A stretch of 64,000 nucleotides of DNA from Vulcanimicrobiota bacterium. Its GTDB lineage: Bacteria > Vulcanimicrobiota > Vulcanimicrobiia > Eremiobacterales > Eremiobacteraceae. Positions 1-64,000 of the stretch are shown here, piece by piece. A program made the position numbers and the translations under genes. Position 1 is the stretch's first letter; every line of letters begins with the position of its first letter. Where the stretch lies: the NCBI GenBank assembly GCA_013290125.1, contig JABCYQ010000006.1:1-64000 (forward strand). The letters run 5' to 3'. The notes beneath the pieces are model-generated. The model did not search any database. It was not told the origin of the DNA and saw only the letters and a program-made list of their open reading frames with translations.

Positions 1-843
1 CGTTCGCACGATGGAGACACCGTCGAACGCGTAACCCAGAGCGAGATCGGTGACCGGTGCCGCCGGATATCCCTGATGCGTCTGCGTCATCCCGAGCGGT
101 CCAAAGATGCGCTGCTGCATAAATGTTCCAAGCGGTTCGCCGCTGACTTGCGCCACGATCATGCCGAGCAGCACGTAGTCGGTGTTACTGTAGTTGTACT
201 GCGTACCCGGTGTGAAGAGCAACGGAAACGTTTGGAGCGCAGTGACGATCGGTTGATAGTCCGTCTGACCACTCGCCATGAATTGCGCATATGCATTCGT
301 GAAGTCCGGGTACGTGCCGAAGTTGTTATATTCGACCAAGCCGCTTGTATGATTCAAGAGATCGAGCAAGGTGATCTGCGTTGCGCTCGGGATGCTTGGG
401 AAATATTTTGAGACAGGGTCGTTGACCGAGAGTTTTCCGTCCTGCTGCAAGAGCAGGATCGCGCCGGCCGTGAACTCTTTGCTCACCGAGGCGAGATCGA
501 AAGCGGTCCCCGCATCGGGCGCGAATTGGCCGCGCGGCATATTGAACAATTTGTCGGGTTGTTCGATTCCCCAGATATTCTGGTTGACAAACGTGTCAGG
601 CAAACCGCGGTCGCGAAGTCCGTAGCCCTTCTCGTATGCAAGCGCACCGTTCTTGTAGATCGCAAGCTCGACACCCCAGCCGCCCGCATAATTGTTCTGA
701 ACGATGTTGTCAATGCTCGTCGGCGGCAGAGTTGGTTTGGGAGACGGCGGACCTGGCGGACCGACCATGGCGGTGGACCCCCCGCACGCGGAAACAGCGG
801 CAACGCAGGATGCCAGGACGATCGCGGCTAGCGGAATGCGCAT
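1..843 (-). CDS. Serine hydrolase, beta-lactamase class C family, lipoprotein (3' end outside window)
   Basis: The frame is open from an ATG at 843 to the window edge, giving 281 visible residues; the C-terminus is missing. The N-terminus is a lipoprotein signal ending in the lipobox VSAC (Cys20), so the protein is probably membrane-anchored and periplasmic. The class C beta-lactamase/PBP-like fold shows in the nucleophile motif SVSK (Ser119, Lys122), an HTSG motif near 165 and the second catalytic motif YSN at 218-220, followed by the usual 'IFGPLGM' region. Such proteins act as esterases, D-amino peptidases or beta-lactamases, and the substrate cannot be told here. It lies just downstream of tRNA-Ser on the same strand. 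Confidence 0.85.
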   Translation of the reverse strand, partial: MRIPLAAIVLASCVAAVSACGGSTAMVGPPGPPSPKPTLPPTSIDNIVQNNYAGGWGVELAIYKNGALAYEKGYGLRDRGLPDTFVNQNIWGIEQPDKLFNMPRGQFAPDAGTAFDLASVSKEFTAGAILLLQQDGKLSVNDPVSKYFPSIPSATQITLLDLLNHTSGLVEYNNFGTYPDFTNAYAQFMASGQTDYQPIVTALQTFPLLFTPGTQYNYSNTDYVLLGMIVAQVSGEPLGTFMQQRIFGPLGMTQTHQGYPAAPVTDLALGYAFDGVSIVRT

Positions 844-855
844 GGCGGACCTCGG

Positions 856-945
856 TGGCGGAGGGGGTGAGATTCGAACTCACGAGAGACTTACGCCTCT
901 AACGGTTTTCAAGACCGTCGCATTCAACCGCTCTGCCACCCCTCC
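856..945 (-). tRNA. tRNA-Ser (anticodon TGA)
   Basis: Read on the minus strand this is a class II tRNA. The acceptor arm GGAGGGG (945-939) pairs with CCCCTCC (866-860), followed by discriminator G at 859 and an encoded CCA at 858-856. The anticodon loop CTTGAAA carries TGA, which reads UCA/UCG-type serine codons. A long variable arm and a T-loop with GTTCGAATC are present. The 90-nt length with CCA fits tRNA-Ser. Confidence 0.96.
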
Positions 946-1110
946 GAGTGCCGCATGCGGCGCGTTCGTTTGCCTGCCGGAGCTCGCCTCCCCGACAACC
1001 ACAATGCCACGGTGACCGCCGTAAAGTCTCAAACGCACGCTCATTTCCATCTCAATTCTATTCATCCTGAATAACAGGCGACATTCATCCCCGCGCGCGA
1101 AGCTGACGGC

Positions 1111-3624
1111 ATGGCCAAGCATACGTATGCATTTCCCGTCGCCGCTTCGTTCTCTCCGCGGCAGCGCGCGATCCCGTGGTACACCCTTTGCGAGACGGAC
1201 CTCGAAGTCGGCACCAGTCTCGGGAACAGCGCGGTTTGGCTCAACTCTAAGAGCACGGGAGCCATCGAACGGGTGTTCAATCTCGAGCGTGGAGCATCGT
1301 TCTTTGGATCGGTGATCCTTCGGTATTCGGGCAGCGGGGCAGCGCCGAATTCGTCCGATTCCGCGCAGCAAACGGAGAGCGCGGCCGCCACGTACATCGC
1401 TCTAGAGCACGACGCGCCTGCAACAGTCGAACTCCATCCCGTTTTCTCGCGCCGCCGTTTCTCGATCGGCGGAGCGGTGGAAGTCACGGAGACGATCTTC
1501 GTGCCGCTCACCGAAGAGACGCACGATCCACCCGTCGCGTTTATCGTTTCGGAATTACGCAGCACCGACGACTCGCCTCACAATCTGCGCGCGACGGCGT
1601 ACGCGCGCCTGCGCGGGTCAATGGCCGACGACATCGTCGCGCGCTACGACGACGAGATACCCGGGCTCGTCGCATGGAATGCAAGCGACCGGGATGCGGT
1701 TCGCGTCTTCGGCATGAGCATGGCGCCGACGCGCTACGCGACAACCTTCGATTTCGGAAGCGTGACCAACCCTTCGCACTGCGAACCGCTCGCAAACGAT
1801 ACGTCAGCACGCGGCGACGTGCTCGGCGCCCTACAGCTCGACATCTCGCTCCAACCCGGCGCGACATGCAAGTTTTGCGTCATGGCGGGTACCTATCCCG
1901 GCGGCGAACCGAAGCGAGGCATCGTGCGCGCGCAGATATTGGGATGGGAGGCTGCGTTAAAGACCTCCGAGGCGCACATGGAAGATCTGCTCGATCGCGC
2001 GCGCGTGGTCACGCCCGACAACGCGATCAACCACGGCGCGCTTTGGAGCAAGGTCAACATGCGCCGCGTGATGGGCCGGTATCCGCAAGGGCCGGCCTTC
2101 ACGAACGAGCCGGGAGTATCGTCGAACATCGTGATGCGCGACGCGGCGTGGTTCATTTTCGGCTGCGATCACTTCAAGCCGGAATTTTCTCGCGAGCTGC
2201 TCGACAAATTCGCCGCGCTGCAGTATCCGGACGGCAAGATCGCAGAGTACTACAACGCGATCGACGGGCGCCGCGAAGACTACGGCTTGAACATCAACGA
2301 TGACACGCCGCTGTTCATCATGGCGGTGAACCATCACTACCGCTCGAGCGGTGCCAAAGATTGGCTGAAGTCGATCTATCCCGCTGTGACGCGCGCGGCG
2401 GAATGCATGATCGCGCAGTTGGACGACCGCGGCCTCGTCGTCTGCACAGCAGACGATCCGCGCGGCAACGTCTGGGGGATCGCCGGCTGGCGCAACATCA
2501 TCGAGAACTACAGGCTGAACGGCGCCGTGACCGAGATAAACGCGGAATGCGCGGCGGCGCTCCGAGCAGCCGGCCATCTCGCTGAGAACATCGATCGGCC
2601 GAAAGCCGAAGCGGAGAAATGGTTCGAGGCCAGCGCGCGCGTCCGCGCGGCCATGGACGAGCATCTGCGAAATCCTGCGAACGGGCTCTACTACCTCAAC
2701 ATCGACGTCCAGGGCAATATCCATAGCGACGTGACCGGCGACCTAATATTTCCGGTGATGCTGCGCGTCTGCGATGAAGAGACCGGTTACCGCATCATCA
2801 GCCGGCTCAACGCACCGGATTTTTGGACGGAGGCCGGCTTACGGACAGCATCGCGCAACGACCCCCGTTACGATCCCTCGGCGAACAATGGGTTGATCGG
2901 CGGTGTCTGGCCCGGCCTGACATGGTGGTATGCCTTCGCAGCTGCACGCTATCACCCGGAATTCATGATGCGCGCGCTGCGCTCGTCATTTGAACACTTC
3001 GCCACCGACCCGAAGTTGAACAACACCGTTCCTGGCCAGTTCAGCGAGTGGTTCGACGGCGAGAGCCTCATCAATCGGGGAATGCGATTGAGCCCCTGGG
3101 AGCCGCCGCGCTTCCTCTGGGCGGCCGTCGAAGGACTCTGCGGCCTCATGCTCACGCCCGACGCGCCGCACATCAGCCCTGTGATCCCGCATCGCTGGAA
3201 ATGGGTCGGCGTGCGCCGCGTCCACTATCATGGCAACGAGATATCGTTCTTCGCGACGCGCCAAAACGATTCGTACGTCGTGTACGTCACCGGAGCGGCC
3301 GAGACGGATACACATATCGAACGGTATGAAGAGGACGTATCGGACGAGGCGTCGGCTTTCTCTTCCGTCGCAGCGGTCATCGCGTTCTCTCGCCGAAACG
3401 GGTTCGTCGTCTTGGTCGGAAACGTCAGCGACGAAACCGCCTCAATCCCTTTGAACATCGCAAAGCTCGTCGAGGCCGACGGCAAATATCGGATGCGTAT
3501 TTACAATGGCGAGCGCGACGCATGGGAAGACGATGCGCGCGAAAACGGTCGAGCGCTTGCTTCACTTGCCGTAACAGTTGAAGCCCACGGTTTCCGATTG
3601 ATCGAAGTCCAAAAGAAGACGTAG
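1111..3624 (+). CDS. Six-hairpin glycosidase-like protein (GH94/debranching-like architecture)
   Basis: The 837-residue protein has no signal peptide and so is probably cytoplasmic. About 270 N-terminal residues look like the beta-sandwich seen in front of (alpha/alpha)6-barrel glycosidases and phosphorylases. The barrel follows with LNINDDTPL near 392, WGIAGWRNII near 454, an acidic TEINAE stretch and GGVWPGLTWW near 600, and a beta-rich C-terminal tail. A second gene at 6065-8317 has the same motifs in the same order, so the two are paralogues of one family. Substrate and mechanism are not visible; the neighbouring GT4 gene suggests alpha-glucan, trehalose-like or mannan metabolism. The start is the first ATG and has only a weak ribosome binding site. 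Confidence 0.75.
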   Translation: MAKHTYAFPVAASFSPRQRAIPWYTLCETDLEVGTSLGNSAVWLNSKSTGAIERVFNLERGASFFGSVILRYSGSGAAPNSSDSAQQTESAAATYIALEHDAPATVELHPVFSRRRFSIGGAVEVTETIFVPLTEETHDPPVAFIVSELRSTDDSPHNLRATAYARLRGSMADDIVARYDDEIPGLVAWNASDRDAVRVFGMSMAPTRYATTFDFGSVTNPSHCEPLANDTSARGDVLGALQLDISLQPGATCKFCVMAGTYPGGEPKRGIVRAQILGWEAALKTSEAHMEDLLDRARVVTPDNAINHGALWSKVNMRRVMGRYPQGPAFTNEPGVSSNIVMRDAAWFIFGCDHFKPEFSRELLDKFAALQYPDGKIAEYYNAIDGRREDYGLNINDDTPLFIMAVNHHYRSSGAKDWLKSIYPAVTRAAECMIAQLDDRGLVVCTADDPRGNVWGIAGWRNIIENYRLNGAVTEINAECAAALRAAGHLAENIDRPKAEAEKWFEASARVRAAMDEHLRNPANGLYYLNIDVQGNIHSDVTGDLIFPVMLRVCDEETGYRIISRLNAPDFWTEAGLRTASRNDPRYDPSANNGLIGGVWPGLTWWYAFAAARYHPEFMMRALRSSFEHFATDPKLNNTVPGQFSEWFDGESLINRGMRLSPWEPPRFLWAAVEGLCGLMLTPDAPHISPVIPHRWKWVGVRRVHYHGNEISFFATRQNDSYVVYVTGAAETDTHIERYEEDVSDEASAFSSVAAVIAFSRRNGFVVLVGNVSDETASIPLNIAKLVEADGKYRMRIYNGERDAWEDDARENGRALASLAVTVEAHGFRLIEVQKKT

Positions 3625-3683
3625 TGAACTCCGGGACAGCTTACTCCGTCCGTCCTGTTTGGACAAGGCCCAGATAGGTTAGT

Positions 3684-4985
3684 GTGGCGCAATATACGGA
3701 CATAAGGACGAGTAGAATACTTTCGACCTCTGTTGGGACGGTACATATATTGCTCCAAGAACTTCTGCCCCCGATCGTGATCCGACCGAGCCGCCGCTCG
3801 GCCGTGCATCCCAAGGTGCTGTTCGTCAGCTCCTACCCGCCGCGCCAGTGCGGCATCGCCACGTTCACCGAGGACGTGCGCGGTGCGTATGACACGCTGA
3901 CGGGCCTGACGAGCGACGTCATCGCGATGGACGAGCAGGGCGCGGCGCGGCTATATCCAGCTTTCGTCGTCGGCACGATCCGGCGCGACGAAGCGGCGTC
4001 GTACGTGGCCGCCGCGCGCCTCGTGAACGCGTCGGATGCAGACGTCGTGAACGTACAGCACGAGTATGGCCTGTTCGGCGGCGAGCGGGGCGCATATCTG
4101 CTCGAATTCATCCGCGCGGTGCATCGGCCGGTCATGCTGACCCTTCATACCACAGTTCCAAATCCGGATGATGCAACGCTGCGGGTAACGCGCGAACTGT
4201 GCCGTCACGCCGATGTCGTCATCGTGTTGACCAGCGCCAGCCGCGCGATATTGGCGCGCGACTACGGTGTCGATCCCTCGACGATTCGCGTCATCATGCA
4301 CGGCGTGCCAGATGTGTCGCCGTACCACGGGCAGTTCTTCAAGCAGCTCCACGGCCTGGAAAATCGAACCGTGATCTCCACGTTCGGACTTCTGAGCCGC
4401 GGCAAGGGCATCGAATCGCTCGTCGAGGCGTTGCCGCTTGTGATCGAACGTCATCCGGAAGTGACCTACGTGCTGTGGGGCGAGACCCACCCTGAAGTGC
4501 GCCGCGTGGAAGGCGAACGCTATCGCGACGCACTTCAGGCGCGGGCGGCCGAACTTGCGCTCGGCGACCGGTTCCGGCTCGTCAACCGCTACATGCCCGA
4601 CGAAGATGTGGTGGGCGCGCTACTCGCGACCGACCTCTATGTCTCGCCGTCGCTCGATCCGCATCAGGCCGTGAGCGGAACGCTGTCGTACGCAGTCGCC
4701 TGCGGGCGCGCGGTCATCGCGACGGAATATCAGTACGCCAAGGAATTGCTCGCCGATGGGCGCGGCATCACGGTGCCGTTCCGCGACCCGCAGTCGCTTG
4801 CCGCTGCGATGCTCTCGCTTCTCGACGATCCGGTGCTGCGCGCCCGCTTGGAATCGGCGGCCTATGCGTTCGGCCGCGACATGGTCTGGCCGAAGATCGC
4901 GGCCGCATATCGAAGCGTCTTCGTCAACGCTCTCACGTTGCAGCTTGGCGCCCTAGTCGAGGCGCACCCCACGCTGCGATGCTGA
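3684..4985 (+). CDS. Glycosyltransferase family 4
   Basis: This is a GT-B fold, retaining glycosyltransferase. The N-terminal Rossmann half opens with VLFVSSYPPRQCGIATF, which is typical of a GT4 subgroup found next to mannoside or glucoside phosphorylase genes. The C-terminal half carries STFGLLSRGKGIESLVEAL and the nucleotide-sugar region around PHQAVSGTLSYAVACGRAVI. The full frame gives 433 residues, but the first 40 match nothing in the fold. A GTG at 3804 just before the first beta strand is a likely alternative start, giving 393 residues. The stop overlaps the next gene by 7 nt, so the two are translated together. Confidence 0.85.
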   Translation: MAQYTDIRTSRILSTSVGTVHILLQELLPPIVIRPSRRSAVHPKVLFVSSYPPRQCGIATFTEDVRGAYDTLTGLTSDVIAMDEQGAARLYPAFVVGTIRRDEAASYVAAARLVNASDADVVNVQHEYGLFGGERGAYLLEFIRAVHRPVMLTLHTTVPNPDDATLRVTRELCRHADVVIVLTSASRAILARDYGVDPSTIRVIMHGVPDVSPYHGQFFKQLHGLENRTVISTFGLLSRGKGIESLVEALPLVIERHPEVTYVLWGETHPEVRRVEGERYRDALQARAAELALGDRFRLVNRYMPDEDVVGALLATDLYVSPSLDPHQAVSGTLSYAVACGRAVIATEYQYAKELLADGRGITVPFRDPQSLAAAMLSLLDDPVLRARLESAAYAFGRDMVWPKIAAAYRSVFVNALTLQLGALVEAHPTLRC

Positions 4986-6127
4986 TGAGCGATTCGCAGC
5001 ACCAGGCCGCGAATCCGAGTTTCGAGCACCTCAAGGCGCTCCTCGGTCCGGCCGGAGTGGTGCAATTCGCGCGCGGTGCTGTTCCCGATCCGGGCACGGG
5101 CACGTGTTTGGATGACAACGTTCGCGCTTGGATCGTGTCGGTTCTTGCTTTGCGCAACGACCCAGAGCAGCCATATGCGCGGCTCATCGGGGATACGGCG
5201 GCTGAATTCGTCCGCGCCGCTGCGCTGCCGAACGGCCTATTCCGCAATTTTGCCGATATCGACGGTAATTTTCTCGAAGCGTGCGGATCGGAGGCCTCGT
5301 GCGGTAGGGCGGTCTGGGCATGCGGCGTGGCGGCTGCGTGCGGGCCGGTGCCTGAGTGGCGTGCGACCGGCCGTTCGCTGCTGCGCACCGCGCTCCCGGC
5401 GATTCGCTCATTCGAATCGCAGCACGCGCGCGGCTATGCCATCCTCGGGCTCGCGGCGGCAGCGGCACCGACGATCGCGACCGGCCTCTCGCCCGAGGGC
5501 GACCACGTCGATCCCGCGGACCGCAGAGCGTTTGTCGATGCGCTCAATGAATTAGCGAGCAAACTGGCCGACGATTTCGATGCCGCGTCGAGTCCGCAAT
5601 GGTCGTGGTTCAGCGACGCCATGACCTGGGCGAACGGCCGCTTGCCCGAAGCGCTGCTGCGCGCCGCTGCCGTCACCGAGAACCGGCGTTTTGCGGCAAC
5701 AGGCCTGCGCGCGTTGGAATTCCTAGCCGGGATCACGCAGAGCGAGCGGATATTCGTCCCCATCGGCAACCAGGGTTGGTATCGCCTCGGTGCCTCTCGC
5801 GCGGTCTACGCGCAGCAGCCGATCGAAGCGAGCGGCATGGTGGACGCGTGGCTCGCAGCATACGCGCTCACCGGTGAAGAGCATTACCGGGCCGGCGCAG
5901 AGATCGCGTTCGATTGGTATCACGGCGGAAACACTGAGCGGTTAGCAGTCGCGCGGCCGACGGTGGGCGCGTGCCATGACGGTCTGCACGCCGGTCACGT
6001 CAACGAGAATCAGGGCGCCGAGAGCACACTATCGTACATGCATGCGCATCTCTCTATCGGAGCGTTACACCGCAGCGGCGCGCAGAGCAAAAAGTTTTCC
6101 GGCGCCTTCGCGGAGAGCGACGCTTAG
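4979..6127 (+). CDS. Six-hairpin (alpha/alpha)-barrel protein accompanying a GT4 enzyme
   Basis: The 382 residues are rich in alternating helices. The motif TCLDDNVRAWI near residue 40 is shared by proteins encoded with, or fused to, GT4 enzymes in oligosaccharide phosphorylase clusters; those proteins are often loosely labelled glycosyltransferase. Features of an (alpha/alpha) barrel recur: LFRNFADIDG, WFSDAMTWANGRLPEALL and ENQGAESTLSY. The role is probably carbohydrate binding or hydrolysis, but the reaction is unknown. The ATG overlaps the GT4 stop. The 3' end overlaps the convergent glycosidase gene by 63 nt, which is long for this compact region. Confidence 0.65.
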   Translation: MLMSDSQHQAANPSFEHLKALLGPAGVVQFARGAVPDPGTGTCLDDNVRAWIVSVLALRNDPEQPYARLIGDTAAEFVRAAALPNGLFRNFADIDGNFLEACGSEASCGRAVWACGVAAACGPVPEWRATGRSLLRTALPAIRSFESQHARGYAILGLAAAAAPTIATGLSPEGDHVDPADRRAFVDALNELASKLADDFDAASSPQWSWFSDAMTWANGRLPEALLRAAAVTENRRFAATGLRALEFLAGITQSERIFVPIGNQGWYRLGASRAVYAQQPIEASGMVDAWLAAYALTGEEHYRAGAEIAFDWYHGGNTERLAVARPTVGACHDGLHAGHVNENQGAESTLSYMHAHLSIGALHRSGAQSKKFSGAFAESDA

Positions 6128-8317
6128 GCGCTGTTCCGACGCGACGAGCGGTGGGCGCACCACAGCGCTATACGTCCCCGCCTCATCTGTGCCCAGAAAT
6201 ACCGACACGTCCGTGCCGTGGCGCAGTGCCACGTAGAACGGCGCATCGCACTCCACGTGCCGCGTGACGTCTTCATCGTAGACGCGCGACTTGCTGCGCG
6301 AACCTACAGCCATGGTCGAGTGCAAGCGCCTGCGATAGTAGAAGAGCGATAGTTTTCCGCCCATCACGGGCACGTCGCGTGCGCCGACCCACGACCAATC
6401 GTCGGGCAGATGCGGATTCACGCGAAGACCCTCCAGCCTGGGCTCGAAGCCGAGCAGTCCTTCGTAGGCAAGCCAGACGTACGTCGGCGGCATCCACGGA
6501 CTCATCGCCATACCGCGGCTCTTGAACGTGTCGCCGGAGAGCCGCTCCGGAAATTCTCCCGGCACGACGTTGTAGTATGCTTTCGGATTTTCGACTTCGC
6601 TGATCTTCCAGATGTTGCGCATCGCCGCGACGAGACGGCGCGGCGACGTTCCCTTGCTGCTGTAGCCGACCCACGCTGTGAGATTTGGCCAGACACCGCC
6701 CAAAAGATGCACGCCGTAGTCCGGATCATAGCCTTCCTCGAGATTGCTGACCGTGCGCACGCCGTATGGCGTCCAAAAATCCGGCTGGAACAGTCTCTCG
6801 AGGATCTTGCGCTTGCGCTCCGGCCCAGCCACGCCGAACATCACCGGAAAGATCTGGTCGCCGGTCACGAGATCGTGCCGCGTGCCGTCCGGGTCGATGT
6901 TCAAGACGTAGAGGCCCGTGACATCGCTGACCAACTTTTCGTTGATCGCGTTGCTCAATTCGCCCGCCGCGGCTGAGAAGCGGCGTTCGTCGTCGTCGTC
7001 GCCCATCAGGCGCGCCATGCGCCCGGCGAGGCGCAATGCGTAGACGCACTCGGCGTTGATCTCCGTCACCGCGCCGGAGATCTGTCCCTGCGGAATGATG
7101 TTGCGCCACCCAGCGATGCCCCAGACGTTGGCTTCCCGCGTCGTGGCATGCACCAAGCCGTCGCGGCGCTGCGACAAGATCCAATTCGCGGCGTCGCGCG
7201 CCATGGGCCAGAACTGTTCGAGCGCGCTGCGATCGCGCGTCACGGTGTAGTGGTGGTAGATCGCGCCCACCAGGAGCGGCGTGTCGTCGTTGATGTTGAG
7301 GCCATAATCGTTCTTGTGCGGCGGAGTCGCGCACGCGTTGACAAATTCGGTGATCTTTCCGCCGGGTTCGATGCCGTACAGGCTGCAGAGCGTGAGCATG
7401 TCGCGTGAGAAGCCCGGCGTGACGTAATCCGACCCCATGATGTACCACGCGACGTCTCGCATCACGATCACGTCCTGCGGCGGGTCGTTCGTGAATCCGA
7501 AGCCGCTCGGATAGTGTAACTGAACGCGCAGCGTGTTGATCTTCGCCCAATCGAACGCGCGATTTATCGACCCATCGGGCGTTCGAACAAAGCCATTGCG
7601 GTGAAGCCGGTCGTACGCCGCCTTTGTCGCGTCGAGTGCCGCATGCACGTCCGAAGCATCGTCGAATCCGCGCAATGCAGTCTCGGTGCCGCCGTTGTCG
7701 ATCGCCATGCGCATGGCGATCGTTCGCCGCGACCGCGCAGGAACGGCGAGCGAGTACGTCTGCGAGAGTCCTAAATCGTTCAGACCCGTCGCGGCCGGAG
7801 CGATGTCCGCCCCGAACACTCGCACTTCGTCCTCGCGACCGATGGTCTTCGAGATAACGGCACCGTCGCGCTGCACGTGCGTCATGCGCTTGTTACGTTG
7901 CGCAAGATCGGGAACTTTGTAGACGCTTGGCCAGACGAACGCGGGGTAGTGGATATCGCAGACGACCGCCGCTTCGATCGCGACGTCGCTCGGATTGTCG
8001 ACCGTCACCGTGCTGTAGACCACGCGCAGCAAGTCCGCGCGAACGGGAACGAACGTCATCTTCTCGATGGTCAGTTCACCGATCTGGTAGCGCGTCGACT
8101 GGAAAGCCGGCGCGTGGGTGGTCTCTACGGCCTTGGCCGTGGCGCCGCCGACGTAGATCTGCGTCACCCAGCGGCCGCAGTAGACCTCATTGTCGAGCGC
8201 GCTCCACAGACCCGCGACGTCGCTCGTCGGGGTCAGTTTGAGGAACAGCTCGAGGTTGCCGAGGCTGGCGCCGGTCATCAACCGATCCGGCGGGCAGCGA
8301 TATTCGTGGACCGCCAC
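6065..8317 (-). CDS. Six-hairpin glycosidase-like protein, paralogue of the 1111-3624 product
   Basis: This 750-residue cytoplasmic protein has the same plan as the gene at 1111-3624: an N-terminal beta-sandwich, then a barrel with LNINDDTPL near 339, WGIAGWRNII and LLGGVWPNLTAWVG, then a C-terminal beta domain with the matching HLPDDWSWVGARDV stretch. It is about 90 residues shorter, mostly in the C-terminal tail. It lies 4 nt downstream of the DUF1345 gene on the same strand and converges on the GT4-linked gene. Two diverged members flanking one GT4 enzyme suggest related but distinct substrates. No catalytic residue can be assigned by eye. Confidence 0.75.
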   Translation of the reverse strand: MAVHEYRCPPDRLMTGASLGNLELFLKLTPTSDVAGLWSALDNEVYCGRWVTQIYVGGATAKAVETTHAPAFQSTRYQIGELTIEKMTFVPVRADLLRVVYSTVTVDNPSDVAIEAAVVCDIHYPAFVWPSVYKVPDLAQRNKRMTHVQRDGAVISKTIGREDEVRVFGADIAPAATGLNDLGLSQTYSLAVPARSRRTIAMRMAIDNGGTETALRGFDDASDVHAALDATKAAYDRLHRNGFVRTPDGSINRAFDWAKINTLRVQLHYPSGFGFTNDPPQDVIVMRDVAWYIMGSDYVTPGFSRDMLTLCSLYGIEPGGKITEFVNACATPPHKNDYGLNINDDTPLLVGAIYHHYTVTRDRSALEQFWPMARDAANWILSQRRDGLVHATTREANVWGIAGWRNIIPQGQISGAVTEINAECVYALRLAGRMARLMGDDDDERRFSAAAGELSNAINEKLVSDVTGLYVLNIDPDGTRHDLVTGDQIFPVMFGVAGPERKRKILERLFQPDFWTPYGVRTVSNLEEGYDPDYGVHLLGGVWPNLTAWVGYSSKGTSPRRLVAAMRNIWKISEVENPKAYYNVVPGEFPERLSGDTFKSRGMAMSPWMPPTYVWLAYEGLLGFEPRLEGLRVNPHLPDDWSWVGARDVPVMGGKLSLFYYRRRLHSTMAVGSRSKSRVYDEDVTRHVECDAPFYVALRHGTDVSVFLGTDEAGTYSAVVRPPLVASEQRLSVALREGAGKLFALRAAAV

Positions 8318-8321
8318 TACG

Positions 8322-8999
8322 TCACGATAGGATGTTGACCGCCCGCGCTGCGACGAGCGCGACTGTCAAAAGCGAGGTCAGCGACTGCACGGCCATGAGC
8401 GTCTTCGCGGTTTGCGTGAGCGGCATCGTGTCCGTCGGGCTGAACGCCGTCGCGTTGGTGAATGCGACGTAGAAGTAGTCGAAGAAATGCGGACGCCATC
8501 CCGGCGGCGCAGTCGACGGCGTGAGCGTCTGCGGGAAGAGAAAATCCGGGGCCTTCTGTATGGGCGCGAGCCGAGCGTTCGGCCCGCCGCGGTCCAGTTC
8601 CCAATACCAGAGCGCGAAGACGATGATGTTGGTCAACCAGACTTCGAACGATGAGACGAGCAACTCGGTACCGGTCGCTCTCTGCCCGGCCGTCAGCAGA
8701 AAGCGGACGAGAAAGATAAGCGACGCGACGTTGGCGGCGTTGATCGTCGCGATAAGCACGATCGCCACCGTCCGCAGCCAGTGCGGATCGTGGTGCGTCC
8801 GCCTCGGAAAGACGAGCGCGACCGGGATGATGAGCGCCAATTCGATGATCGCAAGTATCCACGGCGGCCCAAGCGTGAGGTGCTCGGGAAGGGTGACATA
8901 GAGCACGAGCGCGGAGATGAGCGCCAGCGACGCCGGCCAGCGCGATTCGGTGGCGTGCCCCGGCATCGCGGCTTCGGCGTCTGTCTTGCTATAGGTCAC
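8322..8999 (-). CDS. DUF1345 family integral membrane protein
   Basis: The protein has 225 residues with about five hydrophobic segments. The C-terminal stretch FDYFYVAFTNATAFSPTDT, followed by a helix ending LVAARAVNIL, is the signature of DUF1345. That region resembles the pore loop and inner helix of two-pass potassium channels, but channel activity is a family-level guess. Its stop lies 4 nt before the start of the glycosidase at 8317, so the two are probably one transcript. The ATG at 8999 is the first in frame. Confidence 0.8.
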   Translation of the reverse strand: MTYSKTDAEAAMPGHATESRWPASLALISALVLYVTLPEHLTLGPPWILAIIELALIIPVALVFPRRTHHDPHWLRTVAIVLIATINAANVASLIFLVRFLLTAGQRATGTELLVSSFEVWLTNIIVFALWYWELDRGGPNARLAPIQKAPDFLFPQTLTPSTAPPGWRPHFFDYFYVAFTNATAFSPTDTMPLTQTAKTLMAVQSLTSLLTVALVAARAVNILS

Positions 9000-9186
9000 G
9001 AGATCAGTACTTGGGCAATGTGGCAGTGGATTCCGGCTTTATGCGAGCGCTATCGGGTGCTGGCCTCTCGAAGCGACATGCCCTTTGTCTTAGGTGCGAG
9101 CGCGACTGCTAGTACGAAGCTGTAGATCAAGAGCGTCGCAGAACAATCCGCCGTTGTCATAGATGACGATCCGGCGGTGGAATGAA

Positions 9187-9230
9187 GTGAAGGGCGAATC
9201 GTTTACGATGGTAGACGATTCGCCCTTCAC
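9187..9230. other. Long perfect hairpin between convergent or unassigned genes
   Basis: Arms 9187-9202 and 9215-9230 are perfectly complementary over 16 bp. In RNA the pairing continues through one G-U and three further pairs to a 4-nt loop at 9207-9210. No T-run follows on either strand, so a simple intrinsic terminator is doubtful. It lies 22 nt past the end of the small minus-strand gene at 9253-9600. Confidence 0.8.
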
Positions 9231-9252
9231 GTATCCCGCAGGGGTCAAGGGA

Positions 9253-9600
9253 CTAGGTCGTGGTTGTGGCCGCGGCGGCGGGGCGTCGGCCGGCATGGCG
9301 CCGACCAGGACCTGGGCGAATCGCGATCTCGAGCGGTTCCTCACCGGCCGCTTTGCGCAGCGCATCGATGAAGGGGACTGCGGCGGTCTCTGCCGAGCGA
9401 GCGATCGCCGGATCGTAGACCCGCTTCATCGGCCCTAGGACGTCATCGTGGAGCTCGACGTTCCAAAGGTCGCCGGCCCAATCCGCCGTGATCGAGGAGT
9501 TCTTGTACTTCGCGTGTCTGCCGGACGACTTCAATTCCACCTCCGAGAGATAGGTCTTGATCGTCGCAAAAAACTCGCGGATATAGTCGTCAGGAGTCAA
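9253..9600 (-). CDS. Small hypothetical protein
   Basis: The 115-residue frame starts at a TTG at 9600, with a GGAAAGG stretch about 10 nt upstream acting as a plausible ribosome binding site. The first 85 residues have a balanced composition with acidic and aromatic residues (SSITADWAGDLWNVELHDD), which looks like a real soluble domain. The tail turns into a low-complexity Arg/Pro/Ala/Thr run, so the 3' part may not be meaningful. I recognise no family. Confidence 0.45.
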   Translation of the reverse strand: MTPDDYIREFFATIKTYLSEVELKSSGRHAKYKNSSITADWAGDLWNVELHDDVLGPMKRVYDPAIARSAETAAVPFIDALRKAAGEEPLEIAIRPGPGRRHAGRRPAAAATTTT

Positions 9601-9727
9601 GCGTCACGTACCTTTCCGGAACGATCCTCTTCGACATCCGCTTGTCTGGCTCCGTTATTCCTTAAGAGCCAAAAAGTGCGTCTCCGGCGTGCGAGGCGTG
9701 CTGCGCGGGCCGTGCGAACGCTTCCCC

Positions 9728-10453
9728 ATGATTCCTCTAGGCGACGAGAACGACGACGGACTTGGCGGAACCGCGTACGTCAACATCGCTATCATCATCG
9801 TCAATGTCATAGTGTTCTTATTCCAGCTGGCGCATCCGGCGATCACGGACGGTTTCAGCATGATCCCGCGCGAGATCGTGACCGGCCACGACATCATCAC
9901 GACGCAGTATATCCTCGCACCCGACGGTTCGCAGGTCGCGATTCCGCAAGCGCCCGGCCCATCGCCGATCTACCTAACGCTCTTGACGTCGCTGTTCTTG
10001 CACGCGAGCATCATCCACATAGCGGGGAACATGCTGTTCCTTTTCATCTTCGGAGACAACATCGAGCGAGCGTTCGGCAGCGCGCGCTATCTGCTGTTCT
10101 ATTTCGCGTGCGGTGTCGTCGCGAATCTTTCGATGGTGGCGGCCGATCCAACGTCGGTCATCCCGAATCTCGGTGCATCGGGCGCCATAGCCGGAGTCCT
10201 CGCGGCATATCTCGTCTTGTTCCCGCGCAATCGCGTCCGCGTGCTCTTCGGATATTGGTTGACCACCGTGCCGGCGCTCGTCATGATCGGGCTGTGGATC
10301 GTCGTCCAATTCATCAGCCTCGGTGGAGGTGTGCAAGGCGGCGTGGCCTATGGCGCACACGTAGGAGGATTTTTGTTCGGCGCGGTCATCACGTTCTTCG
10401 CGCGCCCGTCGGTCATGCGCCGCCTCCCACCCCGCGTCACATCCGATTTCTGA
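9728..10453 (+). CDS. Rhomboid family intramembrane serine protease
   Basis: The protein has about 241 residues and six membrane segments. The catalytic serine lies in GASGAIAG, and the partner histidine in YGAHVGGFLFG of the last helix. The HxxxN-type region HASIIHIAGNMLFLFIFGDN before TM2 is also intact. It should cleave transmembrane segments of membrane proteins; its substrate is unknown. I chose the ATG at 9728 because upstream residues are Arg/Cys-rich and unlike any rhomboid N-terminus. An intrinsic terminator made from the local palindrome follows. A second rhomboid is at 55447. Confidence 0.92.
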   Translation: MIPLGDENDDGLGGTAYVNIAIIIVNVIVFLFQLAHPAITDGFSMIPREIVTGHDIITTQYILAPDGSQVAIPQAPGPSPIYLTLLTSLFLHASIIHIAGNMLFLFIFGDNIERAFGSARYLLFYFACGVVANLSMVAADPTSVIPNLGASGAIAGVLAAYLVLFPRNRVRVLFGYWLTTVPALVMIGLWIVVQFISLGGGVQGGVAYGAHVGGFLFGAVITFFARPSVMRRLPPRVTSDF

Positions 10454-10468
10454 TTCTCCGACGCCATC

Positions 10469-10502
10469 TGAAGGGGCCGACGCTAGTCGGCCCACCTTTT
10501 TT
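10469..10502 (+). terminator. Intrinsic terminator of the rhomboid gene, made of the short GGCCGAC palindrome
   Basis: An 8-bp stem (10474-10481 with 10486-10493) and a GCTA loop are followed by ACC and six T. It belongs to the CTGAAGGGGCCGAC family of palindromes found throughout the window. Confidence 0.75.
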
Positions 10503-10510
10503 CTTCACGA

Positions 10511-10801
10511 CCTCATGCGGCGATGTCTGCGCCGGGGACGCGGCGGAACATCCGGATAGTCTACCTCCGCCGCTCGACTTCGGCGGCTCTCGCCGCCTCA
10601 GACTCCCCGGCTATCGACATCGCCGATGACGCCGTGGCGGCTGAGGCCGCCCGACGACATCCGCACGGCATGCTCAAGCGAGGCGTTGAACGAGGAGCGG
10701 AGCCATGGATGGCGAGAGCGACGAAGTGAACCGAGCGACTGAGCGAGCTGGATGCGAGCGAAAGAGTGTCCTCGCGGGGCATGCCGTGCGGATGTTGTCG
10801 G
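10511..10801 (+). repeat. Dispersed structured repeat, copy A (right end lost)
   Basis: This copy aligns along nearly its whole length with 54065-54381. The left end (CCTCA, then the GCCGGGGACGCGGCGG stretch) matches. The core at 10674-10778 differs from copy B at only about six positions, almost all transitions. The core is enclosed by arms 10651-10673 and 10779-10801: 23 pairs with one G-T. The right terminal inverted repeat found in copy B is absent; a short GGCCGACATAAAGTCGGCC palindrome follows directly. No protein of normal composition is encoded on either strand. Confidence 0.85.
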
Positions 10802-10826
10802 GCCGACATAAAGTCGGCCCCTTCAG
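10799..10826 (-). repeat. Short palindrome of the CTGAAGGGGCCGAC family
   Basis: GGGCCGAC(ATAAA)GTCGGCCCCTTCAG lies just past the end of the NHL lipoprotein gene read from the other side. It abuts the right edge of repeat copy A. A palindrome of the same family also follows copy B. Confidence 0.85.
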
Positions 10827-10845
10827 ATCGGCGAAGCGGCTTAGT

Positions 10846-11844
10846 CTAGCGGATCGCGAGGCCGGTCGGGGCGCCGAGTAACGTCGCCGAGCCGGTTATG
10901 ATCGAACCGGGCGCGGCATTGCCGATCGATCCGGCCGTGAATTCGAGCAGCGCATTTTTCCCGCTGCTCGCGACAAAGATGTTGTCGCCGCCGTCAAGAC
11001 TGAGTTGACCGGATTGCGAAAGCATCGTGTTCGAACCTGAGATGACCGCGAGCGGCGGCGAATCGTTCGCGCTATCCGCCGCGAACTCGAGAATGCTCGA
11101 GGATGTGGTGACAAAGATATTGCCTTGTGCATCAAGTGCGATGCCGCGCGGGTTGACGAGCTTCGTGTCCAGGCCTTGGATGATGCGCATCGGCGCGACG
11201 TCGCCGGCCGCGCCGGCTGCGAATTCCATCACGCTTCCGCCGAACGGGCCGCCGCCATTTGCGACATAGACGTTGCCCGCAAGATCGAGCGCCAATCCGG
11301 TCGGAGAGTTGAGGAAGGTGGATGAACCCTTGATCGTCGACGCCGGCTTGACGTTGCCGACTGTGCCGGCTGCGAACGTCAAGATGTCGTTGGCGATGCC
11401 GTCGGCCACGTGCAGCGAGCCGGCGGCGTCTACCGCCAGACCCTCCGGTTGCGACAGAGTCGTCTTTTGCCCGGCGATTCTGATCAGCGGCGGCGAGCTC
11501 GGCATCGCGTTGGGATCGTATGACGAAACGTTGACGTTTCCGGCTTGTGCATTCGAACACCAGAGGTCGCCGGCTATGTCCAAAAATATGAACGTAGGCC
11601 CGAATATGCCGGTCGTCTCGCCGCTGCCGATCACGTTGCGCGGTGCGACATCGCCGCCGAAGTGGGCGCGATAGTAAGTCAGTGTAGACGTGCTGTTGTT
11701 GGCCGCGTAGATATTGACGGGCGGTGCGTACGGCGTGGGCGGGTCCAGCGCCATCGGAAGCCCGCCGCCTCCGCTGCAGCCGCCGGCCGCAAAGGCTGTT
11801 GCACAGAGCGCCGCGATCCACGCGAGCGCTGCGACCGGTCGCAT
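10846..11844 (-). CDS. NHL-repeat beta-propeller lipoprotein
   Basis: The protein has 332 residues. A lipoprotein signal with lipobox AAGGC is followed by a short Gly/Pro linker and about six propeller blades, each with a 'P.GLALD..GN.YVAN' motif, for example LNSPTGLALDLAGNVYVAN. Such lipoproteins probably face the periplasm or cell surface; binding partners are unknown. It is the last gene of a minus-strand operon that begins with a TonB-dependent receptor at 17097. Its ATG overlaps the stop of the preceding gene (TGATG), which points to coupled translation. Confidence 0.82.
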   Translation of the reverse strand: MRPVAALAWIAALCATAFAAGGCSGGGGLPMALDPPTPYAPPVNIYAANNSTSTLTYYRAHFGGDVAPRNVIGSGETTGIFGPTFIFLDIAGDLWCSNAQAGNVNVSSYDPNAMPSSPPLIRIAGQKTTLSQPEGLAVDAAGSLHVADGIANDILTFAAGTVGNVKPASTIKGSSTFLNSPTGLALDLAGNVYVANGGGPFGGSVMEFAAGAAGDVAPMRIIQGLDTKLVNPRGIALDAQGNIFVTTSSSILEFAADSANDSPPLAVISGSNTMLSQSGQLSLDGGDNIFVASSGKNALLEFTAGSIGNAAPGSIITGSATLLGAPTGLAIR

Positions 11845-12812
11845 CAGGGGCCCGCCGTCAGCCCGGTCGGTGCCGTCACGCCGACAAGCACGTTGGTCGG
11901 AACGCTGGCGGGCAAGAAGGGACGCTGAAAGACGAGCACACCGCTCAAACCGCCGGTCCCATTTGCGACGAACAAGCGATTGGTGTTATCGAGCGCAAGC
12001 GACTGCGGCGCCGACAACATGCTGAATGCGTTTGCGATCGTGTACGCCGGCAGGCTCGATGCCGTGAAGGGCGGCGAATACGCATAGATGGCGTTCACGT
12101 TCCGTGCAGCCACGTACAGATTGCCGAGAGCGTCGAACGCTACGCCGCGCGGGCACTGGAGCGCGCCCGGCAGCGTGATCGTCAGCGCAGGTACGCTATT
12201 CGGCATCAATGGTTGATCGAAGCGCACCACGGTGTTCGCCCCGCACTCGGCGATCCATAGACTTCCGTTACCGTCGAACGTCATCTGCGCCGGCTGGTTC
12301 AACCCCGAAAACGAAAACGCCGGCGCCGTGGCGTTGAGCAACGGCGGCGTGTAGACGTAGATGGTGCCTGAGAGCGCATCGCCGACATAGAGCCGCCCGT
12401 TTTGGTCGACCGCTACGGTGTTTGCGCTCGTGGGGTTCGGCGGAACCGCAGGAATGACATATACTGGCGTGCTGCTGCCCGTGATCGGCAAGTTGTAGAG
12501 ACCGACGCCCGCTGTGCCGGCTGCCGCGATCAGTGTGAAGCCGTTCTGCACCACGAGACCGCCTACGCACGTGCCGCCCGGGATCGGAGCTGAGACGAAT
12601 CCCGGAGTCTGGCTGAGGCCGGCCGGCGCCACGTAGTAGGCGATCGACGGCAGTTGTCCGCCGGACGGGCAGTTGCCGACATATAAGCCCTGCGGCGACG
12701 GCTGCGGAGTAGGCATCGGCAGGCTAGAGCCGCCCCCGCCCGAGCATCCGACGGCCGCGGCCGCAGAAAGGACGAAAACGATTCCCGCGAGAGACGCAAA
12801 TCGTCGCATCAT
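11844..12812 (-). CDS. NHL-repeat beta-propeller lipoprotein
   Basis: The protein has 322 residues with a signal ending in the lipobox AVGC, then SGGGGSSLPMPTPQPSPQG as linker. Propeller blades show repeated 'VAVDQNGRLYVGD', 'MTFDGNGSLWIAE', 'VAFDALGNLYVAA' and 'LALDNTNRLFVAN' elements. It is a paralogue of the gene directly downstream. The start overlaps the previous gene by 4 nt (ATGA). Presumably it is an accessory of the TonB receptor system; this is inferred from the operon only. Confidence 0.82.
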   Translation of the reverse strand: MMRRFASLAGIVFVLSAAAAVGCSGGGGSSLPMPTPQPSPQGLYVGNCPSGGQLPSIAYYVAPAGLSQTPGFVSAPIPGGTCVGGLVVQNGFTLIAAAGTAGVGLYNLPITGSSTPVYVIPAVPPNPTSANTVAVDQNGRLYVGDALSGTIYVYTPPLLNATAPAFSFSGLNQPAQMTFDGNGSLWIAECGANTVVRFDQPLMPNSVPALTITLPGALQCPRGVAFDALGNLYVAARNVNAIYAYSPPFTASSLPAYTIANAFSMLSAPQSLALDNTNRLFVANGTGGLSGVLVFQRPFLPASVPTNVLVGVTAPTGLTAGP

Positions 12813-13939
12813 GGCATCGGCGACGGTTCGGTGCCGTACACGTACTGAGCCGCGGTCGAAACCGTGATGTCGGCTTGGCCGTTTGCCCCCGCGATCGCCG
12901 GCTTCGCGGAATTACTCTGCGGATAGGCAGCGGCAAAAGCCGGATAGTCAAAGCCGACCGCATAGATATTGTACAGATCGCCCGTCGCGTTGGGATTGCC
13001 CGTCGCGGCCTGATTGTCTGCAGCGGTGCAGATCGTGTGCGTTGTTCCCGGACCGGTGCTTGGCCCAAGATTGGGCGGCAGCGTGAGCTGCTGCGCGCCG
13101 GTTTGCGTCGTGCGCACGGTGTAGAACGCCTGACTCGTGCCGAGCGTCACCTGCGGATAGCAGACGCCGCGGTCGGCGACCTCGTACCATGCTTCAGTCA
13201 CGCCCGCCGGTACGATGACATCCATCAATAGACCACCCGGATTGTTCGGATCCGCAAATGGTTGCGGGCGCGGCAGCACCGGCAGCGGCGTCAACGACGT
13301 CAACTGCGCGGTCGAAGAAACGGTGACGTGGCCTGTGATACCGGTCGGTATCTGGACGTCTAGGGTATAGGCGCCAAGCACGGGCGGCGTATCGAATGAG
13401 AGAAAACCAGGACTATAGCCGACAAAGCCTTGCGGGTATTGGCCGTTGGTCACGATAGGCCACGTCGGCGGACCGCCGTAGTACGTCTCTTGGCTGACGC
13501 CGTTGCTCTTGAACAACATCGGCTGAACGTATTGCGCGAACGATTGCGTGGAGCCGATCAGATTGTCGGGCGCGATGCCGTAGCCGAACGCGCCGCCGAT
13601 GCAGCCGAACGTCGTCGCATTGCAATCGCCGCCTGGCGGCGTTCCGCTGATGTAGTTCGCTGTGCCGCCGCCCGGAGGGACGATCTCACCTTGAAACGAC
13701 GGCGGTCCGGTGATCTTCGGCGTGCTGATCAGTGCGCCGCTCAGCCCGTTGTTCTGCCGAAATGTCTCCACCGAGTTGAAGCCGATGAAAGATCCGCCGT
13801 TGATCGCAAACGTCGCAATCCCGACGGCGAACTGCAATTTTGCCGTCGCGGGATTGGTGAGGGTCGTGGCGGGTTGGACCCCGACTTGCCCCGACGAGCA
13901 CGCGGTCAAGAAGATGACCGCCGCTATCAAATATCTCAC
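12809..13939 (-). CDS. Lipoprotein of unknown function in the TonB receptor operon
   Basis: The protein has 376 residues with signal MRYLIAAVIFLTACSSG, whose Cys14 is the lipid attachment site. The rest is Gly/Pro/Thr-rich with beta-strand character, including 'AYTLDVQIPTGITGHVTVSSTAQL' (an Ig-like feel) and a DRGVCYPQVTLG stretch. I do not recognise a family. It starts 4 nt inside the receptor gene and overlaps the next lipoprotein gene by 4 nt, so its stoichiometry is probably tied to them. A surface-exposed partner of the receptor is the likeliest role. Confidence 0.7.
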   Translation of the reverse strand: MRYLIAAVIFLTACSSGQVGVQPATTLTNPATAKLQFAVGIATFAINGGSFIGFNSVETFRQNNGLSGALISTPKITGPPSFQGEIVPPGGGTANYISGTPPGGDCNATTFGCIGGAFGYGIAPDNLIGSTQSFAQYVQPMLFKSNGVSQETYYGGPPTWPIVTNGQYPQGFVGYSPGFLSFDTPPVLGAYTLDVQIPTGITGHVTVSSTAQLTSLTPLPVLPRPQPFADPNNPGGLLMDVIVPAGVTEAWYEVADRGVCYPQVTLGTSQAFYTVRTTQTGAQQLTLPPNLGPSTGPGTTHTICTAADNQAATGNPNATGDLYNIYAVGFDYPAFAAAYPQSNSAKPAIAGANGQADITVSTAAQYVYGTEPSPMP

Positions 13940-16900
13940 AACCGCTCCTGCACATACAGCCTGATCGTCGTCGGCTGATTGAAGGGGACGATCACGTACG
14001 GGCTTGTCGGAAATGCGTCAAGCGGGTATCCGGCGGCGGCGCCATTGCCGGGGCCGCGCACGCCGGTCGAGACCGGATCTTGATACAGGTGATTGAAGAG
14101 CGGCACTCCGTACAACTGATTGAAAAGGTTGCTGACGGAGACGCCAAACGTGCGCCGCGTGTTCGGCGGCGTGAACTCCACCGTGAGATTGACATTGGCT
14201 GACGTCCTTGAAAGAAAACCGCCGGCCGACGACGTTTCAGCATTGACGCCGCGCGACGCCGCGATGTGCGGGTTGAAGAGCGTTCCGGGATTCTGCGGAT
14301 CGACATAAAGCGGCGCGCCGTTGACGTTGCCGATCGCGACGTCCGTGTTCGGGATGTTGTACGGCACGCCGTTGACGTAAAATGCGCCGAGCAGACCGAT
14401 GCCCATCGGATAGCCATCGTTGAGGGAGATGACCGGATTGACGCGGATGCCGGAGCGGTTGTGATAGTTCAGCGCCAGCGTGGCTTCAAACGGCGAGAGA
14501 TTCGGCGAATGGTAGAGATTACCGAGCGCGAGAGACGCGGTCGGCAGATACTGACCCGGCGGATCGTTGCCGATCTGGTCGATGAACGTCGCGGAGAATT
14601 GGCCCGACAATCCGTAGTCCGCATCTTTGGTCAAGTCGAACTCGAGGCCGGTCGCTTTCTGAATGCCGAGATTCGATTCGAAGAGCGGACCAAGCGTCTG
14701 CGCGCCGGTGAACGGATCGAACGCGACGATGTTGCGCGAATTCTCGACGATGTCGTAGCCGCGGCGATAGAACGGCGTCATCCGCATGCCGAGCCCGTTG
14801 CCGAAGTCGTGCGAATACGTCAGATCGTAGTTCGAAAATGTGGCGCCGTGGAGCGGTTCGGCGGGCGGCGCAGCGGTCACGCCAAGACCCTGCACCGAGC
14901 GGCTCGGATCGGTGTACAACACGTCGCGCGTGATCCAATACAGTTGATCCGCGTAGCTCGTGCACGGCAAGTTGTACTTCAAGCCGCAGTACATCGCCGG
15001 CAGACCGGTGAGGTTATCGAACGACGGGATTTTTTCGTACGCTGCGAACTCGCTGCGCTCGACATTGCTGCCGAGGAAGCTCGGCAACGGAATCGCAAGC
15101 GTCCGGCCGAATGTGAAGCGCAGCGAATCGCGCGTTCCCATCACTCGCGTGATGCCGACGTGGGGTTCGAACAGCCGCTGATGACGAGTAGCGTCGATCG
15201 CCGGCGGATTCTCCGGATCGTTCGGGACGATAAAATTGTAACCGTCCAGCCGCAGACCAGCTTGGACTTTCCATGCCGGACTCATCGCGACTGTGTCTTG
15301 GGCGAACCACGCATATGTCTGCTGGCGGACGGTCGGGCCATAGATCGCCGAAGGCAGGCGCGGAATGGCGCCGCCGAAGCGCGACGCGATGTACCCGCAC
15401 GGTACCGTGATGGTCTGCGACGTGGCGGGCACATGGTAGATGAAGGGGCAGCCCGGCGAGGTCGCGGGCAAGAAATCGAACGCGGGTAGCGGCGAGAAGG
15501 TTTGGATGTGATTGAAACCATTGACCTTCACGACGGTGAAGACCTGATAGCCGCCTGCAAACGCGTCGCTCTGCGTGACGTCGATGGTCGTGCCGAACGG
15601 CTTGGCGAAATCATACTTGCCGCCGAATTCGAAGTAGTGCTTCGAGCCGGCTTGCTTGCTGATCTCCGTCGCGACTCCGGTGCGCGAGCCTCCGTTGGCC
15701 GGCGTGAACAAACCCGATTGCGGAAGGCTTTCGCTTTGGATATCGATGGCTCGATAGAATCGGATCGTGCCGAACGACGTCGCGTTGAACGTATTCGAAT
15801 ACTCCAACTTGTACGCCGTGAACGGGCTGTTGAATGTGTTGGTTCCGGCTGTCGGTCCCGGCAAGGTCGCTCCGGGAAAGACCGGGTCTATGAGCAGCGC
15901 CTGCGCGGGAGAGAGCAAGCCGGGGATCGGATGGCCGACGTTGCCCGAGTTCTGCAATCCGAGCGTGTCGACAAACGCGAGCTCTTGCGAGACCGACTGC
16001 CGCTGGTAGAAGAGCTGCAGTTGTTCTTGCTTGCGTGATCCGAAGTGATACAGAAGGTTGTTGACGACGTCGTCCTGTTCTTGCGTCGCCGGCGTGTTCG
16101 CGACGGTCGCGTTCGTCGTCGCGATCAGCGACGCGAGCTGCTGGACGTTGCTCCCACGCGGACCGAATTGAAAATCTTGCCGCACGCCGGTGAAGCCGAT
16201 GTATTCTGCCCAGCGTCCGTTCGGCGCGGCGGTTCCATATTCGAATCCCGCTTGATGGTAGAGCGGCGAGCCCAAGTTCTGCCACTGCCCGCCCAAGATG
16301 TTGGCCTCAAGATCGATCAGCCCGAATGCCGGGTACGTTCCGCGCTTGGCTGACAGCGCGATTAGCCCCGTTCCGGTATCGCCGTGCGACGAGTCGCCGC
16401 CGCCCGGGATGAGCTGTAACGAGCCGACTCCGTTGAGCAGATTGAAATTCGCGACATTGCCGCTGCGGCTTTGCAGCGAAGCGGTCGGCAGTGTGTAGTC
16501 GATGCCTTCAAACGAGTACGCGGTCTGAAAATCGAAGCCGCCGCGGATCTTGATCGTGCCGCCGCTGTCCTTGGTCACGCTCGGCAGACTCGAGAGCAGC
16601 GCGCCTTCGTCGGTGTTGAACGACTTGCCGAGCTGTGTCTGGAGGCTCTTGCTCGTGACTGCGTAGCTCGTTTCGGTCGCGTTCGGCTGGTACGCGCTGC
16701 TTGCCTGACGGCGGGCGGTCACGGTGCCGAGCGTCCGTGCGGTCACGCTGAGCTTGGCATCCACTGTCTTCGTGTCATCGGGAAGCACCGTGATGCCGTT
16801 GACCGCGGTGATCGCGTAGCCGTTTTTCTCAAACGTCAACGCGTACGTGTCGGGCGCCACGCCGACGAGCGCATAGCTGCCCTTTGCGTCGGTCGTTCCG

Positions 16901-17097
16901 GTAAAGGTGCCGCTTGGCGAAGTTGCTACGACTTTGACGCCGGCGATCGCCGCGCCCGTAACGGCGTCTTGGACGTGACCGCTGACTTGACCGGTGAGCG
17001 CAGCGAGAATACGAGCGGGAAGCGCAAGCGCGAGCAGCAACGCAACGATGACCTGCCACGAAAAACTCGCGGCGTGTTTTGCGGTGAGGGGGCGCAT
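13936..17097 (-). CDS. TonB-dependent outer-membrane receptor with carboxypeptidase-regulatory-like N-domain
   Basis: The protein has 1053 residues. A signal segment (about 15-33) is followed by a carboxypeptidase-regulatory-like beta domain (GQVSGHVQDAVTGAAIAGV, about 35-120) and then a plug-like region containing TKDSGGTIKIRGG. The long C-terminal barrel is rich in aromatic-ended strands such as GLEFDLTKDADYGLSGQF. This is the SusC/CarboxypepD_reg-like class that imports large ligands with energy from TonB. The final strand ends in Leu rather than the usual Phe. It heads a four-gene overlapping operon with three lipoproteins. A TATAAT box lies about 40 nt upstream. Confidence 0.87.
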   Translation of the reverse strand: MRPLTAKHAASFSWQVIVALLLALALPARILAALTGQVSGHVQDAVTGAAIAGVKVVATSPSGTFTGTTDAKGSYALVGVAPDTYALTFEKNGYAITAVNGITVLPDDTKTVDAKLSVTARTLGTVTARRQASSAYQPNATETSYAVTSKSLQTQLGKSFNTDEGALLSSLPSVTKDSGGTIKIRGGFDFQTAYSFEGIDYTLPTASLQSRSGNVANFNLLNGVGSLQLIPGGGDSSHGDTGTGLIALSAKRGTYPAFGLIDLEANILGGQWQNLGSPLYHQAGFEYGTAAPNGRWAEYIGFTGVRQDFQFGPRGSNVQQLASLIATTNATVANTPATQEQDDVVNNLLYHFGSRKQEQLQLFYQRQSVSQELAFVDTLGLQNSGNVGHPIPGLLSPAQALLIDPVFPGATLPGPTAGTNTFNSPFTAYKLEYSNTFNATSFGTIRFYRAIDIQSESLPQSGLFTPANGGSRTGVATEISKQAGSKHYFEFGGKYDFAKPFGTTIDVTQSDAFAGGYQVFTVVKVNGFNHIQTFSPLPAFDFLPATSPGCPFIYHVPATSQTITVPCGYIASRFGGAIPRLPSAIYGPTVRQQTYAWFAQDTVAMSPAWKVQAGLRLDGYNFIVPNDPENPPAIDATRHQRLFEPHVGITRVMGTRDSLRFTFGRTLAIPLPSFLGSNVERSEFAAYEKIPSFDNLTGLPAMYCGLKYNLPCTSYADQLYWITRDVLYTDPSRSVQGLGVTAAPPAEPLHGATFSNYDLTYSHDFGNGLGMRMTPFYRRGYDIVENSRNIVAFDPFTGAQTLGPLFESNLGIQKATGLEFDLTKDADYGLSGQFSATFIDQIGNDPPGQYLPTASLALGNLYHSPNLSPFEATLALNYHNRSGIRVNPVISLNDGYPMGIGLLGAFYVNGVPYNIPNTDVAIGNVNGAPLYVDPQNPGTLFNPHIAASRGVNAETSSAGGFLSRTSANVNLTVEFTPPNTRRTFGVSVSNLFNQLYGVPLFNHLYQDPVSTGVRGPGNGAAAGYPLDAFPTSPYVIVPFNQPTTIRLYVQERL

Positions 17098-17137
17098 GCG
17101 AAAACGACCTCTTATGAGACTTGGATCCGAAGTCTGA

Positions 17138-17143
17138 ATTATA
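17138..17143 (-). promoter_or_regulatory. -10 box for the TonB receptor operon
   Basis: Read on the minus strand the hexamer is exactly TATAAT, about 40 nt before the ATG at 17097. No clear TTGACA was found at 16-18 nt. The call rests on the perfect -10 and its position. Confidence 0.5.
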
Positions 17144-17200
17144 TGACGCGCAAGTTAAGAGTGCATTATCCCGAGATTATCGAGGTCGCCGAGTCCAGGG

Positions 17201-17250
17201 CTTAATGCGATGCCTATGCGGCGATAACGCGGGGATAATCTTCGCGGTGT
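17201..17250 (+). promoter_or_regulatory. 11-nt-phased upstream box of the first pstS-like gene (Pho-box-like)
   Basis: The 50 bases align without gaps to 18777-18826 in front of the second pstS-like gene, while the spacers further out differ. Related heptads CTTAATG, GCCTATG, GATAACG and GATAATC recur every 11 nt, the spacing used by PhoB-type regulators. The last heptad could double as a -10 (GATAAT). Phosphate control is inferred from the genes behind it. Confidence 0.5.
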
Positions 17251-17334
17251 ACTCTTTGGTATGCATAGCGCAATCCAACCCGGGAGGCGCGTGCGTTCGT
17301 CTGTCTCGACCAACTTTTTTCTTCTGAGGTGTTT

Positions 17335-18714
17335 ATGCGCAATCAAGGAAGAAAGCTCCTGACTCAGGCGCTTTCTGTCGGTCTAGTCCTCGCCATGGCC
17401 GGTTCGCTTGCCGCTTGCGGCGGAGCTTCAAGCGTATCGCCGGTGTCAGGCGTCCTCCCCGGAACGCAAACTGCCAATACAAAACATTCTGACGGAGTCT
17501 CGCCGGACACTGTCGGCCCCGTCTTCGGCGGCGGCAGCACCTTCATCTCACTCGTCGAACGATCGTGGATGGACTGCTACGGCGTAGCGATCGCGCCCGG
17601 AACCTGCAGCGCGGCCACCGTCAACCCGAACACGCAGCTTCTGTACGCAGCCGTCGGCAGCGGCAATGCGCTCACGGCGTTTCTAACGCAGACGCCTGCG
17701 ACGTCTTCGCCGTCGAACCCGCCGCCGTTCACGTCGCCGCTGTTCCCGAACTATCCGTACTCTGAATGGGACTACAGCGCCAGCGACGCGCCGTTGAGCA
17801 CCACGCAGATCTCGCAATACGCCTCAACCGATCAAGCCCAGCGCGGAAACGCGATCGAGCTGCCGATCACCGCGGACGGCGTGGCGATTCCGTACAATCC
17901 AAGTGGCCTGACGGTTCCGAGCGGCGGGCTTCAGCTCTCGGTCGACACGCTGTGCGGCATCTTCGGCGGCGGGATAACGAACTGGAACGACTCGCACATC
18001 ACCGCCGACAACAACGGCGTGCAAGTCTCGTCGAATCTGCCGATCCTTGTCGTCTATCGCGCCGACGGCAGCGGCACGACGTTCCTGACGGAGAACCACC
18101 TCAACACGGCGTGCGCATCGACGAGCTTCCCGTGGCCGGGAGGCGCAGCCAGCACGACCTGGACGGGTCCGACTGGTGCGGGCTTCCAGGGCGAGACCGG
18201 CAGCCAGGGCGTTGCCGGCGAAGTCGCGGCAACGGCCGGCGCGCTCGGTTACGTGGGGCCATCGTTCCTCGGGCCGCCGAATAATATCCCGAGCGCGAAT
18301 CTGCAAGACAACTACGCGCTGACGCATCCGACAGCACCGAAGCAGTACTATGCGGTTAGCACGAACACGATTCTCACGGCGCTAAAAAAAGTGACGCTGC
18401 CGAGCAATCCGACGCCAACCGATATTCTCAACGACACGATCGTCCCCGATTCGCCCACCAAGGCTGCGTGGCCGATCGCCGGTTTCTCGTACATGGACTT
18501 CTATCAATGCTACGCCTCGAAGGCGGTCAAGAACCATTCCGTGGGCTTCGTGCAGTGGGTCACCTCGACGAAGCTGGCGGAAGGACAGTCACTGGCCGAC
18601 AAGATCGTAGTCGGTCTCGGCGTGGCGTATTTGCCCGCGACGTTGAAAACCATCACGTTCCATGCGATGAACCAAGTCGTTCAGGGTCCGGTCGCCGGCG
18701 TCTGCACGATCTGA
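17335..18714 (+). CDS. PstS-like phosphate-binding lipoprotein, copy 1
   Basis: The protein has 459 residues. The signal peptide ends in the lipobox AAC (SLAACGG), so it is probably anchored outside the inner membrane. PstS family motifs are in order: FGGGSTFISLVERSW, YAAVGSGNALTAF, DYSASDAPL, LCGIFGGGITNWND, YRADGSGTTFLTE and GALGYVGPSF. The ASDAPL and DGSGTTF loops form the phosphate site in this family. I chose the ATG at 17335, preceded by TGAGGTG. The second copy at 18914 is close in sequence. No pstC, pstA or pstB lies in the window, so the permease is elsewhere or these act as scavenging proteins. Confidence 0.88.
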   Translation: MRNQGRKLLTQALSVGLVLAMAGSLAACGGASSVSPVSGVLPGTQTANTKHSDGVSPDTVGPVFGGGSTFISLVERSWMDCYGVAIAPGTCSAATVNPNTQLLYAAVGSGNALTAFLTQTPATSSPSNPPPFTSPLFPNYPYSEWDYSASDAPLSTTQISQYASTDQAQRGNAIELPITADGVAIPYNPSGLTVPSGGLQLSVDTLCGIFGGGITNWNDSHITADNNGVQVSSNLPILVVYRADGSGTTFLTENHLNTACASTSFPWPGGAASTTWTGPTGAGFQGETGSQGVAGEVAATAGALGYVGPSFLGPPNNIPSANLQDNYALTHPTAPKQYYAVSTNTILTALKKVTLPSNPTPTDILNDTIVPDSPTKAAWPIAGFSYMDFYQCYASKAVKNHSVGFVQWVTSTKLAEGQSLADKIVVGLGVAYLPATLKTITFHAMNQVVQGPVAGVCTI

Positions 18715-18726
18715 TCTGAACCGTCG

Positions 18727-18758
18727 CCGGAACCGTGTGAAACCTCGCACGGTTCCGG
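18727..18758 (+). terminator. Hairpin after the first pstS-like gene
   Basis: An 11-bp stem CCGGAACCGTG / CACGGTTCCGG with a 10-nt loop starts 12 nt after the stop. It is followed by CCGACAAAAAAG, not a T-run, so its strength as a terminator is uncertain. Confidence 0.5.
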
Positions 18759-18776
18759 CCGACAAAAAAGTACGCG

Positions 18777-18826
18777 CTTAATGTCACCCCTATGTCCGCA
18801 TAACTCCGGCATAATCTTTGGACGGT
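18777..18826 (+). promoter_or_regulatory. 11-nt-phased upstream box of the second pstS-like gene (Pho-box-like)
   Basis: This is the partner of 17201-17250: CTTAATG, CCCTATG, CATAACT and CATAATC at 11-nt steps in the same register. The distance from the box to the start is about 88 nt here and about 85 nt for copy 1. Confidence 0.5.
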
Positions 18827-18913
18827 ATCCTGAAACCGAGGCATTGCGCGTTCCGTGTTCGGCCGCGCATGTGTTCGCATGCAGCGCTCGTCGCTATTTC
18901 AGTTGAGGTGTTT

Positions 18914-20278
18914 ATGCGCAATCACGGGGGAGAGATCCTGACAAAGGTTCTTTCCGGCGGTCTTGCATTGGGCATGGCCGGTCTACTTACGGCGTGCAGC
19001 GGAGGCTCAACGGCTTCGCCGACGTCAGCGGTTCTTCCAGGAATGCAGAACGCTGTGAAACACGGCGTCTCGCCCGACACTGTGGCCCCGGTCTACGGCG
19101 GCGGCAGCACCTTCATCTCGCTTGCCGCGCGCGCGTGGATGGATTGCTACGGCGTAGCGATCGCTCCCGGTTCCTGCAGCCCGACCGTCAACGCGAACGT
19201 CCAGCTTCTGTATGCCGCGGTCGGAAGCGGAAATGCGTTGACCGCATACCTGACACAGACGCCCGCCACCTCGACCCCCTCGAATCCGCCCCCGTTCACG
19301 TCAACTCTGTTCCCGAACTACCCATATTCGGAATGGGATTACAGCGCCAGTGACGCGCCGCTAAGCTCGACGCAGATCTCGCAATACGCGACAGCGGACC
19401 AAGCGCAACGGGGCAATCCGATCGAACTGCCGATCACGACCGACGGCGTCACCATCCCATATAACCCGTCCGGTCTCACGGTGCCGTCCGGTGGTCTGCA
19501 GATCTCCGTCAACACGCTCTGCGGGATCTTCACCGGCTCGATCACGAACTGGAACGATTCGCACATCACCGCTGACAACAACGGCGTGCAAGTGTCGTCG
19601 AACCTCCCGATCCTGGTGGTCCATCGCAGCGATGGCAGCGGCACGACGTTCCTGCTCTCCAACCACGAAAATACCGCGTGCGCAAGCACGAGTTTCCCGT
19701 GGTCGTTCGGCGTGGGCACGACCGTGGCGTGGCCGACGACGTCCGGCTTCATCGGTGAAGCCGGCAGCCAAGGCGTGGCCGGTGAAGTCGCCGCGACCGC
19801 CGGAGCCATCGGCTACGTCGGGCCGGGCTTCCTCGGGCCACCGAACAACATTCCGGGTGCGAACCTTCAGGACAACTACGCGCTGACGCATCCGACCGCG
19901 CCGAAACAGTACATCGCGGAGAGCACCGCAACGGTCAACAATGCGCTGCACACCGTGAAACTGCCGCACGATCCCACGCCGACCGACATCAACAACGACA
20001 CGATCATCGCAGATTCGGCCACAAAGAACGCGTGGCCGATCTCCGGCTTCTCGTACATCGACTTCTACCAGTGCTACGCGAACAAAACGCTGGTCAAGAA
20101 CATCAAGGGCTTCGTGACCTGGGACACGTCGACGAGCTTGCCGCAAGGCCAGTCCGTACCCGACAAACTCGCCGTCGCGAATGGCGTCGGCTACATGCCG
20201 ACCGGCTTGAAGCAAGTCACGAGCCGGGCAATCCAACAACTGATCGCCGGTCCGAAAGCCGGAACCTGCACGATCTGA
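18914..20278 (+). CDS. PstS-like phosphate-binding lipoprotein, copy 2
   Basis: The protein has 454 residues with lipobox LTAC (LLTACSGG). It carries the same ordered motifs as copy 1: YGGGSTFISLAARAW, YAAVGSGNALTAY, DYSASDAPL, LCGIFTGSITNWND, HRSDGSGTTFL and GAIGYVGPGF. The HRSDGSGTTF loop is closer to the family consensus than copy 1's YRADGSGTTF. I chose the ATG at 18914, preceded by TTGAGGTG exactly as in copy 1; an upstream ATG at 18818 would add a non-signal-like leader. This is a tandem duplication that kept its promoter region. Confidence 0.88.
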   Translation: MRNHGGEILTKVLSGGLALGMAGLLTACSGGSTASPTSAVLPGMQNAVKHGVSPDTVAPVYGGGSTFISLAARAWMDCYGVAIAPGSCSPTVNANVQLLYAAVGSGNALTAYLTQTPATSTPSNPPPFTSTLFPNYPYSEWDYSASDAPLSSTQISQYATADQAQRGNPIELPITTDGVTIPYNPSGLTVPSGGLQISVNTLCGIFTGSITNWNDSHITADNNGVQVSSNLPILVVHRSDGSGTTFLLSNHENTACASTSFPWSFGVGTTVAWPTTSGFIGEAGSQGVAGEVAATAGAIGYVGPGFLGPPNNIPGANLQDNYALTHPTAPKQYIAESTATVNNALHTVKLPHDPTPTDINNDTIIADSATKNAWPISGFSYIDFYQCYANKTLVKNIKGFVTWDTSTSLPQGQSVPDKLAVANGVGYMPTGLKQVTSRAIQQLIAGPKAGTCTI

Positions 20279-20291
20279 CATAAGACAGTCA

Positions 20292-20330
20292 GCCGGGTTC
20301 GCGTGCGGCGCGCAGTGCCGCACGCCCGGC
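20292..20330 (+). terminator. Strong hairpin after the second pstS-like gene
   Basis: GCGTGCGGC (20301-20309) pairs with GCCGCACGC (20317-20325). An outer GCCGG/CCGGC extends the stem after a 4-nt bulge. No T-run follows. The position 14 nt past the stop suggests 3'-end formation or mRNA protection. Confidence 0.5.
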
Positions 20331-20449
20331 GACAAAACTGGATCCCGCGTCCTGCTGTTCGTTCACGAGGGGGCGGCGGCGCGGCGCGGGTTCCACCCCC
20401 TCTTTCTCGCTAGTCGAGTCGGCGCGGAGCGCCGGAAAGTCAACGTGCG

Positions 20450-21058
20450 ATGTCGTCTCCCGTTCGAGTCGCCATTGTGGAACCACAGTCTATCTTCAGA
20501 GAAAGTTTATCGCTCGCGCTGCAGCGATGCGAAGGCATCGAAGTAGGAGCGGAAGTTGATGACCCGGCGACGGACGTCGCCATCGTTGGAACGGCGGTCC
20601 TCGGCATGGCCGCTGTCCATTCGCTCGTGAAGCTGCGCGAGGCCAACGTGCGCCTCAAGATGTGCGCACTTGTAATGCCGGGTAGCGAGTGGTCCGCGTC
20701 GATGGCGCGGGCGCTGCGATCCGAAGCGGTCGCCAGCATCGATTCGTCGCCGGCCGACATCGCCCGCGCTGTGATCGCCGTAGCCCGAGGGGAATGCGTC
20801 CAGGGGCCGGCTCTCGCGCGTCACGTCGAATCATTTCGACAGAAGCACGGGCGCAACGTCGGAGCCGATCTGTCCAGGCGTGAGACGGAAGTCATGCGCC
20901 TCATCGTCGACGGTCTCTCGAACAAACAGATCTCACGCGAGTTGGTGTTGAGCGAACGCACTGTGAAGAACCATATCAGCAACATCTACTCGAAACTCAA
21001 CGTGAAGGCTCGAACGCAGGCGGCGGTCCACGCGTATCGCAACGGCATCGGCACCTGA
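20450..21058 (+). CDS. LuxR-type transcription regulator with a degenerate receiver domain
   Basis: The protein has 202 residues. Residues 6-115 have the outline of a response-regulator receiver (VRVAIVEPQSIFRESLSLAL). The acidic pocket reads EP instead of DD, and the strand that should end in the phospho-accepting Asp reads DVAIVG, so phosphorylation by the normal route looks impossible. Residues 140-200 are a complete LuxR/NarL helix-turn-helix (LSRRETEVMRLIVDGLSNKQ, then SERTVKNHISNIYSKL). It follows the two pstS-like genes on the same strand after a hairpin; a role in controlling them is possible but unsupported. Confidence 0.85.
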   Translation: MSSPVRVAIVEPQSIFRESLSLALQRCEGIEVGAEVDDPATDVAIVGTAVLGMAAVHSLVKLREANVRLKMCALVMPGSEWSASMARALRSEAVASIDSSPADIARAVIAVARGECVQGPALARHVESFRQKHGRNVGADLSRRETEVMRLIVDGLSNKQISRELVLSERTVKNHISNIYSKLNVKARTQAAVHAYRNGIGT

Positions 21059-21075
21059 CTGAATGGCGCCTCGCC

Positions 21076-21140
21076 GAAGGGGCCGACTTCATGTCGGCCC
21101 ACATGGTGAATGCTGGGCCGATATAAAATCGGCCCCTTCA
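21076..21140. repeat. Two facing short palindromes of the GGGGCCGAC family
   Basis: GAAGGGGCCGACTTCATGTC-type at 21076-21100 faces GGGCCGATATAAAATCGGCC-type at 21115-21140. The pair fills most of the gap between the regulator and the TauE/SafE gene and may form a larger fold-back. Confidence 0.85.
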
Positions 21141-21204
21141 TCATCCGGTCAGCCAAGCAACCTCGCCCAAGGATGACGCACGCGCCGCTCCTAACCGAAG
21201 CGCG

Positions 21205-21966
21205 ATGGCGATCTGGGCGGTGCTCTTCCTCGCTGCGGTCCTCGGCGGCGCGCTGAATTCAGTCGCGGGCGGCGGAAGCTTTCTCACTTTTCCGGCGCTC
21301 CTATTCGTCGGCGTACCGCCCGTCAGCGCAAACACGACGAGCACGGCAGCGCTCTTGCCCGGCGTTTTTGCCAGCATAACCGGCTATCGGGCCGACTTCC
21401 CCAAAGAACGCGCGTTCTTGTCGTGGCTCGTCGGCGCGAGCTTGATCGGTGGACTCGCGGGCGCTCTCTTCCTCTTGGGGACGCCAGAAGAAGCATTCAA
21501 GAAACTCATCCCTTATCTGCTCGGCGTCGCGACGCTATTGTTCATCGCGAGCCCAAGCCTGTCGGCGTGGTTCGGGAGAACGGAAGAGCACGCCGCCGCG
21601 CCTTCGCCGCGCGCGATCGCCGGGATCGCAATCGCTCAGTCGCTGATCGCGTTCTATGGCGGTTATTTCGGCGGCGGCATAGGCATCCTGATGTTGGCGA
21701 CTCTCGGTCTTATGGGCATGCGCGACATCAACGCCATGAACGCCGTGAAGACGCTACTGGCTGGGATCATCAACACGGTGGCGTTCATCGCGTTCGTCCT
21801 GGCGCGCAACATCGTGTGGCCGTACGCGGTCGTGATGCTTTTCGGGTCGATCATCGGGGGATACGTCGGCGCGCGTTTTGTCCGGCGTCTGGATCAGGCC
21901 CTTGTGCGCCGCTTCATCGCGTTCGTCGGCATCGTCATGACGGCATATTTCTTCATCCACGGCTAG
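21205..21966 (+). CDS. TSUP (TauE/SafE) family membrane permease
   Basis: The protein has 253 residues and seven to eight hydrophobic helices. The family hallmark GGALNSVAGGGSFLTFPAL is in the first repeat and GGYFGGGIGILML in the second, both lining the transport path. TSUP members move sulfonates, sulfite or other small anions with protons; the substrate is unknown. It converges on a YeiH-type putative sulfate exporter with a 4-nt overlap, a neighbour that fits sulfur-anion transport. An ATG at 21205 was chosen as the first in frame before the first helix. Confidence 0.88.
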   Translation: MAIWAVLFLAAVLGGALNSVAGGGSFLTFPALLFVGVPPVSANTTSTAALLPGVFASITGYRADFPKERAFLSWLVGASLIGGLAGALFLLGTPEEAFKKLIPYLLGVATLLFIASPSLSAWFGRTEEHAAAPSPRAIAGIAIAQSLIAFYGGYFGGGIGILMLATLGLMGMRDINAMNAVKTLLAGIINTVAFIAFVLARNIVWPYAVVMLFGSIIGGYVGARFVRRLDQALVRRFIAFVGIVMTAYFFIHG

Positions 21967-22958
21967 CCCCACAAGACGCGTTGCACGACGAGGCTCACCA
22001 CTGCGACGAGCGCCCACACGATGAGGCCCAGCACGAGCGGCGCCGCACCGACGCTGCGCAGCCGCTTGAAATCCGACGCGAGTCCAACGCCGGCAAACGC
22101 CACCACCATGATGTACTTGCCGGCAACAGCCAGCCCGGTGAGCACGGTCGCCGGAACGATACCGATCGATGCCACCGCCGCAGCGAGTGCGAACAACACG
22201 ACAAACCACGGCATCACCTTGACGAAATTAAATCGGGCGGCGCCTGAAGCGCCGCGGCTGCCGACATAAATAGCGATTCCGACGGCGAGCGGCAAAATGG
22301 CGAGCGCTCGGGTGAGCTTCACGATGGTCGCCGTCACACCGGCCACGGGCCCGAACGCATATCCGGCAGCGACGACTGAAGACGTATCGTTGATCGCGGT
22401 GCCCGCCCACGTGCCGAACACGGTCTGAGTCATGTGCAGCGCGTGGCCGAGCGGCGGGAACAGAAAGACCGCGACGATGTTATAGAGGAAAATCGTCGCG
22501 GTCGCGAACGCCACGTCTCCGCTTTCGGCGTCGAGGATCGGAGCGATCGCCGCGATCGCAGACGCGCCGCAGATCGACGTGCCCGCCGCGACCAGCATGC
22601 GGATGTTGAATCCGATGCGCATCAGTTGGCCGAGCAATAGGCCGCCTAACAGTCCAACCGCAAGCGATCCCGCGAGCACGGGAAAACTCGAGGCGCCGGC
22701 GCTCCAAACTACCGCAAGGTTCAAGCCAAAGCCCAACAATACGATGCCGGTCTGCAACATGGTGCGAGACGCAAATGCGACGCCCGCAGAGAGTGCCGGC
22801 GCCGTCACGAAACTGCGCACGACTATGCCGAGCGCGATGGCAAATATCGGCGCACCGATGAGCGGGAAGCGAGTACCCAAAACCGCAGCGCACGCCGCAA
22901 GCGCAATAGACAGCAGCAGACCCGGCATGAGCGTGCGAAGCGAGGTCATTTCGGGCAC
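21963..22958 (-). CDS. YeiH family putative sulfate exporter
   Basis: The protein has 331 residues and about ten membrane helices. Family features are RTMLQTGIVLLGFGLNL, the conserved AAGTSICGASAIAAIAPI and AGTAINDTSSVVAAGYA. The family (UPF0324) is annotated as sulfate exporter mainly by prediction, and experimental support is thin. It overlaps the convergent TSUP gene by 4 nt and is divergent from qcrA. The start ATG at 22958 follows a 134-nt gap to qcrA that must hold both promoters. Confidence 0.85.
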   Translation of the reverse strand: MPEMTSLRTLMPGLLLSIALAACAAVLGTRFPLIGAPIFAIALGIVVRSFVTAPALSAGVAFASRTMLQTGIVLLGFGLNLAVVWSAGASSFPVLAGSLAVGLLGGLLLGQLMRIGFNIRMLVAAGTSICGASAIAAIAPILDAESGDVAFATATIFLYNIVAVFLFPPLGHALHMTQTVFGTWAGTAINDTSSVVAAGYAFGPVAGVTATIVKLTRALAILPLAVGIAIYVGSRGASGAARFNFVKVMPWFVVLFALAAAVASIGIVPATVLTGLAVAGKYIMVVAFAGVGLASDFKRLRSVGAAPLVLGLIVWALVAVVSLVVQRVLWG

Positions 22959-23092
22959 AGCGTTCGGGTTTGCGGCCCGTGAGGCCCGCAGGCGGGCGTG
23001 CTACATCCGTAGCAGGCGATTCGAGGGGCATACAGCGCGGGCGGCAAACCCCTTCGCAAACTGTTCCTCTAAGCCACTTGGAGGGTGCCTTC

Positions 23093-23755
23093 GTGTCCGA
23101 GAGCAGCCACATCAACGACGAACCGGAGACGCCTGCAGAAGTCAGCCGCAGAACGTTTATGGCGCAGATGACGGTCGTCGCCGGCAGCCTCGTCGGCATC
23201 GGCGTTGCGATTCCGGTGCTGGCTGGTTTGGTGCCTTCGAAAGACGTGCTCGATGCGGGCAAGCCGCAGTGGTACCCGCTCAACGCCGACGAGTTCACGC
23301 AATTCGAACAGGCGGCCGCCGACCCGATGAAGATCACGTTCACCAAAAAAACGGTCGACGGCTATCTCGTAGACGTGGGCGACGAATACGTCTGGGGTAT
23401 CCGCATGACCCCGGATCAAGAGGCGCAATTCAAGGCGGATCGGCCCGATCTGTTCCAATCATCCGGCGGCGCCGTGAACTACGAAGTCCCCGTGACGTAC
23501 AAGAACATCGGCATCGTGTTGTTCAGTCCCGTTTGTCCGCACTTGGGCTGCCGCTTCAACTGGGTCAAGGATCAGCAGATCTTCCTCTGCCCGTGTCACG
23601 GCTCGACGTATACGAAATTTGGCAAACACATGTTAGGCCCGGCCAATCGCGGGCTCGACCCACTGCCGTTCGAGGATAAGTCCGGCGTCGCCGAGGTCAC
23701 GTGGATCAACTACGATGAGACGACGGCCGACCGTATCGTCCTCAGCTACACGTAA
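23093..23755 (+). CDS. qcrA: Menaquinol-cytochrome c reductase Rieske iron-sulfur subunit
   Basis: The protein has 220 residues. It begins with a GTG at 23093 after a good GGAGGGTG ribosome binding site. One N-terminal membrane anchor (about 22-45) starts after SRRTF, which resembles a twin-arginine signal. The [2Fe-2S] ligands are in CPHLGC (about 148) and CPCHGS (about 166). The subunit passes electrons from menaquinol to the c-type cytochrome at the outer face of the membrane. It sits 15 nt before the cytochrome b gene in the order usual for bc complexes. An upstream ATG at 22970 is in frame, but its leader looks non-coding. Confidence 0.93.
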   Translation: MSESSHINDEPETPAEVSRRTFMAQMTVVAGSLVGIGVAIPVLAGLVPSKDVLDAGKPQWYPLNADEFTQFEQAAADPMKITFTKKTVDGYLVDVGDEYVWGIRMTPDQEAQFKADRPDLFQSSGGAVNYEVPVTYKNIGIVLFSPVCPHLGCRFNWVKDQQIFLCPCHGSTYTKFGKHMLGPANRGLDPLPFEDKSGVAEVTWINYDETTADRIVLSYT

Positions 23756-23770
23756 ACCGAAGGGGCTCGC

Positions 23771-25237
23771 ATGCTGAACTGGATCGAAGAACGCACCGGC
23801 GGCATTTCCGCTCTCAAAAATTTCCTCACCGAGGACGTGCCCGGCGGCGCGAGTTACTGGTACACGTTCGGCAGCGCGACGCTCATCGCGCTCGTCATCC
23901 AGATCGTCACCGGCATCTTCCTCACGTTCTATTATGCGCCGTCCGCGTCCACGGCTTGGGAATCCACGAAGTTCATCTACGATCACGTGACCGGCGGCGC
24001 GTTCATCCTCAGCCTGCACTTCTGGGGCGCTTCGGCCATGATCGCGCTTATGACCGTCCACCTGCTCCAAGTGATGATCTGGGGAGCCTACAAGAAGCCG
24101 CGCGAGGTCATGTGGGTCATCGGCGTCGTGTTGTTTCTGCTCACGCTCGTGCTCGGCCTGACCGGCTATCTCTTGCCGTGGGATCTCAACGCGTTTTCCG
24201 CATCGCAAGTCTCGATCAATATCGCGGGCAACATACCGCCGCCGGCGTTCGGGATGGCGCAGAAGTATTTTCTCCAAGACGGCACACAGATGGGAACCCT
24301 TACCATCAATCGCTTTTTCGGCATCCACGTTTGGCTCGTGCCGATCATGCTGCTCGGTCTTGTCGGCCTGCATCTCGCGGTGTTCCGCCATAACGGCGCT
24401 GCCGGGCCGCCGGCAGATCAGACGCCGAAGAAGTTCGGCCGGTTCTATCCAGACCAGATCTTCATGGACACACTCGCCTCGTTCTTGGTGTTCGCCGTTG
24501 TCGTCTGCCTAGCGATCTGGATGCCGGCGCCGCTGCTCGCAAAGGCCGATCCGACCAATTCGCAATTCGTGCCGTCGCCGGCATGGTATTTCTTTCCGCT
24601 GTTCGGCTTACTTCAAAAGCTGCCGGGTCAAATGGGCCCGATCTCCGGCGAGCTCGTCGGAACCGCGGTGATACCGGCGCTTGGCGTCGGGGTGCTGTTG
24701 CTTCTGCCCTGGATCGATCGTAACCGCAAGCGCGCGCTCAACCAGCGGCCGTATTTCATTCTCCTCACGTTCATCTCGGTCGCCGTCGTCGGGATTTTCG
24801 GCTGGATCGGCGCTGCCTCAATTACCGACCACATCAAGCAGAGCGGCGGCGCGGGTCAGACACCGGTGCGCGGCTACGGCGCGCCGCCCGTGGGAGCGGA
24901 AGAAGCAGCTGCGGCGACCGCTGCTGCGCCGAGCGGTCCCGTCGCGCGCGGCCAAGCGGTCTACTCGCAGAACTGCGCTTCATGCCACGGCGCGGCCGGC
25001 GGCGGAACGCCCAACCTCGCACCGCCGCTCGACGGCAATCCGTTCGTGGCAGGCGACCCGGCGAAGATCATCGCGGTCGTCAACGGCGGCCTGCATGGTC
25101 AGGCGGTCATGGGTAAGTCGTACACAACGCCGATGCCCGCATGGAAGGGCACGCTCACTCCCTCGCAGATCGCCGACGTCATCTCGTACATCCGCGGCTC
25201 GTGGAGCAACCACGCCTCCATCGTAACCGTCAAATGA
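23771..25237 (+). CDS. qcrB: Cytochrome b subunit fused to a C-terminal cytochrome c domain
   Basis: The protein has 488 residues. The N-terminal part is a cytochrome b with paired heme-ligand histidines in HFWGASAMIALMTVH and FGIHVWLVPIMLLGLVGLH, then the subunit IV-like half with the quinol-site motif PAWYFFPLFGLL. After an Ala/Pro-rich linker (about 365-395) comes a cytochrome c domain with heme motif CASCH near 401 and an axial Met later (VMGKSYTTPMP). The fusion brings the electron acceptor into the same chain. The start ATG at 23771 is preceded by GAAGGGG. A T-tailed palindrome terminates the unit. Confidence 0.92.
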   Translation: MLNWIEERTGGISALKNFLTEDVPGGASYWYTFGSATLIALVIQIVTGIFLTFYYAPSASTAWESTKFIYDHVTGGAFILSLHFWGASAMIALMTVHLLQVMIWGAYKKPREVMWVIGVVLFLLTLVLGLTGYLLPWDLNAFSASQVSINIAGNIPPPAFGMAQKYFLQDGTQMGTLTINRFFGIHVWLVPIMLLGLVGLHLAVFRHNGAAGPPADQTPKKFGRFYPDQIFMDTLASFLVFAVVVCLAIWMPAPLLAKADPTNSQFVPSPAWYFFPLFGLLQKLPGQMGPISGELVGTAVIPALGVGVLLLLPWIDRNRKRALNQRPYFILLTFISVAVVGIFGWIGAASITDHIKQSGGAGQTPVRGYGAPPVGAEEAAAATAAAPSGPVARGQAVYSQNCASCHGAAGGGTPNLAPPLDGNPFVAGDPAKIIAVVNGGLHGQAVMGKSYTTPMPAWKGTLTPSQIADVISYIRGSWSNHASIVTVK

Positions 25238-25267
25238 TGTAGGGCGGATCTTTATGGTTCGGGAGCC

Positions 25268-25300
25268 TGAAGGGGCCGACTTCATGTCGGCCCTATTTTT
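25268..25300 (+). terminator. Intrinsic terminator of qcrAB, made of the short palindrome
   Basis: CTGAAGGGGCCGAC is followed by a TTCAT loop, GTCGGCCC and then TATTTTT. The stem and T-run fit an intrinsic terminator. The last bases overlap the stop codon of the convergent aquaporin gene. Confidence 0.75.
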
Positions 25301-25952
25301 CTGAGGCATCGGCCGTCATGAATTTATAAGCCACGACCGCGAGCAGCGCGCCAACGACTGGTCCGACGACATAGATCCATTGATCCGTCCACGTACCTGC
25401 GGCAAACGCTGGCCCGAGCGAGCGCGCCGGATTCATCGACGCGCCCGATATCGGGCCGCCGAAAAGCGCGTCAAGTGCGATCGTGCCGCCGATCGCGATG
25501 CCCGCGAAGCTCTTAACCGCTTTGCCGTGCACGGCCGAACCAAAAATGACGAAGGCGAGCAGAAACGTCATCGCGATCTCGAGGATCAGCGAGACCGAGA
25601 CCGTGCCCTGCGGCAAAGTGGCGCCGAGGCCACCTGTCATGCCGAAAAGCGCTCGAAGCAATTCGCTTGCGGCGATGGCGCCGAGCAACTGGCTCGCGAC
25701 GTATAGGGGCACGCGGCGGCCGGGAAATTCACCGAGCGCCCAAAATCCGATCGTGACCGCGGGATTGAAATGCGCTCCGGATACGTGGCCTAACGCGTAG
25801 ATCAGCGCCGCGATCACGAGGCCAAAGACGAGAGATACACCGACGTGCGTCACCTCATGAGTGGTCGCATCGACGACGATCGCGCCCGTCCCCGCAAAAA
25901 CCAGGAAGAACGTGCCGATGAACTCGGCAACGAGGGCACCGCGAAGCTGCAT
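25293..25952 (-). CDS. MIP family aquaporin/aquaglyceroporin in an arsenic operon
   Basis: The protein has 219 residues and six helices plus the two half-helices carrying NPA motifs: GAHFNPAVTIG and GASMNPARSLGP. The sequence matches the major intrinsic protein family closely. It directly follows arsC on the same strand. Aquaglyceroporins encoded with arsC let arsenite leave down its gradient in place of an ArsB or Acr3 pump, as in Sinorhizobium AqpS, and no arsB or acr3 is in view. Water or glycerol transport remains possible. Confidence 0.88.
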   Translation of the reverse strand: MQLRGALVAEFIGTFFLVFAGTGAIVVDATTHEVTHVGVSLVFGLVIAALIYALGHVSGAHFNPAVTIGFWALGEFPGRRVPLYVASQLLGAIAASELLRALFGMTGGLGATLPQGTVSVSLILEIAMTFLLAFVIFGSAVHGKAVKSFAGIAIGGTIALDALFGGPISGASMNPARSLGPAFAAGTWTDQWIYVVGPVVGALLAVVAYKFMTADASEK

Positions 25953-26369
25953 TTAGGACGTCCTCTTTGCGGGCCGCAGCTGTTCGATGAGTCGCTCGAT
26001 GCGCTGCTCGATGTCGTCTCGGATGCGTCGAACCGCTAGGATGTCTTTGCCGGCGGGATCTTCGACCTCCCAGTCCTCGTAGCGTTTGCCGGGATAGATC
26101 GGACAAGCGTCGCCACAGCCCATCGTGATCACGATATCGGCGCCGCGCACGGCGTCGTCGCTCATCAGCTTGGGGAATTCCTGACCGATGTCGATGCCGA
26201 CCTCGTTCAAGGCTTCGACGACGACCGGGTTGATGCTGCCGGCAGGTGCGCTGCCCGCGGAATGGACGCGGACGTTTCCACCAGAGCGCGCATGTAGAAG
26301 CGCCGCCGCCATCTGGCTGCGACCGGCGTTATGCACGCAGACGAACAAAACTGATGGGCCCTCGTTCAT
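25953..26369 (-). CDS. arsC: Arsenate reductase, low-molecular-weight phosphatase (thioredoxin-coupled) type
   Basis: From an ATG at 26369 the protein has 138 residues. The P-loop is CVHNAGRSQ, with the nucleophile Cys11, and the redox relay is Cys85 and Cys89 in GCGDACP, the pattern of thioredoxin-linked ArsC. It reduces arsenate to arsenite in the cytoplasm. An in-frame ATG at 26408 would add 13 residues and overlap arsI; I prefer 26369 because the family starts just before the first beta strand. It is the third gene of arsR-arsI-arsC-aquaporin. Confidence 0.92.
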   Translation of the reverse strand: MNEGPSVLFVCVHNAGRSQMAAALLHARSGGNVRVHSAGSAPAGSINPVVVEALNEVGIDIGQEFPKLMSDDAVRGADIVITMGCGDACPIYPGKRYEDWEVEDPAGKDILAVRRIRDDIEQRIERLIEQLRPAKRTS

Positions 26370-26382
26370 CGTGGAATGCCGT

Positions 26383-26820
26383 TCAGACAGCGCAGCATTC
26401 ATCGACATTGGGATATGCGTCGGAGCAGCACGTCACATCACCATCGTTGCGCGTCAGCGTATCCTCAAGGACCGTATAGACTTCCCAACGCCGGCCATCG
26501 GGATCGGCAGCCCACACTTTGGTCTGCTTTGCATAGCAGCACGTCTCGTCGCGCTCGATGTCGACCTTCAGGCCTGCCGATTGCAGTCGCGAAATCGCAG
26601 CGTCGACGGCTTCAGTGGAATCGACGACGATGCCGAAGTGTGCCGAGCGCCCGGGCTCAGCCCTTGGCTCCCGATCGAGCGCGAGCTCAAGTCCTGGATC
26701 GTCGGTTATGAAGAGCGCGTAGTCATCGAACGATTTAACTGGTTCGGCGTCGAGCAGCGTGCGGTAAAAGGCTATGCTCCCCGCGAGCTCGCGCGTGCCG
26801 AGATTAAGATGCATCTTCAT
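26383..26820 (-). CDS. arsI: ArsI/CadI family VOC protein, likely C-As lyase
   Basis: The protein has 145 residues in the vicinal oxygen chelate fold. The vicinal cysteine pair Cys94-Cys95 in ETCCYAKQTKVWAADPDG is the arsenite-binding site of ArsI enzymes. His5 (MKMHLNLG), His61 and a Glu in WEVYTV are expected Fe(II) ligands. ArsI uses oxygen to break the carbon-arsenic bond of methylarsenite and trivalent aromatic arsenicals. The C-terminus ends in a Cys-rich tail (CCSDAYPNVDECCAV). The start overlaps arsR by 4 nt. CadI-like proteins share this fold, but the arsenic neighbours favour ArsI. Confidence 0.88.
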   Translation of the reverse strand: MKMHLNLGTRELAGSIAFYRTLLDAEPVKSFDDYALFITDDPGLELALDREPRAEPGRSAHFGIVVDSTEAVDAAISRLQSAGLKVDIERDETCCYAKQTKVWAADPDGRRWEVYTVLEDTLTRNDGDVTCCSDAYPNVDECCAV

Positions 26821-27152
26821 GCGGCCAGTGCTTTCTGAGAGAAAAGCGCGTTGACGGCTCTGCGCAACCGGCTCATCACGCCCGGAGCAAGGCGGTAGTA
26901 GACCCAAGTCCCCTTGCGCGTTGACCGGACGAGGTCGGTTTCGCGCAGCCAACGCAAATGATGTGAGACGGTGGGTTGTTCTAGGGGCAGGCCGGCTGTG
27001 AAGTCGCACACGCAGACCTCACCTTTGGCGCGTGCCAGTGTGGCGAGAATCGCTAGCCGGTGCGGGTCCCCTAAGGCCTTGAAAAGCAGCGCATGTTCGC
27101 TGAAGTCCGCGTCCACGACTCTCGTTGAGGGCGTACAGCGCTGTATTGACAT
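26817..27152 (-). CDS. arsR: ArsR family metalloregulator
   Basis: The protein has 111 residues, a winged helix. The DNA-recognition helix region is LEQPTVSHHLRWLRETDLV. The GEVCVCDF stretch before it holds the cysteines that bind As(III) in classical ArsR. It should repress the operon until arsenite releases it from the operator. The start codon sits inside the predicted operator and at the predicted transcription start, which suggests a leaderless message. Confidence 0.92.
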   Translation of the reverse strand: MSIQRCTPSTRVVDADFSEHALLFKALGDPHRLAILATLARAKGEVCVCDFTAGLPLEQPTVSHHLRWLRETDLVRSTRKGTWVYYRLAPGVMSRLRRAVNALFSQKALAA

Positions 27153-27189
27153 ACTTCAATGTTACCGGATTCATCGACGGGTGTCAATA
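27145..27189 (-). promoter_or_regulatory. Promoter and operator of the arsenic operon
   Basis: On the minus strand a perfect -35 TTGACA (27187-27182) lies 17 nt before TAACAT (27164-27159). The arsR ATG begins 7 nt further on. The inverted repeat ATTGA(6 nt)TCAAT at 27145-27160 overlaps the -10 and the start codon, a good ArsR operator candidate. A TTGACA also reads rightwards at 27146-27151. Confidence 0.65.
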
Positions 27190-27258
27190 TAGGCCAGGGT
27201 CGATGCCGGGCGCTGCGTCGGTCGAGGGTGCTGGTGAATCGGACGCCAACGCTAGTGC

Positions 27259-27942
27259 ATGCCATTTCAGCAAGTCGACGACAACGTCTGGCTTTTCGAG
27301 CGGTCCATCCGCTTTGGACCAATTCCGCTGCCGCACACTATGACGATCGTCCGACTGCCCAACGGGGGACTGTTCGTCCACTCGCCTACAAACCTGGATT
27401 CGACCACCGCGGCAGACCTCGAAGCGTTAGGAACTGTGGATTCGATCGTCTGGCCCAGCTGGTGGCACGACATGTACCTGCGCGAATACGCTGCCGCATT
27501 TCCGCGCGCGAAACTATACGGTTCGCCTCTACTCGCAAAAGCGCAACGTTCTCTTGTGTCGCTGCGCGTCTTGGATGCTGACGCGCCGCAGTGGGCACCA
27601 TGTATCGATTCGCTCTACGTCGATCGCATGCGTTTGTTCCTAGACGAGTTCGTATTTCTCCATCGTCCGAGCCGCTCGCTCATAGTCGCCGATTTGGCGT
27701 TCCACGTCGACGAGGGCCGTAGCCCGTTCACACGCTCATCCTTCAGATTCATCGGTGCGTACCCGGGATGCAACGTACCGTGGGTTCTCAAACCGGGAAC
27801 CAAAGACCGAAAATATATGCGAGCGAAGATCGATCGCATTCTCGACTGGGACTTCGACCGACTGATCGTGGGCCACGCGGATGTGGTGCAAACCGGAGGC
27901 AAAGACGCGTTGCGCAACGCGTATCGTTGGCTGAAAAGCTGA
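27259..27942 (+). CDS. DUF4336-like, metallo-beta-lactamase-fold-related protein
   Basis: The protein has 227 residues. The N-terminus (VDDNVWLFERSIRFGPIPLP, then MTIVRLPNGGLFVHSP) and the later RSLIVADLAFHVD, and RLIVGHADVVQTGG near the end, follow the strand pattern of metallo-beta-lactamase-like DUF4336 proteins. The classical HxHxDH metal motif is absent (WPSWWHDMYL is in its place), so hydrolase activity is uncertain. It is divergent from the arsenic operon and could be influenced by the same operator region. Confidence 0.7.
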   Translation: MPFQQVDDNVWLFERSIRFGPIPLPHTMTIVRLPNGGLFVHSPTNLDSTTAADLEALGTVDSIVWPSWWHDMYLREYAAAFPRAKLYGSPLLAKAQRSLVSLRVLDADAPQWAPCIDSLYVDRMRLFLDEFVFLHRPSRSLIVADLAFHVDEGRSPFTRSSFRFIGAYPGCNVPWVLKPGTKDRKYMRAKIDRILDWDFDRLIVGHADVVQTGGKDALRNAYRWLKS

Positions 27943-27974
27943 GCCAAACGACGGGGCAAGCGTTGCTTGCCGTA

Positions 27975-28967
27975 CTACAACCGGAACGCGATTCCGACCG
28001 GCGCCGCGAGTTTCGTCAGCGTGCCGGTCACGTCGGTCAGCGGCGCCTTGTCGCCGGTCCACGTGTTGTTGTACGACGTGATCGCTGGCGTTGATTGATC
28101 GGCGACGAAGATCTCGCCGCTGCCGAGCGCGACACCCATCGGTCCGTTCAGCTGCGTCGCGGCGCCCGTGATCGTCTGCAACAGCGCCGGGCTTCCGTTC
28201 GCGTTGGCCGCGAAGACCTTAACTGTCGCGCCGTCAACAACGACGATCTTCCCTGTGCTCTCGATCGCGACGCCGCTTGGATTGGTAAGCCCAGCGATCT
28301 GCGCGCTTGGCGAGACGATGCCGTTCGATGTGGTCGGATATTCATTGACCTCGGCGTTGAAGAAGATGTCGAGCGCAGACACGTAGAGCGTAGAACCGCG
28401 GACGGCAAGACCCGCGATTGAGTTTAAGCCTACAGAATCGAAGATCGTCTGCGACGGTGCAACGCCGCCGTTCGGATTTGCACGATAGACCGTGATGTAC
28501 GCTTCGCCGCTCGAGAAGTTGGCGACGTACACGCGCCCAGACGAATCCAGCGCGATGCCGGATGGCGATGACAGCTGCGTGACACCGCCGGTCAGAACTG
28601 CGATCGGGTTGGCGTTGCCCGACGCTGCTCGCGCGTATTCCGTGACCGAGTTTCCGGCGAGGTTGGTGACGAAGAGATCACCGGCTGCGTCAAGCGCCAC
28701 ATAGTTCGGCTGCTCTAAACGCGTTGTAGCGCCGTGGATCCGGTCCACCGATGCGACATCGCCGGTAGCAGAACTCGCGTAGACGGTGATCGCATTCGAT
28801 GTCGAATCGGCGACGAATAATTTATGCCCAACGGCGTTCGGCTGGCCTGCCGCCGAGCGGTTGTCGGGTAGGGAGTACGTGTGCGGTGCGGGCGCAATCG
28901 GCGTGCCGCCGCAGGCGCACAACGACAACGAAGTTGCGACGAAAACGACGAAAAGCCCCGTTCTCAT
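27975..28967 (-). CDS. NHL-repeat beta-propeller lipoprotein
   Basis: The protein has 330 residues with lipobox LCAC (SLCACGG). Propeller blades are marked by 'ALDAAGDLFVTNLAGNS', 'SGIALDSSGRVYVANF', 'SGVAIESTGKIVVVDG' and 'MGVALGSGEIFVAD'. It resembles the two NHL lipoproteins at 10846-12812, but stands alone here, convergent with the DUF4336-like gene. A GGGGCAAGCGTTGCTTGCC palindrome lies in the 32-nt gap between them and may end both transcripts. Confidence 0.82.
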   Translation of the reverse strand: MRTGLFVVFVATSLSLCACGGTPIAPAPHTYSLPDNRSAAGQPNAVGHKLFVADSTSNAITVYASSATGDVASVDRIHGATTRLEQPNYVALDAAGDLFVTNLAGNSVTEYARAASGNANPIAVLTGGVTQLSSPSGIALDSSGRVYVANFSSGEAYITVYRANPNGGVAPSQTIFDSVGLNSIAGLAVRGSTLYVSALDIFFNAEVNEYPTTSNGIVSPSAQIAGLTNPSGVAIESTGKIVVVDGATVKVFAANANGSPALLQTITGAATQLNGPMGVALGSGEIFVADQSTPAITSYNNTWTGDKAPLTDVTGTLTKLAAPVGIAFRL

Positions 28968-29047
28968 GCCCTAACGCGCTCCTTCCGTGATTCATCGCTA
29001 GTATAGCACCGGTGCCAGGCGCGGGGCCCAAGGCTTTCGAACCAAAC

Positions 29048-30798
<1,751 letters not shown>

Positions 30799-30803
30799 GT
30801 AAA

Positions 30804-30912
30804 TGAAGGGGCCGACAAAATGAAGGGGCCGACTTTACGTCGGCCCTCGTTTGATTTCGTCGTTCTCGTAGTAGGGCAAGCATCGCTTGCCCCGGCGGAC
30901 CATAAAGGTCCG
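30804..30912. repeat. Cluster of three kinds of short palindrome after thiC
   Basis: It contains a broken TGAAGGGGCCGACAAA half, a full GAAGGGGCCGACTTTACGTC-type palindrome (to 30846), then GGGCAAGCATCGCTTGCCCC and GGCGGACCATAAAGGTCCG back to back (30870-30912). The cluster fills most of the space between thiC and the convergent secreted-protein gene. Confidence 0.85.
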
Positions 30913-30921
30913 GTGCAGACG

Positions 30922-31713
30922 CTACCCAGGCTGGTAGCCGCCACAATGCATCGGAACTTCCCACGGGGGCGATTCGCGGATCACGTTGTAGTCGAAGCAA
31001 TCCGAGTTCGTCGGGTCCTGGTACGGCGCCAAGCCGGACGTCAGGCTCGGCGGCGGCATCGGCGGCAGCGGTGTGTACGCTGCAAGCATCTTCTTGAACA
31101 TGGTTGGCGTGACTCGGTAGCTCATGACGATCTGCTCGACGACTGGACGATCTTGCGCCACGCGGCTCGCGGACACTTGCGCCATGAAGACGATGTTCTT
31201 ATACAATCCGAGATAGTCGGGCTTCAGCGAACAGATTATCGCCTCGAACTTTTTAGAATCCGAGCCGGCGGTCCAGCCCCCGAGGAGTTTTGCGCACATC
31301 GGTAGCTTCGTCTGCGTCGCGCTGATGATCGTCACTTGCGGCTGGGCCATCCCTGATTTTGTTGCCCCCGCCTGAAGAATCGTCGTGAACTTATCTTTCA
31401 GGCTCGTGCTATATGGTAGAGCGAACGCCTCCTCGCCTTGGAGACTAGTACCTGGCGCGGCATTTTTACCGATCACAATCACGCCGAGGTTTATTGCTTG
31501 GCCGTTCGGACCCGCTGCGCCGACAAACCCATTCCCGCTCTTGACAAGTTTCCAGCCGGACGGAAGACCTACCGACGCGGTTTTGTCATCCGCTGAGACA
31601 GTCTTTAGCGAAACCGAGGCGGCGTTCATCGGTGCTGCCGAGATCAGCGTGCCGGCAATCGCCAGCGCGGCCACCGCAAATACCCGGACAGAGAAACGAT
31701 TGAAAACGTTCAC
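30922..31713 (-). CDS. Secreted protein of unknown function
   Basis: From a GTG at 31713 the protein has 263 residues, with GGAAGGA 10 nt upstream as ribosome binding site. The signal peptide VFNRFSVRVFAVAALAIAG...APMNAA leads into a soluble domain with 'ASVGLPSGWKLVKSGNGFVG' and 'GEEAFALPYS'. The C-terminal third is Pro-rich and ends in a Cys/Asp tail (DCFDYNVIRESPPWEVPMHC). Part of it has the feel of secreted 'PsbP/DUF1795-like' domains, but I cannot confirm a family. A long in-frame extension upstream of the GTG is Arg-rich and not believable. Confidence 0.7.
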   Translation of the reverse strand: MNVFNRFSVRVFAVAALAIAGTLISAAPMNAASVSLKTVSADDKTASVGLPSGWKLVKSGNGFVGAAGPNGQAINLGVIVIGKNAAPGTSLQGEEAFALPYSTSLKDKFTTILQAGATKSGMAQPQVTIISATQTKLPMCAKLLGGWTAGSDSKKFEAIICSLKPDYLGLYKNIVFMAQVSASRVAQDRPVVEQIVMSYRVTPTMFKKMLAAYTPLPPMPPPSLTSGLAPYQDPTNSDCFDYNVIRESPPWEVPMHCGGYQPG

Positions 31714-31835
31714 TGTGTATACTTCCTTCCAGTGCGCGAGGTCTTGTGACGTTCGCAGAACGGCGCACCGAATCCGCCTTCTCGTTCTCGTATGAAATAT
31801 CGTAGCAGGGCAAGCGTCGCTCGCCCCGTTCCTTG

Positions 31836-32819
31836 TCAGATTCGAATCGTCAACGAACCGCGGCTGAAGAGAAGATGCAACTCGGGCGCGGTGAGAGTCC
31901 GAGTAGCGCCGCTCGGTAACTTCGTCCAGATCTCTCCGATGGCAAGCTGCTGGACGGAAAGTCTCGCCACACCGCTGGCGTCCGTCGTTCCGGGTCTTCC
32001 CAAGACGGCTCCGCACATGTCGCTTCGATATTGCGCTTCGACATCAAGACCTTTGACTGGCTTGCCGGCGGCGTCAAACACCTTTAGGGCCACGGACCGA
32101 TACGGAAGATTCCACGTCCGGCGGATGACCACATCACGCGCCGTTCCAACAACGATGCCTCGCCGTATGTAGTAACCGTCGCTTCTTGCTGAAAAGAAGA
32201 GCGCGTCCAAAGTGAGCGGTAGGGGCGGGGATCGCACGAAGATCCTGCCGCCACCGTCGGTAACGCGGCCGCCCAAGTCCGGCCCTTCCTCCATGCCGCA
32301 ATGGTTTACGTTGTTGACATGGACAGCCAAACCAACCGACTTTGACGCGACCGGCGTACCGTCTTCGTTCAAAAGCGTGATGATCCGCAGATCAGGCTCG
32401 GCGAGCCCAATGCTGCGCGGCGCACCCGGACCGTCGTCCAGCGTGTTGCCGATCGTCTCGATCGCGACCGGGAGATCGACAAAGAAGCTGTTCGGATCGA
32501 TTGGGCGAGACAGATACCACTGCGCTCCGGAAAGCTCGAACGCGGCGACGTAGTGGTTGTCGGCTGATTTGTTCGGATGATCGAGATCCGGCATGATGTC
32601 GGATTGGAACGCGATGGTCGCGCTGCCGTCGCGGATCAAACCGATCCGCTGCAGTTGGAGTCCGTACCGCGAGTATCGCAGCAACCAGACTACGCCGCCG
32701 ACCGCTGGGTGGGTTGTGTCGCCGACATAGACATCATATCGAAGGCTGACGGATCTAGGACCAGGTGTCGGCGCTGCCGTAGCGAGGACGGTTGCCATCG
32801 CCAACGCCGCGCCGAGCAC
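31836..32819 (-). CDS. Secreted beta-rich protein of unknown function
   Basis: The protein has 327 residues. A hydrophobic N-terminus (MLGAALAMATVLATAAPTPG) is probably a signal peptide. The remainder is beta-rich; residues 245-300 (VALKVFDAAGKPVKGLDVEA followed by TDASGVARLSV) look like a carboxypeptidase-regulatory-like or Ig-like domain. Two cysteines (HCGMEEG and DMCGAVLG) could form a disulfide outside the cytoplasm. Its stop lies 122 nt from the next secreted-protein gene and its start is 3 nt after the dioxygenase stop, so it may be cotranscribed with that enzyme. Confidence 0.6.
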   Translation of the reverse strand: MLGAALAMATVLATAAPTPGPRSVSLRYDVYVGDTTHPAVGGVVWLLRYSRYGLQLQRIGLIRDGSATIAFQSDIMPDLDHPNKSADNHYVAAFELSGAQWYLSRPIDPNSFFVDLPVAIETIGNTLDDGPGAPRSIGLAEPDLRIITLLNEDGTPVASKSVGLAVHVNNVNHCGMEEGPDLGGRVTDGGGRIFVRSPPLPLTLDALFFSARSDGYYIRRGIVVGTARDVVIRRTWNLPYRSVALKVFDAAGKPVKGLDVEAQYRSDMCGAVLGRPGTTDASGVARLSVQQLAIGEIWTKLPSGATRTLTAPELHLLFSRGSLTIRI

Positions 32820-32822
32820 CAG

Positions 32823-34121
32823 CTACTCGCCCACTTCGCGATACGCTACGAGTGCAGGAAATAAAGGGATGAGGTGTTTCTGCGCCCAGCCGAGATACTC
32901 AATGCCGCCGCCGCCCGTTCCCGCCGACGGCTCTTGCTCACCGCGGCTCGCTGCGTATGCATTGACTTGACGCAATCGCTCGCGCGTCACGCGCAGATGC
33001 ACCGAAAGAAAACTATCGTGGGCTGGATCGTGCAGCGCTTCATCCGCTCGGACGATGTGCCGAAGGACCGTCGCGAGATGCGATGCCGGCGCCAGTGCTC
33101 GCAGGACTTGAGCGCCAGCGCGCGCTCGCCGCAGGTGTTCACGCCGATCATTTTCCGCGACGACCGCCGAAGCCATATCCTCACGGAACCATTCGACCGC
33201 TGCCGTGTGACGTCGCTTGCGTTCTTCCAAAACGTCGCCGGAAACATCGCGTCGCTTGCTCGACAAGATCCGTTCGAGCGTCGCGATCGCACGATCGATA
33301 TCTGCGCTGACGATGTGCTCCGGAGCGGCGGTTTTACCGTGGCCAAGTTCGCCGATGGCATCGAGCACTCGGTGCGCAGCGGCGTCGAGATGTGTCACGA
33401 GCGCGAGCGACGACGCTTTCGCGGGCGTCGCCACTGCCGCGTCGTGGCGCAGGATGAGTGGATCGACGACCGTTGCGGTGGAGTCGTGCACGTCACCGTA
33501 GTTCTCTCGGTACGTGTCCGACGGGAAAAGCCGGATCGAGAGCAGGTTCGACTTGCCGAGACCGCGCTGGATCAACCGGAACTGCGCCGATTGGAATCCA
33601 CTTGCAGGTTCGAGATTCTTACGAAAGCGAGAGAACTCGATGCTGCTGAAAGTCTCGTCCGCATCGCGCGGGTCGCCGAGATAGCGCATGATCGACGGCA
33701 GAAGTTCGCGGCACGCGAAGCTCGCACGCGCGGCGGCGGTTAGGGCGGGCCGCCAGAACGGTTCGTCCTCCGAGCAGCGGCGCAAGATCGCGGTTGGGTC
33801 GCCGACCTTCGTCAGAGATTCGAGCGTGCGCGCGACGACAGCCATATCGAACGCGACCATCTTGAACGTGATCTCGTGCAACTGGTGTGTCGTGATAAAG
33901 ACGCGCTCGTCCGGGATCGACGAGCTCGGCCGCTGGCTTATAAGCAGATGATCGAGGCCGATATACTTGTGATAGTCGAGCATGCGCCGGCCGCCGGAGA
34001 GCACAGGATTGACGTCCATCTCGCCCGTGAAGCGGCTTTGCTTCGGATCCGCGCGCACGGCTTCGTCGATGGAGAAAGTCCACCAGGCCTTGTCGCCGGT
34101 CTCGTCGCCCATGGCGTTCAC
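32823..34121 (-). CDS. Tryptophan 2,3-dioxygenase family protein
   Basis: The 432 residues are almost all helical and cytoplasmic. Family motifs are in order: DYHKYIGLDHLLISQRP, then FITTHQLHEITFK with the likely distal His near 77, LEPASGFQSAQFRLIQRGLG, and near the C-terminus SAGTGGGGIEYL, which matches the GTGG substrate loop. These proteins insert dioxygen into tryptophan to give N-formylkynurenine with a heme. The chain is longer than the bacterial average (about 280-300) because of an insertion with many Arg/Glu residues in the middle. No other kynurenine gene is nearby, so the substrate should be treated as open. Confidence 0.8.
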   Translation of the reverse strand: MNAMGDETGDKAWWTFSIDEAVRADPKQSRFTGEMDVNPVLSGGRRMLDYHKYIGLDHLLISQRPSSSIPDERVFITTHQLHEITFKMVAFDMAVVARTLESLTKVGDPTAILRRCSEDEPFWRPALTAAARASFACRELLPSIMRYLGDPRDADETFSSIEFSRFRKNLEPASGFQSAQFRLIQRGLGKSNLLSIRLFPSDTYRENYGDVHDSTATVVDPLILRHDAAVATPAKASSLALVTHLDAAAHRVLDAIGELGHGKTAAPEHIVSADIDRAIATLERILSSKRRDVSGDVLEERKRRHTAAVEWFREDMASAVVAENDRREHLRRARAGAQVLRALAPASHLATVLRHIVRADEALHDPAHDSFLSVHLRVTRERLRQVNAYAASRGEQEPSAGTGGGGIEYLGWAQKHLIPLFPALVAYREVGE

Positions 34122-34197
34122 GATTACTGAAGCGCTACGGTGCGACCTCTCGCTTCATATTAGCAAGGGTTCGCAAGCACATGCCGAACGCAGAAGG

Positions 34198-35208
34198 ATG
34201 AGATTAACGCCATCAGTAGCGATCATATTGGTCGTGTCATCTATCGTAGCCATGCGCGTCGCTTCCCGCGCTGCCGAGTACACCATTTCCGAGTTGCCGA
34301 CGCCTGCGGGGCTTTACCACTGCAACGCCTCTCGGATCAATGACGGTGGCCAAGTCGTTGGCGGCTGTTGGGGCCGAAATGTAAGTTCCGAGAGAGCGGT
34401 GTTATGGGCCAATGGAAACGTGACGGTCCTTCCGCAGCCCCCTGGCTTCACATCGAGCTATGCGAGCAGTATCTCCTCGACCGGGGAAATTGTGGGATCC
34501 GCCCAGAGCACGTCGGGATTTGAGGCCATGCTCTGGTCGAATGGCGGCGTACAGGAACTTCCCAATTTGCCCGGCACGTTCTTGACCGTCGCCTCTGACG
34601 TCAATGCTTCCGGCGTCATCGTGGGATTCTCCGACAATCATGCGGTGGAATGGATCAACGGTCAGGTCGTCGATTTCGGTGGCTACAACGGCGATCGCCC
34701 GGCCGCCATCAACGATCGCGGTGTTTTTGTCGGCTTCGGCGTGATCAATCCAGGCGATGTCGGCGGCGCGATCATCGATGTCGGAACGCCGGGCGCGCCT
34801 CTTCGGTATTTGGTTCAAAGCGCGTTGGGTGCTGCGTATGCTATCAACCACTTCGACGAAGTCGCGGGCTTCAACCGTACCGGCGGCGTCAGCACACCGG
34901 ATATTCCTTGGACCTGGCAATACGGAAGATTCACCTACCTACCGTTCCTAGCCGGCACAAACTCATGCATTCCAAACGGAATTGACCGGCTTGGGACTCT
35001 CGTTGGACTATGCTCGCTTGGTCCAGCTGAAGCTACGATATGGAAGCATGGAGCGGCAGAGAATTTGAACTCCTTGATTCAGAGGAAATCACATTGGAGG
35101 CTTTGGGCAGCCACGACGATCAACGCGTCCGGAGATATCGTGGGCGATGGCGAGTTCAGGGACGTTGAAGAAGCTTTCATCCTAACGCCCACACATCCGC
35201 TGCGTTGA
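34198..35208 (+). CDS. Secreted HAF-repeat protein
   Basis: From an ATG at 34198 the protein has 336 residues. After a signal peptide (SVAIILVVSSIVAMRVASRA) come repeated units of about 40-45 residues of the type 'A..IN..G.IVG......A.LW..G....L', for example ASSISSTGEIVGSAQSTSGF and ASDVNASGVIVGFSDNHAVE. These are HAF (extracellular) repeats, probably a beta-propeller. Function is unknown in the family. The upstream in-frame codons overlap the dioxygenase gene antisense and look non-coding. A GGGGCCGACATAAAGTCGGC palindrome follows the stop. Confidence 0.72.
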   Translation: MRLTPSVAIILVVSSIVAMRVASRAAEYTISELPTPAGLYHCNASRINDGGQVVGGCWGRNVSSERAVLWANGNVTVLPQPPGFTSSYASSISSTGEIVGSAQSTSGFEAMLWSNGGVQELPNLPGTFLTVASDVNASGVIVGFSDNHAVEWINGQVVDFGGYNGDRPAAINDRGVFVGFGVINPGDVGGAIIDVGTPGAPLRYLVQSALGAAYAINHFDEVAGFNRTGGVSTPDIPWTWQYGRFTYLPFLAGTNSCIPNGIDRLGTLVGLCSLGPAEATIWKHGAAENLNSLIQRKSHWRLWAATTINASGDIVGDGEFRDVEEAFILTPTHPLR

Positions 35209-35220
35209 CGCGCTAATCGT

Positions 35221-35248
35221 GGGGCCGACATAAAGTCGGCCCCTTCAG
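35221..35248 (+). repeat. Short palindrome of the GGGGCCGAC family after the HAF gene
   Basis: GGGGCCGAC(ATAAA)GTCGGCCCC is followed by TTCAG, a perfect 9-bp stem 12 nt past the stop. No T-run follows on the plus strand. Confidence 0.85.
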
Positions 35249-35324
35249 CCGCCCAGGCGCCGATCGAAATTGCAAAAGGGGCGGAGCGGCGCTGCCAAAG
35301 CGCGAACACATAACATCCGCCGCT

Positions 35325-36338
35325 ATGAAAGAACAAATCCTCGATAGTCGCTCCCGCCCGCTGCGCGATTTGCGCATTTCGGTCACAGACCGCTGCAATT
35401 TCCGTTGTACGTATTGCATGCCAAAATCGGTCTTCGGGCGTGACTTCCAATTCCTGCCGCACGAAGAGCTGCTCACATTTGAAGAGATCGCGCGTCTCTC
35501 TCGCGTTTTCGCAGGCCTTGGTGTCACGAAGATCCGCCTCACCGGCGGGGAGCCGCTGCTCAGACGCGATCTCGAAAAACTGGTCGAGATGCTCGCCGCG
35601 ATCCCCGGAATCCGCGATCTCAGCCTCACGACGAACGGCTCGCTGCTCGCGAGCAAGGCGCTATCGCTGAGGGCGGCGGGCCTGCACCGAGTCACGGTAA
35701 GCCTCGACTCGCTCGACGACGCGACGTTTCGCGCGATGAACGATGTCGAGTTTCCCGTCGCTCGAGTGCTCGAAGGCATCGAGGCGGCGCTCGCAGCCGG
35801 CTTCGGTCCGATCAAGATCAACATGGTGGTCAAGCGCGGTGTCAACGAACAGGACGTCGTGGCCATGGCGCGCCGCTTCCGCAGCCCGAACTATATCGTC
35901 CGCTTCATCGAATACATGGACGTCGGCAACACGAACGGCTGGCGGCTGGTCGACGTCGTGCCTGCCGCACGGATCATTGAAGCGATCAACGCAGAAATGC
36001 CCATCGCTCCCACTCAACCGAACTATCGCGGTGAGGTCGCCGGGCGTTACCGCTACTTGGACGGCGGCGGTGAGATCGGCGTCATAGCCTCGGTCACGCA
36101 ACCGTTCTGCCACGATTGCGCGCGCGCGCGACTATCGTCGGAAGGTCTGCTGTACACGTGCCTGTTCGCGACGCACGGCCACGACTTCCGCGAACTGCTG
36201 CGCGGCGGCGCGACGGACCGTGATATAGATGCGTTCGCGACCGGCGTCTGGGCCGGGCGCGAGGATCGCTACTCCGAGCTGCGCGGCAAGGCGACGACCG
36301 AAGAACCTAAAGTCGAGATGTCGCACATAGGAGGCTGA
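35325..36338 (+). CDS. moaA: GTP 3',8-cyclase (molybdenum cofactor biosynthesis)
   Basis: The protein has 337 residues. The radical-SAM cluster motif is in [14 protein letters not shown] (CX3CX2C), SAM-binding GGEPLLR follows, and the C-terminal second cluster is in [20 protein letters not shown]. It converts GTP to 3',8-cyclo-dihydro-GTP together with MoaC, which is not in the window. The C-terminus ends in Gly-Gly as required in characterised MoaA. It heads a tight operon: its stop overlaps the next ATG (TGATGA). Confidence 0.95.
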
Positions 36339-37132
36339 TGACAGACAAGATCGACGCGGAGTCCGTGAAGAACTCCGTCCGCGAGCAGTTCGGCGCCGCG
36401 GCGCATGCGTATGTGACGAGCGCCTCGCATGCGAGCGGCGACGATTTGCGCCGTTTGTTGGAGCTTGCCGCGCCCAACGGATCGGAACGCATTCTCGACA
36501 TCGCCACCGGCGGCGGGCACACGGCGCTCGCATTCGCACCGCACGTCGCACGCGTCACAGCGATCGACCTCACGCCGGCGATGCTCGAAGAAGCTCGATC
36601 GCATGCCGCGCGCCGCGGAGCGAGCAACATAACCTTCGACCTCGCGGATGCCGAGGCGCTGCCGTTTGCAGACTCGACGTTTGAGATCGTCGTCGCGCGC
36701 ATCGCACCGCACCACTTCGCAGATCCCCAGGCCTTCGTGCGCGAATCGGCGCGCGTGCTCGTGTGCGGCGGCCTCTTCTTGCTCGACGACAACATGGCGC
36801 CTGAGGACGACGAGCTCGATGCATTCATGAACCGCTTTGAGAAATGGCGCGACCCGAGCCATGTTAAAGCCCACAAGCCGTCGCAATGGCGCGCGTGGAT
36901 GGCGGCGAACGGGCTGAGCGTCGTCGCCGAAGATGCACTGCAACTCAAGCGCTATGCCTTCGACGACTGGACGGCGCGCATGCGCATGCCCGACGACCAG
37001 CGGGTCGCGCTCGAACGGTGGTTGCTGGCCGCACCGAAGCGCTGCGCGGAGTATTTCGGGCTGGAAAGCAAAGGCGAGCACATCCAAAGCGTCTGTGGCA
37101 CGTTTGCGATCATCGCCGGGAAGAAACAATGA
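36338..37132 (+). CDS. SAM-dependent class I methyltransferase
   Basis: The protein has 264 residues. The SAM site is ILDIATGGGHTALAFAPHV near 49-67, with the acidic partner in VTAIDLTPAMLEEAR and motif II/III in FDLADAEALPFADSTFEIVV. It most resembles UbiE/Methyltransf_11 enzymes acting on small molecules. The substrate is unknown. It overlaps moaA by 1 nt and the pterin dehydratase by 4 nt, so the three are translated as a unit, which points to a pterin or cofactor-related substrate. Confidence 0.85.
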   Translation: MTDKIDAESVKNSVREQFGAAAHAYVTSASHASGDDLRRLLELAAPNGSERILDIATGGGHTALAFAPHVARVTAIDLTPAMLEEARSHAARRGASNITFDLADAEALPFADSTFEIVVARIAPHHFADPQAFVRESARVLVCGGLFLLDDNMAPEDDELDAFMNRFEKWRDPSHVKAHKPSQWRAWMAANGLSVVAEDALQLKRYAFDDWTARMRMPDDQRVALERWLLAAPKRCAEYFGLESKGEHIQSVCGTFAIIAGKKQ

Positions 37133-37464
37133 GCGGATTGGCAGAGCGCAATTGCATACCGTGCAAAGGCGGCGTGCCGCCCATGACGGCTGCGGAGATC
37201 GCCGCGCTCTTACCGCAGATCGCGGGCTGGGAAGTGATCGCGAATCACCACCTCGCAAAGACCTTCACATTCAAGGACTTCGAGCTAGCGCTCGCGTTCG
37301 TAAACCGTGTCGGCGAGATGGCCGAGGCGCAGTGGCATCACCCCGATATCCATCTCGCATGGGGCAAAGTCGCAATCGAAATCTGGACGCACAAGATCGA
37401 CGGTTTGACCGAGAGTGACTTCGTCTTCGCTGCGAAATGCGATGCGCTAGCCGCTCAAGCCTGA
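37129..37464 (+). CDS. 4a-hydroxytetrahydrobiopterin dehydratase (PhhB/PCD family)
   Basis: The protein has 111 residues, the usual size. The PCD signature is FKDFELALAFVNRVGEMAEAQWHHPDIHLAWGKVAIEIWTHKIDGLTESD, in which the paired histidines (QWHHPD) and the later H of WTHKIDGLT form the active site; only short pieces are needed to recognise it. It dehydrates carbinolamine pterins, or in bacteria acts in molybdopterin metabolism. Because it is coupled to moaA, a role in molybdopterin handling is more likely than in aromatic amino acid hydroxylation. Confidence 0.93.
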   Translation: MSGLAERNCIPCKGGVPPMTAAEIAALLPQIAGWEVIANHHLAKTFTFKDFELALAFVNRVGEMAEAQWHHPDIHLAWGKVAIEIWTHKIDGLTESDFVFAAKCDALAAQA

Positions 37465-37612
37465 CGACAAGGGGTCCCGCCGGGCGGATTTCATAAGACT
37501 CTCACGACAAGCGCGGCGTAATTTCGGCGCTGGTTTGCGTTATCGGTGCGAGATGACGGGGTACACTACTATCACAACCCGCATCGAGCAATCGAACTGA
37601 GGAGTAAGAACT

Positions 37613-38479
37613 ATGTTCAATGGGAGACTCATAGCCGGCGCTGTGGCGGTTGCCTTGTGCACCGCGTATGCGCAGGCGACGCCGGCTTCGGCCGACTTTA
37701 GTGACGCGAACATGCGTTACGCCAGCAACTACATCGAGCGTGCAAACGACTACCTGGCCAACGATCAGCATGACTACGGCGGACACCGCGTCTCAGCGAT
37801 GACCGACATCTCGAGAGCTCGCGCCGACATCGCCGCGGCCCTCGCGTTCGACAGAAGCCATCCGGTCGCGCATCCGCTCATCAACCAGGCAAGTCCGGTG
37901 GATGAAGCCGCGTTCGTTCGCAGCCAGCAGGGCAGCAACAACAACCTAATCTACGTCCGTCACTATCTCGAGCGGGCGATCGACATGATGCAGCGCGACA
38001 ACACCGACTACGGTGGGTACCGCGTGAAGGCCATCGCAGACACGCAGGCCGCGCGCGATCAGATCGTCGCCGCCCTCAGCACTTATTCGCATGAGTCGGA
38101 CCGCAGCGACGACAACATCCGTTACGTCCGCGCATACATCGCGCGCGGAATCGGGATGTTGAACCAAGATCAACACGACTACAACGGACATCGCGCTGCT
38201 GCCGTCAGCGACATGCAGGCCGCCGATGCCGACCTTCTCGCCGCGATCCGCGCGGATCGTGCCGACGAATCGATACCCGCCATCGCCGCACTGGCGCAGC
38301 CCGCCATGCTCGGCCAAGGCGCAAGCAACAACAACCTCCGCTACGTCCGCGCGTATGTCGAAAAGGCTATCGACATGCTGAACAAGGACCAGCACGACTA
38401 CAGCGGCTACCGCGTGAAGGCGATCGAAAGTCTTCACGATGCGCGCCAGCAGTTGGTCGCGGCGCTCGCATCTCGGTAA
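37613..38479 (+). CDS. Secreted protein made of four helical HDYGG-type repeats
   Basis: The protein has 288 residues. A signal peptide ends at ATPASA (about 27). The mature part consists of four units of about 45 residues, beginning near residues 34, 112, 169 and 240, each with the pattern 'N.RYVR.YIERAIDML..DQHDY.GYR..AI.D...AR..I.AAL'. The spacers of variable length are Ala/Ser-rich. Each unit looks like a helical hairpin with a conserved Asp-Tyr-x-Gly turn. I know isolated single units of this kind in other bacterial secreted proteins but no function. A strong GAGGAG ribosome binding site and a T-tailed terminator bracket the gene, so it is monocistronic. Confidence 0.75.
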   Translation: MFNGRLIAGAVAVALCTAYAQATPASADFSDANMRYASNYIERANDYLANDQHDYGGHRVSAMTDISRARADIAAALAFDRSHPVAHPLINQASPVDEAAFVRSQQGSNNNLIYVRHYLERAIDMMQRDNTDYGGYRVKAIADTQAARDQIVAALSTYSHESDRSDDNIRYVRAYIARGIGMLNQDQHDYNGHRAAAVSDMQAADADLLAAIRADRADESIPAIAALAQPAMLGQGASNNNLRYVRAYVEKAIDMLNKDQHDYSGYRVKAIESLHDARQQLVAALASR

Positions 38480-38507
38480 GCGGCACCAAGCAGTCCACAA
38501 GCCCGGG

Positions 38508-38535
38508 AACCCCTGCGCTCGCGCGGGGGTTTTCG
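38508..38535 (+). terminator. Intrinsic terminator of the HDYGG-repeat gene
   Basis: AACCCC, a GCG/CGC inner stem and GGGGTT are followed by TTCG, 28 nt past the stop. The stem is GC-rich with a short U tract. Confidence 0.75.
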
Positions 38536-38608
38536 TTTGTGCCAGGCGGAACGGTCGCGGCGCCGCGTCCGGCTGACCACGCGGTGCTTGAGGAGGAGTA
38601 AAGCGATC

Positions 38609-39178
38609 ATGAGCCTTCGATCCTTATTGTGTTCCGGCGCGGCGGCAGCGGCACTGCTCGCTCCGCTTGGCGCCGCGGCCGCAGCCGTGACGGTGCCGAG
38701 CGGCACCCAGCTGCGCGCGACGATGAATTCTGAACTCACGTCGAAATCGGCGCTCGTCGGTCAAGTGGTGAAACTGCAGCTCGTGGCACCATATCCCGAA
38801 AACGATGCGCGCTTTGCGAACGCAACGCTCAGCGGCAAAGTCGTCAACGTTGTCAGAGCGGGTCAGGGGCGCAAAGCGCAGCTCGAATTCGCAATCGACA
38901 AGATCACGCTGGTCGGTGGCCAGGTCGGATGGTTCAGCGCGAAGGTCGTCAACCTGGACAGCCGGACCAAGGACAGCACCGGCAAGATAGCGCTGAGCAC
39001 GCTTGGCGGCATGGTAGTCGGAAATGTCCTTGGCAAGTGGGCGGGCACGAACGCCGGCGGCGCGATCGGCGCTGTTGCAGGCGCGCTGTACTCGGCCAAT
39101 TCAAAAGAAGACATCACTGTGCCGCAGGGCGCCGAGGCCATCTTGCAGTTGGCGTCGCCGCTGAGCATCAGGCTCTGA
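38609..39178 (+). CDS. Secreted beta/glycine-zipper protein of unknown function
   Basis: From the ATG at 38609, with AGGAGGAG upstream, the protein has 189 residues. A signal peptide (MSLRSLLCSGAAAAALLAPLG...AAA) leads to a beta-rich domain, VTVPSGTQLRATMNSELTSK. That opening resembles the SAF/TrbI-like domains that carry 'GT.I.A.L...L.S'. A glycine-zipper segment follows (GGMVVGNVLGKWAGTNAGGAIGAVAGALY). The C-terminus (VPQGAEAILQLASPLSIRL) returns to beta strands. An envelope location is likely; the role is unknown. Confidence 0.7.
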   Translation: MSLRSLLCSGAAAAALLAPLGAAAAAVTVPSGTQLRATMNSELTSKSALVGQVVKLQLVAPYPENDARFANATLSGKVVNVVRAGQGRKAQLEFAIDKITLVGGQVGWFSAKVVNLDSRTKDSTGKIALSTLGGMVVGNVLGKWAGTNAGGAIGAVAGALYSANSKEDITVPQGAEAILQLASPLSIRL

Positions 39179-39187
39179 GAAACCAAA

Positions 39188-39216
39188 AGGGGCGCGCCCG
39201 TTGCGGACACGCCCCT
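39188..39216 (-). terminator. Intrinsic terminator shared by convergent genes
   Basis: AGGGGCG pairs with CGCCCCT. On the minus strand it is followed by TTTTGG, a fair terminator for the small minus-strand gene. It also lies 10 nt past the plus-strand stop at 39178. Confidence 0.65.
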
Positions 39217-39245
39217 GATCATCCCAGCCCGATATTCGCTCTGCT

Positions 39246-39374
39246 CTAGCCCGTTGCCGCGACTCGGACCGCTTCCCGCAGTTCGGCAAGGTGGTCTGTA
39301 TAGCGCTTGTATACCATACCTGCCACCGATCCCGCGACGACCATCGTGAACAACATCAACGCCGGCCATCTCAT
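39246..39374 (-). CDS. Small single-pass membrane protein (42 residues)
   Basis: The ATG at 39374 has an excellent GGAGGGTG ribosome binding site 6 nt upstream. The peptide begins MRWPALMLFTMVVAGSVAGM, one hydrophobic helix, followed by a charged amphipathic tail (VYKRYTDHLAELREAVRVAA). A terminator with a T-run lies 30 nt past the stop. The combination of start signal, helix and terminator supports a real small gene. Function is unknown. Confidence 0.6.
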   Translation of the reverse strand: MRWPALMLFTMVVAGSVAGMVYKRYTDHLAELREAVRVAATG

Positions 39375-39468
39375 TGCGGTCACCCTCCGTGGTGATGGAT
39401 ATCGACACCTCGTTGCGCCGACAACTACGAGACCGTCAAAGAGTGCTTTTCGTTACAAGGCGGTTGAT

Positions 39469-39600
39469 CTGAAGGGGCCGACACCGTATTTGAAGGGGCC
39501 GACACGGTATTTGAAGGGGCCGACACGGTATTTGAAGGGGCCGACTTTATGTCGGCCCACGTGGCGTTAGCCAGGGCCGATATAAAATCGGCCCCATCAG
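39469..39600. repeat. Array of short palindromes and half-palindromes upstream of the serS 3' end
   Basis: Three tandem 21-nt units TGAAGGGGCCGACAC[CG]GTAT are followed by a full GGGGCCGAC(TTTAT)GTCGGCCC palindrome and an inverted GGGCCGATATAAAATCGGCC-type copy. The tandem units lack the second arm, so they look like partial duplications of the left half. Confidence 0.9.
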
Positions 39601-39616
39601 GGGAGTCGGAAGGCGG

Positions 39617-40894
39617 TTAAGGCCCGATGCGGTCGACGCCGCTAAGATACGGCTGAAGCGCCTTCGGCACGGCCACAGACCCATCCGCCTGCTGATAGTT
39701 CTCCAAAATGGCGACGAGCGTGCGGCCGAGCGCGAGCCCGGACCCGTTCAGCGTGTGCGCGAACTCCGGGCGCGCCTTAGCGTGTGGGCGATATCGGATC
39801 ATCGCCCGCCGTGCTTGAAAGTCGCCGCAATCACTGCATGACGAGATCTCACGATAGGCGTTTTGCCCCGGCAGCCATACCTCAAGATCGAATGTCTTGC
39901 GGGATGCAAACCCCGTATCGCCCGCAGATAGCACGACAGTCCTGTACGGCAGACGAAGTTCTTCCAATAGAGACTTCGCTTGCCCCACGATCTTCTCGTG
40001 CATCGCGGCGGTCTGGTCCGGAGAGCAAAGCGCGACCATCTCCACCTTTTCGAATTGGTGTTGACGGATGAGTCCGCGCGTGTCCTTGCCGGCCGCGCCG
40101 GCCTCCTGGCGAAAGCAAGACGTGAACGCTGTATAGCAGATCGGCAAAACGGCGGCGTCGAGGATCTCATCACGATGGAGGTTGACGAGCTGCACTTCAG
40201 ACGTCGGGGAAAGGAATAGCTCGCCGCCGTCAACAGAGAACATCGCATCGCTGAATTTCGAGAGCTGGCCTGTGGCCCATAGCGACTCGCGGTTGACGAG
40301 CACCGGCGGCGACATCTCGACGAAGCCGGCGGCGCGGTTCCGCTCGAGAAAGAACGTGGCGAGAGCGCGATTGAGGCGCGCCCCCATCCCGGCGAGCACC
40401 GTGAAGCGGCTGCGTGCCAACCGCACGCCGCGCTCGAAATCGAGGATGCCGAGCCGTTCACCGATCTCCCAGTGCGGCTTTGCGTCAAACGCGAACTGAG
40501 TTGGTCCCAGAAACCGGCCGACTTCGACGTTCGCGGCTTCGTCGCGTCCGTCGGGCACATCGTCCGCCAACACGTTTGGAAGATTTGCGAGCAAATCGGC
40601 GATGCGGGCCTCCGCCGCCTGACCAGCCGCTTCTTGCGCTTTTATGCTCTCGCCGAGTTCTGACGAGCGTCGCCGCAGGTCGGCAACGACATCTGCGCCG
40701 CCGGACTTCGCCTGGGCGAATTCGGCCGAAAGCCGATTCCGTTCTGCCTTCGCGCCATCGAGCGCCGTGACGAGCGCGCGATGCGCGCGATCGAGCTCGA
40801 GGAATTCGTCTATCGCGTCCGGCGCGATGCCGCGTCGGCGCAACGAACGGCGAAATAGATCGGGATCTTCACGGATGGCGTGGCGATCGAGCAT
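39617..40894 (-). CDS. serS: Serine-tRNA ligase
   Basis: The protein has 425 residues, normal length. The N-terminal coiled-coil arm (about 30-110) binds the long arm of tRNA-Ser. The class II catalytic motifs are present: the PTSEVQLVNLHRDEI stretch, motif 2 FRQEAGAAGKDTRG...HQFEKVEM, and motif 3 LNGSGLALGRTLVAILENYQ. It charges tRNA-Ser, a copy of which is at 856-945. The start ATG at 40894 is the first in frame. Palindromes lie on both sides, and no T-box is seen. Confidence 0.96.
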   Translation of the reverse strand: MLDRHAIREDPDLFRRSLRRRGIAPDAIDEFLELDRAHRALVTALDGAKAERNRLSAEFAQAKSGGADVVADLRRRSSELGESIKAQEAAGQAAEARIADLLANLPNVLADDVPDGRDEAANVEVGRFLGPTQFAFDAKPHWEIGERLGILDFERGVRLARSRFTVLAGMGARLNRALATFFLERNRAAGFVEMSPPVLVNRESLWATGQLSKFSDAMFSVDGGELFLSPTSEVQLVNLHRDEILDAAVLPICYTAFTSCFRQEAGAAGKDTRGLIRQHQFEKVEMVALCSPDQTAAMHEKIVGQAKSLLEELRLPYRTVVLSAGDTGFASRKTFDLEVWLPGQNAYREISSCSDCGDFQARRAMIRYRPHAKARPEFAHTLNGSGLALGRTLVAILENYQQADGSVAVPKALQPYLSGVDRIGP

Positions 40895-40910
40895 CCGCCA
40901 CCGTTTATAG

Positions 40911-40972
40911 GACGGCCGAGGGCCGCCCTTTAGGTCAGAAAATAGGGGCCGACTAACGTCGGCCCCTTTCAG
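40911..40972. repeat. Two short palindromes between serS and pilT
   Basis: GACGGCCGAGGGCCGCC (40911-40927) and AGGGGCCGAC(TAAC)GTCGGCCCCT (40943-40968) followed by TTCAG. The second has a 10-bp perfect stem. They lie in the gap between the serS start and the pilT stop, both on the minus strand. Confidence 0.85.
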
Positions 40973-41009
40973 GGCTGCCCTTCAGAGATGCCCTTAAGCT
41001 ACTTGATGG

Positions 41010-42107
41010 TCAGAAGCCGGAGACGAAACGCGGCTTTGCTTCGGTCACGGAACACATGCGCTGCAGCTCTTCCGGGTGCGAGCTTTTCTCGAGCGCGTCG
41101 GACAACGTGATGAAGCCGTTGTTGACGAACTCGGCAAGGCACTTGTCCAACGTCTGCATGCCCACGTTCTGACCGGTCTGGATCGCGTTGGTCATCTGCG
41201 CGGGTTTATTTTCGCGGATCAGGTTGCGCACGGCGGCCGTGCCGAGCAGTATTTCCATGGCGCACACGCGCCCGGACCCGTCGGCTTTTGGCACGAGGGT
41301 TTGTGTGAATATCGCTTCCAGCACGCCGCACAGCTGGAGGCGCACTTGTTCCTGCTGTTGCGGCGGGAAGACGTCGACCATGCGGTTGATGGATTCCGGC
41401 GCCGACTGCGTGTGCAGCGTGCCGAAGACCAAGTGGCCGGTTTCGGCGGCGGTCAACGCAAGCGAGATCGTCTCGAGATCGCGCATCTCGCCGACCAGGA
41501 TGACGTCGGGATCCTGGCGCAGCGCGGAGCGCAGCGCGTTGTTGAAGGAAAGCGTGTCGCGCCCGACTTCCCGCTGGCTGATCACCGACTTCTCGTTGCT
41601 GTGCAAAAACTCGATCGGGTCCTCGATCGTGACGATGCGCACCGCCTTGTTGCGATTGATGTAGTTGATCATGGCGGCGAGCGTCGTGGACTTACCGGAG
41701 CCCGTCGGCCCGGTGACGAGCACGAGTCCGCGCGGCTTGTGCGTCATCTGCTCGACGACGGCGGGCAGACCCATCTTCTCCAAACGCGGCGGGTTGCCGG
41801 GGATCGCCCGAAGCACGGCGCTCACCGAATCGCGCTGAAAACAGGCGTTGACGCGGAACCGCGAAACGCCGGCCAGCGAATACGCGAAATCTACTTCGCG
41901 GTGCTCTTCCAACGTGACTTGATCGTTCTTCGACATCAGAGCCGCGACGAGCTCTTGCGTCGCGGCCGGCGACAGCTTTTCTGGAACGACCGGAGTCAGC
42001 ACGCCATGCAGCCGGATGACCGGCGCGCTGCCCACAACGAGGTGCAAGTCCGACGCGCCCTTCTCGACGGTCAGACGCAATAGATCATCTATCGTATGGG
42101 GAAACAT
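41010..42107 (-). CDS. pilT: Type IV pilus twitching/retraction ATPase PilT
   Basis: The protein has 365 residues. Markers are the N-terminal ASDLHLVVGSAPVIRLHG, Walker A GPTGSGKSTT near 136, the Asp box IVTIEDPIEFLH, Walker B VILVGEMRDLETISLALTAAETGHL and the histidine box GTLHTQSA. PilT hexamers drive pilus retraction at the inner membrane. The C-terminal PilT AIRNLIRE-like helix is present as AVRNLIRENK. No other pilus gene lies in the window. It is divergent from moeA. Confidence 0.95.
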   Translation of the reverse strand: MFPHTIDDLLRLTVEKGASDLHLVVGSAPVIRLHGVLTPVVPEKLSPAATQELVAALMSKNDQVTLEEHREVDFAYSLAGVSRFRVNACFQRDSVSAVLRAIPGNPPRLEKMGLPAVVEQMTHKPRGLVLVTGPTGSGKSTTLAAMINYINRNKAVRIVTIEDPIEFLHSNEKSVISQREVGRDTLSFNNALRSALRQDPDVILVGEMRDLETISLALTAAETGHLVFGTLHTQSAPESINRMVDVFPPQQQEQVRLQLCGVLEAIFTQTLVPKADGSGRVCAMEILLGTAAVRNLIRENKPAQMTNAIQTGQNVGMQTLDKCLAEFVNNGFITLSDALEKSSHPEELQRMCSVTEAKPRFVSGF

Positions 42108-42183
42108 GGACCCTCCGAAGAACGCGATTAATCCAACCGCATATCAAGACTATCGGTAAGCGGTGGACGTGACGGAGGTGTGA

Positions 42184-43434
42184 GTGACGACACAGGAGCG
42201 AAGTGTGATGCGGCGCGTGAGCGTTCGCGACGCGCTCGCCGCCATGGCCGAGTTCCCGTTGCGTATGGCCGCGCGCGAGAACATCGCCGTAGAGGCGTCA
42301 GATGGAAGGGTTTTTGCGGCAGGCGTCCACGCCGCTGAAAGCGTTCCGCCGTTCACCCGCTCCTGCGTCGACGGATTTGCCGTTATCGGCGCCGACGTCG
42401 CTCGGGCGAGCGAGGCATCGCCCGTGACGCTGCGCATCGTCGGCGACGTCGTCATGGGCAAGCTCGCGCCGGACGGACTCGTGCGCGGGTCGTGCATGCG
42501 GATCCCCACCGGCGGCGCATTGCCGGCAAAAGCCGACGGCGTCGTGATGGTAGAAGATACGATCGATCAAGGCGATGTCGTCGAGATCCTCGACGGCAGC
42601 GATCTCGATGACCACGTCACGCGCGAAGGCGCGGACGTGCGCGCAGGCGATCTGCTCTGCGAGGCCGGCACGATCGCTAGCCCGGCGGCGATCGGCATGC
42701 TCGCCGCCGCCGGTGTCGACCGAGTCGAAGTCTATCGCGCGCCTCGTGTCGGCGTGCTGATCACGGGCGACGAGCTCGTTCCGTTGGGCGCCAAACTCGC
42801 GCCCGGCCAAATCCACGACAGCAACCGCGTTGCGTTGAGCGCCGCCATCACCGCGCTCGGCTGCGAGGCGCACTCGTATCCGCGCGTCGCCGACGACCGA
42901 ACGGCTTTCGACGCCGCTTTCGCAGTTGCGCTTGCCGAGAACGATGCTGTCGTGATCTCGGGCGGGTCGAGCGTCGGCGAGCGCGACTACACGCCGGTCG
43001 TGATTTCGGCCGCCGGGTCGCCCGGCGTGATCGTGCACGGCGTTCGCGCCAAACCGGGAAGGCCCGCCGTCCTCGCGGTGATCGGCGACAAACCGATCAT
43101 CGGACTGCCTGGGAATCCCGTCTCCGCGCTGGTCGTCTTCGAGACGTTGGGCCGGCCGACGCTCTTGCGCCTGTTGGGGATCAGCGCCGATCCGCTGCCA
43201 TGGCGCGCGTCGCTCAGCGCCGATATCGTCGTCTCGACGCACCTGGAGCACCGCATCCCCGTGAAGATAACGCGCGATGGAAACGGCCTCGTCGCGACGC
43301 CGCTCTTCGGCACATCGGCGCACATGCACATCCTCGGACTCGCCGACGGACTCGTGGTCGTTCCGGAGGGAGTGGGCGCGTTTGCCGTCGGCACGGAAGT
43401 GGATGTGGTACCGTACACTCGTCGCAATCGATAG
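42184..43434 (+). CDS. moeA: Molybdopterin molybdenumtransferase
   Basis: The protein has 416 residues with a GTG start at 42184 behind GGAGGTG. MoeA features: PPFTRSCVDGFAV near the N-terminus, IPTGGALPAKADGVVMVEDT, the MoCF-binding GDELVP, the catalytic GGSSVGERDY and GLPGNPVSALVVFE. It inserts molybdate into adenylated molybdopterin. With moaA about 6 kb upstream it indicates an active molybdenum cofactor pathway, though the genes are not adjacent. A VOC gene follows 23 nt downstream. Confidence 0.95.
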   Translation: MTTQERSVMRRVSVRDALAAMAEFPLRMAARENIAVEASDGRVFAAGVHAAESVPPFTRSCVDGFAVIGADVARASEASPVTLRIVGDVVMGKLAPDGLVRGSCMRIPTGGALPAKADGVVMVEDTIDQGDVVEILDGSDLDDHVTREGADVRAGDLLCEAGTIASPAAIGMLAAAGVDRVEVYRAPRVGVLITGDELVPLGAKLAPGQIHDSNRVALSAAITALGCEAHSYPRVADDRTAFDAAFAVALAENDAVVISGGSSVGERDYTPVVISAAGSPGVIVHGVRAKPGRPAVLAVIGDKPIIGLPGNPVSALVVFETLGRPTLLRLLGISADPLPWRASLSADIVVSTHLEHRIPVKITRDGNGLVATPLFGTSAHMHILGLADGLVVVPEGVGAFAVGTEVDVVPYTRRNR

Positions 43435-43457
43435 TTCGAAAGAAAGAGGCAAGTAGG

Positions 43458-43808
43458 ATGTCCGTCGCTCACGTCGCGTTCACGATGTACCCGGTCACCG
43501 ATATGACGCGTGCCGTAACTTTTTACGGCGACGTCCTTGGATTGCCAAAATCAGGACTCGACGGCGAGCATTGGGTCGAATTCGACGTCGCAGGAACCAC
43601 GTTTGGCGTGGGCGATTTCGAACAGGTCGGGAGACCAGGCACCGCTCAATCGCTCGCGCTTGAAGTCGAAGATCTAAACGCGTTCCGGGCGGCGCTCGTC
43701 AAACGCGGCGTCGAAGTCACCGATCCGCACGTCCTGGCCAACTGCACGATCGCTCTAGTGCGAGATCCCGACGGCAATCAGATCTGGCTCCACGAACGCA
43801 AAAAGTAA
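43458..43808 (+). CDS. VOC (glyoxalase/bleomycin resistance) family protein
   Basis: The protein has 116 residues, a single VOC module: HVAFTMYPVTDMTRAVTFYGDVLGL, WVEFDVAGTTFGV and a C-terminal ALVRDPDGNQIWLHE. The metal ligand positions (His5 and Glu114) are plausible. The substrate cannot be told. The ATG at 43458 has AAGTAGG just upstream. It probably shares a transcript with moeA. Confidence 0.85.
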   Translation: MSVAHVAFTMYPVTDMTRAVTFYGDVLGLPKSGLDGEHWVEFDVAGTTFGVGDFEQVGRPGTAQSLALEVEDLNAFRAALVKRGVEVTDPHVLANCTIALVRDPDGNQIWLHERKK

Positions 43809-43809
43809 A

Positions 43810-43922
43810 GAAGGGGCCGGCTTTATGCCGGCCCGAGGGGCGTTAAAAAGGGGGCCGACATAAAGTCGGCCCCTTCAACGTCGACCCCTTCAAAGTCGGC
43901 CCCTTCAACGTCGACCCTTCAG
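43810..43922. repeat. Array of short palindromes and half units between convergent genes
   Basis: It contains a GGGGCCGG(CTTTATG)CCGGCCC palindrome, then GGGGCCGAC(ATAAA)GTCGGCCCC, then half units alternating between TTCAACGTCGACCCC and TTCAAAGTCGGCCCC types. The half units read in the opposite sense to those at 39469. Confidence 0.9.
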
Positions 43923-43924
43923 AG

Positions 43925-44344
43925 CTAGTGCGACATCATCGAGTTCGACATCGCGGCTGCCTTGACGGTTGATATCGCGATTGTCGAAAGGCCGTGACCC
44001 GAGAACACCTTTCCGGTCACCGTCACGTTTTTCTCGACGTACGGCAGAAGAAGTTTGTTCGGGTCCGCGCCAGGACTCGGTCCGATCGACACGAGCACGT
44101 TGCCGTCGCTCGTCAGAATGCCTAACGCGCCGCCGGCCTTGGCGCATGCCATCGCGCACTTCGCGTGGCTCATGCCGTGCGCGCCCGACGACGTATAGCA
44201 AGCTAGATCAATCACCTGGCCGGTGACCGTCTTTGTCATACCCATACTTCCAGACGACGACATCGAGCTGTCGGCCAACACAGCGGACGCAAGCGACATC
44301 GCGCAAACGCCGGCCGCAACGGCCGCAAAAATGCTCCTCATCAA
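43925..44344 (-). CDS. Small secreted protein with conserved His/Cys motif
   Basis: The protein has 139 residues. The signal peptide ends at SAVLA (about 24); the mature start is Ser/Met-rich. The core reads GQVIDLACYTSSGAHGMSHAKCAMACAKAGGALGILTSDG. The HxxCxxxC pattern suggests metal or redox binding outside the cytoplasm. Proteins with this 'G.V.DLACY...H..CA..CA..G' core are fairly common in bacteria but uncharacterised. The tail VTVTGKVFSGHGLSTIAI is beta-rich. A copper- or heavy-metal-related function is a guess. Confidence 0.7.
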   Translation of the reverse strand: MMRSIFAAVAAGVCAMSLASAVLADSSMSSSGSMGMTKTVTGQVIDLACYTSSGAHGMSHAKCAMACAKAGGALGILTSDGNVLVSIGPSPGADPNKLLLPYVEKNVTVTGKVFSGHGLSTIAISTVKAAAMSNSMMSH

Positions 44345-44519
44345 GATCCAGTCCTTTCAATTACCTAGTGCGATAAGCGCAAGCGACGCGAGCCCGTCAT
44401 TCCACAGCCGAAGCGACCTCTGCCCGCGACGCGCCACTTCCCAATACGAGAGCGGAGGCCCCCTGGTTCACCGACGAGAATATGCACGCTCCTCACGGGA
44501 CAGCAGGGACGCGGGCCGG

Positions 44520-45278
44520 ATGCGCTTTGGCATCATTTCGGATATCCACGGCAACCTCGAGGCCCTCGACGCAGTCCTCGGCGAGCTTGACGCGGCCAAA
44601 ATCGACGCCCTATTGTGCCTCGGCGACGTGGTGGGCTACGGTCCAAATCCGAACGAATGCTGCGTCCGGCTTCGCGAGCGGGGCTGCGTCACGATCGCCG
44701 GCAACCACGACGAGGCAGCCGTTTCTAACGCAGGTGCGGAGTTCTTCAACCCGCTTGCGCGCGAAGCGCTGACCTGGACACAGGAAGCGCTCACGCCGGA
44801 AAACCGAAGCTACCTCGAGAGTTTGGTCCGCGACAAGCGCTTCGACGGGGCAGCCGCAGGCGGGCTTGCAGGCGGATTCGCGCTGGTCCACGGCGCTCCG
44901 GTCTTCCACTTCGACTATATCTCCGACGTCGTCGACGCGCAGCGTGCATTCGAGCGTGTAGAAGCCCCAGTGACGTTTATCGGGCATACGCACGTGGCCG
45001 AAGTCTACTACCAAGACCTCGAAGGCAGGGCGTTTCAGCAGAAACTGCTGCACGGCGGGCGCATCGAACTTGCCCCATCCTTCCGTTACCTGATCAATCC
45101 GGGTAGCGTGGGTCAGCCGCGCGATCACAATCCGCAAGCGGCTTATGCGATCTTGGATACGGCCGATGCGGTCGTGGAAGTCCGCCGCGTCGGCTATGAT
45201 GTCGGCAGCGTACGCGAACGGATGGAATCGCTCAGGTTACCGGCGCAACTCGGGGCGCGTCTCGCCATCGGCTACTGA
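44520..45278 (+). CDS. Metallophosphoesterase (YfcE/MJ0936-like)
   Basis: The protein has 252 residues. The dinuclear metal motifs are in order: ISDIHGN near 5, CLGDVVGYGP, IAGNHDEA and VTFIGHTHV. It resembles the small phosphodiesterase family that includes YfcE and archaeal MJ0936; natural substrates are unknown. The ATG at 44520 is chosen because the first beta strand starts at once. Upstream in-frame codons are antisense to the secreted-protein gene. The stop is 3 nt before the thioesterase start. Confidence 0.88.
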   Translation: MRFGIISDIHGNLEALDAVLGELDAAKIDALLCLGDVVGYGPNPNECCVRLRERGCVTIAGNHDEAAVSNAGAEFFNPLAREALTWTQEALTPENRSYLESLVRDKRFDGAAAGGLAGGFALVHGAPVFHFDYISDVVDAQRAFERVEAPVTFIGHTHVAEVYYQDLEGRAFQQKLLHGGRIELAPSFRYLINPGSVGQPRDHNPQAAYAILDTADAVVEVRRVGYDVGSVRERMESLRLPAQLGARLAIGY

Positions 45279-45281
45279 CGG

Positions 45282-45695
45282 ATGACCACGGCGCCGCTCC
45301 AAGACGATCGAAAGTGTTTCGCATGCGGACCCGACAACGATCGGGGACTTCGCATGCGCTTCGACTACGGCGAGGGTACGGCACGCAGCGAGATCGTCAC
45401 AGGCGACGTCTTCGCCGGCTGGCGCGACATCATGCACGGCGGCATCGTCGCCGTCCTATTAGATGAAGCGATGGCGCACGCCACGCTCTCGACCGGCGTT
45501 CGCTGTGTGACGGCGCGGCTCGAAGTGCGCTTTCGAAAGCCCGTACCGACCGACAAGCCGCTGATCGTCGAAGGCAACGTGACCGCGCGCCGCGGGCGCG
45601 TGCTGGAAGTGGCGGGCACACTGAAGGGCAAGGACGGCACGCTCTACGCTGAGGGTCGCTCGCGCTTCGTGACGGAAATCGGCGATGGCAGCTGA
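45282..45695 (+). CDS. Hotdog-fold thioesterase (PaaI-like)
   Basis: The protein has 137 residues. CFACGPDNDRGLRMRF opens the domain, a form common in a PaaI subgroup, and WRDIMHGGIVAVLLDEAMAH carries the HGG motif and the catalytic acidic residue. It should hydrolyse acyl-CoA thioesters. It lies between the phosphoesterase and smpB, overlapping smpB by 11 nt, so it is part of a run of cotranscribed genes through to hpt. Confidence 0.87.
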   Translation: MTTAPLQDDRKCFACGPDNDRGLRMRFDYGEGTARSEIVTGDVFAGWRDIMHGGIVAVLLDEAMAHATLSTGVRCVTARLEVRFRKPVPTDKPLIVEGNVTARRGRVLEVAGTLKGKDGTLYAEGRSRFVTEIGDGS

Positions 45696-46152
45696 GGGCG
45701 GCGGAGAGAAGCTGATCACGGCGAACCGGCGGGCGTTCCACGACTATCACATCCTCGATCGCTTGGAAGCCGGCATCGTCTTGACCGGCACGGAAGTGAA
45801 GAGCTTGCGCGTGAATGGCTGCTCGCTCGTGGACGGATACGCGACGGTGAAAAACGGCGAGATCTGGCTGATGAACGTGCACGTGCCGCCGTACCAACAG
45901 GGCACGTTCTTCTCGCAGCACGAAGCGCGACGCGATCGTAAACTTTTGCTCCACGCACGCGAGATCGCGCGAGTGGCGGCGGAACTGCAAGAGAAAGGCC
46001 TGTCGCTCGTGCCGCTGCGCGTCTACTTCAAGCGCGGTGTCGTGAAAGTTGAAGTCGGCATCGGCCGCGGCAAGAAGCAATACGACAAACGCGCGGCGAT
46101 CAAACAGCGCGAGGCGCGCCGGGAAGTCGAGCGCGTGGCGCGGCGCGTCTGA
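45685..46152 (+). CDS. smpB: SsrA-binding protein
   Basis: The protein has 155 residues, normal size. SmpB signatures: NRRAFHDYHILDRLEAGIVL, GTEVKSLR, NVHVPPYQQGTF, HEARRDRKLLLH and the basic tail with RGKKQYDKRAAIKQR. It binds tmRNA and carries it to stalled ribosomes. The start overlaps the thioesterase end; the stop shares a base with the tilS start (TGATG). Confidence 0.96.
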   Translation: MAAEGGGEKLITANRRAFHDYHILDRLEAGIVLTGTEVKSLRVNGCSLVDGYATVKNGEIWLMNVHVPPYQQGTFFSQHEARRDRKLLLHAREIARVAAELQEKGLSLVPLRVYFKRGVVKVEVGIGRGKKQYDKRAAIKQREARREVERVARRV

Positions 46153-47498
46153 TGCGAACCACCCGTAGTAGGGCGAGCAGCGCTTGTCCACCGATCGATG
46201 CTTTGCTCTCAAGCGCAGACGTGATCGCGGTCGCCACCTCCGGCGGAAGCGACAGCGCGGCTGCGTTGCTTCGCGTGCGCGAGCTCGCGCCGCACGCGAA
46301 GATCTATGCGTGCTATGTCGATCACGGCGTCCGTTCGAAACGAGCGATCGAGCGCGACATCGCTGCCGTGTGCGCCCAGGCGCGAGTCGCAGCGGCACGA
46401 GTCTTGGTAGCGCGCTTGCGGGGTGCACGAGGGAATACGCGCCTGAGCGAAGCGTTTCTGCGGCGCGCGCGCTACATCGCGCTTCGCGAAATGGCGCGTC
46501 AAAAGGGCGCCGGTGTTATCGTCACCGGTCATCACGCAGGCGACATCGCCGAGTGGGTACTGCTCGCGCTGCTTCGTGGCTGCGGGCTCGACGGTCTGAG
46601 CCCGATGGCCGCGATGCGACCGCTCGCAAACGGCGTGACGCTAGTGCGCCCCTTCCTCGGTGAGACGCGCGAACAATTGGCCGCGGTGGTCGAGCGCTAC
46701 GACGTGCCGATCTCGACGGACGAGACGAATGCGGACGTAAGGTACCGCCGGAATTTGGTGCGCGCGTTTCTGGCGCGATGGACGGCGCAAGGACAGGGCG
46801 CGGTTCGCGCGCTCGCCAGATCGGCAACACTCGCGGGTGAGGAACGGGCGCTGCTCGATGCGGCCGCAACCACGGCCGCCGACCGCGCGAGAATCGCCAA
46901 GGACACGTTGGATGCGCGCGCGTTGCGCGACGTTCCGATTCCATTGCTTCGGCGCATCGTGAGATCAGCCGTGCGAACGGTGACAGGATCAACGAAAGAC
47001 TTCACGTTCGCGCAATGCGAAGCGATCGCGACCGCGATCCGCGATCGGCGCGGCGGCGAATTCCAAGCCGGGAACGCGTCGGTGTTGTTGTCGGCCGGTC
47101 AGATGCGAATCAAATCGGCGGACCATAAAGGTCCGCCCCACAAATCGGCGGACCATAAACGTCCGCCCTACATCGTGAATTTGCGCGCCGCGGCGGTACC
47201 GCAAGCGGCGCGGCTGAGCGTTCGCTTGCCTCGCAGCGGCGACACGTGCACTCCGTCGGGGCGGCGCCACGCGATTTCGCTTGCGCGATTTCTTGCGAAG
47301 CAGGGCGTGCCGCGTGATCGGCGGTCGAGCGTGCCGCTGCTTTGCGTCGATGGGCGGATCGCCGCCGTCATCGGCGTCCGCGTCATGGAACCGTATGCGA
47401 TCCACGGGGCGGAGCAGGCCCTCCGCGTAGCCTGGCAGCCCACAAGCATACCGACGCGACCGTCCCCGACCGATAGCATCACTATGGAGCGGATCTAG
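46152..47498 (+). CDS. tilS: tRNA(Ile)-lysidine synthase
   Basis: The protein has 448 residues. The PP-loop VIAVATSGGSDSAAALLRV near 26-44 and VDHGVRS and VTGHHAGDIAEWVLL further on are typical. TilS puts lysine on C34 of tRNA-Ile(CAU). The N-terminus (TTRSRASSACPPID) is encoded by a piece resembling the GTAGGGCAAGC palindrome. Residues 321-340 are two in-frame copies of a 10-residue unit encoded by the GGCGGACCATAAAGGTCCGC palindrome. That position lies between the catalytic and C-terminal domains, where an insertion could be tolerated. Confidence 0.93.
   Translation: MRTTRSRASSACPPIDALLSSADVIAVATSGGSDSAAALLRVRELAPHAKIYACYVDHGVRSKRAIERDIAAVCAQARVAAARVLVARLRGARGNTRLSEAFLRRARYIALREMARQKGAGVIVTGHHAGDIAEWVLLALLRGCGLDGLSPMAAMRPLANGVTLVRPFLGETREQLAAVVERYDVPISTDETNADVRYRRNLVRAFLARWTAQGQGAVRALARSATLAGEERALLDAAATTAADRARIAKDTLDARALRDVPIPLLRRIVRSAVRTVTGSTKDFTFAQCEAIATAIRDRRGGEFQAGNASVLLSAGQMRIKSADHKGPPHKSADHKRPPYIVNLRAAAVPQAARLSVRLPRSGDTCTPSGRRHAISLARFLAKQGVPRDRRSSVPLLCVDGRIAAVIGVRVMEPYAIHGAEQALRVAWQPTSIPTRPSPTDSITMERI
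47112..47171 (+). repeat. Two tandem 30-nt palindrome units inside tilS, in frame
   Basis: Each unit starts AAATCGGCGGACCATAAA and ends GTCCGCCC[CT]AC. Each is exactly 10 codons and begins on a codon boundary. The first encodes KSADHKGPPH, the second KSADHKRPPY. The same GGCGGACC...GGTCCGCC palindrome occurs outside genes at 30894-30912 and 54440-54462. Confidence 0.92.
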
Positions 47499-47499
47499 G

Positions 47500-48057
47500 G
47501 TGGAGGCCACGGCGGATCAGGGCCTGCTCGGTGAAGTCGTCTTCAGCGCCGACGAGATCGCTGCGGCAGTTCGCCGATTGGCAGATGAGATCCGAAGGGA
47601 CTATTCGGGCGAGCCGATCCTGCTGGTCGGCGTGCTGAAAGGCGCAATCCTCTTCGCATCCGATCTGATGCGTCAGCTGAGCGACTATCCGATCGCGATC
47701 GACTTCATCGTGGTGAGTTCGTATGGAACGGGCCGACGCGGGGCGAAAGGCGACGTTCGTTTGCTGAAAGATCTGGACACGAATCCAGCCGGCAGAAATG
47801 TCTTGCTGGTCGAAGACATCGTGGATGAAGGCCTTACCTTAGAATATCTGCTGAACAATCTACAGAGCCGGGAACCGCGCAGCTTGCGCGCCTGCGCGCT
47901 CATGGATAAGCCGTTCCATCGCGCCGCGAAAGTGCACGTGGACTACGTAGGGATGACCGCCCCCGACGCATTTTTGGTAGGGTACGGATTGGACTACCAA
48001 GAAGCGTTCCGCAATCTTCCGTATATCTGCAAGCTGTCATGTCCCCCCAATCGATGA
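47500..48057 (+). CDS. hpt: Hypoxanthine phosphoribosyltransferase
   Basis: The protein has 185 residues. The start used is a GTG at 47500, 1 nt after the tilS stop. The PRPP-binding loop is NVLLVEDIVDEGLT, preceded by LLVGVLKGAILFASDLMRQ and DFIVVSSYGTG, the flexible loop of HPRTs. YVGMTAPDAFLVGYGLDYQEAFRNLPYI closes the active site. It salvages hypoxanthine and guanine. The order tilS-hpt-ftsH is widely conserved in bacteria. Confidence 0.94.
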   Translation: MEATADQGLLGEVVFSADEIAAAVRRLADEIRRDYSGEPILLVGVLKGAILFASDLMRQLSDYPIAIDFIVVSSYGTGRRGAKGDVRLLKDLDTNPAGRNVLLVEDIVDEGLTLEYLLNNLQSREPRSLRACALMDKPFHRAAKVHVDYVGMTAPDAFLVGYGLDYQEAFRNLPYICKLSCPPNR

Positions 48058-48065
48058 AGAGAAGC

Positions 48066-48083
48066 GGCCGAGCTTGCTCGGCC
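48066..48083. repeat. Perfect palindrome between hpt and ftsH
   Basis: GGCCGAGC and GCTCGGCC are separated by TT. It is a further type of short palindrome, 9 nt after the hpt stop, with no T-run. Confidence 0.8.
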
Positions 48084-48144
48084 GGCCAGGCGAGTGTTGG
48101 CCTGAGGTCCGGCGACACCCGGGAAAGCGGTAGGAGTAGGTCCC

Positions 48145-50094
48145 TTGGCTAGATACGGTCGCGCGATGCTCTGGTGGTTGGGCGTTGGCATTCTCATGGT
48201 GTTCGCGTTCACGTGGTACCAGCAGAACGGCAAGCAGCAGCCGGCGGCGCCTACCTACAGTGCGCTCAAGCAGCAGGTCGAAGCCAACCCTGCCAAGTTC
48301 AGCAACTTCGTGCTCGCCGATGGGCAAGCGACGGCGACGCTGACCGATAATTCGAAGATCGTCGTCAGCACGCCGGAAGGAAAGCCGGACGATCTGCAGG
48401 CGCTGCTCGACAAAGAGCATATCGCCTACAGCTTCGACCACAGCTCGGCCGCCAACGCCTTCAACTGGACGGTCATCGTAAGCGCGATTCCGTTCATCAT
48501 CCTGATCGGAATCTTCCTATTCTTTATCCGTCAGGCGCAGTCGGGCGGCAGCCAAGCGCTCTCGTTCGGGCGCAGCCGCGCCAAATTGCATTCGGAGAAC
48601 CGCGCCAAGGTCACGTTCGCAGACGTCGCCGGGGTCGACGAGGCAAAAGAAGAGCTCGCTGAAGTCGTCGAGTTCCTGAAGTACCCGAAGAAGTTCCAAT
48701 CGCTCGGCGCGCGGATCCCCAAAGGTCTGCTCTTGCTCGGTCCGCCGGGCAGCGGCAAGACGCTTCTGGCGCGCGCGATCGCGGGCGAAGCTGGTGTGCC
48801 GTTCTACAGCATCTCCGGCTCCGATTTCGTGGAGATGTTCGTCGGCGTCGGCGCATCGCGCGTGCGCGATCTGTTCGAACAAGCGAAGAAGACCGCGCCG
48901 TGCATCGTCTTCATCGATGAGATCGATGCGGTCGGCCGCCAACGCGGCGCCGGCTTGGGCGGCGGCCACGATGAGCGCGAGCAGACGCTCAACCAGTTGC
49001 TCGTCGAGATGGACGGCTTCGACATGAACGCCGGCGTCATCTTGATCGCGGCCACGAACCGGCCCGACGTGCTCGATCCCGCATTGCTGCGCCCCGGCCG
49101 CTTCGACCGCCAAGTCGTGGTCGATCGGGCAGACGTTGTCGGACGAGCGCAGATCCTCGCCGTCCACGCGCGCAACAAACCGCTGGCGCCCGACGTCAAA
49201 CTCGAAGTGCTTGCCCGCAGAACGCCCGGCTTCTCCGGCGCCGACCTCGAGAATCTTTTGAACGAAGCGGCGCTGCTCGCCGCGCGCAACAACAAGACCG
49301 CAGTCGACATGACCGACTGCGAAGAGGCGATCGATCGCGTCATCGCAGGTCCGCAGCGCAAGAGCCGCATCATCAGCCATCGCGAAAAAGAGATCGTCGC
49401 ATATCACGAAGGCGGTCACGCGCTGGTCGGTAAGATGCTGCCGAACGCGGTTCCGCTGCACAAGATCACGATTATCCCGCGCGGCATGGCGCTCGGCGTA
49501 ACCATGCAGCTGCCGACTGAAGACCGCTATCTGATGTCGCGCGCCGAGATCGTCGATCGCATCACGGTGTTGCTCGGCGGGCGAGTCGCAGAAGAATTGA
49601 TCTTCCACGAATGCACGACCGGCGCACAAGACGACTTCCAAAAAGCCACCTCGCTCGCGCGCAAGATGGTCATGGAGTACGGCATGAGCGCCAAGCTCGG
49701 ACCGCTCGCGCTCGGGCGCAAACACGAACAGGTCTTCTTGGGCCGCGATTTCGCAGATGAGCGGAACTACTCCGAGGAAGTCGCCGGACAGATCGACACC
49801 GAAGTCCGCGCGATCATCGACTCGTGCTACACAAACGCGTACCATCTGCTCGAGTCGAATATCGACAAACTGCACAGGCTGGCGGAAGCGCTGCTCGAGC
49901 GCGAGACAGTGGAAGCGGACGAAGTCGACCGGCTGCTCTCCGACAATTCGCCCGCGCCGGCCGACCAGACAAAGCCAGCCGACGTCGGTCGGCCAATACC
50001 GGACGACATAGCGGCCGCCGCTGCGAAGCCTCCCGAAGGCAAGAGCCGCGTCAACCCGGGCAGCTTGCCGTTTCCGCCTCCTAAACCCGCCTGA
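48145..50094 (+). CDS. ftsH: ATP-dependent zinc metalloprotease FtsH
   Basis: The protein has 649 residues from a TTG at 48145 with AGGAG upstream; an ATG at 48166 is a possible alternative. Two membrane helices (about 10-25 and 110-130) flank a small periplasmic domain. The AAA domain has Walker A GPPGSGKT near 198, Walker [14 protein letters not shown] and the [13 protein letters not shown]. The protease site is YHEGGHA near 421, an HEXXH with Gly-Gly in place of the more frequent Ala-Gly. It degrades membrane and regulatory proteins. The tail is Pro/Ala-rich. Confidence 0.96.
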
Positions 50095-50111
50095 CGATTC
50101 GAGGCTTGACC

Positions 50112-51560
50112 ATGCAACACACGCGGCGCGCCACCGTGGCCGCGCTTTTGCTCGTTTTGATCGCCGCGGCGCCTCAAGCGTCGCGCGCCGCTACCGCAGT
50201 TCAGCCCGCGCAGTCGTTTGCTGCTGCGACCGATACTGCCGGCCAACGAACCGACGGGTTGACGTATCGCGTGATCGGCGGCGGCGCGTCGCCAACCGAA
50301 GCGGTCGAGATATGGCTGCGCTGTCCGGCGAATGGCTATGACGGTCAACATCCTGGCATCGCGCGGTTGGCGGCGCTGTCGATCGTCGAGTCGAAAGCGC
50401 ACGGCTTCAGCATCCGCGACATCGCGCGTGACAACGGCGGCGCTGTCGCCATCCAAGTTTTTCCTGCCGCAACGGAGATCGGCATCGTCGTCCCCGCCTA
50501 TCTCGCCGGCGCGGCACAAGAGGCGTTGCTGAGCGACGTCCTCCATCCGCAGCTCGATGATGCAGCGTTTAAGGACGGTAAGCTGCGATTGGCCGAAGAG
50601 CTTGCGATCGCTGCGACGCAACCAGACAATCAGTTGGGCGAGCGTCTCTTCGGTGTCATGTTCTCCGGCGGACCTTACAGCTCGTCGACGTATGGTTCGG
50701 CGACCGACATCGCGTCCGCGACGATCGGCGAAACACAGTCGTTCGCGAGCCAAGCGTATCTGCCGAGCAATGCGATCGCCGCGAGCGCGGGTCTTGGCGG
50801 GTCCGATGCCCTTGGCGAGATCGTCACGTCAGGATCCTCGGCCGGCGCTACTTCACCCGCGCCGAGCGGTCCCAGGCTTCCCGCTTCGACGCTGCGCACC
50901 ACCTTTGCGCCTGCGACCTTGCCGAGCGGAGTCACGCACGGCGTCAGCGCGGTCGCGTTGGGTTGGCCAGGCCCTGCGATCAGCGACGAACGCGCGGCCA
51001 CCGCGATGGATTTTCTCTCCGACTATCTGATGAGCGAAACGACCGGCACCGTCACGAAAGCGCTGACGGCGGCCCAGCCGAATTCGCAGTTCGACGGTCA
51101 GTTCATAACGCTCGAAAATCCCGGCATCATGTTCGCTGGGATATGGGGCGAGGATTTGGACCGTCAGGCGGCAGTCGACATGATCCGCGCAGCGGCCAAG
51201 CGCGTCGTAGACGCGCAGTTGAGCGACGCGGAATTCGCCCGAGCTGAACTCGCGTACCGCACCCACCTGTTGCACGATATGTCCACGCCGCAATCGCTTG
51301 CCGACAACCTCGGCTGGTACTTCGCACAAGGCGCCGCCGCCTACACGCCCGCCGCGTTGATGCTCGGCAACGGCGACTACCTGTCGTCGGCAGATTCGCT
51401 GACGCCTGCGTACGTGCACGACATCGCCCGCCGCTACCTGACAGCAGAACCCGCGATGGTCACGCTGCCGGAGACGAACGGCTCAGTCGCATTTCGCGCC
51501 GGCATGACTGAAGGGGCCGACGTTAGTCGGCCCATCCAACGATTTTTTAAGGGTCTCTAA
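50112..51560 (+). CDS. M16-like (insulinase family) secreted protein lacking the zinc motif, first of a pair
   Basis: From the ATG at 50112 the protein has 482 residues with signal RRATVAALLLVLIAAAPQASRAA. The fold is M16-like: two alpha/beta halves, the second starting near THGVSAVALGWPGPAISDE. The HXXEH zinc site expected near the N-terminus is replaced by GIARLAALSIVES, so it is predicted inactive. The last 18 residues (MTEGADVSRPIQRFFKGL) are encoded by a GGGGCCGAC palindrome with its T-run, that is, by repeat sequence. It is 12 nt upstream of a related gene. Confidence 0.75.
   Translation: MQHTRRATVAALLLVLIAAAPQASRAATAVQPAQSFAAATDTAGQRTDGLTYRVIGGGASPTEAVEIWLRCPANGYDGQHPGIARLAALSIVESKAHGFSIRDIARDNGGAVAIQVFPAATEIGIVVPAYLAGAAQEALLSDVLHPQLDDAAFKDGKLRLAEELAIAATQPDNQLGERLFGVMFSGGPYSSSTYGSATDIASATIGETQSFASQAYLPSNAIAASAGLGGSDALGEIVTSGSSAGATSPAPSGPRLPASTLRTTFAPATLPSGVTHGVSAVALGWPGPAISDERAATAMDFLSDYLMSETTGTVTKALTAAQPNSQFDGQFITLENPGIMFAGIWGEDLDRQAAVDMIRAAAKRVVDAQLSDAEFARAELAYRTHLLHDMSTPQSLADNLGWYFAQGAAAYTPAALMLGNGDYLSSADSLTPAYVHDIARRYLTAEPAMVTLPETNGSVAFRAGMTEGADVSRPIQRFFKGL
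51507..51548 (+). repeat. Short palindrome with T-run inside the 3' end of an M16-like gene
   Basis: ACTGAAGGGGCCGAC(GTTA)GTCGGCCCATCC is followed closely by GATTTTTTAA. It is the terminator-like member of the family, but translation runs through it to a stop at 51558-51560. Confidence 0.85.
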
Positions 51561-51572
51561 GGAGAACGCATC

Positions 51573-52901
51573 GTGACCAGAACTCTCAACGCAACGCTTG
51601 TTGCACTCGCCTGGCTCGCGCTCATGGGCGCATCGCCGGCGGTTCCCGCCACGACGTTCCCTACGGCGACGCAAGAGCATCTGCAGAACGGCGTCGCGCT
51701 CGTCTCCGCCTCAACGGGCGGCGTGCTCGTCGGCGCGTCGATCACCGTGCCGGCCGGTCTCGTGCATCAATCGGCCTCCAATTCGGGAGTCGCAGACGTC
51801 GCTGCGCGCCTGGTGTTGAGCACGCCCATCGAAGGCGGCGTTTCGCTTTCCGATTCAGCGACCACGCGCGGCGCGACGCTGACCTTCACGCTCGATCCGA
51901 ACGACACCCGATTCTACCTCGAAGCGCCGAAGGCGCAATTCCCCGCGTTGCTCCACGATCTCGTCTCTGCCCTCACCGCGCCGGACCTTTCAAATCTCGC
52001 GGCGGCGCGCGCCGCTGCGATAACTGCCGCTACCACTGAGAACGATGGACCGGCGGCCGCTGCCATGTCGATGGTCCGCCAGGCGACGTACGCCGGCACG
52101 GGCTATGCGTATCCCGAGGCGGGCCGGATCTTAAGCCTCCAGTCGCTGACGGCGGCTGACGTGAGCGCGTGGGCCGCAGGGTATCGCCATGGTCCGGGAA
52201 CGCTCGTCGCGCTGGACGGTGCCGTTGACGACCCGATCGTGAGCGCAGCTCGGATCGAGATGACGAGGCTCGGCGGCAGCGCGGCTGCGGCCCCGCAACC
52301 GCCGGCGACCGACGGCGGCGTCGTGCAGGCGCCCGCACGGGGTAACGAGATCGTCACCCATCGCGACGTCGCCGCGCCGTGGGTCGCGGTCGGTTATCGC
52401 GTGCCCGACATGTATTCAAGCGATTTCCCTGCGATGCTCGTGATCGAAGCTCTGCTCGGTCAAGGCGGCGATGTGCACGCGTTTTCGTACGGATCGGAGA
52501 GTTCGCTGCCGGACGAATACGTCGGCGCGTTCTACGACTACCAGGCGCAACCAGGGCTGCTCGCGATCTTTCTCAACGGAAGCGATGCAAATGTCGACGG
52601 CTCCGTGCGCGATCTGCAATCCGCGATCGCTCGTTTGCGCGGCAGCCCCCTGCCGGACGTGATCGTCGACCACGGCCGTCGGCTTGCGGTCGGGTCGTAT
52701 TTCACGGGCGTGCAGGGACTGGACGACGCGGCGTGGCTTATGGGACGCGCGGCAGCCACGACCGACGGCACAGCGTTTGAGAACCTGCTGCCTATCCGCA
52801 TATCGCAAGTTACGGCGGCCGACGTGCAGCGTGTGGCGCGGCGGTATCTCACAGGCGAGGTCGTCGGCGTCGTCCTGCCGCAGACGGGGCCGGCGCACTA
52901 G
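51573..52901 (+). CDS. M16-like (insulinase family) secreted protein lacking the zinc motif, second of a pair
   Basis: The protein has 442 residues from a GTG at 51573 after AAGGAG. The signal peptide ends near SPAVPA. The N-domain starts QEHLQNGVALVSASTGGVLV, as in M16 proteins. The HXXEH position reads SGVADVAARLVLSTP, so there is no zinc site. The C-half has AAPWVAVGYRVPDMYSSDFP and AMLVIEALLGQGG, typical of M16 second halves. M16 enzymes often work as pairs with one inactive partner; here both lack the motif. The pair may be a binding or chaperone complex. Confidence 0.75.
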   Translation: MTRTLNATLVALAWLALMGASPAVPATTFPTATQEHLQNGVALVSASTGGVLVGASITVPAGLVHQSASNSGVADVAARLVLSTPIEGGVSLSDSATTRGATLTFTLDPNDTRFYLEAPKAQFPALLHDLVSALTAPDLSNLAAARAAAITAATTENDGPAAAAMSMVRQATYAGTGYAYPEAGRILSLQSLTAADVSAWAAGYRHGPGTLVALDGAVDDPIVSAARIEMTRLGGSAAAAPQPPATDGGVVQAPARGNEIVTHRDVAAPWVAVGYRVPDMYSSDFPAMLVIEALLGQGGDVHAFSYGSESSLPDEYVGAFYDYQAQPGLLAIFLNGSDANVDGSVRDLQSAIARLRGSPLPDVIVDHGRRLAVGSYFTGVQGLDDAAWLMGRAAATTDGTAFENLLPIRISQVTAADVQRVARRYLTGEVVGVVLPQTGPAH

Positions 52902-52911
52902 CGGGGCGCGC

Positions 52912-53994
52912 GTGCGCGTCGCGTTCATCCACGACTACCTGACACAATTCGGGGGCGCCGAGCGCGTCCTTTTGGCGATGCACGGTCTATATCCGAACGC
53001 GCCGATCTACACCTCGATCTACAACCCTGAAGCGTTCGAGGGCGCATTCGAGGATTTCGACGTGCGCACGACCTGGCTGCAGAAGATACCCTATGCTGGC
53101 AGATCGTTTCGCGCGCTCTTACCGCTTTATCCGCGAGCGTTCGAGGCGCTCGACCTTTCCGAGTTCGACCTCGTGATCTCGTCCACGTCATCGTTTGCCA
53201 AAGGTGTGCGGGTCAGAAATGGCGCGGTGCACGTGTCGTACATCCACACGCCGACGCGCTTTCTCTGGCGCCAGGATGAATACGCGTTCGAAGTGGCGCC
53301 GTTCTGGTCGCGCCCGATGCTCGCAGCCGTGCTGCCGGCGCTCAAACGCTGGGACTACGCGGCGGCGCAGCTGCCGACGCACGTGATCGCGAACTCGCAC
53401 AACGTTGCCGAGCGGATCAGCGCGAGTTACGGCCGATCGAGCGACGTCATCCATTGCCCGGCCGACATCGAGGCGTTTTCCGCGGTGCCCGCAACGCAGG
53501 TCGGCGCGTACTATCTCGTGGCGACGCGGATGCTGCGCTACAAGCGCGTGCACCTCGCCATCGAGGCGTGCCGCGAGATCGGCGCGCCGCTCGTCATCAT
53601 CGGCGGCGGGCCGGACGAGAGCCGATTGCGATCGCTCGCCGGGCAGTCGGTGCGGTTCACCGGCCGCGTTTCTGACGCAGCTCGCGCAAGTCTGTTCGCC
53701 TGCGCTCGCGCGGTGATCGTCCCCGGCGAAGAAGATTTCGGTCTCGTGCCTGTGGAGGCTTCGGCAGCCGGCCGGCCGACGGTCGCTTACGGCGCCGGCG
53801 GCGCGCTCGAGACGGTGGTCGAAGGCGTGACCGGCGTGTTCTTCCGCGAACCGACCGCTGCCGCGCTCGCCCAGGCTCTGCGCGATCTCAATCCCGCCGC
53901 GTTCGACGTCGCCGCGATGCGCGCGCACGCTGAGACGTTCTCGGCCGCCCGATTCCGCGAGCAATTCGCGGCCCTGCTCGCCCGCTGGACCTGA
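52912..53994 (+). CDS. Glycosyltransferase family 4 (mannosyltransferase-like)
   Basis: From a GTG at 52912 the protein has 360 residues. The start VAFIHDYLTQFGGAERVL is a well known GT4 opening, with the donor-site glycines of GT-B. The C-half has YYLVATRMLRYKRVHLAIEA, LVIIGGGPDESRL and PGEEDFGLVPVEASAAGRPT, where the ExxxxxxxE pair (E at FGLVPVE) contacts the nucleotide sugar. It is probably a polysaccharide or lipid-linked sugar transferase. An upstream in-frame stretch is antisense-like and was rejected. It lies 10 nt after the M16-like gene. Confidence 0.9.
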   Translation: MRVAFIHDYLTQFGGAERVLLAMHGLYPNAPIYTSIYNPEAFEGAFEDFDVRTTWLQKIPYAGRSFRALLPLYPRAFEALDLSEFDLVISSTSSFAKGVRVRNGAVHVSYIHTPTRFLWRQDEYAFEVAPFWSRPMLAAVLPALKRWDYAAAQLPTHVIANSHNVAERISASYGRSSDVIHCPADIEAFSAVPATQVGAYYLVATRMLRYKRVHLAIEACREIGAPLVIIGGGPDESRLRSLAGQSVRFTGRVSDAARASLFACARAVIVPGEEDFGLVPVEASAAGRPTVAYGAGGALETVVEGVTGVFFREPTAAALAQALRDLNPAAFDVAAMRAHAETFSAARFREQFAALLARWT

Positions 53995-54064
53995 GTTCGA
54001 ATCGCGAAGACGCTTCGCTCGACATCCTGAAAGCGCCGATTTCATATCGGCCCTATTGCGGTGG

Positions 54065-54381
54065 CCTCACCGGTCGATGTCTTCGCCGGGGACGCGGCGG
54101 ATCATCGGGATAGTCAAGGTCCGCCGCTCGACTTCGGCGGCCCTCGCCGCCTCAGACGCCCCGGCTTTCGAAATCGCCGGTGATGCCGAGGCGATGCGTC
54201 GACGGCGGCCGGCGCGGCATGCCCAAGCGAGGCGTTGAACGAGGAGCGAAGCCACGGATGGCGGGAGCGACGAAGTGAACCGAGCGACTGAGCGAGCTGG
54301 ATGCGAGCGAAGGAGCGTCCACGCGGGGCATGCTGCGCGGCCGTTGTTGGCCGCGTCCCCGGCGAAGACATCGACCGGTGA
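54065..54381 (+). repeat. Dispersed structured repeat, copy B (complete, with terminal inverted repeats)
   Basis: Perfect 32-bp inverted repeats at 54067-54098 and 54350-54381 bound a 315-bp element. Inside, arms near 54206-54223 and 54327-54343 pair around the core at about 54224-54326, which matches copy A at 10674-10778. The inner arms differ in sequence from copy A but still pair, with one bulge and a G-U. No transposase or intact reading frame lies in it. No clear target-site duplication is seen. Confidence 0.88.
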
Positions 54382-54400
54382 TGGCGGGCGACAAAAACGC

Positions 54401-54464
54401 GGGCCGATATAAAATCGGCCCCTTCAGAAATTCGAAGTAGGCGGACCTTTACGGTCCGCCTACG
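54401..54464. repeat. Two short palindromes after repeat copy B
   Basis: GGGCCGATATAAAATCGGCC with CCTTCAG (54401-54427) and GTAGGCGGACC(TTTAC)GGTCCGCCTAC (54438-54464, an 11-bp stem). The first stands in the same relation to copy B as its cousin does to copy A. A degenerate copy lies before the element at 54027-54055. Confidence 0.88.
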
Positions 54465-54476
54465 AACCCGAGCGCG

Positions 54477-55439
<963 letters not shown>

Positions 55440-55446
55440 CGCAGTC

Positions 55447-56070
55447 TTGAGCTGGCGCACCGCACCGGTCACGCTCACGATGCTCGGCATATGCTGGGCC
55501 GCGTTCTTGTTCGACCTCATCGTCACGGGCGGGAATCAGCCGTCCGGCCCGCTTGTGAGCCTGGGCCAAATCGTTCCGGTGTTGATCCAACAAGGTCAGT
55601 GGTGGCGGCTGATCACCTCAGGCTTCATCCATTACGGCATCCTCCACATCGCGTTCAATTCGTACGCGCTCTTCCAAGTGGGATTGCTCGTAGAATATGT
55701 CTATGGCAGCGCGCGCTATTTCGCGATCTACATGGTCGCTCTCGTCGCCGGCGGATTCGCCGCATACTATACGACGATCGGCTCGAACGATGCGACCGCC
55801 GGCGCGTCGGGCGCCATCATGGGCGTGTTCGGCGCGATGGCGGTGCTCGGATTCAAACTTCCGCATGCGCGCAGCGTCCTATTGCGCAGCGCGCTCATGC
55901 CGATCGTGCTGACGCTCGGCAACGGATTCGTGAACCCCGGTATCTCGAACGCGGGCCATATCGGCGGCCTGATCGGGGGTGTCGCGGTCGCGTGGATATT
56001 GACGCCCGCCCGGCTCAAGCAGCTGGTGCCGCAGGATTCGACGCCGCAACTCGGACCGCCCGACAACTAG
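55447..56070 (+). CDS. Rhomboid family intramembrane serine protease
   Basis: The protein has 207 residues from a TTG at 55447. The six-helix core is complete: WWRLITSGFIHYGILHIAFN before TM2 and the catalytic serine in TAGASGAIMGVFG, with the catalytic histidine in NAGHIGGLIGG. It is a separate lineage from the rhomboid at 9728 (about 34 residues shorter, different loops). The extreme C-terminus is polar (LKQLVPQDSTPQLGPP). The 3' end overlaps the convergent reductase gene by 4 nt. Confidence 0.92.
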   Translation: MSWRTAPVTLTMLGICWAAFLFDLIVTGGNQPSGPLVSLGQIVPVLIQQGQWWRLITSGFIHYGILHIAFNSYALFQVGLLVEYVYGSARYFAIYMVALVAGGFAAYYTTIGSNDATAGASGAIMGVFGAMAVLGFKLPHARSVLLRSALMPIVLTLGNGFVNPGISNAGHIGGLIGGVAVAWILTPARLKQLVPQDSTPQLGPPDN

Positions 56071-56981
56071 AGCAGTCGGGCAGCGTCGATCGACGCGAAA
56101 AGGTTCTGCAGATTCGGCATCGCCTCGGCCGTGAGCGCCCGAACGTCGGCTGCAAGGGCCGCCATCTCTGTGACGGCGTGACGCGCATGGCGAGCGAAAT
56201 AAAGATCACCTCGCGGCGAGCGCAACAGCGACTGCCAATACTTCACGGCGATCGGCAACGGAACCCAACAAAAGATTGTTCGGAGCGCGAGCGGCGCGGG
56301 CACTACGCCCAATCGATCGAGCGCGGTCCACCCTTCTCGCACCGCCAAGACAAAATTCCGTACAAGTTGCGGACTTGCCGCGAGGCGGACAGCGTCGCAG
56401 TCGACCTGGTAGAGAGCGCCGCATATCGCGGTGACAAAAACCGCATGTCGTCGAAGCCACGAATCCACGTCACGGACCAACTCGACGCGAAAGCCGGCGT
56501 CTCTAACGACGGCCGCGATCTCAGGCGCGCTCGATTCGATCACGGTGGGCTGTTCCGAAACCTCGATAAAGCGATCCACGCCGCCTTCCAGGCCGCCCGC
56601 AGCGCCGGGGAACCCAAGCACGACGCGTCGGCGCCCGAGCGCCTCAAAGATCGGCTCCGATCCATTTGCGTGATTGACCATGATAAGGCAAAGCCCGATG
56701 CCGGTCGCCGCAGCCAGGGTGGGAAGCACCTCCTCGATTTGCTCGCGCCGTACGGTCACAAGGCACAAGTCCGCTTTGGTAGCCGCGGTCACGTGCTCGA
56801 TCACCGGCAGGCGCACCGAGTCGACCCGACCTGAGGTCGCACTTCTGATGACGGCTCCAACGGCGCGGAGCTCGGCCGCCCGATCTCCACGGGCCACAAG
56901 CGTTACATCGTGGCCCGACAGTGCGAGGCGGACACCGAACAGAGTTCCCTGGACGCCAGAGCCGAAGATGAGTATCTTCAT
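56067..56981 (-). CDS. Ketopantoate reductase (ApbA/PanE) family protein
   Basis: The protein has 304 residues. MKILIFGSGVQGTLFGVRLA holds the dinucleotide glycines, with VTLVARG following as in NADPH-dependent ketopantoate reductases. The C-domain helices (LRRHAVFVTAICGALYQVD) are weakly like PanE, and the catalytic Lys of true PanE is not obvious, so the substrate may differ. The ATG at 56981 was chosen; residues upstream would run into the GT4 gene. It lies 17 nt after the GT4 stop on the same strand. Confidence 0.82.
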   Translation of the reverse strand: MKILIFGSGVQGTLFGVRLALSGHDVTLVARGDRAAELRAVGAVIRSATSGRVDSVRLPVIEHVTAATKADLCLVTVRREQIEEVLPTLAAATGIGLCLIMVNHANGSEPIFEALGRRRVVLGFPGAAGGLEGGVDRFIEVSEQPTVIESSAPEIAAVVRDAGFRVELVRDVDSWLRRHAVFVTAICGALYQVDCDAVRLAASPQLVRNFVLAVREGWTALDRLGVVPAPLALRTIFCWVPLPIAVKYWQSLLRSPRGDLYFARHARHAVTEMAALAADVRALTAEAMPNLQNLFASIDAARLL

Positions 56982-56998
56982 CTGCGAGATCGAATTCT

Positions 56999-58057
56999 CT
57001 ATGTTATGGCGGATTCGATCGCGAGCAGCGTCGCGTCGGCGCACCGCTCCCACGTCATCGTCGAAGCGCGCCGAAGTCCGCGTCGGCGCAGATCGTCCGC
57101 GAAGCTCTCCTCGGTCAACACGCGCGAGAGCAGGGTTGCAAGCGCGTCAACATCGGTGGGCGCGAAATACGCGGCCGCATCGCCGCCTGCCTCGGGAATG
57201 CTCGCCGCGTTCGAGGCGATGACCGGCGTGCCGAAGGCCATCGCCTCGAGCACGGGAAGTCCGAAACCTTCGTAGCGCGAGGGAAAAACGAACGCAGCCG
57301 CACCGCGGTAGAGCGCCGCAAGCCGAGCGTCGCTGACTTCGCCTTCAAGACGTGCATCCACGCCCGCCGCGAGCGCGCGCTCGCGAACAGAGGGCGCGCA
57401 TTTGCCGGCCAAAACCAAAGCCGTGCCGCGCGCGACGCCCGGCGGCAGCACGCCCATCGCCGCGATGAGGGCGGTGAGGTTTTTGCGCTCCTCAGCCTCG
57501 CCGACGAACAAGACATATCGCTGCGCGCCGTCGAGAACCGCGGGCGCGATACCGGCGAATGCAGGCGGGTACGCCGTGCCCAAATGGACCACCGCGATAG
57601 GCGCGGCAACTGGCGAAAGCCGGCGCTCGATCTCGCCTTTTGTGAAAGCAGAATCAGCGATGATCAGCGTCGCCTCACGCGCCGTCGCGCGAAACGGATA
57701 CTGCTCGTTGTGCCGCCTGCGCTCGTCGGCCGCGGGTTCGACGAAGGGCCAGACGTCGTGGACGGTGGCGATGCGGCGCAGAGGGGCGAGCCACGTCATG
57801 CCGTTCCATGGATACCAGACCGCGTCCAATCCGAGCGCTGCGGCCTGCGAGCGCCGCGCCACGGCGACCGCCCCGCCAGCTTCTGCCTGCAATCGATCGC
57901 GCACGAACGCCGGAAAGAGATGCGGCACGAGGAGCGTGATCGTCACGCGGTCGCGGTGCCCGGCGATCCAAGACGAGAGCACCGCGCGCACATATCTGCC
58001 GATACCGCGCCGATCGTGCAGCAGGTTGACCGCGTCCACACCGAGTGCGAGTGGCAA
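56999..58057 (-). CDS. Glycosyltransferase family 4
   Basis: The protein has 352 residues. LGVDAVNLLHDRRGIGRYV is the GT4 opening with the 'GIGRY' acceptor loop. Donor-side motifs are YVLFVGEAEERKNLTALIAA and FPSRYEGFGLPVLEAMAFGTPVIASN. It closely follows the type that adds mannose or glucose to surface glycans. It lies 8 nt after the YhaN-like gene on the same strand. Confidence 0.92.
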   Translation of the reverse strand: MPLALGVDAVNLLHDRRGIGRYVRAVLSSWIAGHRDRVTITLLVPHLFPAFVRDRLQAEAGGAVAVARRSQAAALGLDAVWYPWNGMTWLAPLRRIATVHDVWPFVEPAADERRRHNEQYPFRATAREATLIIADSAFTKGEIERRLSPVAAPIAVVHLGTAYPPAFAGIAPAVLDGAQRYVLFVGEAEERKNLTALIAAMGVLPPGVARGTALVLAGKCAPSVRERALAAGVDARLEGEVSDARLAALYRGAAAFVFPSRYEGFGLPVLEAMAFGTPVIASNAASIPEAGGDAAAYFAPTDVDALATLLSRVLTEESFADDLRRRGLRRASTMTWERCADATLLAIESAIT

Positions 58058-58065
58058 GAGGTCTG

Positions 58066-60639
58066 CTAGGACTTCGCGAGTCCGGCGAGATCGACGACCG
58101 CGACGCCGTCGAGTTCGCGGGCGAGCGCTATGAGATCCGGCCGCTGCGTGAACAGGATCGACTGGATGCCGCGCGCGCCGAGCGCGGAGAGCCAGCGCAG
58201 CGCGGCGGCCGCTCGCTGCGGATCTGCGTGAGCAAGCGCATCGTCCAAGATGAGCGGCACGTGCTCGCCGCTCGCGAGCGTCTGGGCAGTGGCGACGCGC
58301 AAGCTTAGATTCACTTGTTCTTTCGTGCCGTCCGAAAGCTCACCAGGATCGATCGTGCCGCCGCGCTCGGTCGAGTCGAGCCGCACAGTGAAATCACCCG
58401 CCATGTGCGCCCGCACGTACTTGCCTGCGGTGACGGTGCTAAGACCTTCTCCGAGCAATTCGTTCATGAGCGGAAGGAACGTCTTGTGGACGGCCGACTT
58501 CACTTGAAGGATGAGATTCTGCGCACGCTGTGCTGCCCGATGCACCGCGGCCAAGCGCTGCTCTTCGTCGCGGCAGGAGGTGACGCGCTCCTCAAGCGCC
58601 GCGATATCCGGCAGTTTCGCGGCATTGAAAGCGCCTTCGAGTTCGTGCTGTCTATTCGTGGCTTCGGCAAGGCGCTCGTTCAGGTCCTCGAGCCCCGCGC
58701 GTGCGGTAGCCTCGTCGACGGCGGCGGAAAGGGTGGGCGCGGCGTCCTGGGCATCGCGCAGTTTCTCCATAAGTGCAGCGATTTCGTGGTGCAGCGAATC
58801 GACGTCGAATTCACCGAGCGCTTTCGCGAGAGCTGCGTTGGCCCGCTCGAAGTCGGCGCGCGCGCGCGTGCTGCGCTCCATGGATTCGCGCCAAGACCGG
58901 TAAGCGGTGATTCGAGCGCCCAGATCCTGGTCTGCGGGGATTCCGAGCGCATCGAAGCGCACCGCCAAGGCGGTGTCTGCCTCGGCCGCTGTCGTCTGCG
59001 CCACCTCGCTCTCTTTCTGCAGACCGAGGATCGAACTGATCTGGGCTTCGAGCGCGCGCTGCTGCTCGCGGCGCGTCACGGCGGTCTGATCGGCGGCGCG
59101 TTTTTCCAGCTGGAGTTTGTCGACATCGCCGCGTGCGGCGAAGAGACGGCGCACCGCTGCTACATCGGCCGCGCCGAACGAGCGGCAGCGCGCCTTCAAA
59201 GCTTCGCGCGCTCGATCGAGGTCGTCGCCGAGCCCCTCCGCGGCATCCTCGGCCTGACTGATCTTCGCCGCACGCTTGCCGGCGGTAGAGATGAATACGA
59301 GGAGCAGCACGAGTCCTCCGACCGCGACCGCGCCCCCCGAGTATTCCCAGACTTGCGACGGCGAGTCGAAGCCGAAGATCAGAGCGAGAACGCCGGCGAT
59401 GAGCATCACCGCGGCTATGAACGGACTAGGCGCCGGCTGTTGCCGCGCGATCGCCGCCGCCGTCTGCGCGTGACGCGCCTTGCTTTCCAGCAGGTCGAGC
59501 GCGACGTCATCGGCCTCGAGCGCGTCAAGTTCCGCGCGATCGACCGGCTGTTTTTCGTTCGCGGCCGAGGCAGACGAAGACGCTGTCTCGAGCTCAGTGG
59601 CTTGCGCTTCGGCAATCGAAATCGCGGCTTGACACTCGTGCAACGAGGCGCGAAGTTCCTCGGCCTGCAAAGCACCTGCGGCAGCTCGCTTTTTCGCCGA
59701 CAGGGCTTCCGCGCGCGCGACTTCCCGATCGGCTATAGCGGGCTCGGCGTCGGCTGCCGGCATGCCACTATCCCCCTCTGGGCTTCCGCCGGCCGTGCGC
59801 GAGGCCTCTTCGAACTTTGCGCGTGCGCTCGTCACTTCGGCTTGCGCCGACTCGACTGCCTTCGAGCGGTCTTGCAGAGCCCGTAAACGCGACGCCTTGA
59901 CCGCGTACTCCGCCTTTCGAGCGCTCGCGGCGAGCTGCTCAACTTCGGCCGCCGTGGCGGCGCGCTGCTCGATCGTGACGCGCAATCCGTGGAATATCTT
60001 GCTCGCGTCTTCGCGCTCGTGCTCGGCCTTCTCGCGCGCGCTGCGCGCGCGGGCGAACGGCGTGGTGCGGGATTGCTGCGAGCCGATCTCCACATTTGCA
60101 AATCGTTGCAACGCCAACACAGCGGCATCGGCGCCCTCTTCGCCTGCGGCGCCGACCACCGACATCAGTCGCTCGCTCAGACTCGCAAAACCATCGGGGT
60201 CGTCGTGGCGCAATTCTCCCGCGCGGATGACTGCGGCGGCGGTGTACGCCTCGAGCGAAAGGGCAAGCGCGCTCGATCCGGGACCGTCCTTCCTGCTCCC
60301 GCCCCACTCGTCGACTTGTTCTTGCGTGTCGAGCGTGCGCGTGATCGCGCGGACGTCGTCGGCGAAATCGCGTGTCGTCTCAAACGCACGGCCATCGTCC
60401 ATCGCAAACGCGACGCGCGCGCGGAACGGAGCGCCCGGCGCCCATGGCCGGTAGCGTTGAAGATCTTCGTTGAACGGTTGATTGGGATAGCCGAAGAGCG
60501 TGCGGATGACACACTCAGCTAGCGTGGACTTGCCGGCCTCGTTATCACCGGCGACGACGGTGAGCCCCGGTGAGAATTCGATTGGCGGCAAGCGCACGAG
60601 CCGGCCGAATCCGTCGACGACGATGCGCTTGAGGATCAC
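58066..60639 (-). CDS. YhaN/SbcC-like AAA ATPase with coiled coil and two membrane helices
   Basis: The protein has 857 residues. Walker A GDNEAGKSTL is at about 32-41; the C-terminal Walker B part is HVPLILDDALAHADPQRAAAAL, preceded by LSDGTKEQVNLSLRVA as ABC signature. Between them lie Ala/Glu-rich coiled coils, interrupted by two hydrophobic helices (FIAAVMLIAGVLALIFGF and GGAVAVGGLVLLLVFI). This is the layout of membrane-bound YhaN-type SMC-like proteins. It overlaps the nuclease gene by 4 nt. The complex probably processes DNA ends near the membrane. Confidence 0.88.
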   Translation of the reverse strand: MILKRIVVDGFGRLVRLPPIEFSPGLTVVAGDNEAGKSTLAECVIRTLFGYPNQPFNEDLQRYRPWAPGAPFRARVAFAMDDGRAFETTRDFADDVRAITRTLDTQEQVDEWGGSRKDGPGSSALALSLEAYTAAAVIRAGELRHDDPDGFASLSERLMSVVGAAGEEGADAAVLALQRFANVEIGSQQSRTTPFARARSAREKAEHEREDASKIFHGLRVTIEQRAATAAEVEQLAASARKAEYAVKASRLRALQDRSKAVESAQAEVTSARAKFEEASRTAGGSPEGDSGMPAADAEPAIADREVARAEALSAKKRAAAGALQAEELRASLHECQAAISIAEAQATELETASSSASAANEKQPVDRAELDALEADDVALDLLESKARHAQTAAAIARQQPAPSPFIAAVMLIAGVLALIFGFDSPSQVWEYSGGAVAVGGLVLLLVFISTAGKRAAKISQAEDAAEGLGDDLDRAREALKARCRSFGAADVAAVRRLFAARGDVDKLQLEKRAADQTAVTRREQQRALEAQISSILGLQKESEVAQTTAAEADTALAVRFDALGIPADQDLGARITAYRSWRESMERSTRARADFERANAALAKALGEFDVDSLHHEIAALMEKLRDAQDAAPTLSAAVDEATARAGLEDLNERLAEATNRQHELEGAFNAAKLPDIAALEERVTSCRDEEQRLAAVHRAAQRAQNLILQVKSAVHKTFLPLMNELLGEGLSTVTAGKYVRAHMAGDFTVRLDSTERGGTIDPGELSDGTKEQVNLSLRVATAQTLASGEHVPLILDDALAHADPQRAAAALRWLSALGARGIQSILFTQRPDLIALARELDGVAVVDLAGLAKS

Positions 60640-61727
60640 TGATGAAGCCTCTTACGTGCGAACGCGAGCAGCCCGAGCTTCAGCGCGGTGGCGAGCTCTT
60701 CGCGTTCGGCCGCGGACGACGCGGCGGCCATTCGCGAACGTGTCTCGCGCACGAATGCCGCACGGACCGTGTTGCCTTCATGTTGGATGGCATCAAGATC
60801 GAACGCCGCGAAATCGGCGACGAGATCGCAGCCCGGATACGCCTCGCGGATCTCCGAGCGCATCGTCAACAGATCGGGATCGAGCGAGGGCGCCGCCGCG
60901 CCGACGAGACGAAGACGGCAGAAGATCGCGCCTGGTGATGTGACGATCGACGCGAGGCGCTCTTTGATCGCGCTTTCGAGGCTTGAAGAGTCGGCATAGG
61001 GAGAGACGTCGAGATCGGCCACGACATACCGCGTGGAATTCAACGGTTCAAACGCCACGTTGACCGCGCCGTCGCCGACCGTGATGATGCTCGCCGTGTG
61101 TTCCCCGTCCTGACTGATGTTCAACGGTTCCGGCGAACCCGGGTACGCGTAGTGCGGCCCTTGCAATTTGCCGTGGAAATGGCCGACCATCGCGTGCGCC
61201 GCGCCGGCGCGCGAGATCTCCATGTCGGAAAACGGAGCTATGGTCTCCTTGCCTGGCGGCATGTGTTCCTGATCGGAGCCATGGAAGAGGAGAAGATGCG
61301 TGCCGCTGCCGGTGCACGCGAATCCGCCGAGCGCGCGCGCGTGATCGAGCGCGGATGTCTGACCCATGCCCCACAGCGTGAGGCCGTCGGCGAGCCGCTC
61401 TGGCCGAAACGTGCGCTCGTCGAAGAGCGTGACGTTTGACGGCAGCGGATGCATCTGGCCATAGACGGACGTGGGTGCGAACGGATCGTGATTGCCCGGT
61501 GCGAGAAAGACTCGCGTGGGCGCGATCTCAGCCAAGCAGCGCCGCAGGTATTCGGCCGTGTCTTTGCCGGCGTACGCGTCTTCGTAGAGATCGCCGGCCA
61601 CGCAGAAGGCATCGGCCTTGCGATCGCGTGTCAGATGCAGCGCTCGCTCGAACGCCTCGCGCAGCTGACGTCGCCGCCGCGCGCCAAACCGCGCATCGTC
61701 GCCTGTGAACGCGGAGTCGAGATGCAC
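60636..61727 (-). CDS. SbcD/Mre11-like exonuclease, metallophosphoesterase fold (start uncertain)
   Basis: The minimal frame, from a GTG at 61727, has 363 residues. Motifs are CVAGDLYED, FLAPGNHDPF and later VGHFHGKLQGP. The first metal motif of the family, reading HIADVHLD, straddles this start: HIAD is encoded just upstream and the frame stays open there for more than 20 codons. So the real start must lie before 61727, but no ATG, GTG or TTG in frame was found nearby. It forms the nuclease partner of the YhaN-like ATPase, which it overlaps by 4 nt. Confidence 0.85.
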   Translation of the reverse strand: MHLDSAFTGDDARFGARRRRQLREAFERALHLTRDRKADAFCVAGDLYEDAYAGKDTAEYLRRCLAEIAPTRVFLAPGNHDPFAPTSVYGQMHPLPSNVTLFDERTFRPERLADGLTLWGMGQTSALDHARALGGFACTGSGTHLLLFHGSDQEHMPPGKETIAPFSDMEISRAGAAHAMVGHFHGKLQGPHYAYPGSPEPLNISQDGEHTASIITVGDGAVNVAFEPLNSTRYVVADLDVSPYADSSSLESAIKERLASIVTSPGAIFCRLRLVGAAAPSLDPDLLTMRSEIREAYPGCDLVADFAAFDLDAIQHEGNTVRAAFVRETRSRMAAASSAAEREELATALKLGLLAFARKRLHQ

Positions 61728-61829
61728 GTCGGCGATATGGACGATGCGATAGCCTACGGCCGGTTCCTTTCCACAGCGATGCGAGCGGCGGCATGGGAAG
61801 TGTGAGCCCTCGGCAAAGTCGGCCTGCCC

Positions 61830-62825
61830 GTGCTCATCGCTATCGGCGCCACTAGCGCGCTGGTCTTGCTCGTCCTCGCGAGCGACGCCTTCACCAACGC
61901 GGTCGAGTGGGTCGGCGCGCTGTACGGTCTGGCGCGCGGCGCCGTCGGCTCAGTCGTGGCCGCCATCGGATCGTCGTTGCCGGAAACGGCGATCGCGTTC
62001 GTCGCGCTCGTGGTGCTTCGCGACCCCGCGAGCCGAGCGGTCGGAATCGGTGCGGTGCTCGGCGCGCCGTTCATGCTGGCAACAGCGGTCTTCGCGGTGA
62101 TCGGCGTCATCGCGCTCGTGCGGACAAAAGACTCAAGTGGCGATTGCAACGTGCGCGTCGGCATACGCTCCACGCGATTCGGCCTGGGATTGTTCGCGTT
62201 GACGTTTGCGTTGGTCATCGGGGCATCCTTTGACCCGACGTCGAGTGTGCGCACGGTCGTAGCCGTGCTGATCGTGATCGCGTATGTGGTGTTCGTCACG
62301 TATAGCATGCGAGATTCATCCGCTGCGTCGCACGGAGAACCGCCGCCGCTGCGCTTTGCGCCGCGCATGCGACGGCCGGCTCCGCTGTTGGTCTTCGCTC
62401 AGCTAGTGCTGTCGCTGTGTCTGACGGTGTTCGCATCGCACTGGTTTGTCACGTCGCTTGCGGCTGCGTCAACCGCGTTTGGGATCGCGCCGCTCATCCT
62501 GTCTCTTTTTCTGAGCCCCATCGCGACGGAGCTGCCCGAGCTCATGAACGTCGTGATCTGGATGCGTCGCGGTCTGGACGACTACGCTGTCGGCAACGTC
62601 ATCGGCGCGATGATGTTCCAGACGTCGATAGCATCTGCGATCGCGTTGCTGGCGACGCCGTGGGTCATCGATCGTGCTGCGTACGCCGCAGCAATAGCGA
62701 CGTTCGCGGCGGTCATCGTGGTCTTATTCGTCAGTCAGATGCGCGACCATCTCAATTCGTGGGCGTTGACGGCGTGCGGGCTGCTATACGTGCTCTATCT
62801 CTGGTACGCGATCGCGACACACTAG
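61830..62825 (+). CDS. CaCA family Ca2+/cation antiporter-like membrane protein
   Basis: The protein has 331 residues in about ten helices, with the two alpha-repeat motifs GSVVAAIGSSLPETAIA and LSLFLSPIATELPELMNVVIW, whose Glu residues bind the cation in Na+/Ca2+ and Ca2+/H+ exchangers. A charged loop (about 155-185) separates the halves. A GTG at 61830 is used as start. It is divergent from the nuclease gene, whose true start must lie close by. Confidence 0.87.
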   Translation: MLIAIGATSALVLLVLASDAFTNAVEWVGALYGLARGAVGSVVAAIGSSLPETAIAFVALVVLRDPASRAVGIGAVLGAPFMLATAVFAVIGVIALVRTKDSSGDCNVRVGIRSTRFGLGLFALTFALVIGASFDPTSSVRTVVAVLIVIAYVVFVTYSMRDSSAASHGEPPPLRFAPRMRRPAPLLVFAQLVLSLCLTVFASHWFVTSLAAASTAFGIAPLILSLFLSPIATELPELMNVVIWMRRGLDDYAVGNVIGAMMFQTSIASAIALLATPWVIDRAAYAAAIATFAAVIVVLFVSQMRDHLNSWALTACGLLYVLYLWYAIATH

Positions 62826-62844
62826 GTCCGCCCTACATACGACG

Positions 62845-63633
62845 TTATTTCGCGAACTGCGGGAAAAAGTAGATCAACACGAGCGAGAACGCGTTGAACG
62901 TGGTGTGCGCGACCATGTTCGGCCAGATCGAGCGCGTGCGGGAGAAGAGCACGGCGAGTCCGATACCGACGAAAGACAGCGCAGCAAGGCTCCATTTATC
63001 GGCGTGTGCCACGCCAAACGCGATGCCGCTGAGCACCGCGGCGGTCCAGACGGGCATGCGTTGCGCGAGGGCAGTAAACATGACGCCGCGGAACATCAAC
63101 TCCTCGCAGATCCCGGCTACGAGCGCAACGGAGATGAAATCGAGCGCGAACGATCCCAGGCCGTGATGGCTCATGATGATCTGCACGGTTTGCTGCTGAT
63201 GGGCGCCAAAGAAATGCTCTTGAATGCTCCCAACGATGTCGCCGATTCCGATGAGCGCGCAGCCGGCAAGGACGCCGATCACGAGATCGGATGCTTGAAA
63301 TGGCCTGCCCATCCCCAGCTGCTGGCGCGAAGCGCCAAGCGAGCTCATGGCCAAAGCGACAGCGATGAATGCCATCAGCGACTCGCTTGATACGCTGAGG
63401 ACGAACAGCGACGGCGAGTTCAACATGGCGATCAGAAGTTGTTGCGTGTTAGGAAGATGCTGGGGGTGCGCTTGGACCTGCGGCACGATGACGATGATCG
63501 CGATGATCGCGCCGACGATAAGCTGCACCAAGTACAACGCCGCGACACCGAATAGGACGACTGCGGTGACCCGCCAGCCGTTCCAGCGAGCCGGCGCGGC
63601 TGGTTCTAAGGAGGCTGACGTGATCTCTTCCAT
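62845..63633 (-). CDS. CPBP family intramembrane glutamic protease
   Basis: The protein has 262 residues and about eight helices. The catalytic motifs are ICEELMFRGVMF (EExxxR) and HADKWS and VAHTTFNAFS with the second and third conserved residues. CPBP enzymes cleave prenylated or other membrane proteins. The 60-residue N-terminus includes one helix after a Pro-rich start. It lies 11 nt after the rsmA stop on the same strand. Confidence 0.9.
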   Translation of the reverse strand: MEEITSASLEPAAPARWNGWRVTAVVLFGVAALYLVQLIVGAIIAIIVIVPQVQAHPQHLPNTQQLLIAMLNSPSLFVLSVSSESLMAFIAVALAMSSLGASRQQLGMGRPFQASDLVIGVLAGCALIGIGDIVGSIQEHFFGAHQQQTVQIIMSHHGLGSFALDFISVALVAGICEELMFRGVMFTALAQRMPVWTAAVLSGIAFGVAHADKWSLAALSFVGIGLAVLFSRTRSIWPNMVAHTTFNAFSLVLIYFFPQFAK

Positions 63634-63644
63634 CGAGGCCGCCT

Positions 63645-64000
63645 TTACGTTCCTGGGCGTTTGAATCCTAGCGCGTGGAGTGCATCGGCCAGACGGATGT
63701 AGTCGCCGACTTCAAGGCGTTCGGCGCGCGTCTGACCATTGATGCCGGCGCTTTCAAGCGCTGCTGCGAGCTGCAGCCGACCTTCCGATTCCAGTTGCAA
63801 CGCCGACGCGATGCTGTTCGCCACCATCTTGCGGCGTTGCGCGAACGAAGCGCGCGTCAGCGCGAAGAACAACGGTTCGTCGCTCGCGCGCGGCCATGCC
63901 CTGCCGTGCGGTTCAAGCACGACGACGGACGACGCCACGGCCGGAGGCGGATAGAATCCGCCGGCGCCCACATCCACGAGTCTGCTCGTCTGACAGCGGT
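63645..64000 (-). CDS. rsmA: 16S rRNA (adenine-N6,N6)-dimethyltransferase, C-terminal part (5' end outside window)
   Basis: About 118 residues are visible. VDVGAGGFYPPPAVASSVVV is the KsgA/RsmA motif after the catalytic domain, and ALTRASFAQRRKMVANSI with AGINGQTRAERLEVGDYIRL is its C-terminal RNA-binding domain. The enzyme dimethylates two adjacent adenines in helix 45 of 16S rRNA. The frame continues past the window edge, so the SAM-binding half is missing here. Confidence 0.93.
   Translation of the reverse strand, partial: RCQTSRLVDVGAGGFYPPPAVASSVVVLEPHGRAWPRASDEPLFFALTRASFAQRRKMVANSIASALQLESEGRLQLAAALESAGINGQTRAERLEVGDYIRLADALHALGFKRPGT

Follow-up and report, generated by a model that had tools for sequence, protein, structure and literature searches.

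The element at 10649-10803 of the window (the whole 64,000-nt stretch of DNA analysed here) belongs to a previously uncatalogued family of hairpins that is restricted to one bacterial class. Each copy places a branched, conserved tip made up of two hairpins on a stem of 25–60 bp whose sequence is specific to its locus. It is well supported that the plus strand folds, the two hairpins topping a stem of about 30 functional base pairs, and that this fold is under selection. What the fold does is less certain. The reading that we tentatively prefer, though it falls a little short of probable, is that of a dispersed structured RNA which carries paired CsrA-type hairpins on a long stem, is transcribed, and binds CsrA.

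In the window, the element (copy A) is built on a 25-nt inverted repeat that is 96% complementary and has 105 nt between its arms (Table 1). The first-pass annotation had counted 23 pairs with one G-T in these arms, which is exact on direct reading. It had also noted that the arms diverge far more than the core between copy A and a second copy in the window, copy B, yet pair in both, and this is borne out. The differences between the two cores, put at about six, come to seven sites in our own count. The statement that no reading frame is kept is acceptable with a qualification: mechanically called open reading frames do cross the region, but the copies differ by indels and by stem replacement. 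The plus strand folds at -89 kcal/mol as compared with -63.9 ± 4.1 kcal/mol in dinucleotide shuffles (z = -6.1). In copy A, the GGA of the P2 hairpin lies at 10707-10709.

Positions 10511-10801 had been taken as one element. This view has to be given up, since 10511-10645 (domain 1) is a separate repeat domain outside the widespread element. Domain 1 is joined to the element in the source genus only, and it is regarded as a separate repeat because family members without the core still match its left half on its own. A 16-nt inverted repeat (10466-10481 / 10813-10828) brackets domain 1 and the element. The orthologous empty site in G001 has a palindrome similar to the one at 10466-10502, and the orthologous site of copy B in G002-G006 is without the element.

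Table 1. Parts of the element, its surroundings and the second copy in the window.
Feature	Position	Strand	Basis
Outer palindrome ATCTGAAGGGGCCGAC..GTCGGCCC followed by a T-run; terminator-like hairpin of the upstream rhomboid gene	10466..10502	+	direct reading
Domain 1, separate palindromic repeat hairpin	10511..10645	+	fold -72.5 kcal/mol, z = -4.7
P1 left arm, locus-variable stem	10649..10673	+	inverted repeat, fold
P1 inner strand GCGAGGCG, partner 10767-10775, bulged T	10678..10685	+	fold; covarying helix 2
P2 hairpin, G-C pairs split by GA/GA internal loops, tip GCC-ATGGAT-GGC	10691..10725	+	covariation (helices 3-6)
P3 hairpin, loop TGGAT, closing pair C-G, GGA at 10750-10752	10742..10760	+	fold
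P1 inner 3' strand TGTCCTCGC	10767..10775	+	covariation, fold
P1 right arm	10779..10803	+	inverted repeat, fold
Inverted outer palindrome GGGCCGAC-ATAAA-GTCGGCCCCTTCAGAT	10800..10828	-	inverted-repeat reading
Copy B (domain 1 and core), between a glycosyltransferase gene and the gene at 54477	54075..54350	+	second copy in window

The window holds other structured sequences. Near-identical solo palindromes of the form CTGAAGGGGCCGAC-TTTA-GTCGGCCCC lie at 21076-21140, 25267-25293, 30821-30846, and 35219-35248, with further ones of this type at 39530-39600, 43810-43907, and 51508-51534; they are apparently a sequence-conserved terminator or REP of the source genus. A TPP riboswitch scores above its gathering score at 29043-29152, and a tRNA lies on the minus strand at 859-945.

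The first-pass annotation had made its claim of a selected fold depend on the existence of further copies and on arms that covary in a larger alignment. Copies are plentiful: there are about 19 in the source genome, where 18 nearly complete ones and 2 partial ones were counted, and a search of 60 relatives extends the core to further families of the class, where the arms are wholly different but still pair. A first covariance model, built from 28 sequences, detects the element in 82 of the 117 genomes of the class; outside the class, it gives a marginal match in one of 32 other genomes of the phylum. With a second model, built from 104 copies, the element is found in 87 of the 117 class genomes, in at least 692 copies. 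These positive genomes have 1–25 detected copies each, numbers that are lower bounds since scoring extends to 30 candidates per genome. In one genome (G029), the copy pairs L037/L193 and L190/L221 have the same core on unrelated arms of 30–35 bp. Plasmid, phage, and viral collections contain no match to the element.

The consensus structure has three parts. P1 is the long stem, with a bulged T close to its inner end. P2 is a hairpin of short G-C helices interrupted by GA/GA and GRA/GAGA internal loops, which we infer to be consistent with sheared G.A pairs, and its tip reads GCC-A(N)GGAU-GGC. P3 is a second hairpin with a variable stem. Among 104 aligned copies, 96.2% of cells are paired and two-sided changes occur at 22 of 25 pairs. 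The arms do covary in this larger alignment: the covariation score is 0.816, as compared with 0.184 ± 0.008 in shuffled and at most 0.135 in slid alignments. P2 covaries on its own (0.245 versus 0.045).

Covariation of the arms alone is no proof of selection because template switching, published as a mechanism that yields perfect as well as compensated RNA stems (PMC8794818), rewrites both arms together. The orthologues L249 and L290, with flanks 90–95% identical, differ by a coordinated 4-nt indel in both arms, and L261 and L312, with flanks 96–97% identical, differ in three compensated pairs and one G.T. G055 and G073 have the outer arm of the msrA-side locus in common and differ in its inner arm and core subtype. 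Arms that are specific to a locus and change in concert are most readily accounted for by template switching from one arm to the other. The view that these are neutral palindromes kept perfect by template switching, with covariation that is mutational and functionless, can point to these coordinated indels, to the speed with which orthologous arms change in pairs, and to a published mechanism (PMC8794818). We hold this view to be very improbable. The conserved loop, the purine internal loops, and the retention of the tip throughout the class speak against it, and it is already strained by an asymmetry of G.T over A.C that is limited to the inner 30–40 bp.

This asymmetry identifies the selected strand and the functional length of the stem. 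In palindromes that act as duplex only, G.T and A.C mismatches are expected to be equally common. Outside the model columns, the G.T:A.C ratio is 39:6 at 21–30 bp from the inner end (p 5e-7), 21:9 at 31–40 bp, and 18:23 beyond 40 bp, where the bin may include spurious pairing. The ratio inside the model columns (119:10) is left out as evidence, as the model itself favours G.U. An excess of G.T on one strand means that the fold of the plus strand is selected over about 30 bp, and it is well supported that the selected fold is single-stranded, namely RNA or, less likely, ssDNA. The G.T excess and the GGA loops fall on one and the same strand, and the direction of the excess does not depend on how the flanking genes are oriented. 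It is the strand asymmetry, the covariation of P2, and the conserved loop that carry the claim of selection. The proposal of a fold under selection, made from copies A and B, is largely upheld by covariation and the G.T excess; arm covariation cannot be its sole proof, given template switching.

The loops of the tip look like CsrA-binding sites. CsrA and RsmE recognize an A(N)GGAX loop with a C-G closing pair, in which the N is dispensable (PMC4005645), and the CsrA site is described as a GGA in a hairpin loop, with the SELEX consensus RUACARGGAUGU (PMC7652899). The P2 loop has a GGA in 101 of 104 copies, mostly as A(N)GGAU closed by C-G, a conservation measured on copies that were collected with a model containing that loop. 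Both AYGGAY and AGGAU forms are present in the family. The P2 stem around the GGA varies (GCC/GGC, GGC/GCC, GAC/GTC, CTC/GAG, ACC/GGT). P3 loops carry a GGA in about 65 of the 104 copies, and about a third are without it, for example CGCACGATGCG in G029. Apical loops hold 1.76 GGA per core versus 0.72 in dinucleotide shuffles (p 3e-16), and 69% of the cores have at least two GGA loops, the P3 loop being variable.

The hosts mostly encode the putative partner. The source genome has a CsrA (Pfam E 2e-24) with L4 and R44 present on direct reading, and the relatives of this protein include the RNA-bound RsmE 2jpp. CsrA is encoded in 93 of the 117 class genomes, and it is present in 75 of 87 genomes with the element versus 18 of 30 without it (p 0.004, phylogeny not corrected for). 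Among well-sampled genera, 25 of 26 with copies have CsrA versus 6 of 13 without copies (p 7e-4, likewise uncorrected for phylogeny, and a single loss may be common to several genera). An exception is genus g32 (G054, 97% complete, and G086, 90%), in which each genome has two copies and CsrA is not found. Many CsrA-bearing genomes are without the element, for example most of genus g22.

The element can be set beside several known systems. Rfam 15, searched over the window, offers no family at or above its gathering score for the element; permissive searches yield sub-threshold matches only, of which those to the miRNA precursor models are generic long-hairpin matches. TwoAYGGAY and the reverse strand of Bacillaceae-1 are predicted CsrA-binding RNAs (PMC4333381). 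Like the element, TwoAYGGAY (RF01731) has a pair of hairpins whose loops are of the AYGGAY type; one stem contains GA-rich internal loops, and the outer stem is poorly conserved (PMC4333381). Unlike TwoAYGGAY, the element is multi-copy and dispersed, has locus-specific stems of 25–60 bp, and occurs in one class only, and the TwoAYGGAY model finds no match in three cores even at E 10. The reverse strand of Bacillaceae-1 (RF01690) similarly shows paired CsrA-motif hairpins opposite to the strand of the Rfam model (PMC4333381). One copy of the element weakly matches Bacillaceae-1 on exactly the opposite strand (E 0.09, 19.1 bits, gathering score 35), although the overall shape of the element differs. 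The antagonist RNAs CsrB/CsrC and RsmX/Y/Z share GGA hairpins with a C-G closing pair; each of them comes from a single locus and has a terminator and many sites, whereas the element is a repeat whose copies would each offer two hairpin sites.

REP/BIME and CGTC-tagged palindromic repeats resemble the element in being intergenic, palindromic, dispersed, and often in inverted pairs. They are 20–40 bp long with a family-specific stem sequence (PMC3733652). In contrast to REP/BIME, the stem of the element is locus-specific and longer, its tip is branched, and it has no association with RAYT. Second copies in inverted orientation, usually weaker, are located about 150–200 bp away at L260, L324, L274, L325, L293, L258, L263, and L273; inverted pairs at this spacing are a BIME-like arrangement. 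In G017:C10, one copy (L214, ~12261-12436) is tandemly duplicated with a 139-bp period. The atpG-atpD intergenic region, which on direct reading carries different element subtypes in several species (L290, L249, L041, L334, L314), is possibly a recurrent site.

Dispersal in many copies, empty sites in relatives, frequent location at contig ends, inverted pairs 150–200 bp apart, and a strand-specific fold regardless of gene orientation would all suit a non-autonomous mobile element (MITE- or REP-like) that has no host function, the single-stranded hairpin being moved by an enzyme whose recognition feature, always on one strand, is the conserved tip. This explanation is possible but rather unlikely. 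Y1/RAYT transposase (TnpA_REP) occurs in 13 of 117 genomes, mostly not the copy-rich ones, and reverse transcriptase in 11 of 117; neither is associated with the element. A RAYT-linked REP and a relative of group II introns or retrons were each rejected on this lack of co-occurrence. The single Y1 transposase-like gene of the source genome (G000:C26:289-549, L371) has no link to the element that we could find. Moreover, with locus-specific arms, the G.T excess needs selection after insertion at each locus, and neither CsrA-type loops nor co-occurrence with CsrA are predicted for a mobile element. The empty sites are too diverged to define a target-site duplication, the MITE criterion; one query with concatenated flanks covered four loci. 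Insertion into pre-existing palindromes is not supported, as two empty sites in relatives are without a matching palindrome. By estimate, insertion sites common to different genera are at about chance level. At sites without the element in relatives, L338, L343, and L348 are short repeats CATCCTGAGCGNAGTCGAAGGATG; these likewise present the GAGCGNAG motif on a variable stem.

The copies have a preferred genomic position, according to gene calls that are approximate (codon-usage script). A stop codon is faced by 85 of 96 copies at a median distance of 19 nt, and only 3 of 80 copies are between divergent genes. It is this position that would favour an element of mRNA 3' ends, whether as a hairpin that blocks 3' exonucleases, as an RNase III site, or in bidirectional termination. 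Such a role is improbable. At least five T within 8 nt past the 3' arm are found in 1% of copies, a scarcity of U-tracts on which an intrinsic terminator was rejected, and a conserved, covarying tip is unnecessary for a 3'-end element. The excess of G.T also follows the strand of the element where the neighbouring mRNAs carry the opposite one: in copies antisense to an operon, G.T:A.C is 23:3 in columns 7–32, with 7:2 (not significant) in the columns outside the model. This weakens the idea that the fold is borne by mRNA only. Of the copies in tandem contexts, 32 have their plus strand antisense to the adjacent genes and 17 sense; readthrough of the genes in antisense contexts would not produce the GGA strand, a point against the reading preferred here.

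Under the preferred reading of a CsrA-binding RNA, the plus strand would be transcribed, and its two hairpins, with A(N)GGAU loops closed by C-G, would form a putative paired site for a CsrA dimer. The copies may titrate CsrA or recruit it locally, and the long stem may protect or position the tip. It is also conceivable, though on the whole doubtful, that the element is a selfish or domesticated repeat, transcribed into a CsrA sponge that is distributed over the genome and spreads via 3' intergenic regions of the class. Template switching would remodel the stems of such a sponge and leave its binding tip conserved.

If the preferred reading is correct, predicted CsrA-antagonist RNAs would extend to a little-studied bacterial class, and dispersed palindromic repeats would be joined with regulator-sequestering RNAs, which have so far been seen separately. 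With hundreds of copies that each have their own arms and all share one tip, the family lends itself to telling template-switch mutation apart from selection in RNA stems, and the comparison of G.T with A.C serves as a gauge of functional stem length.
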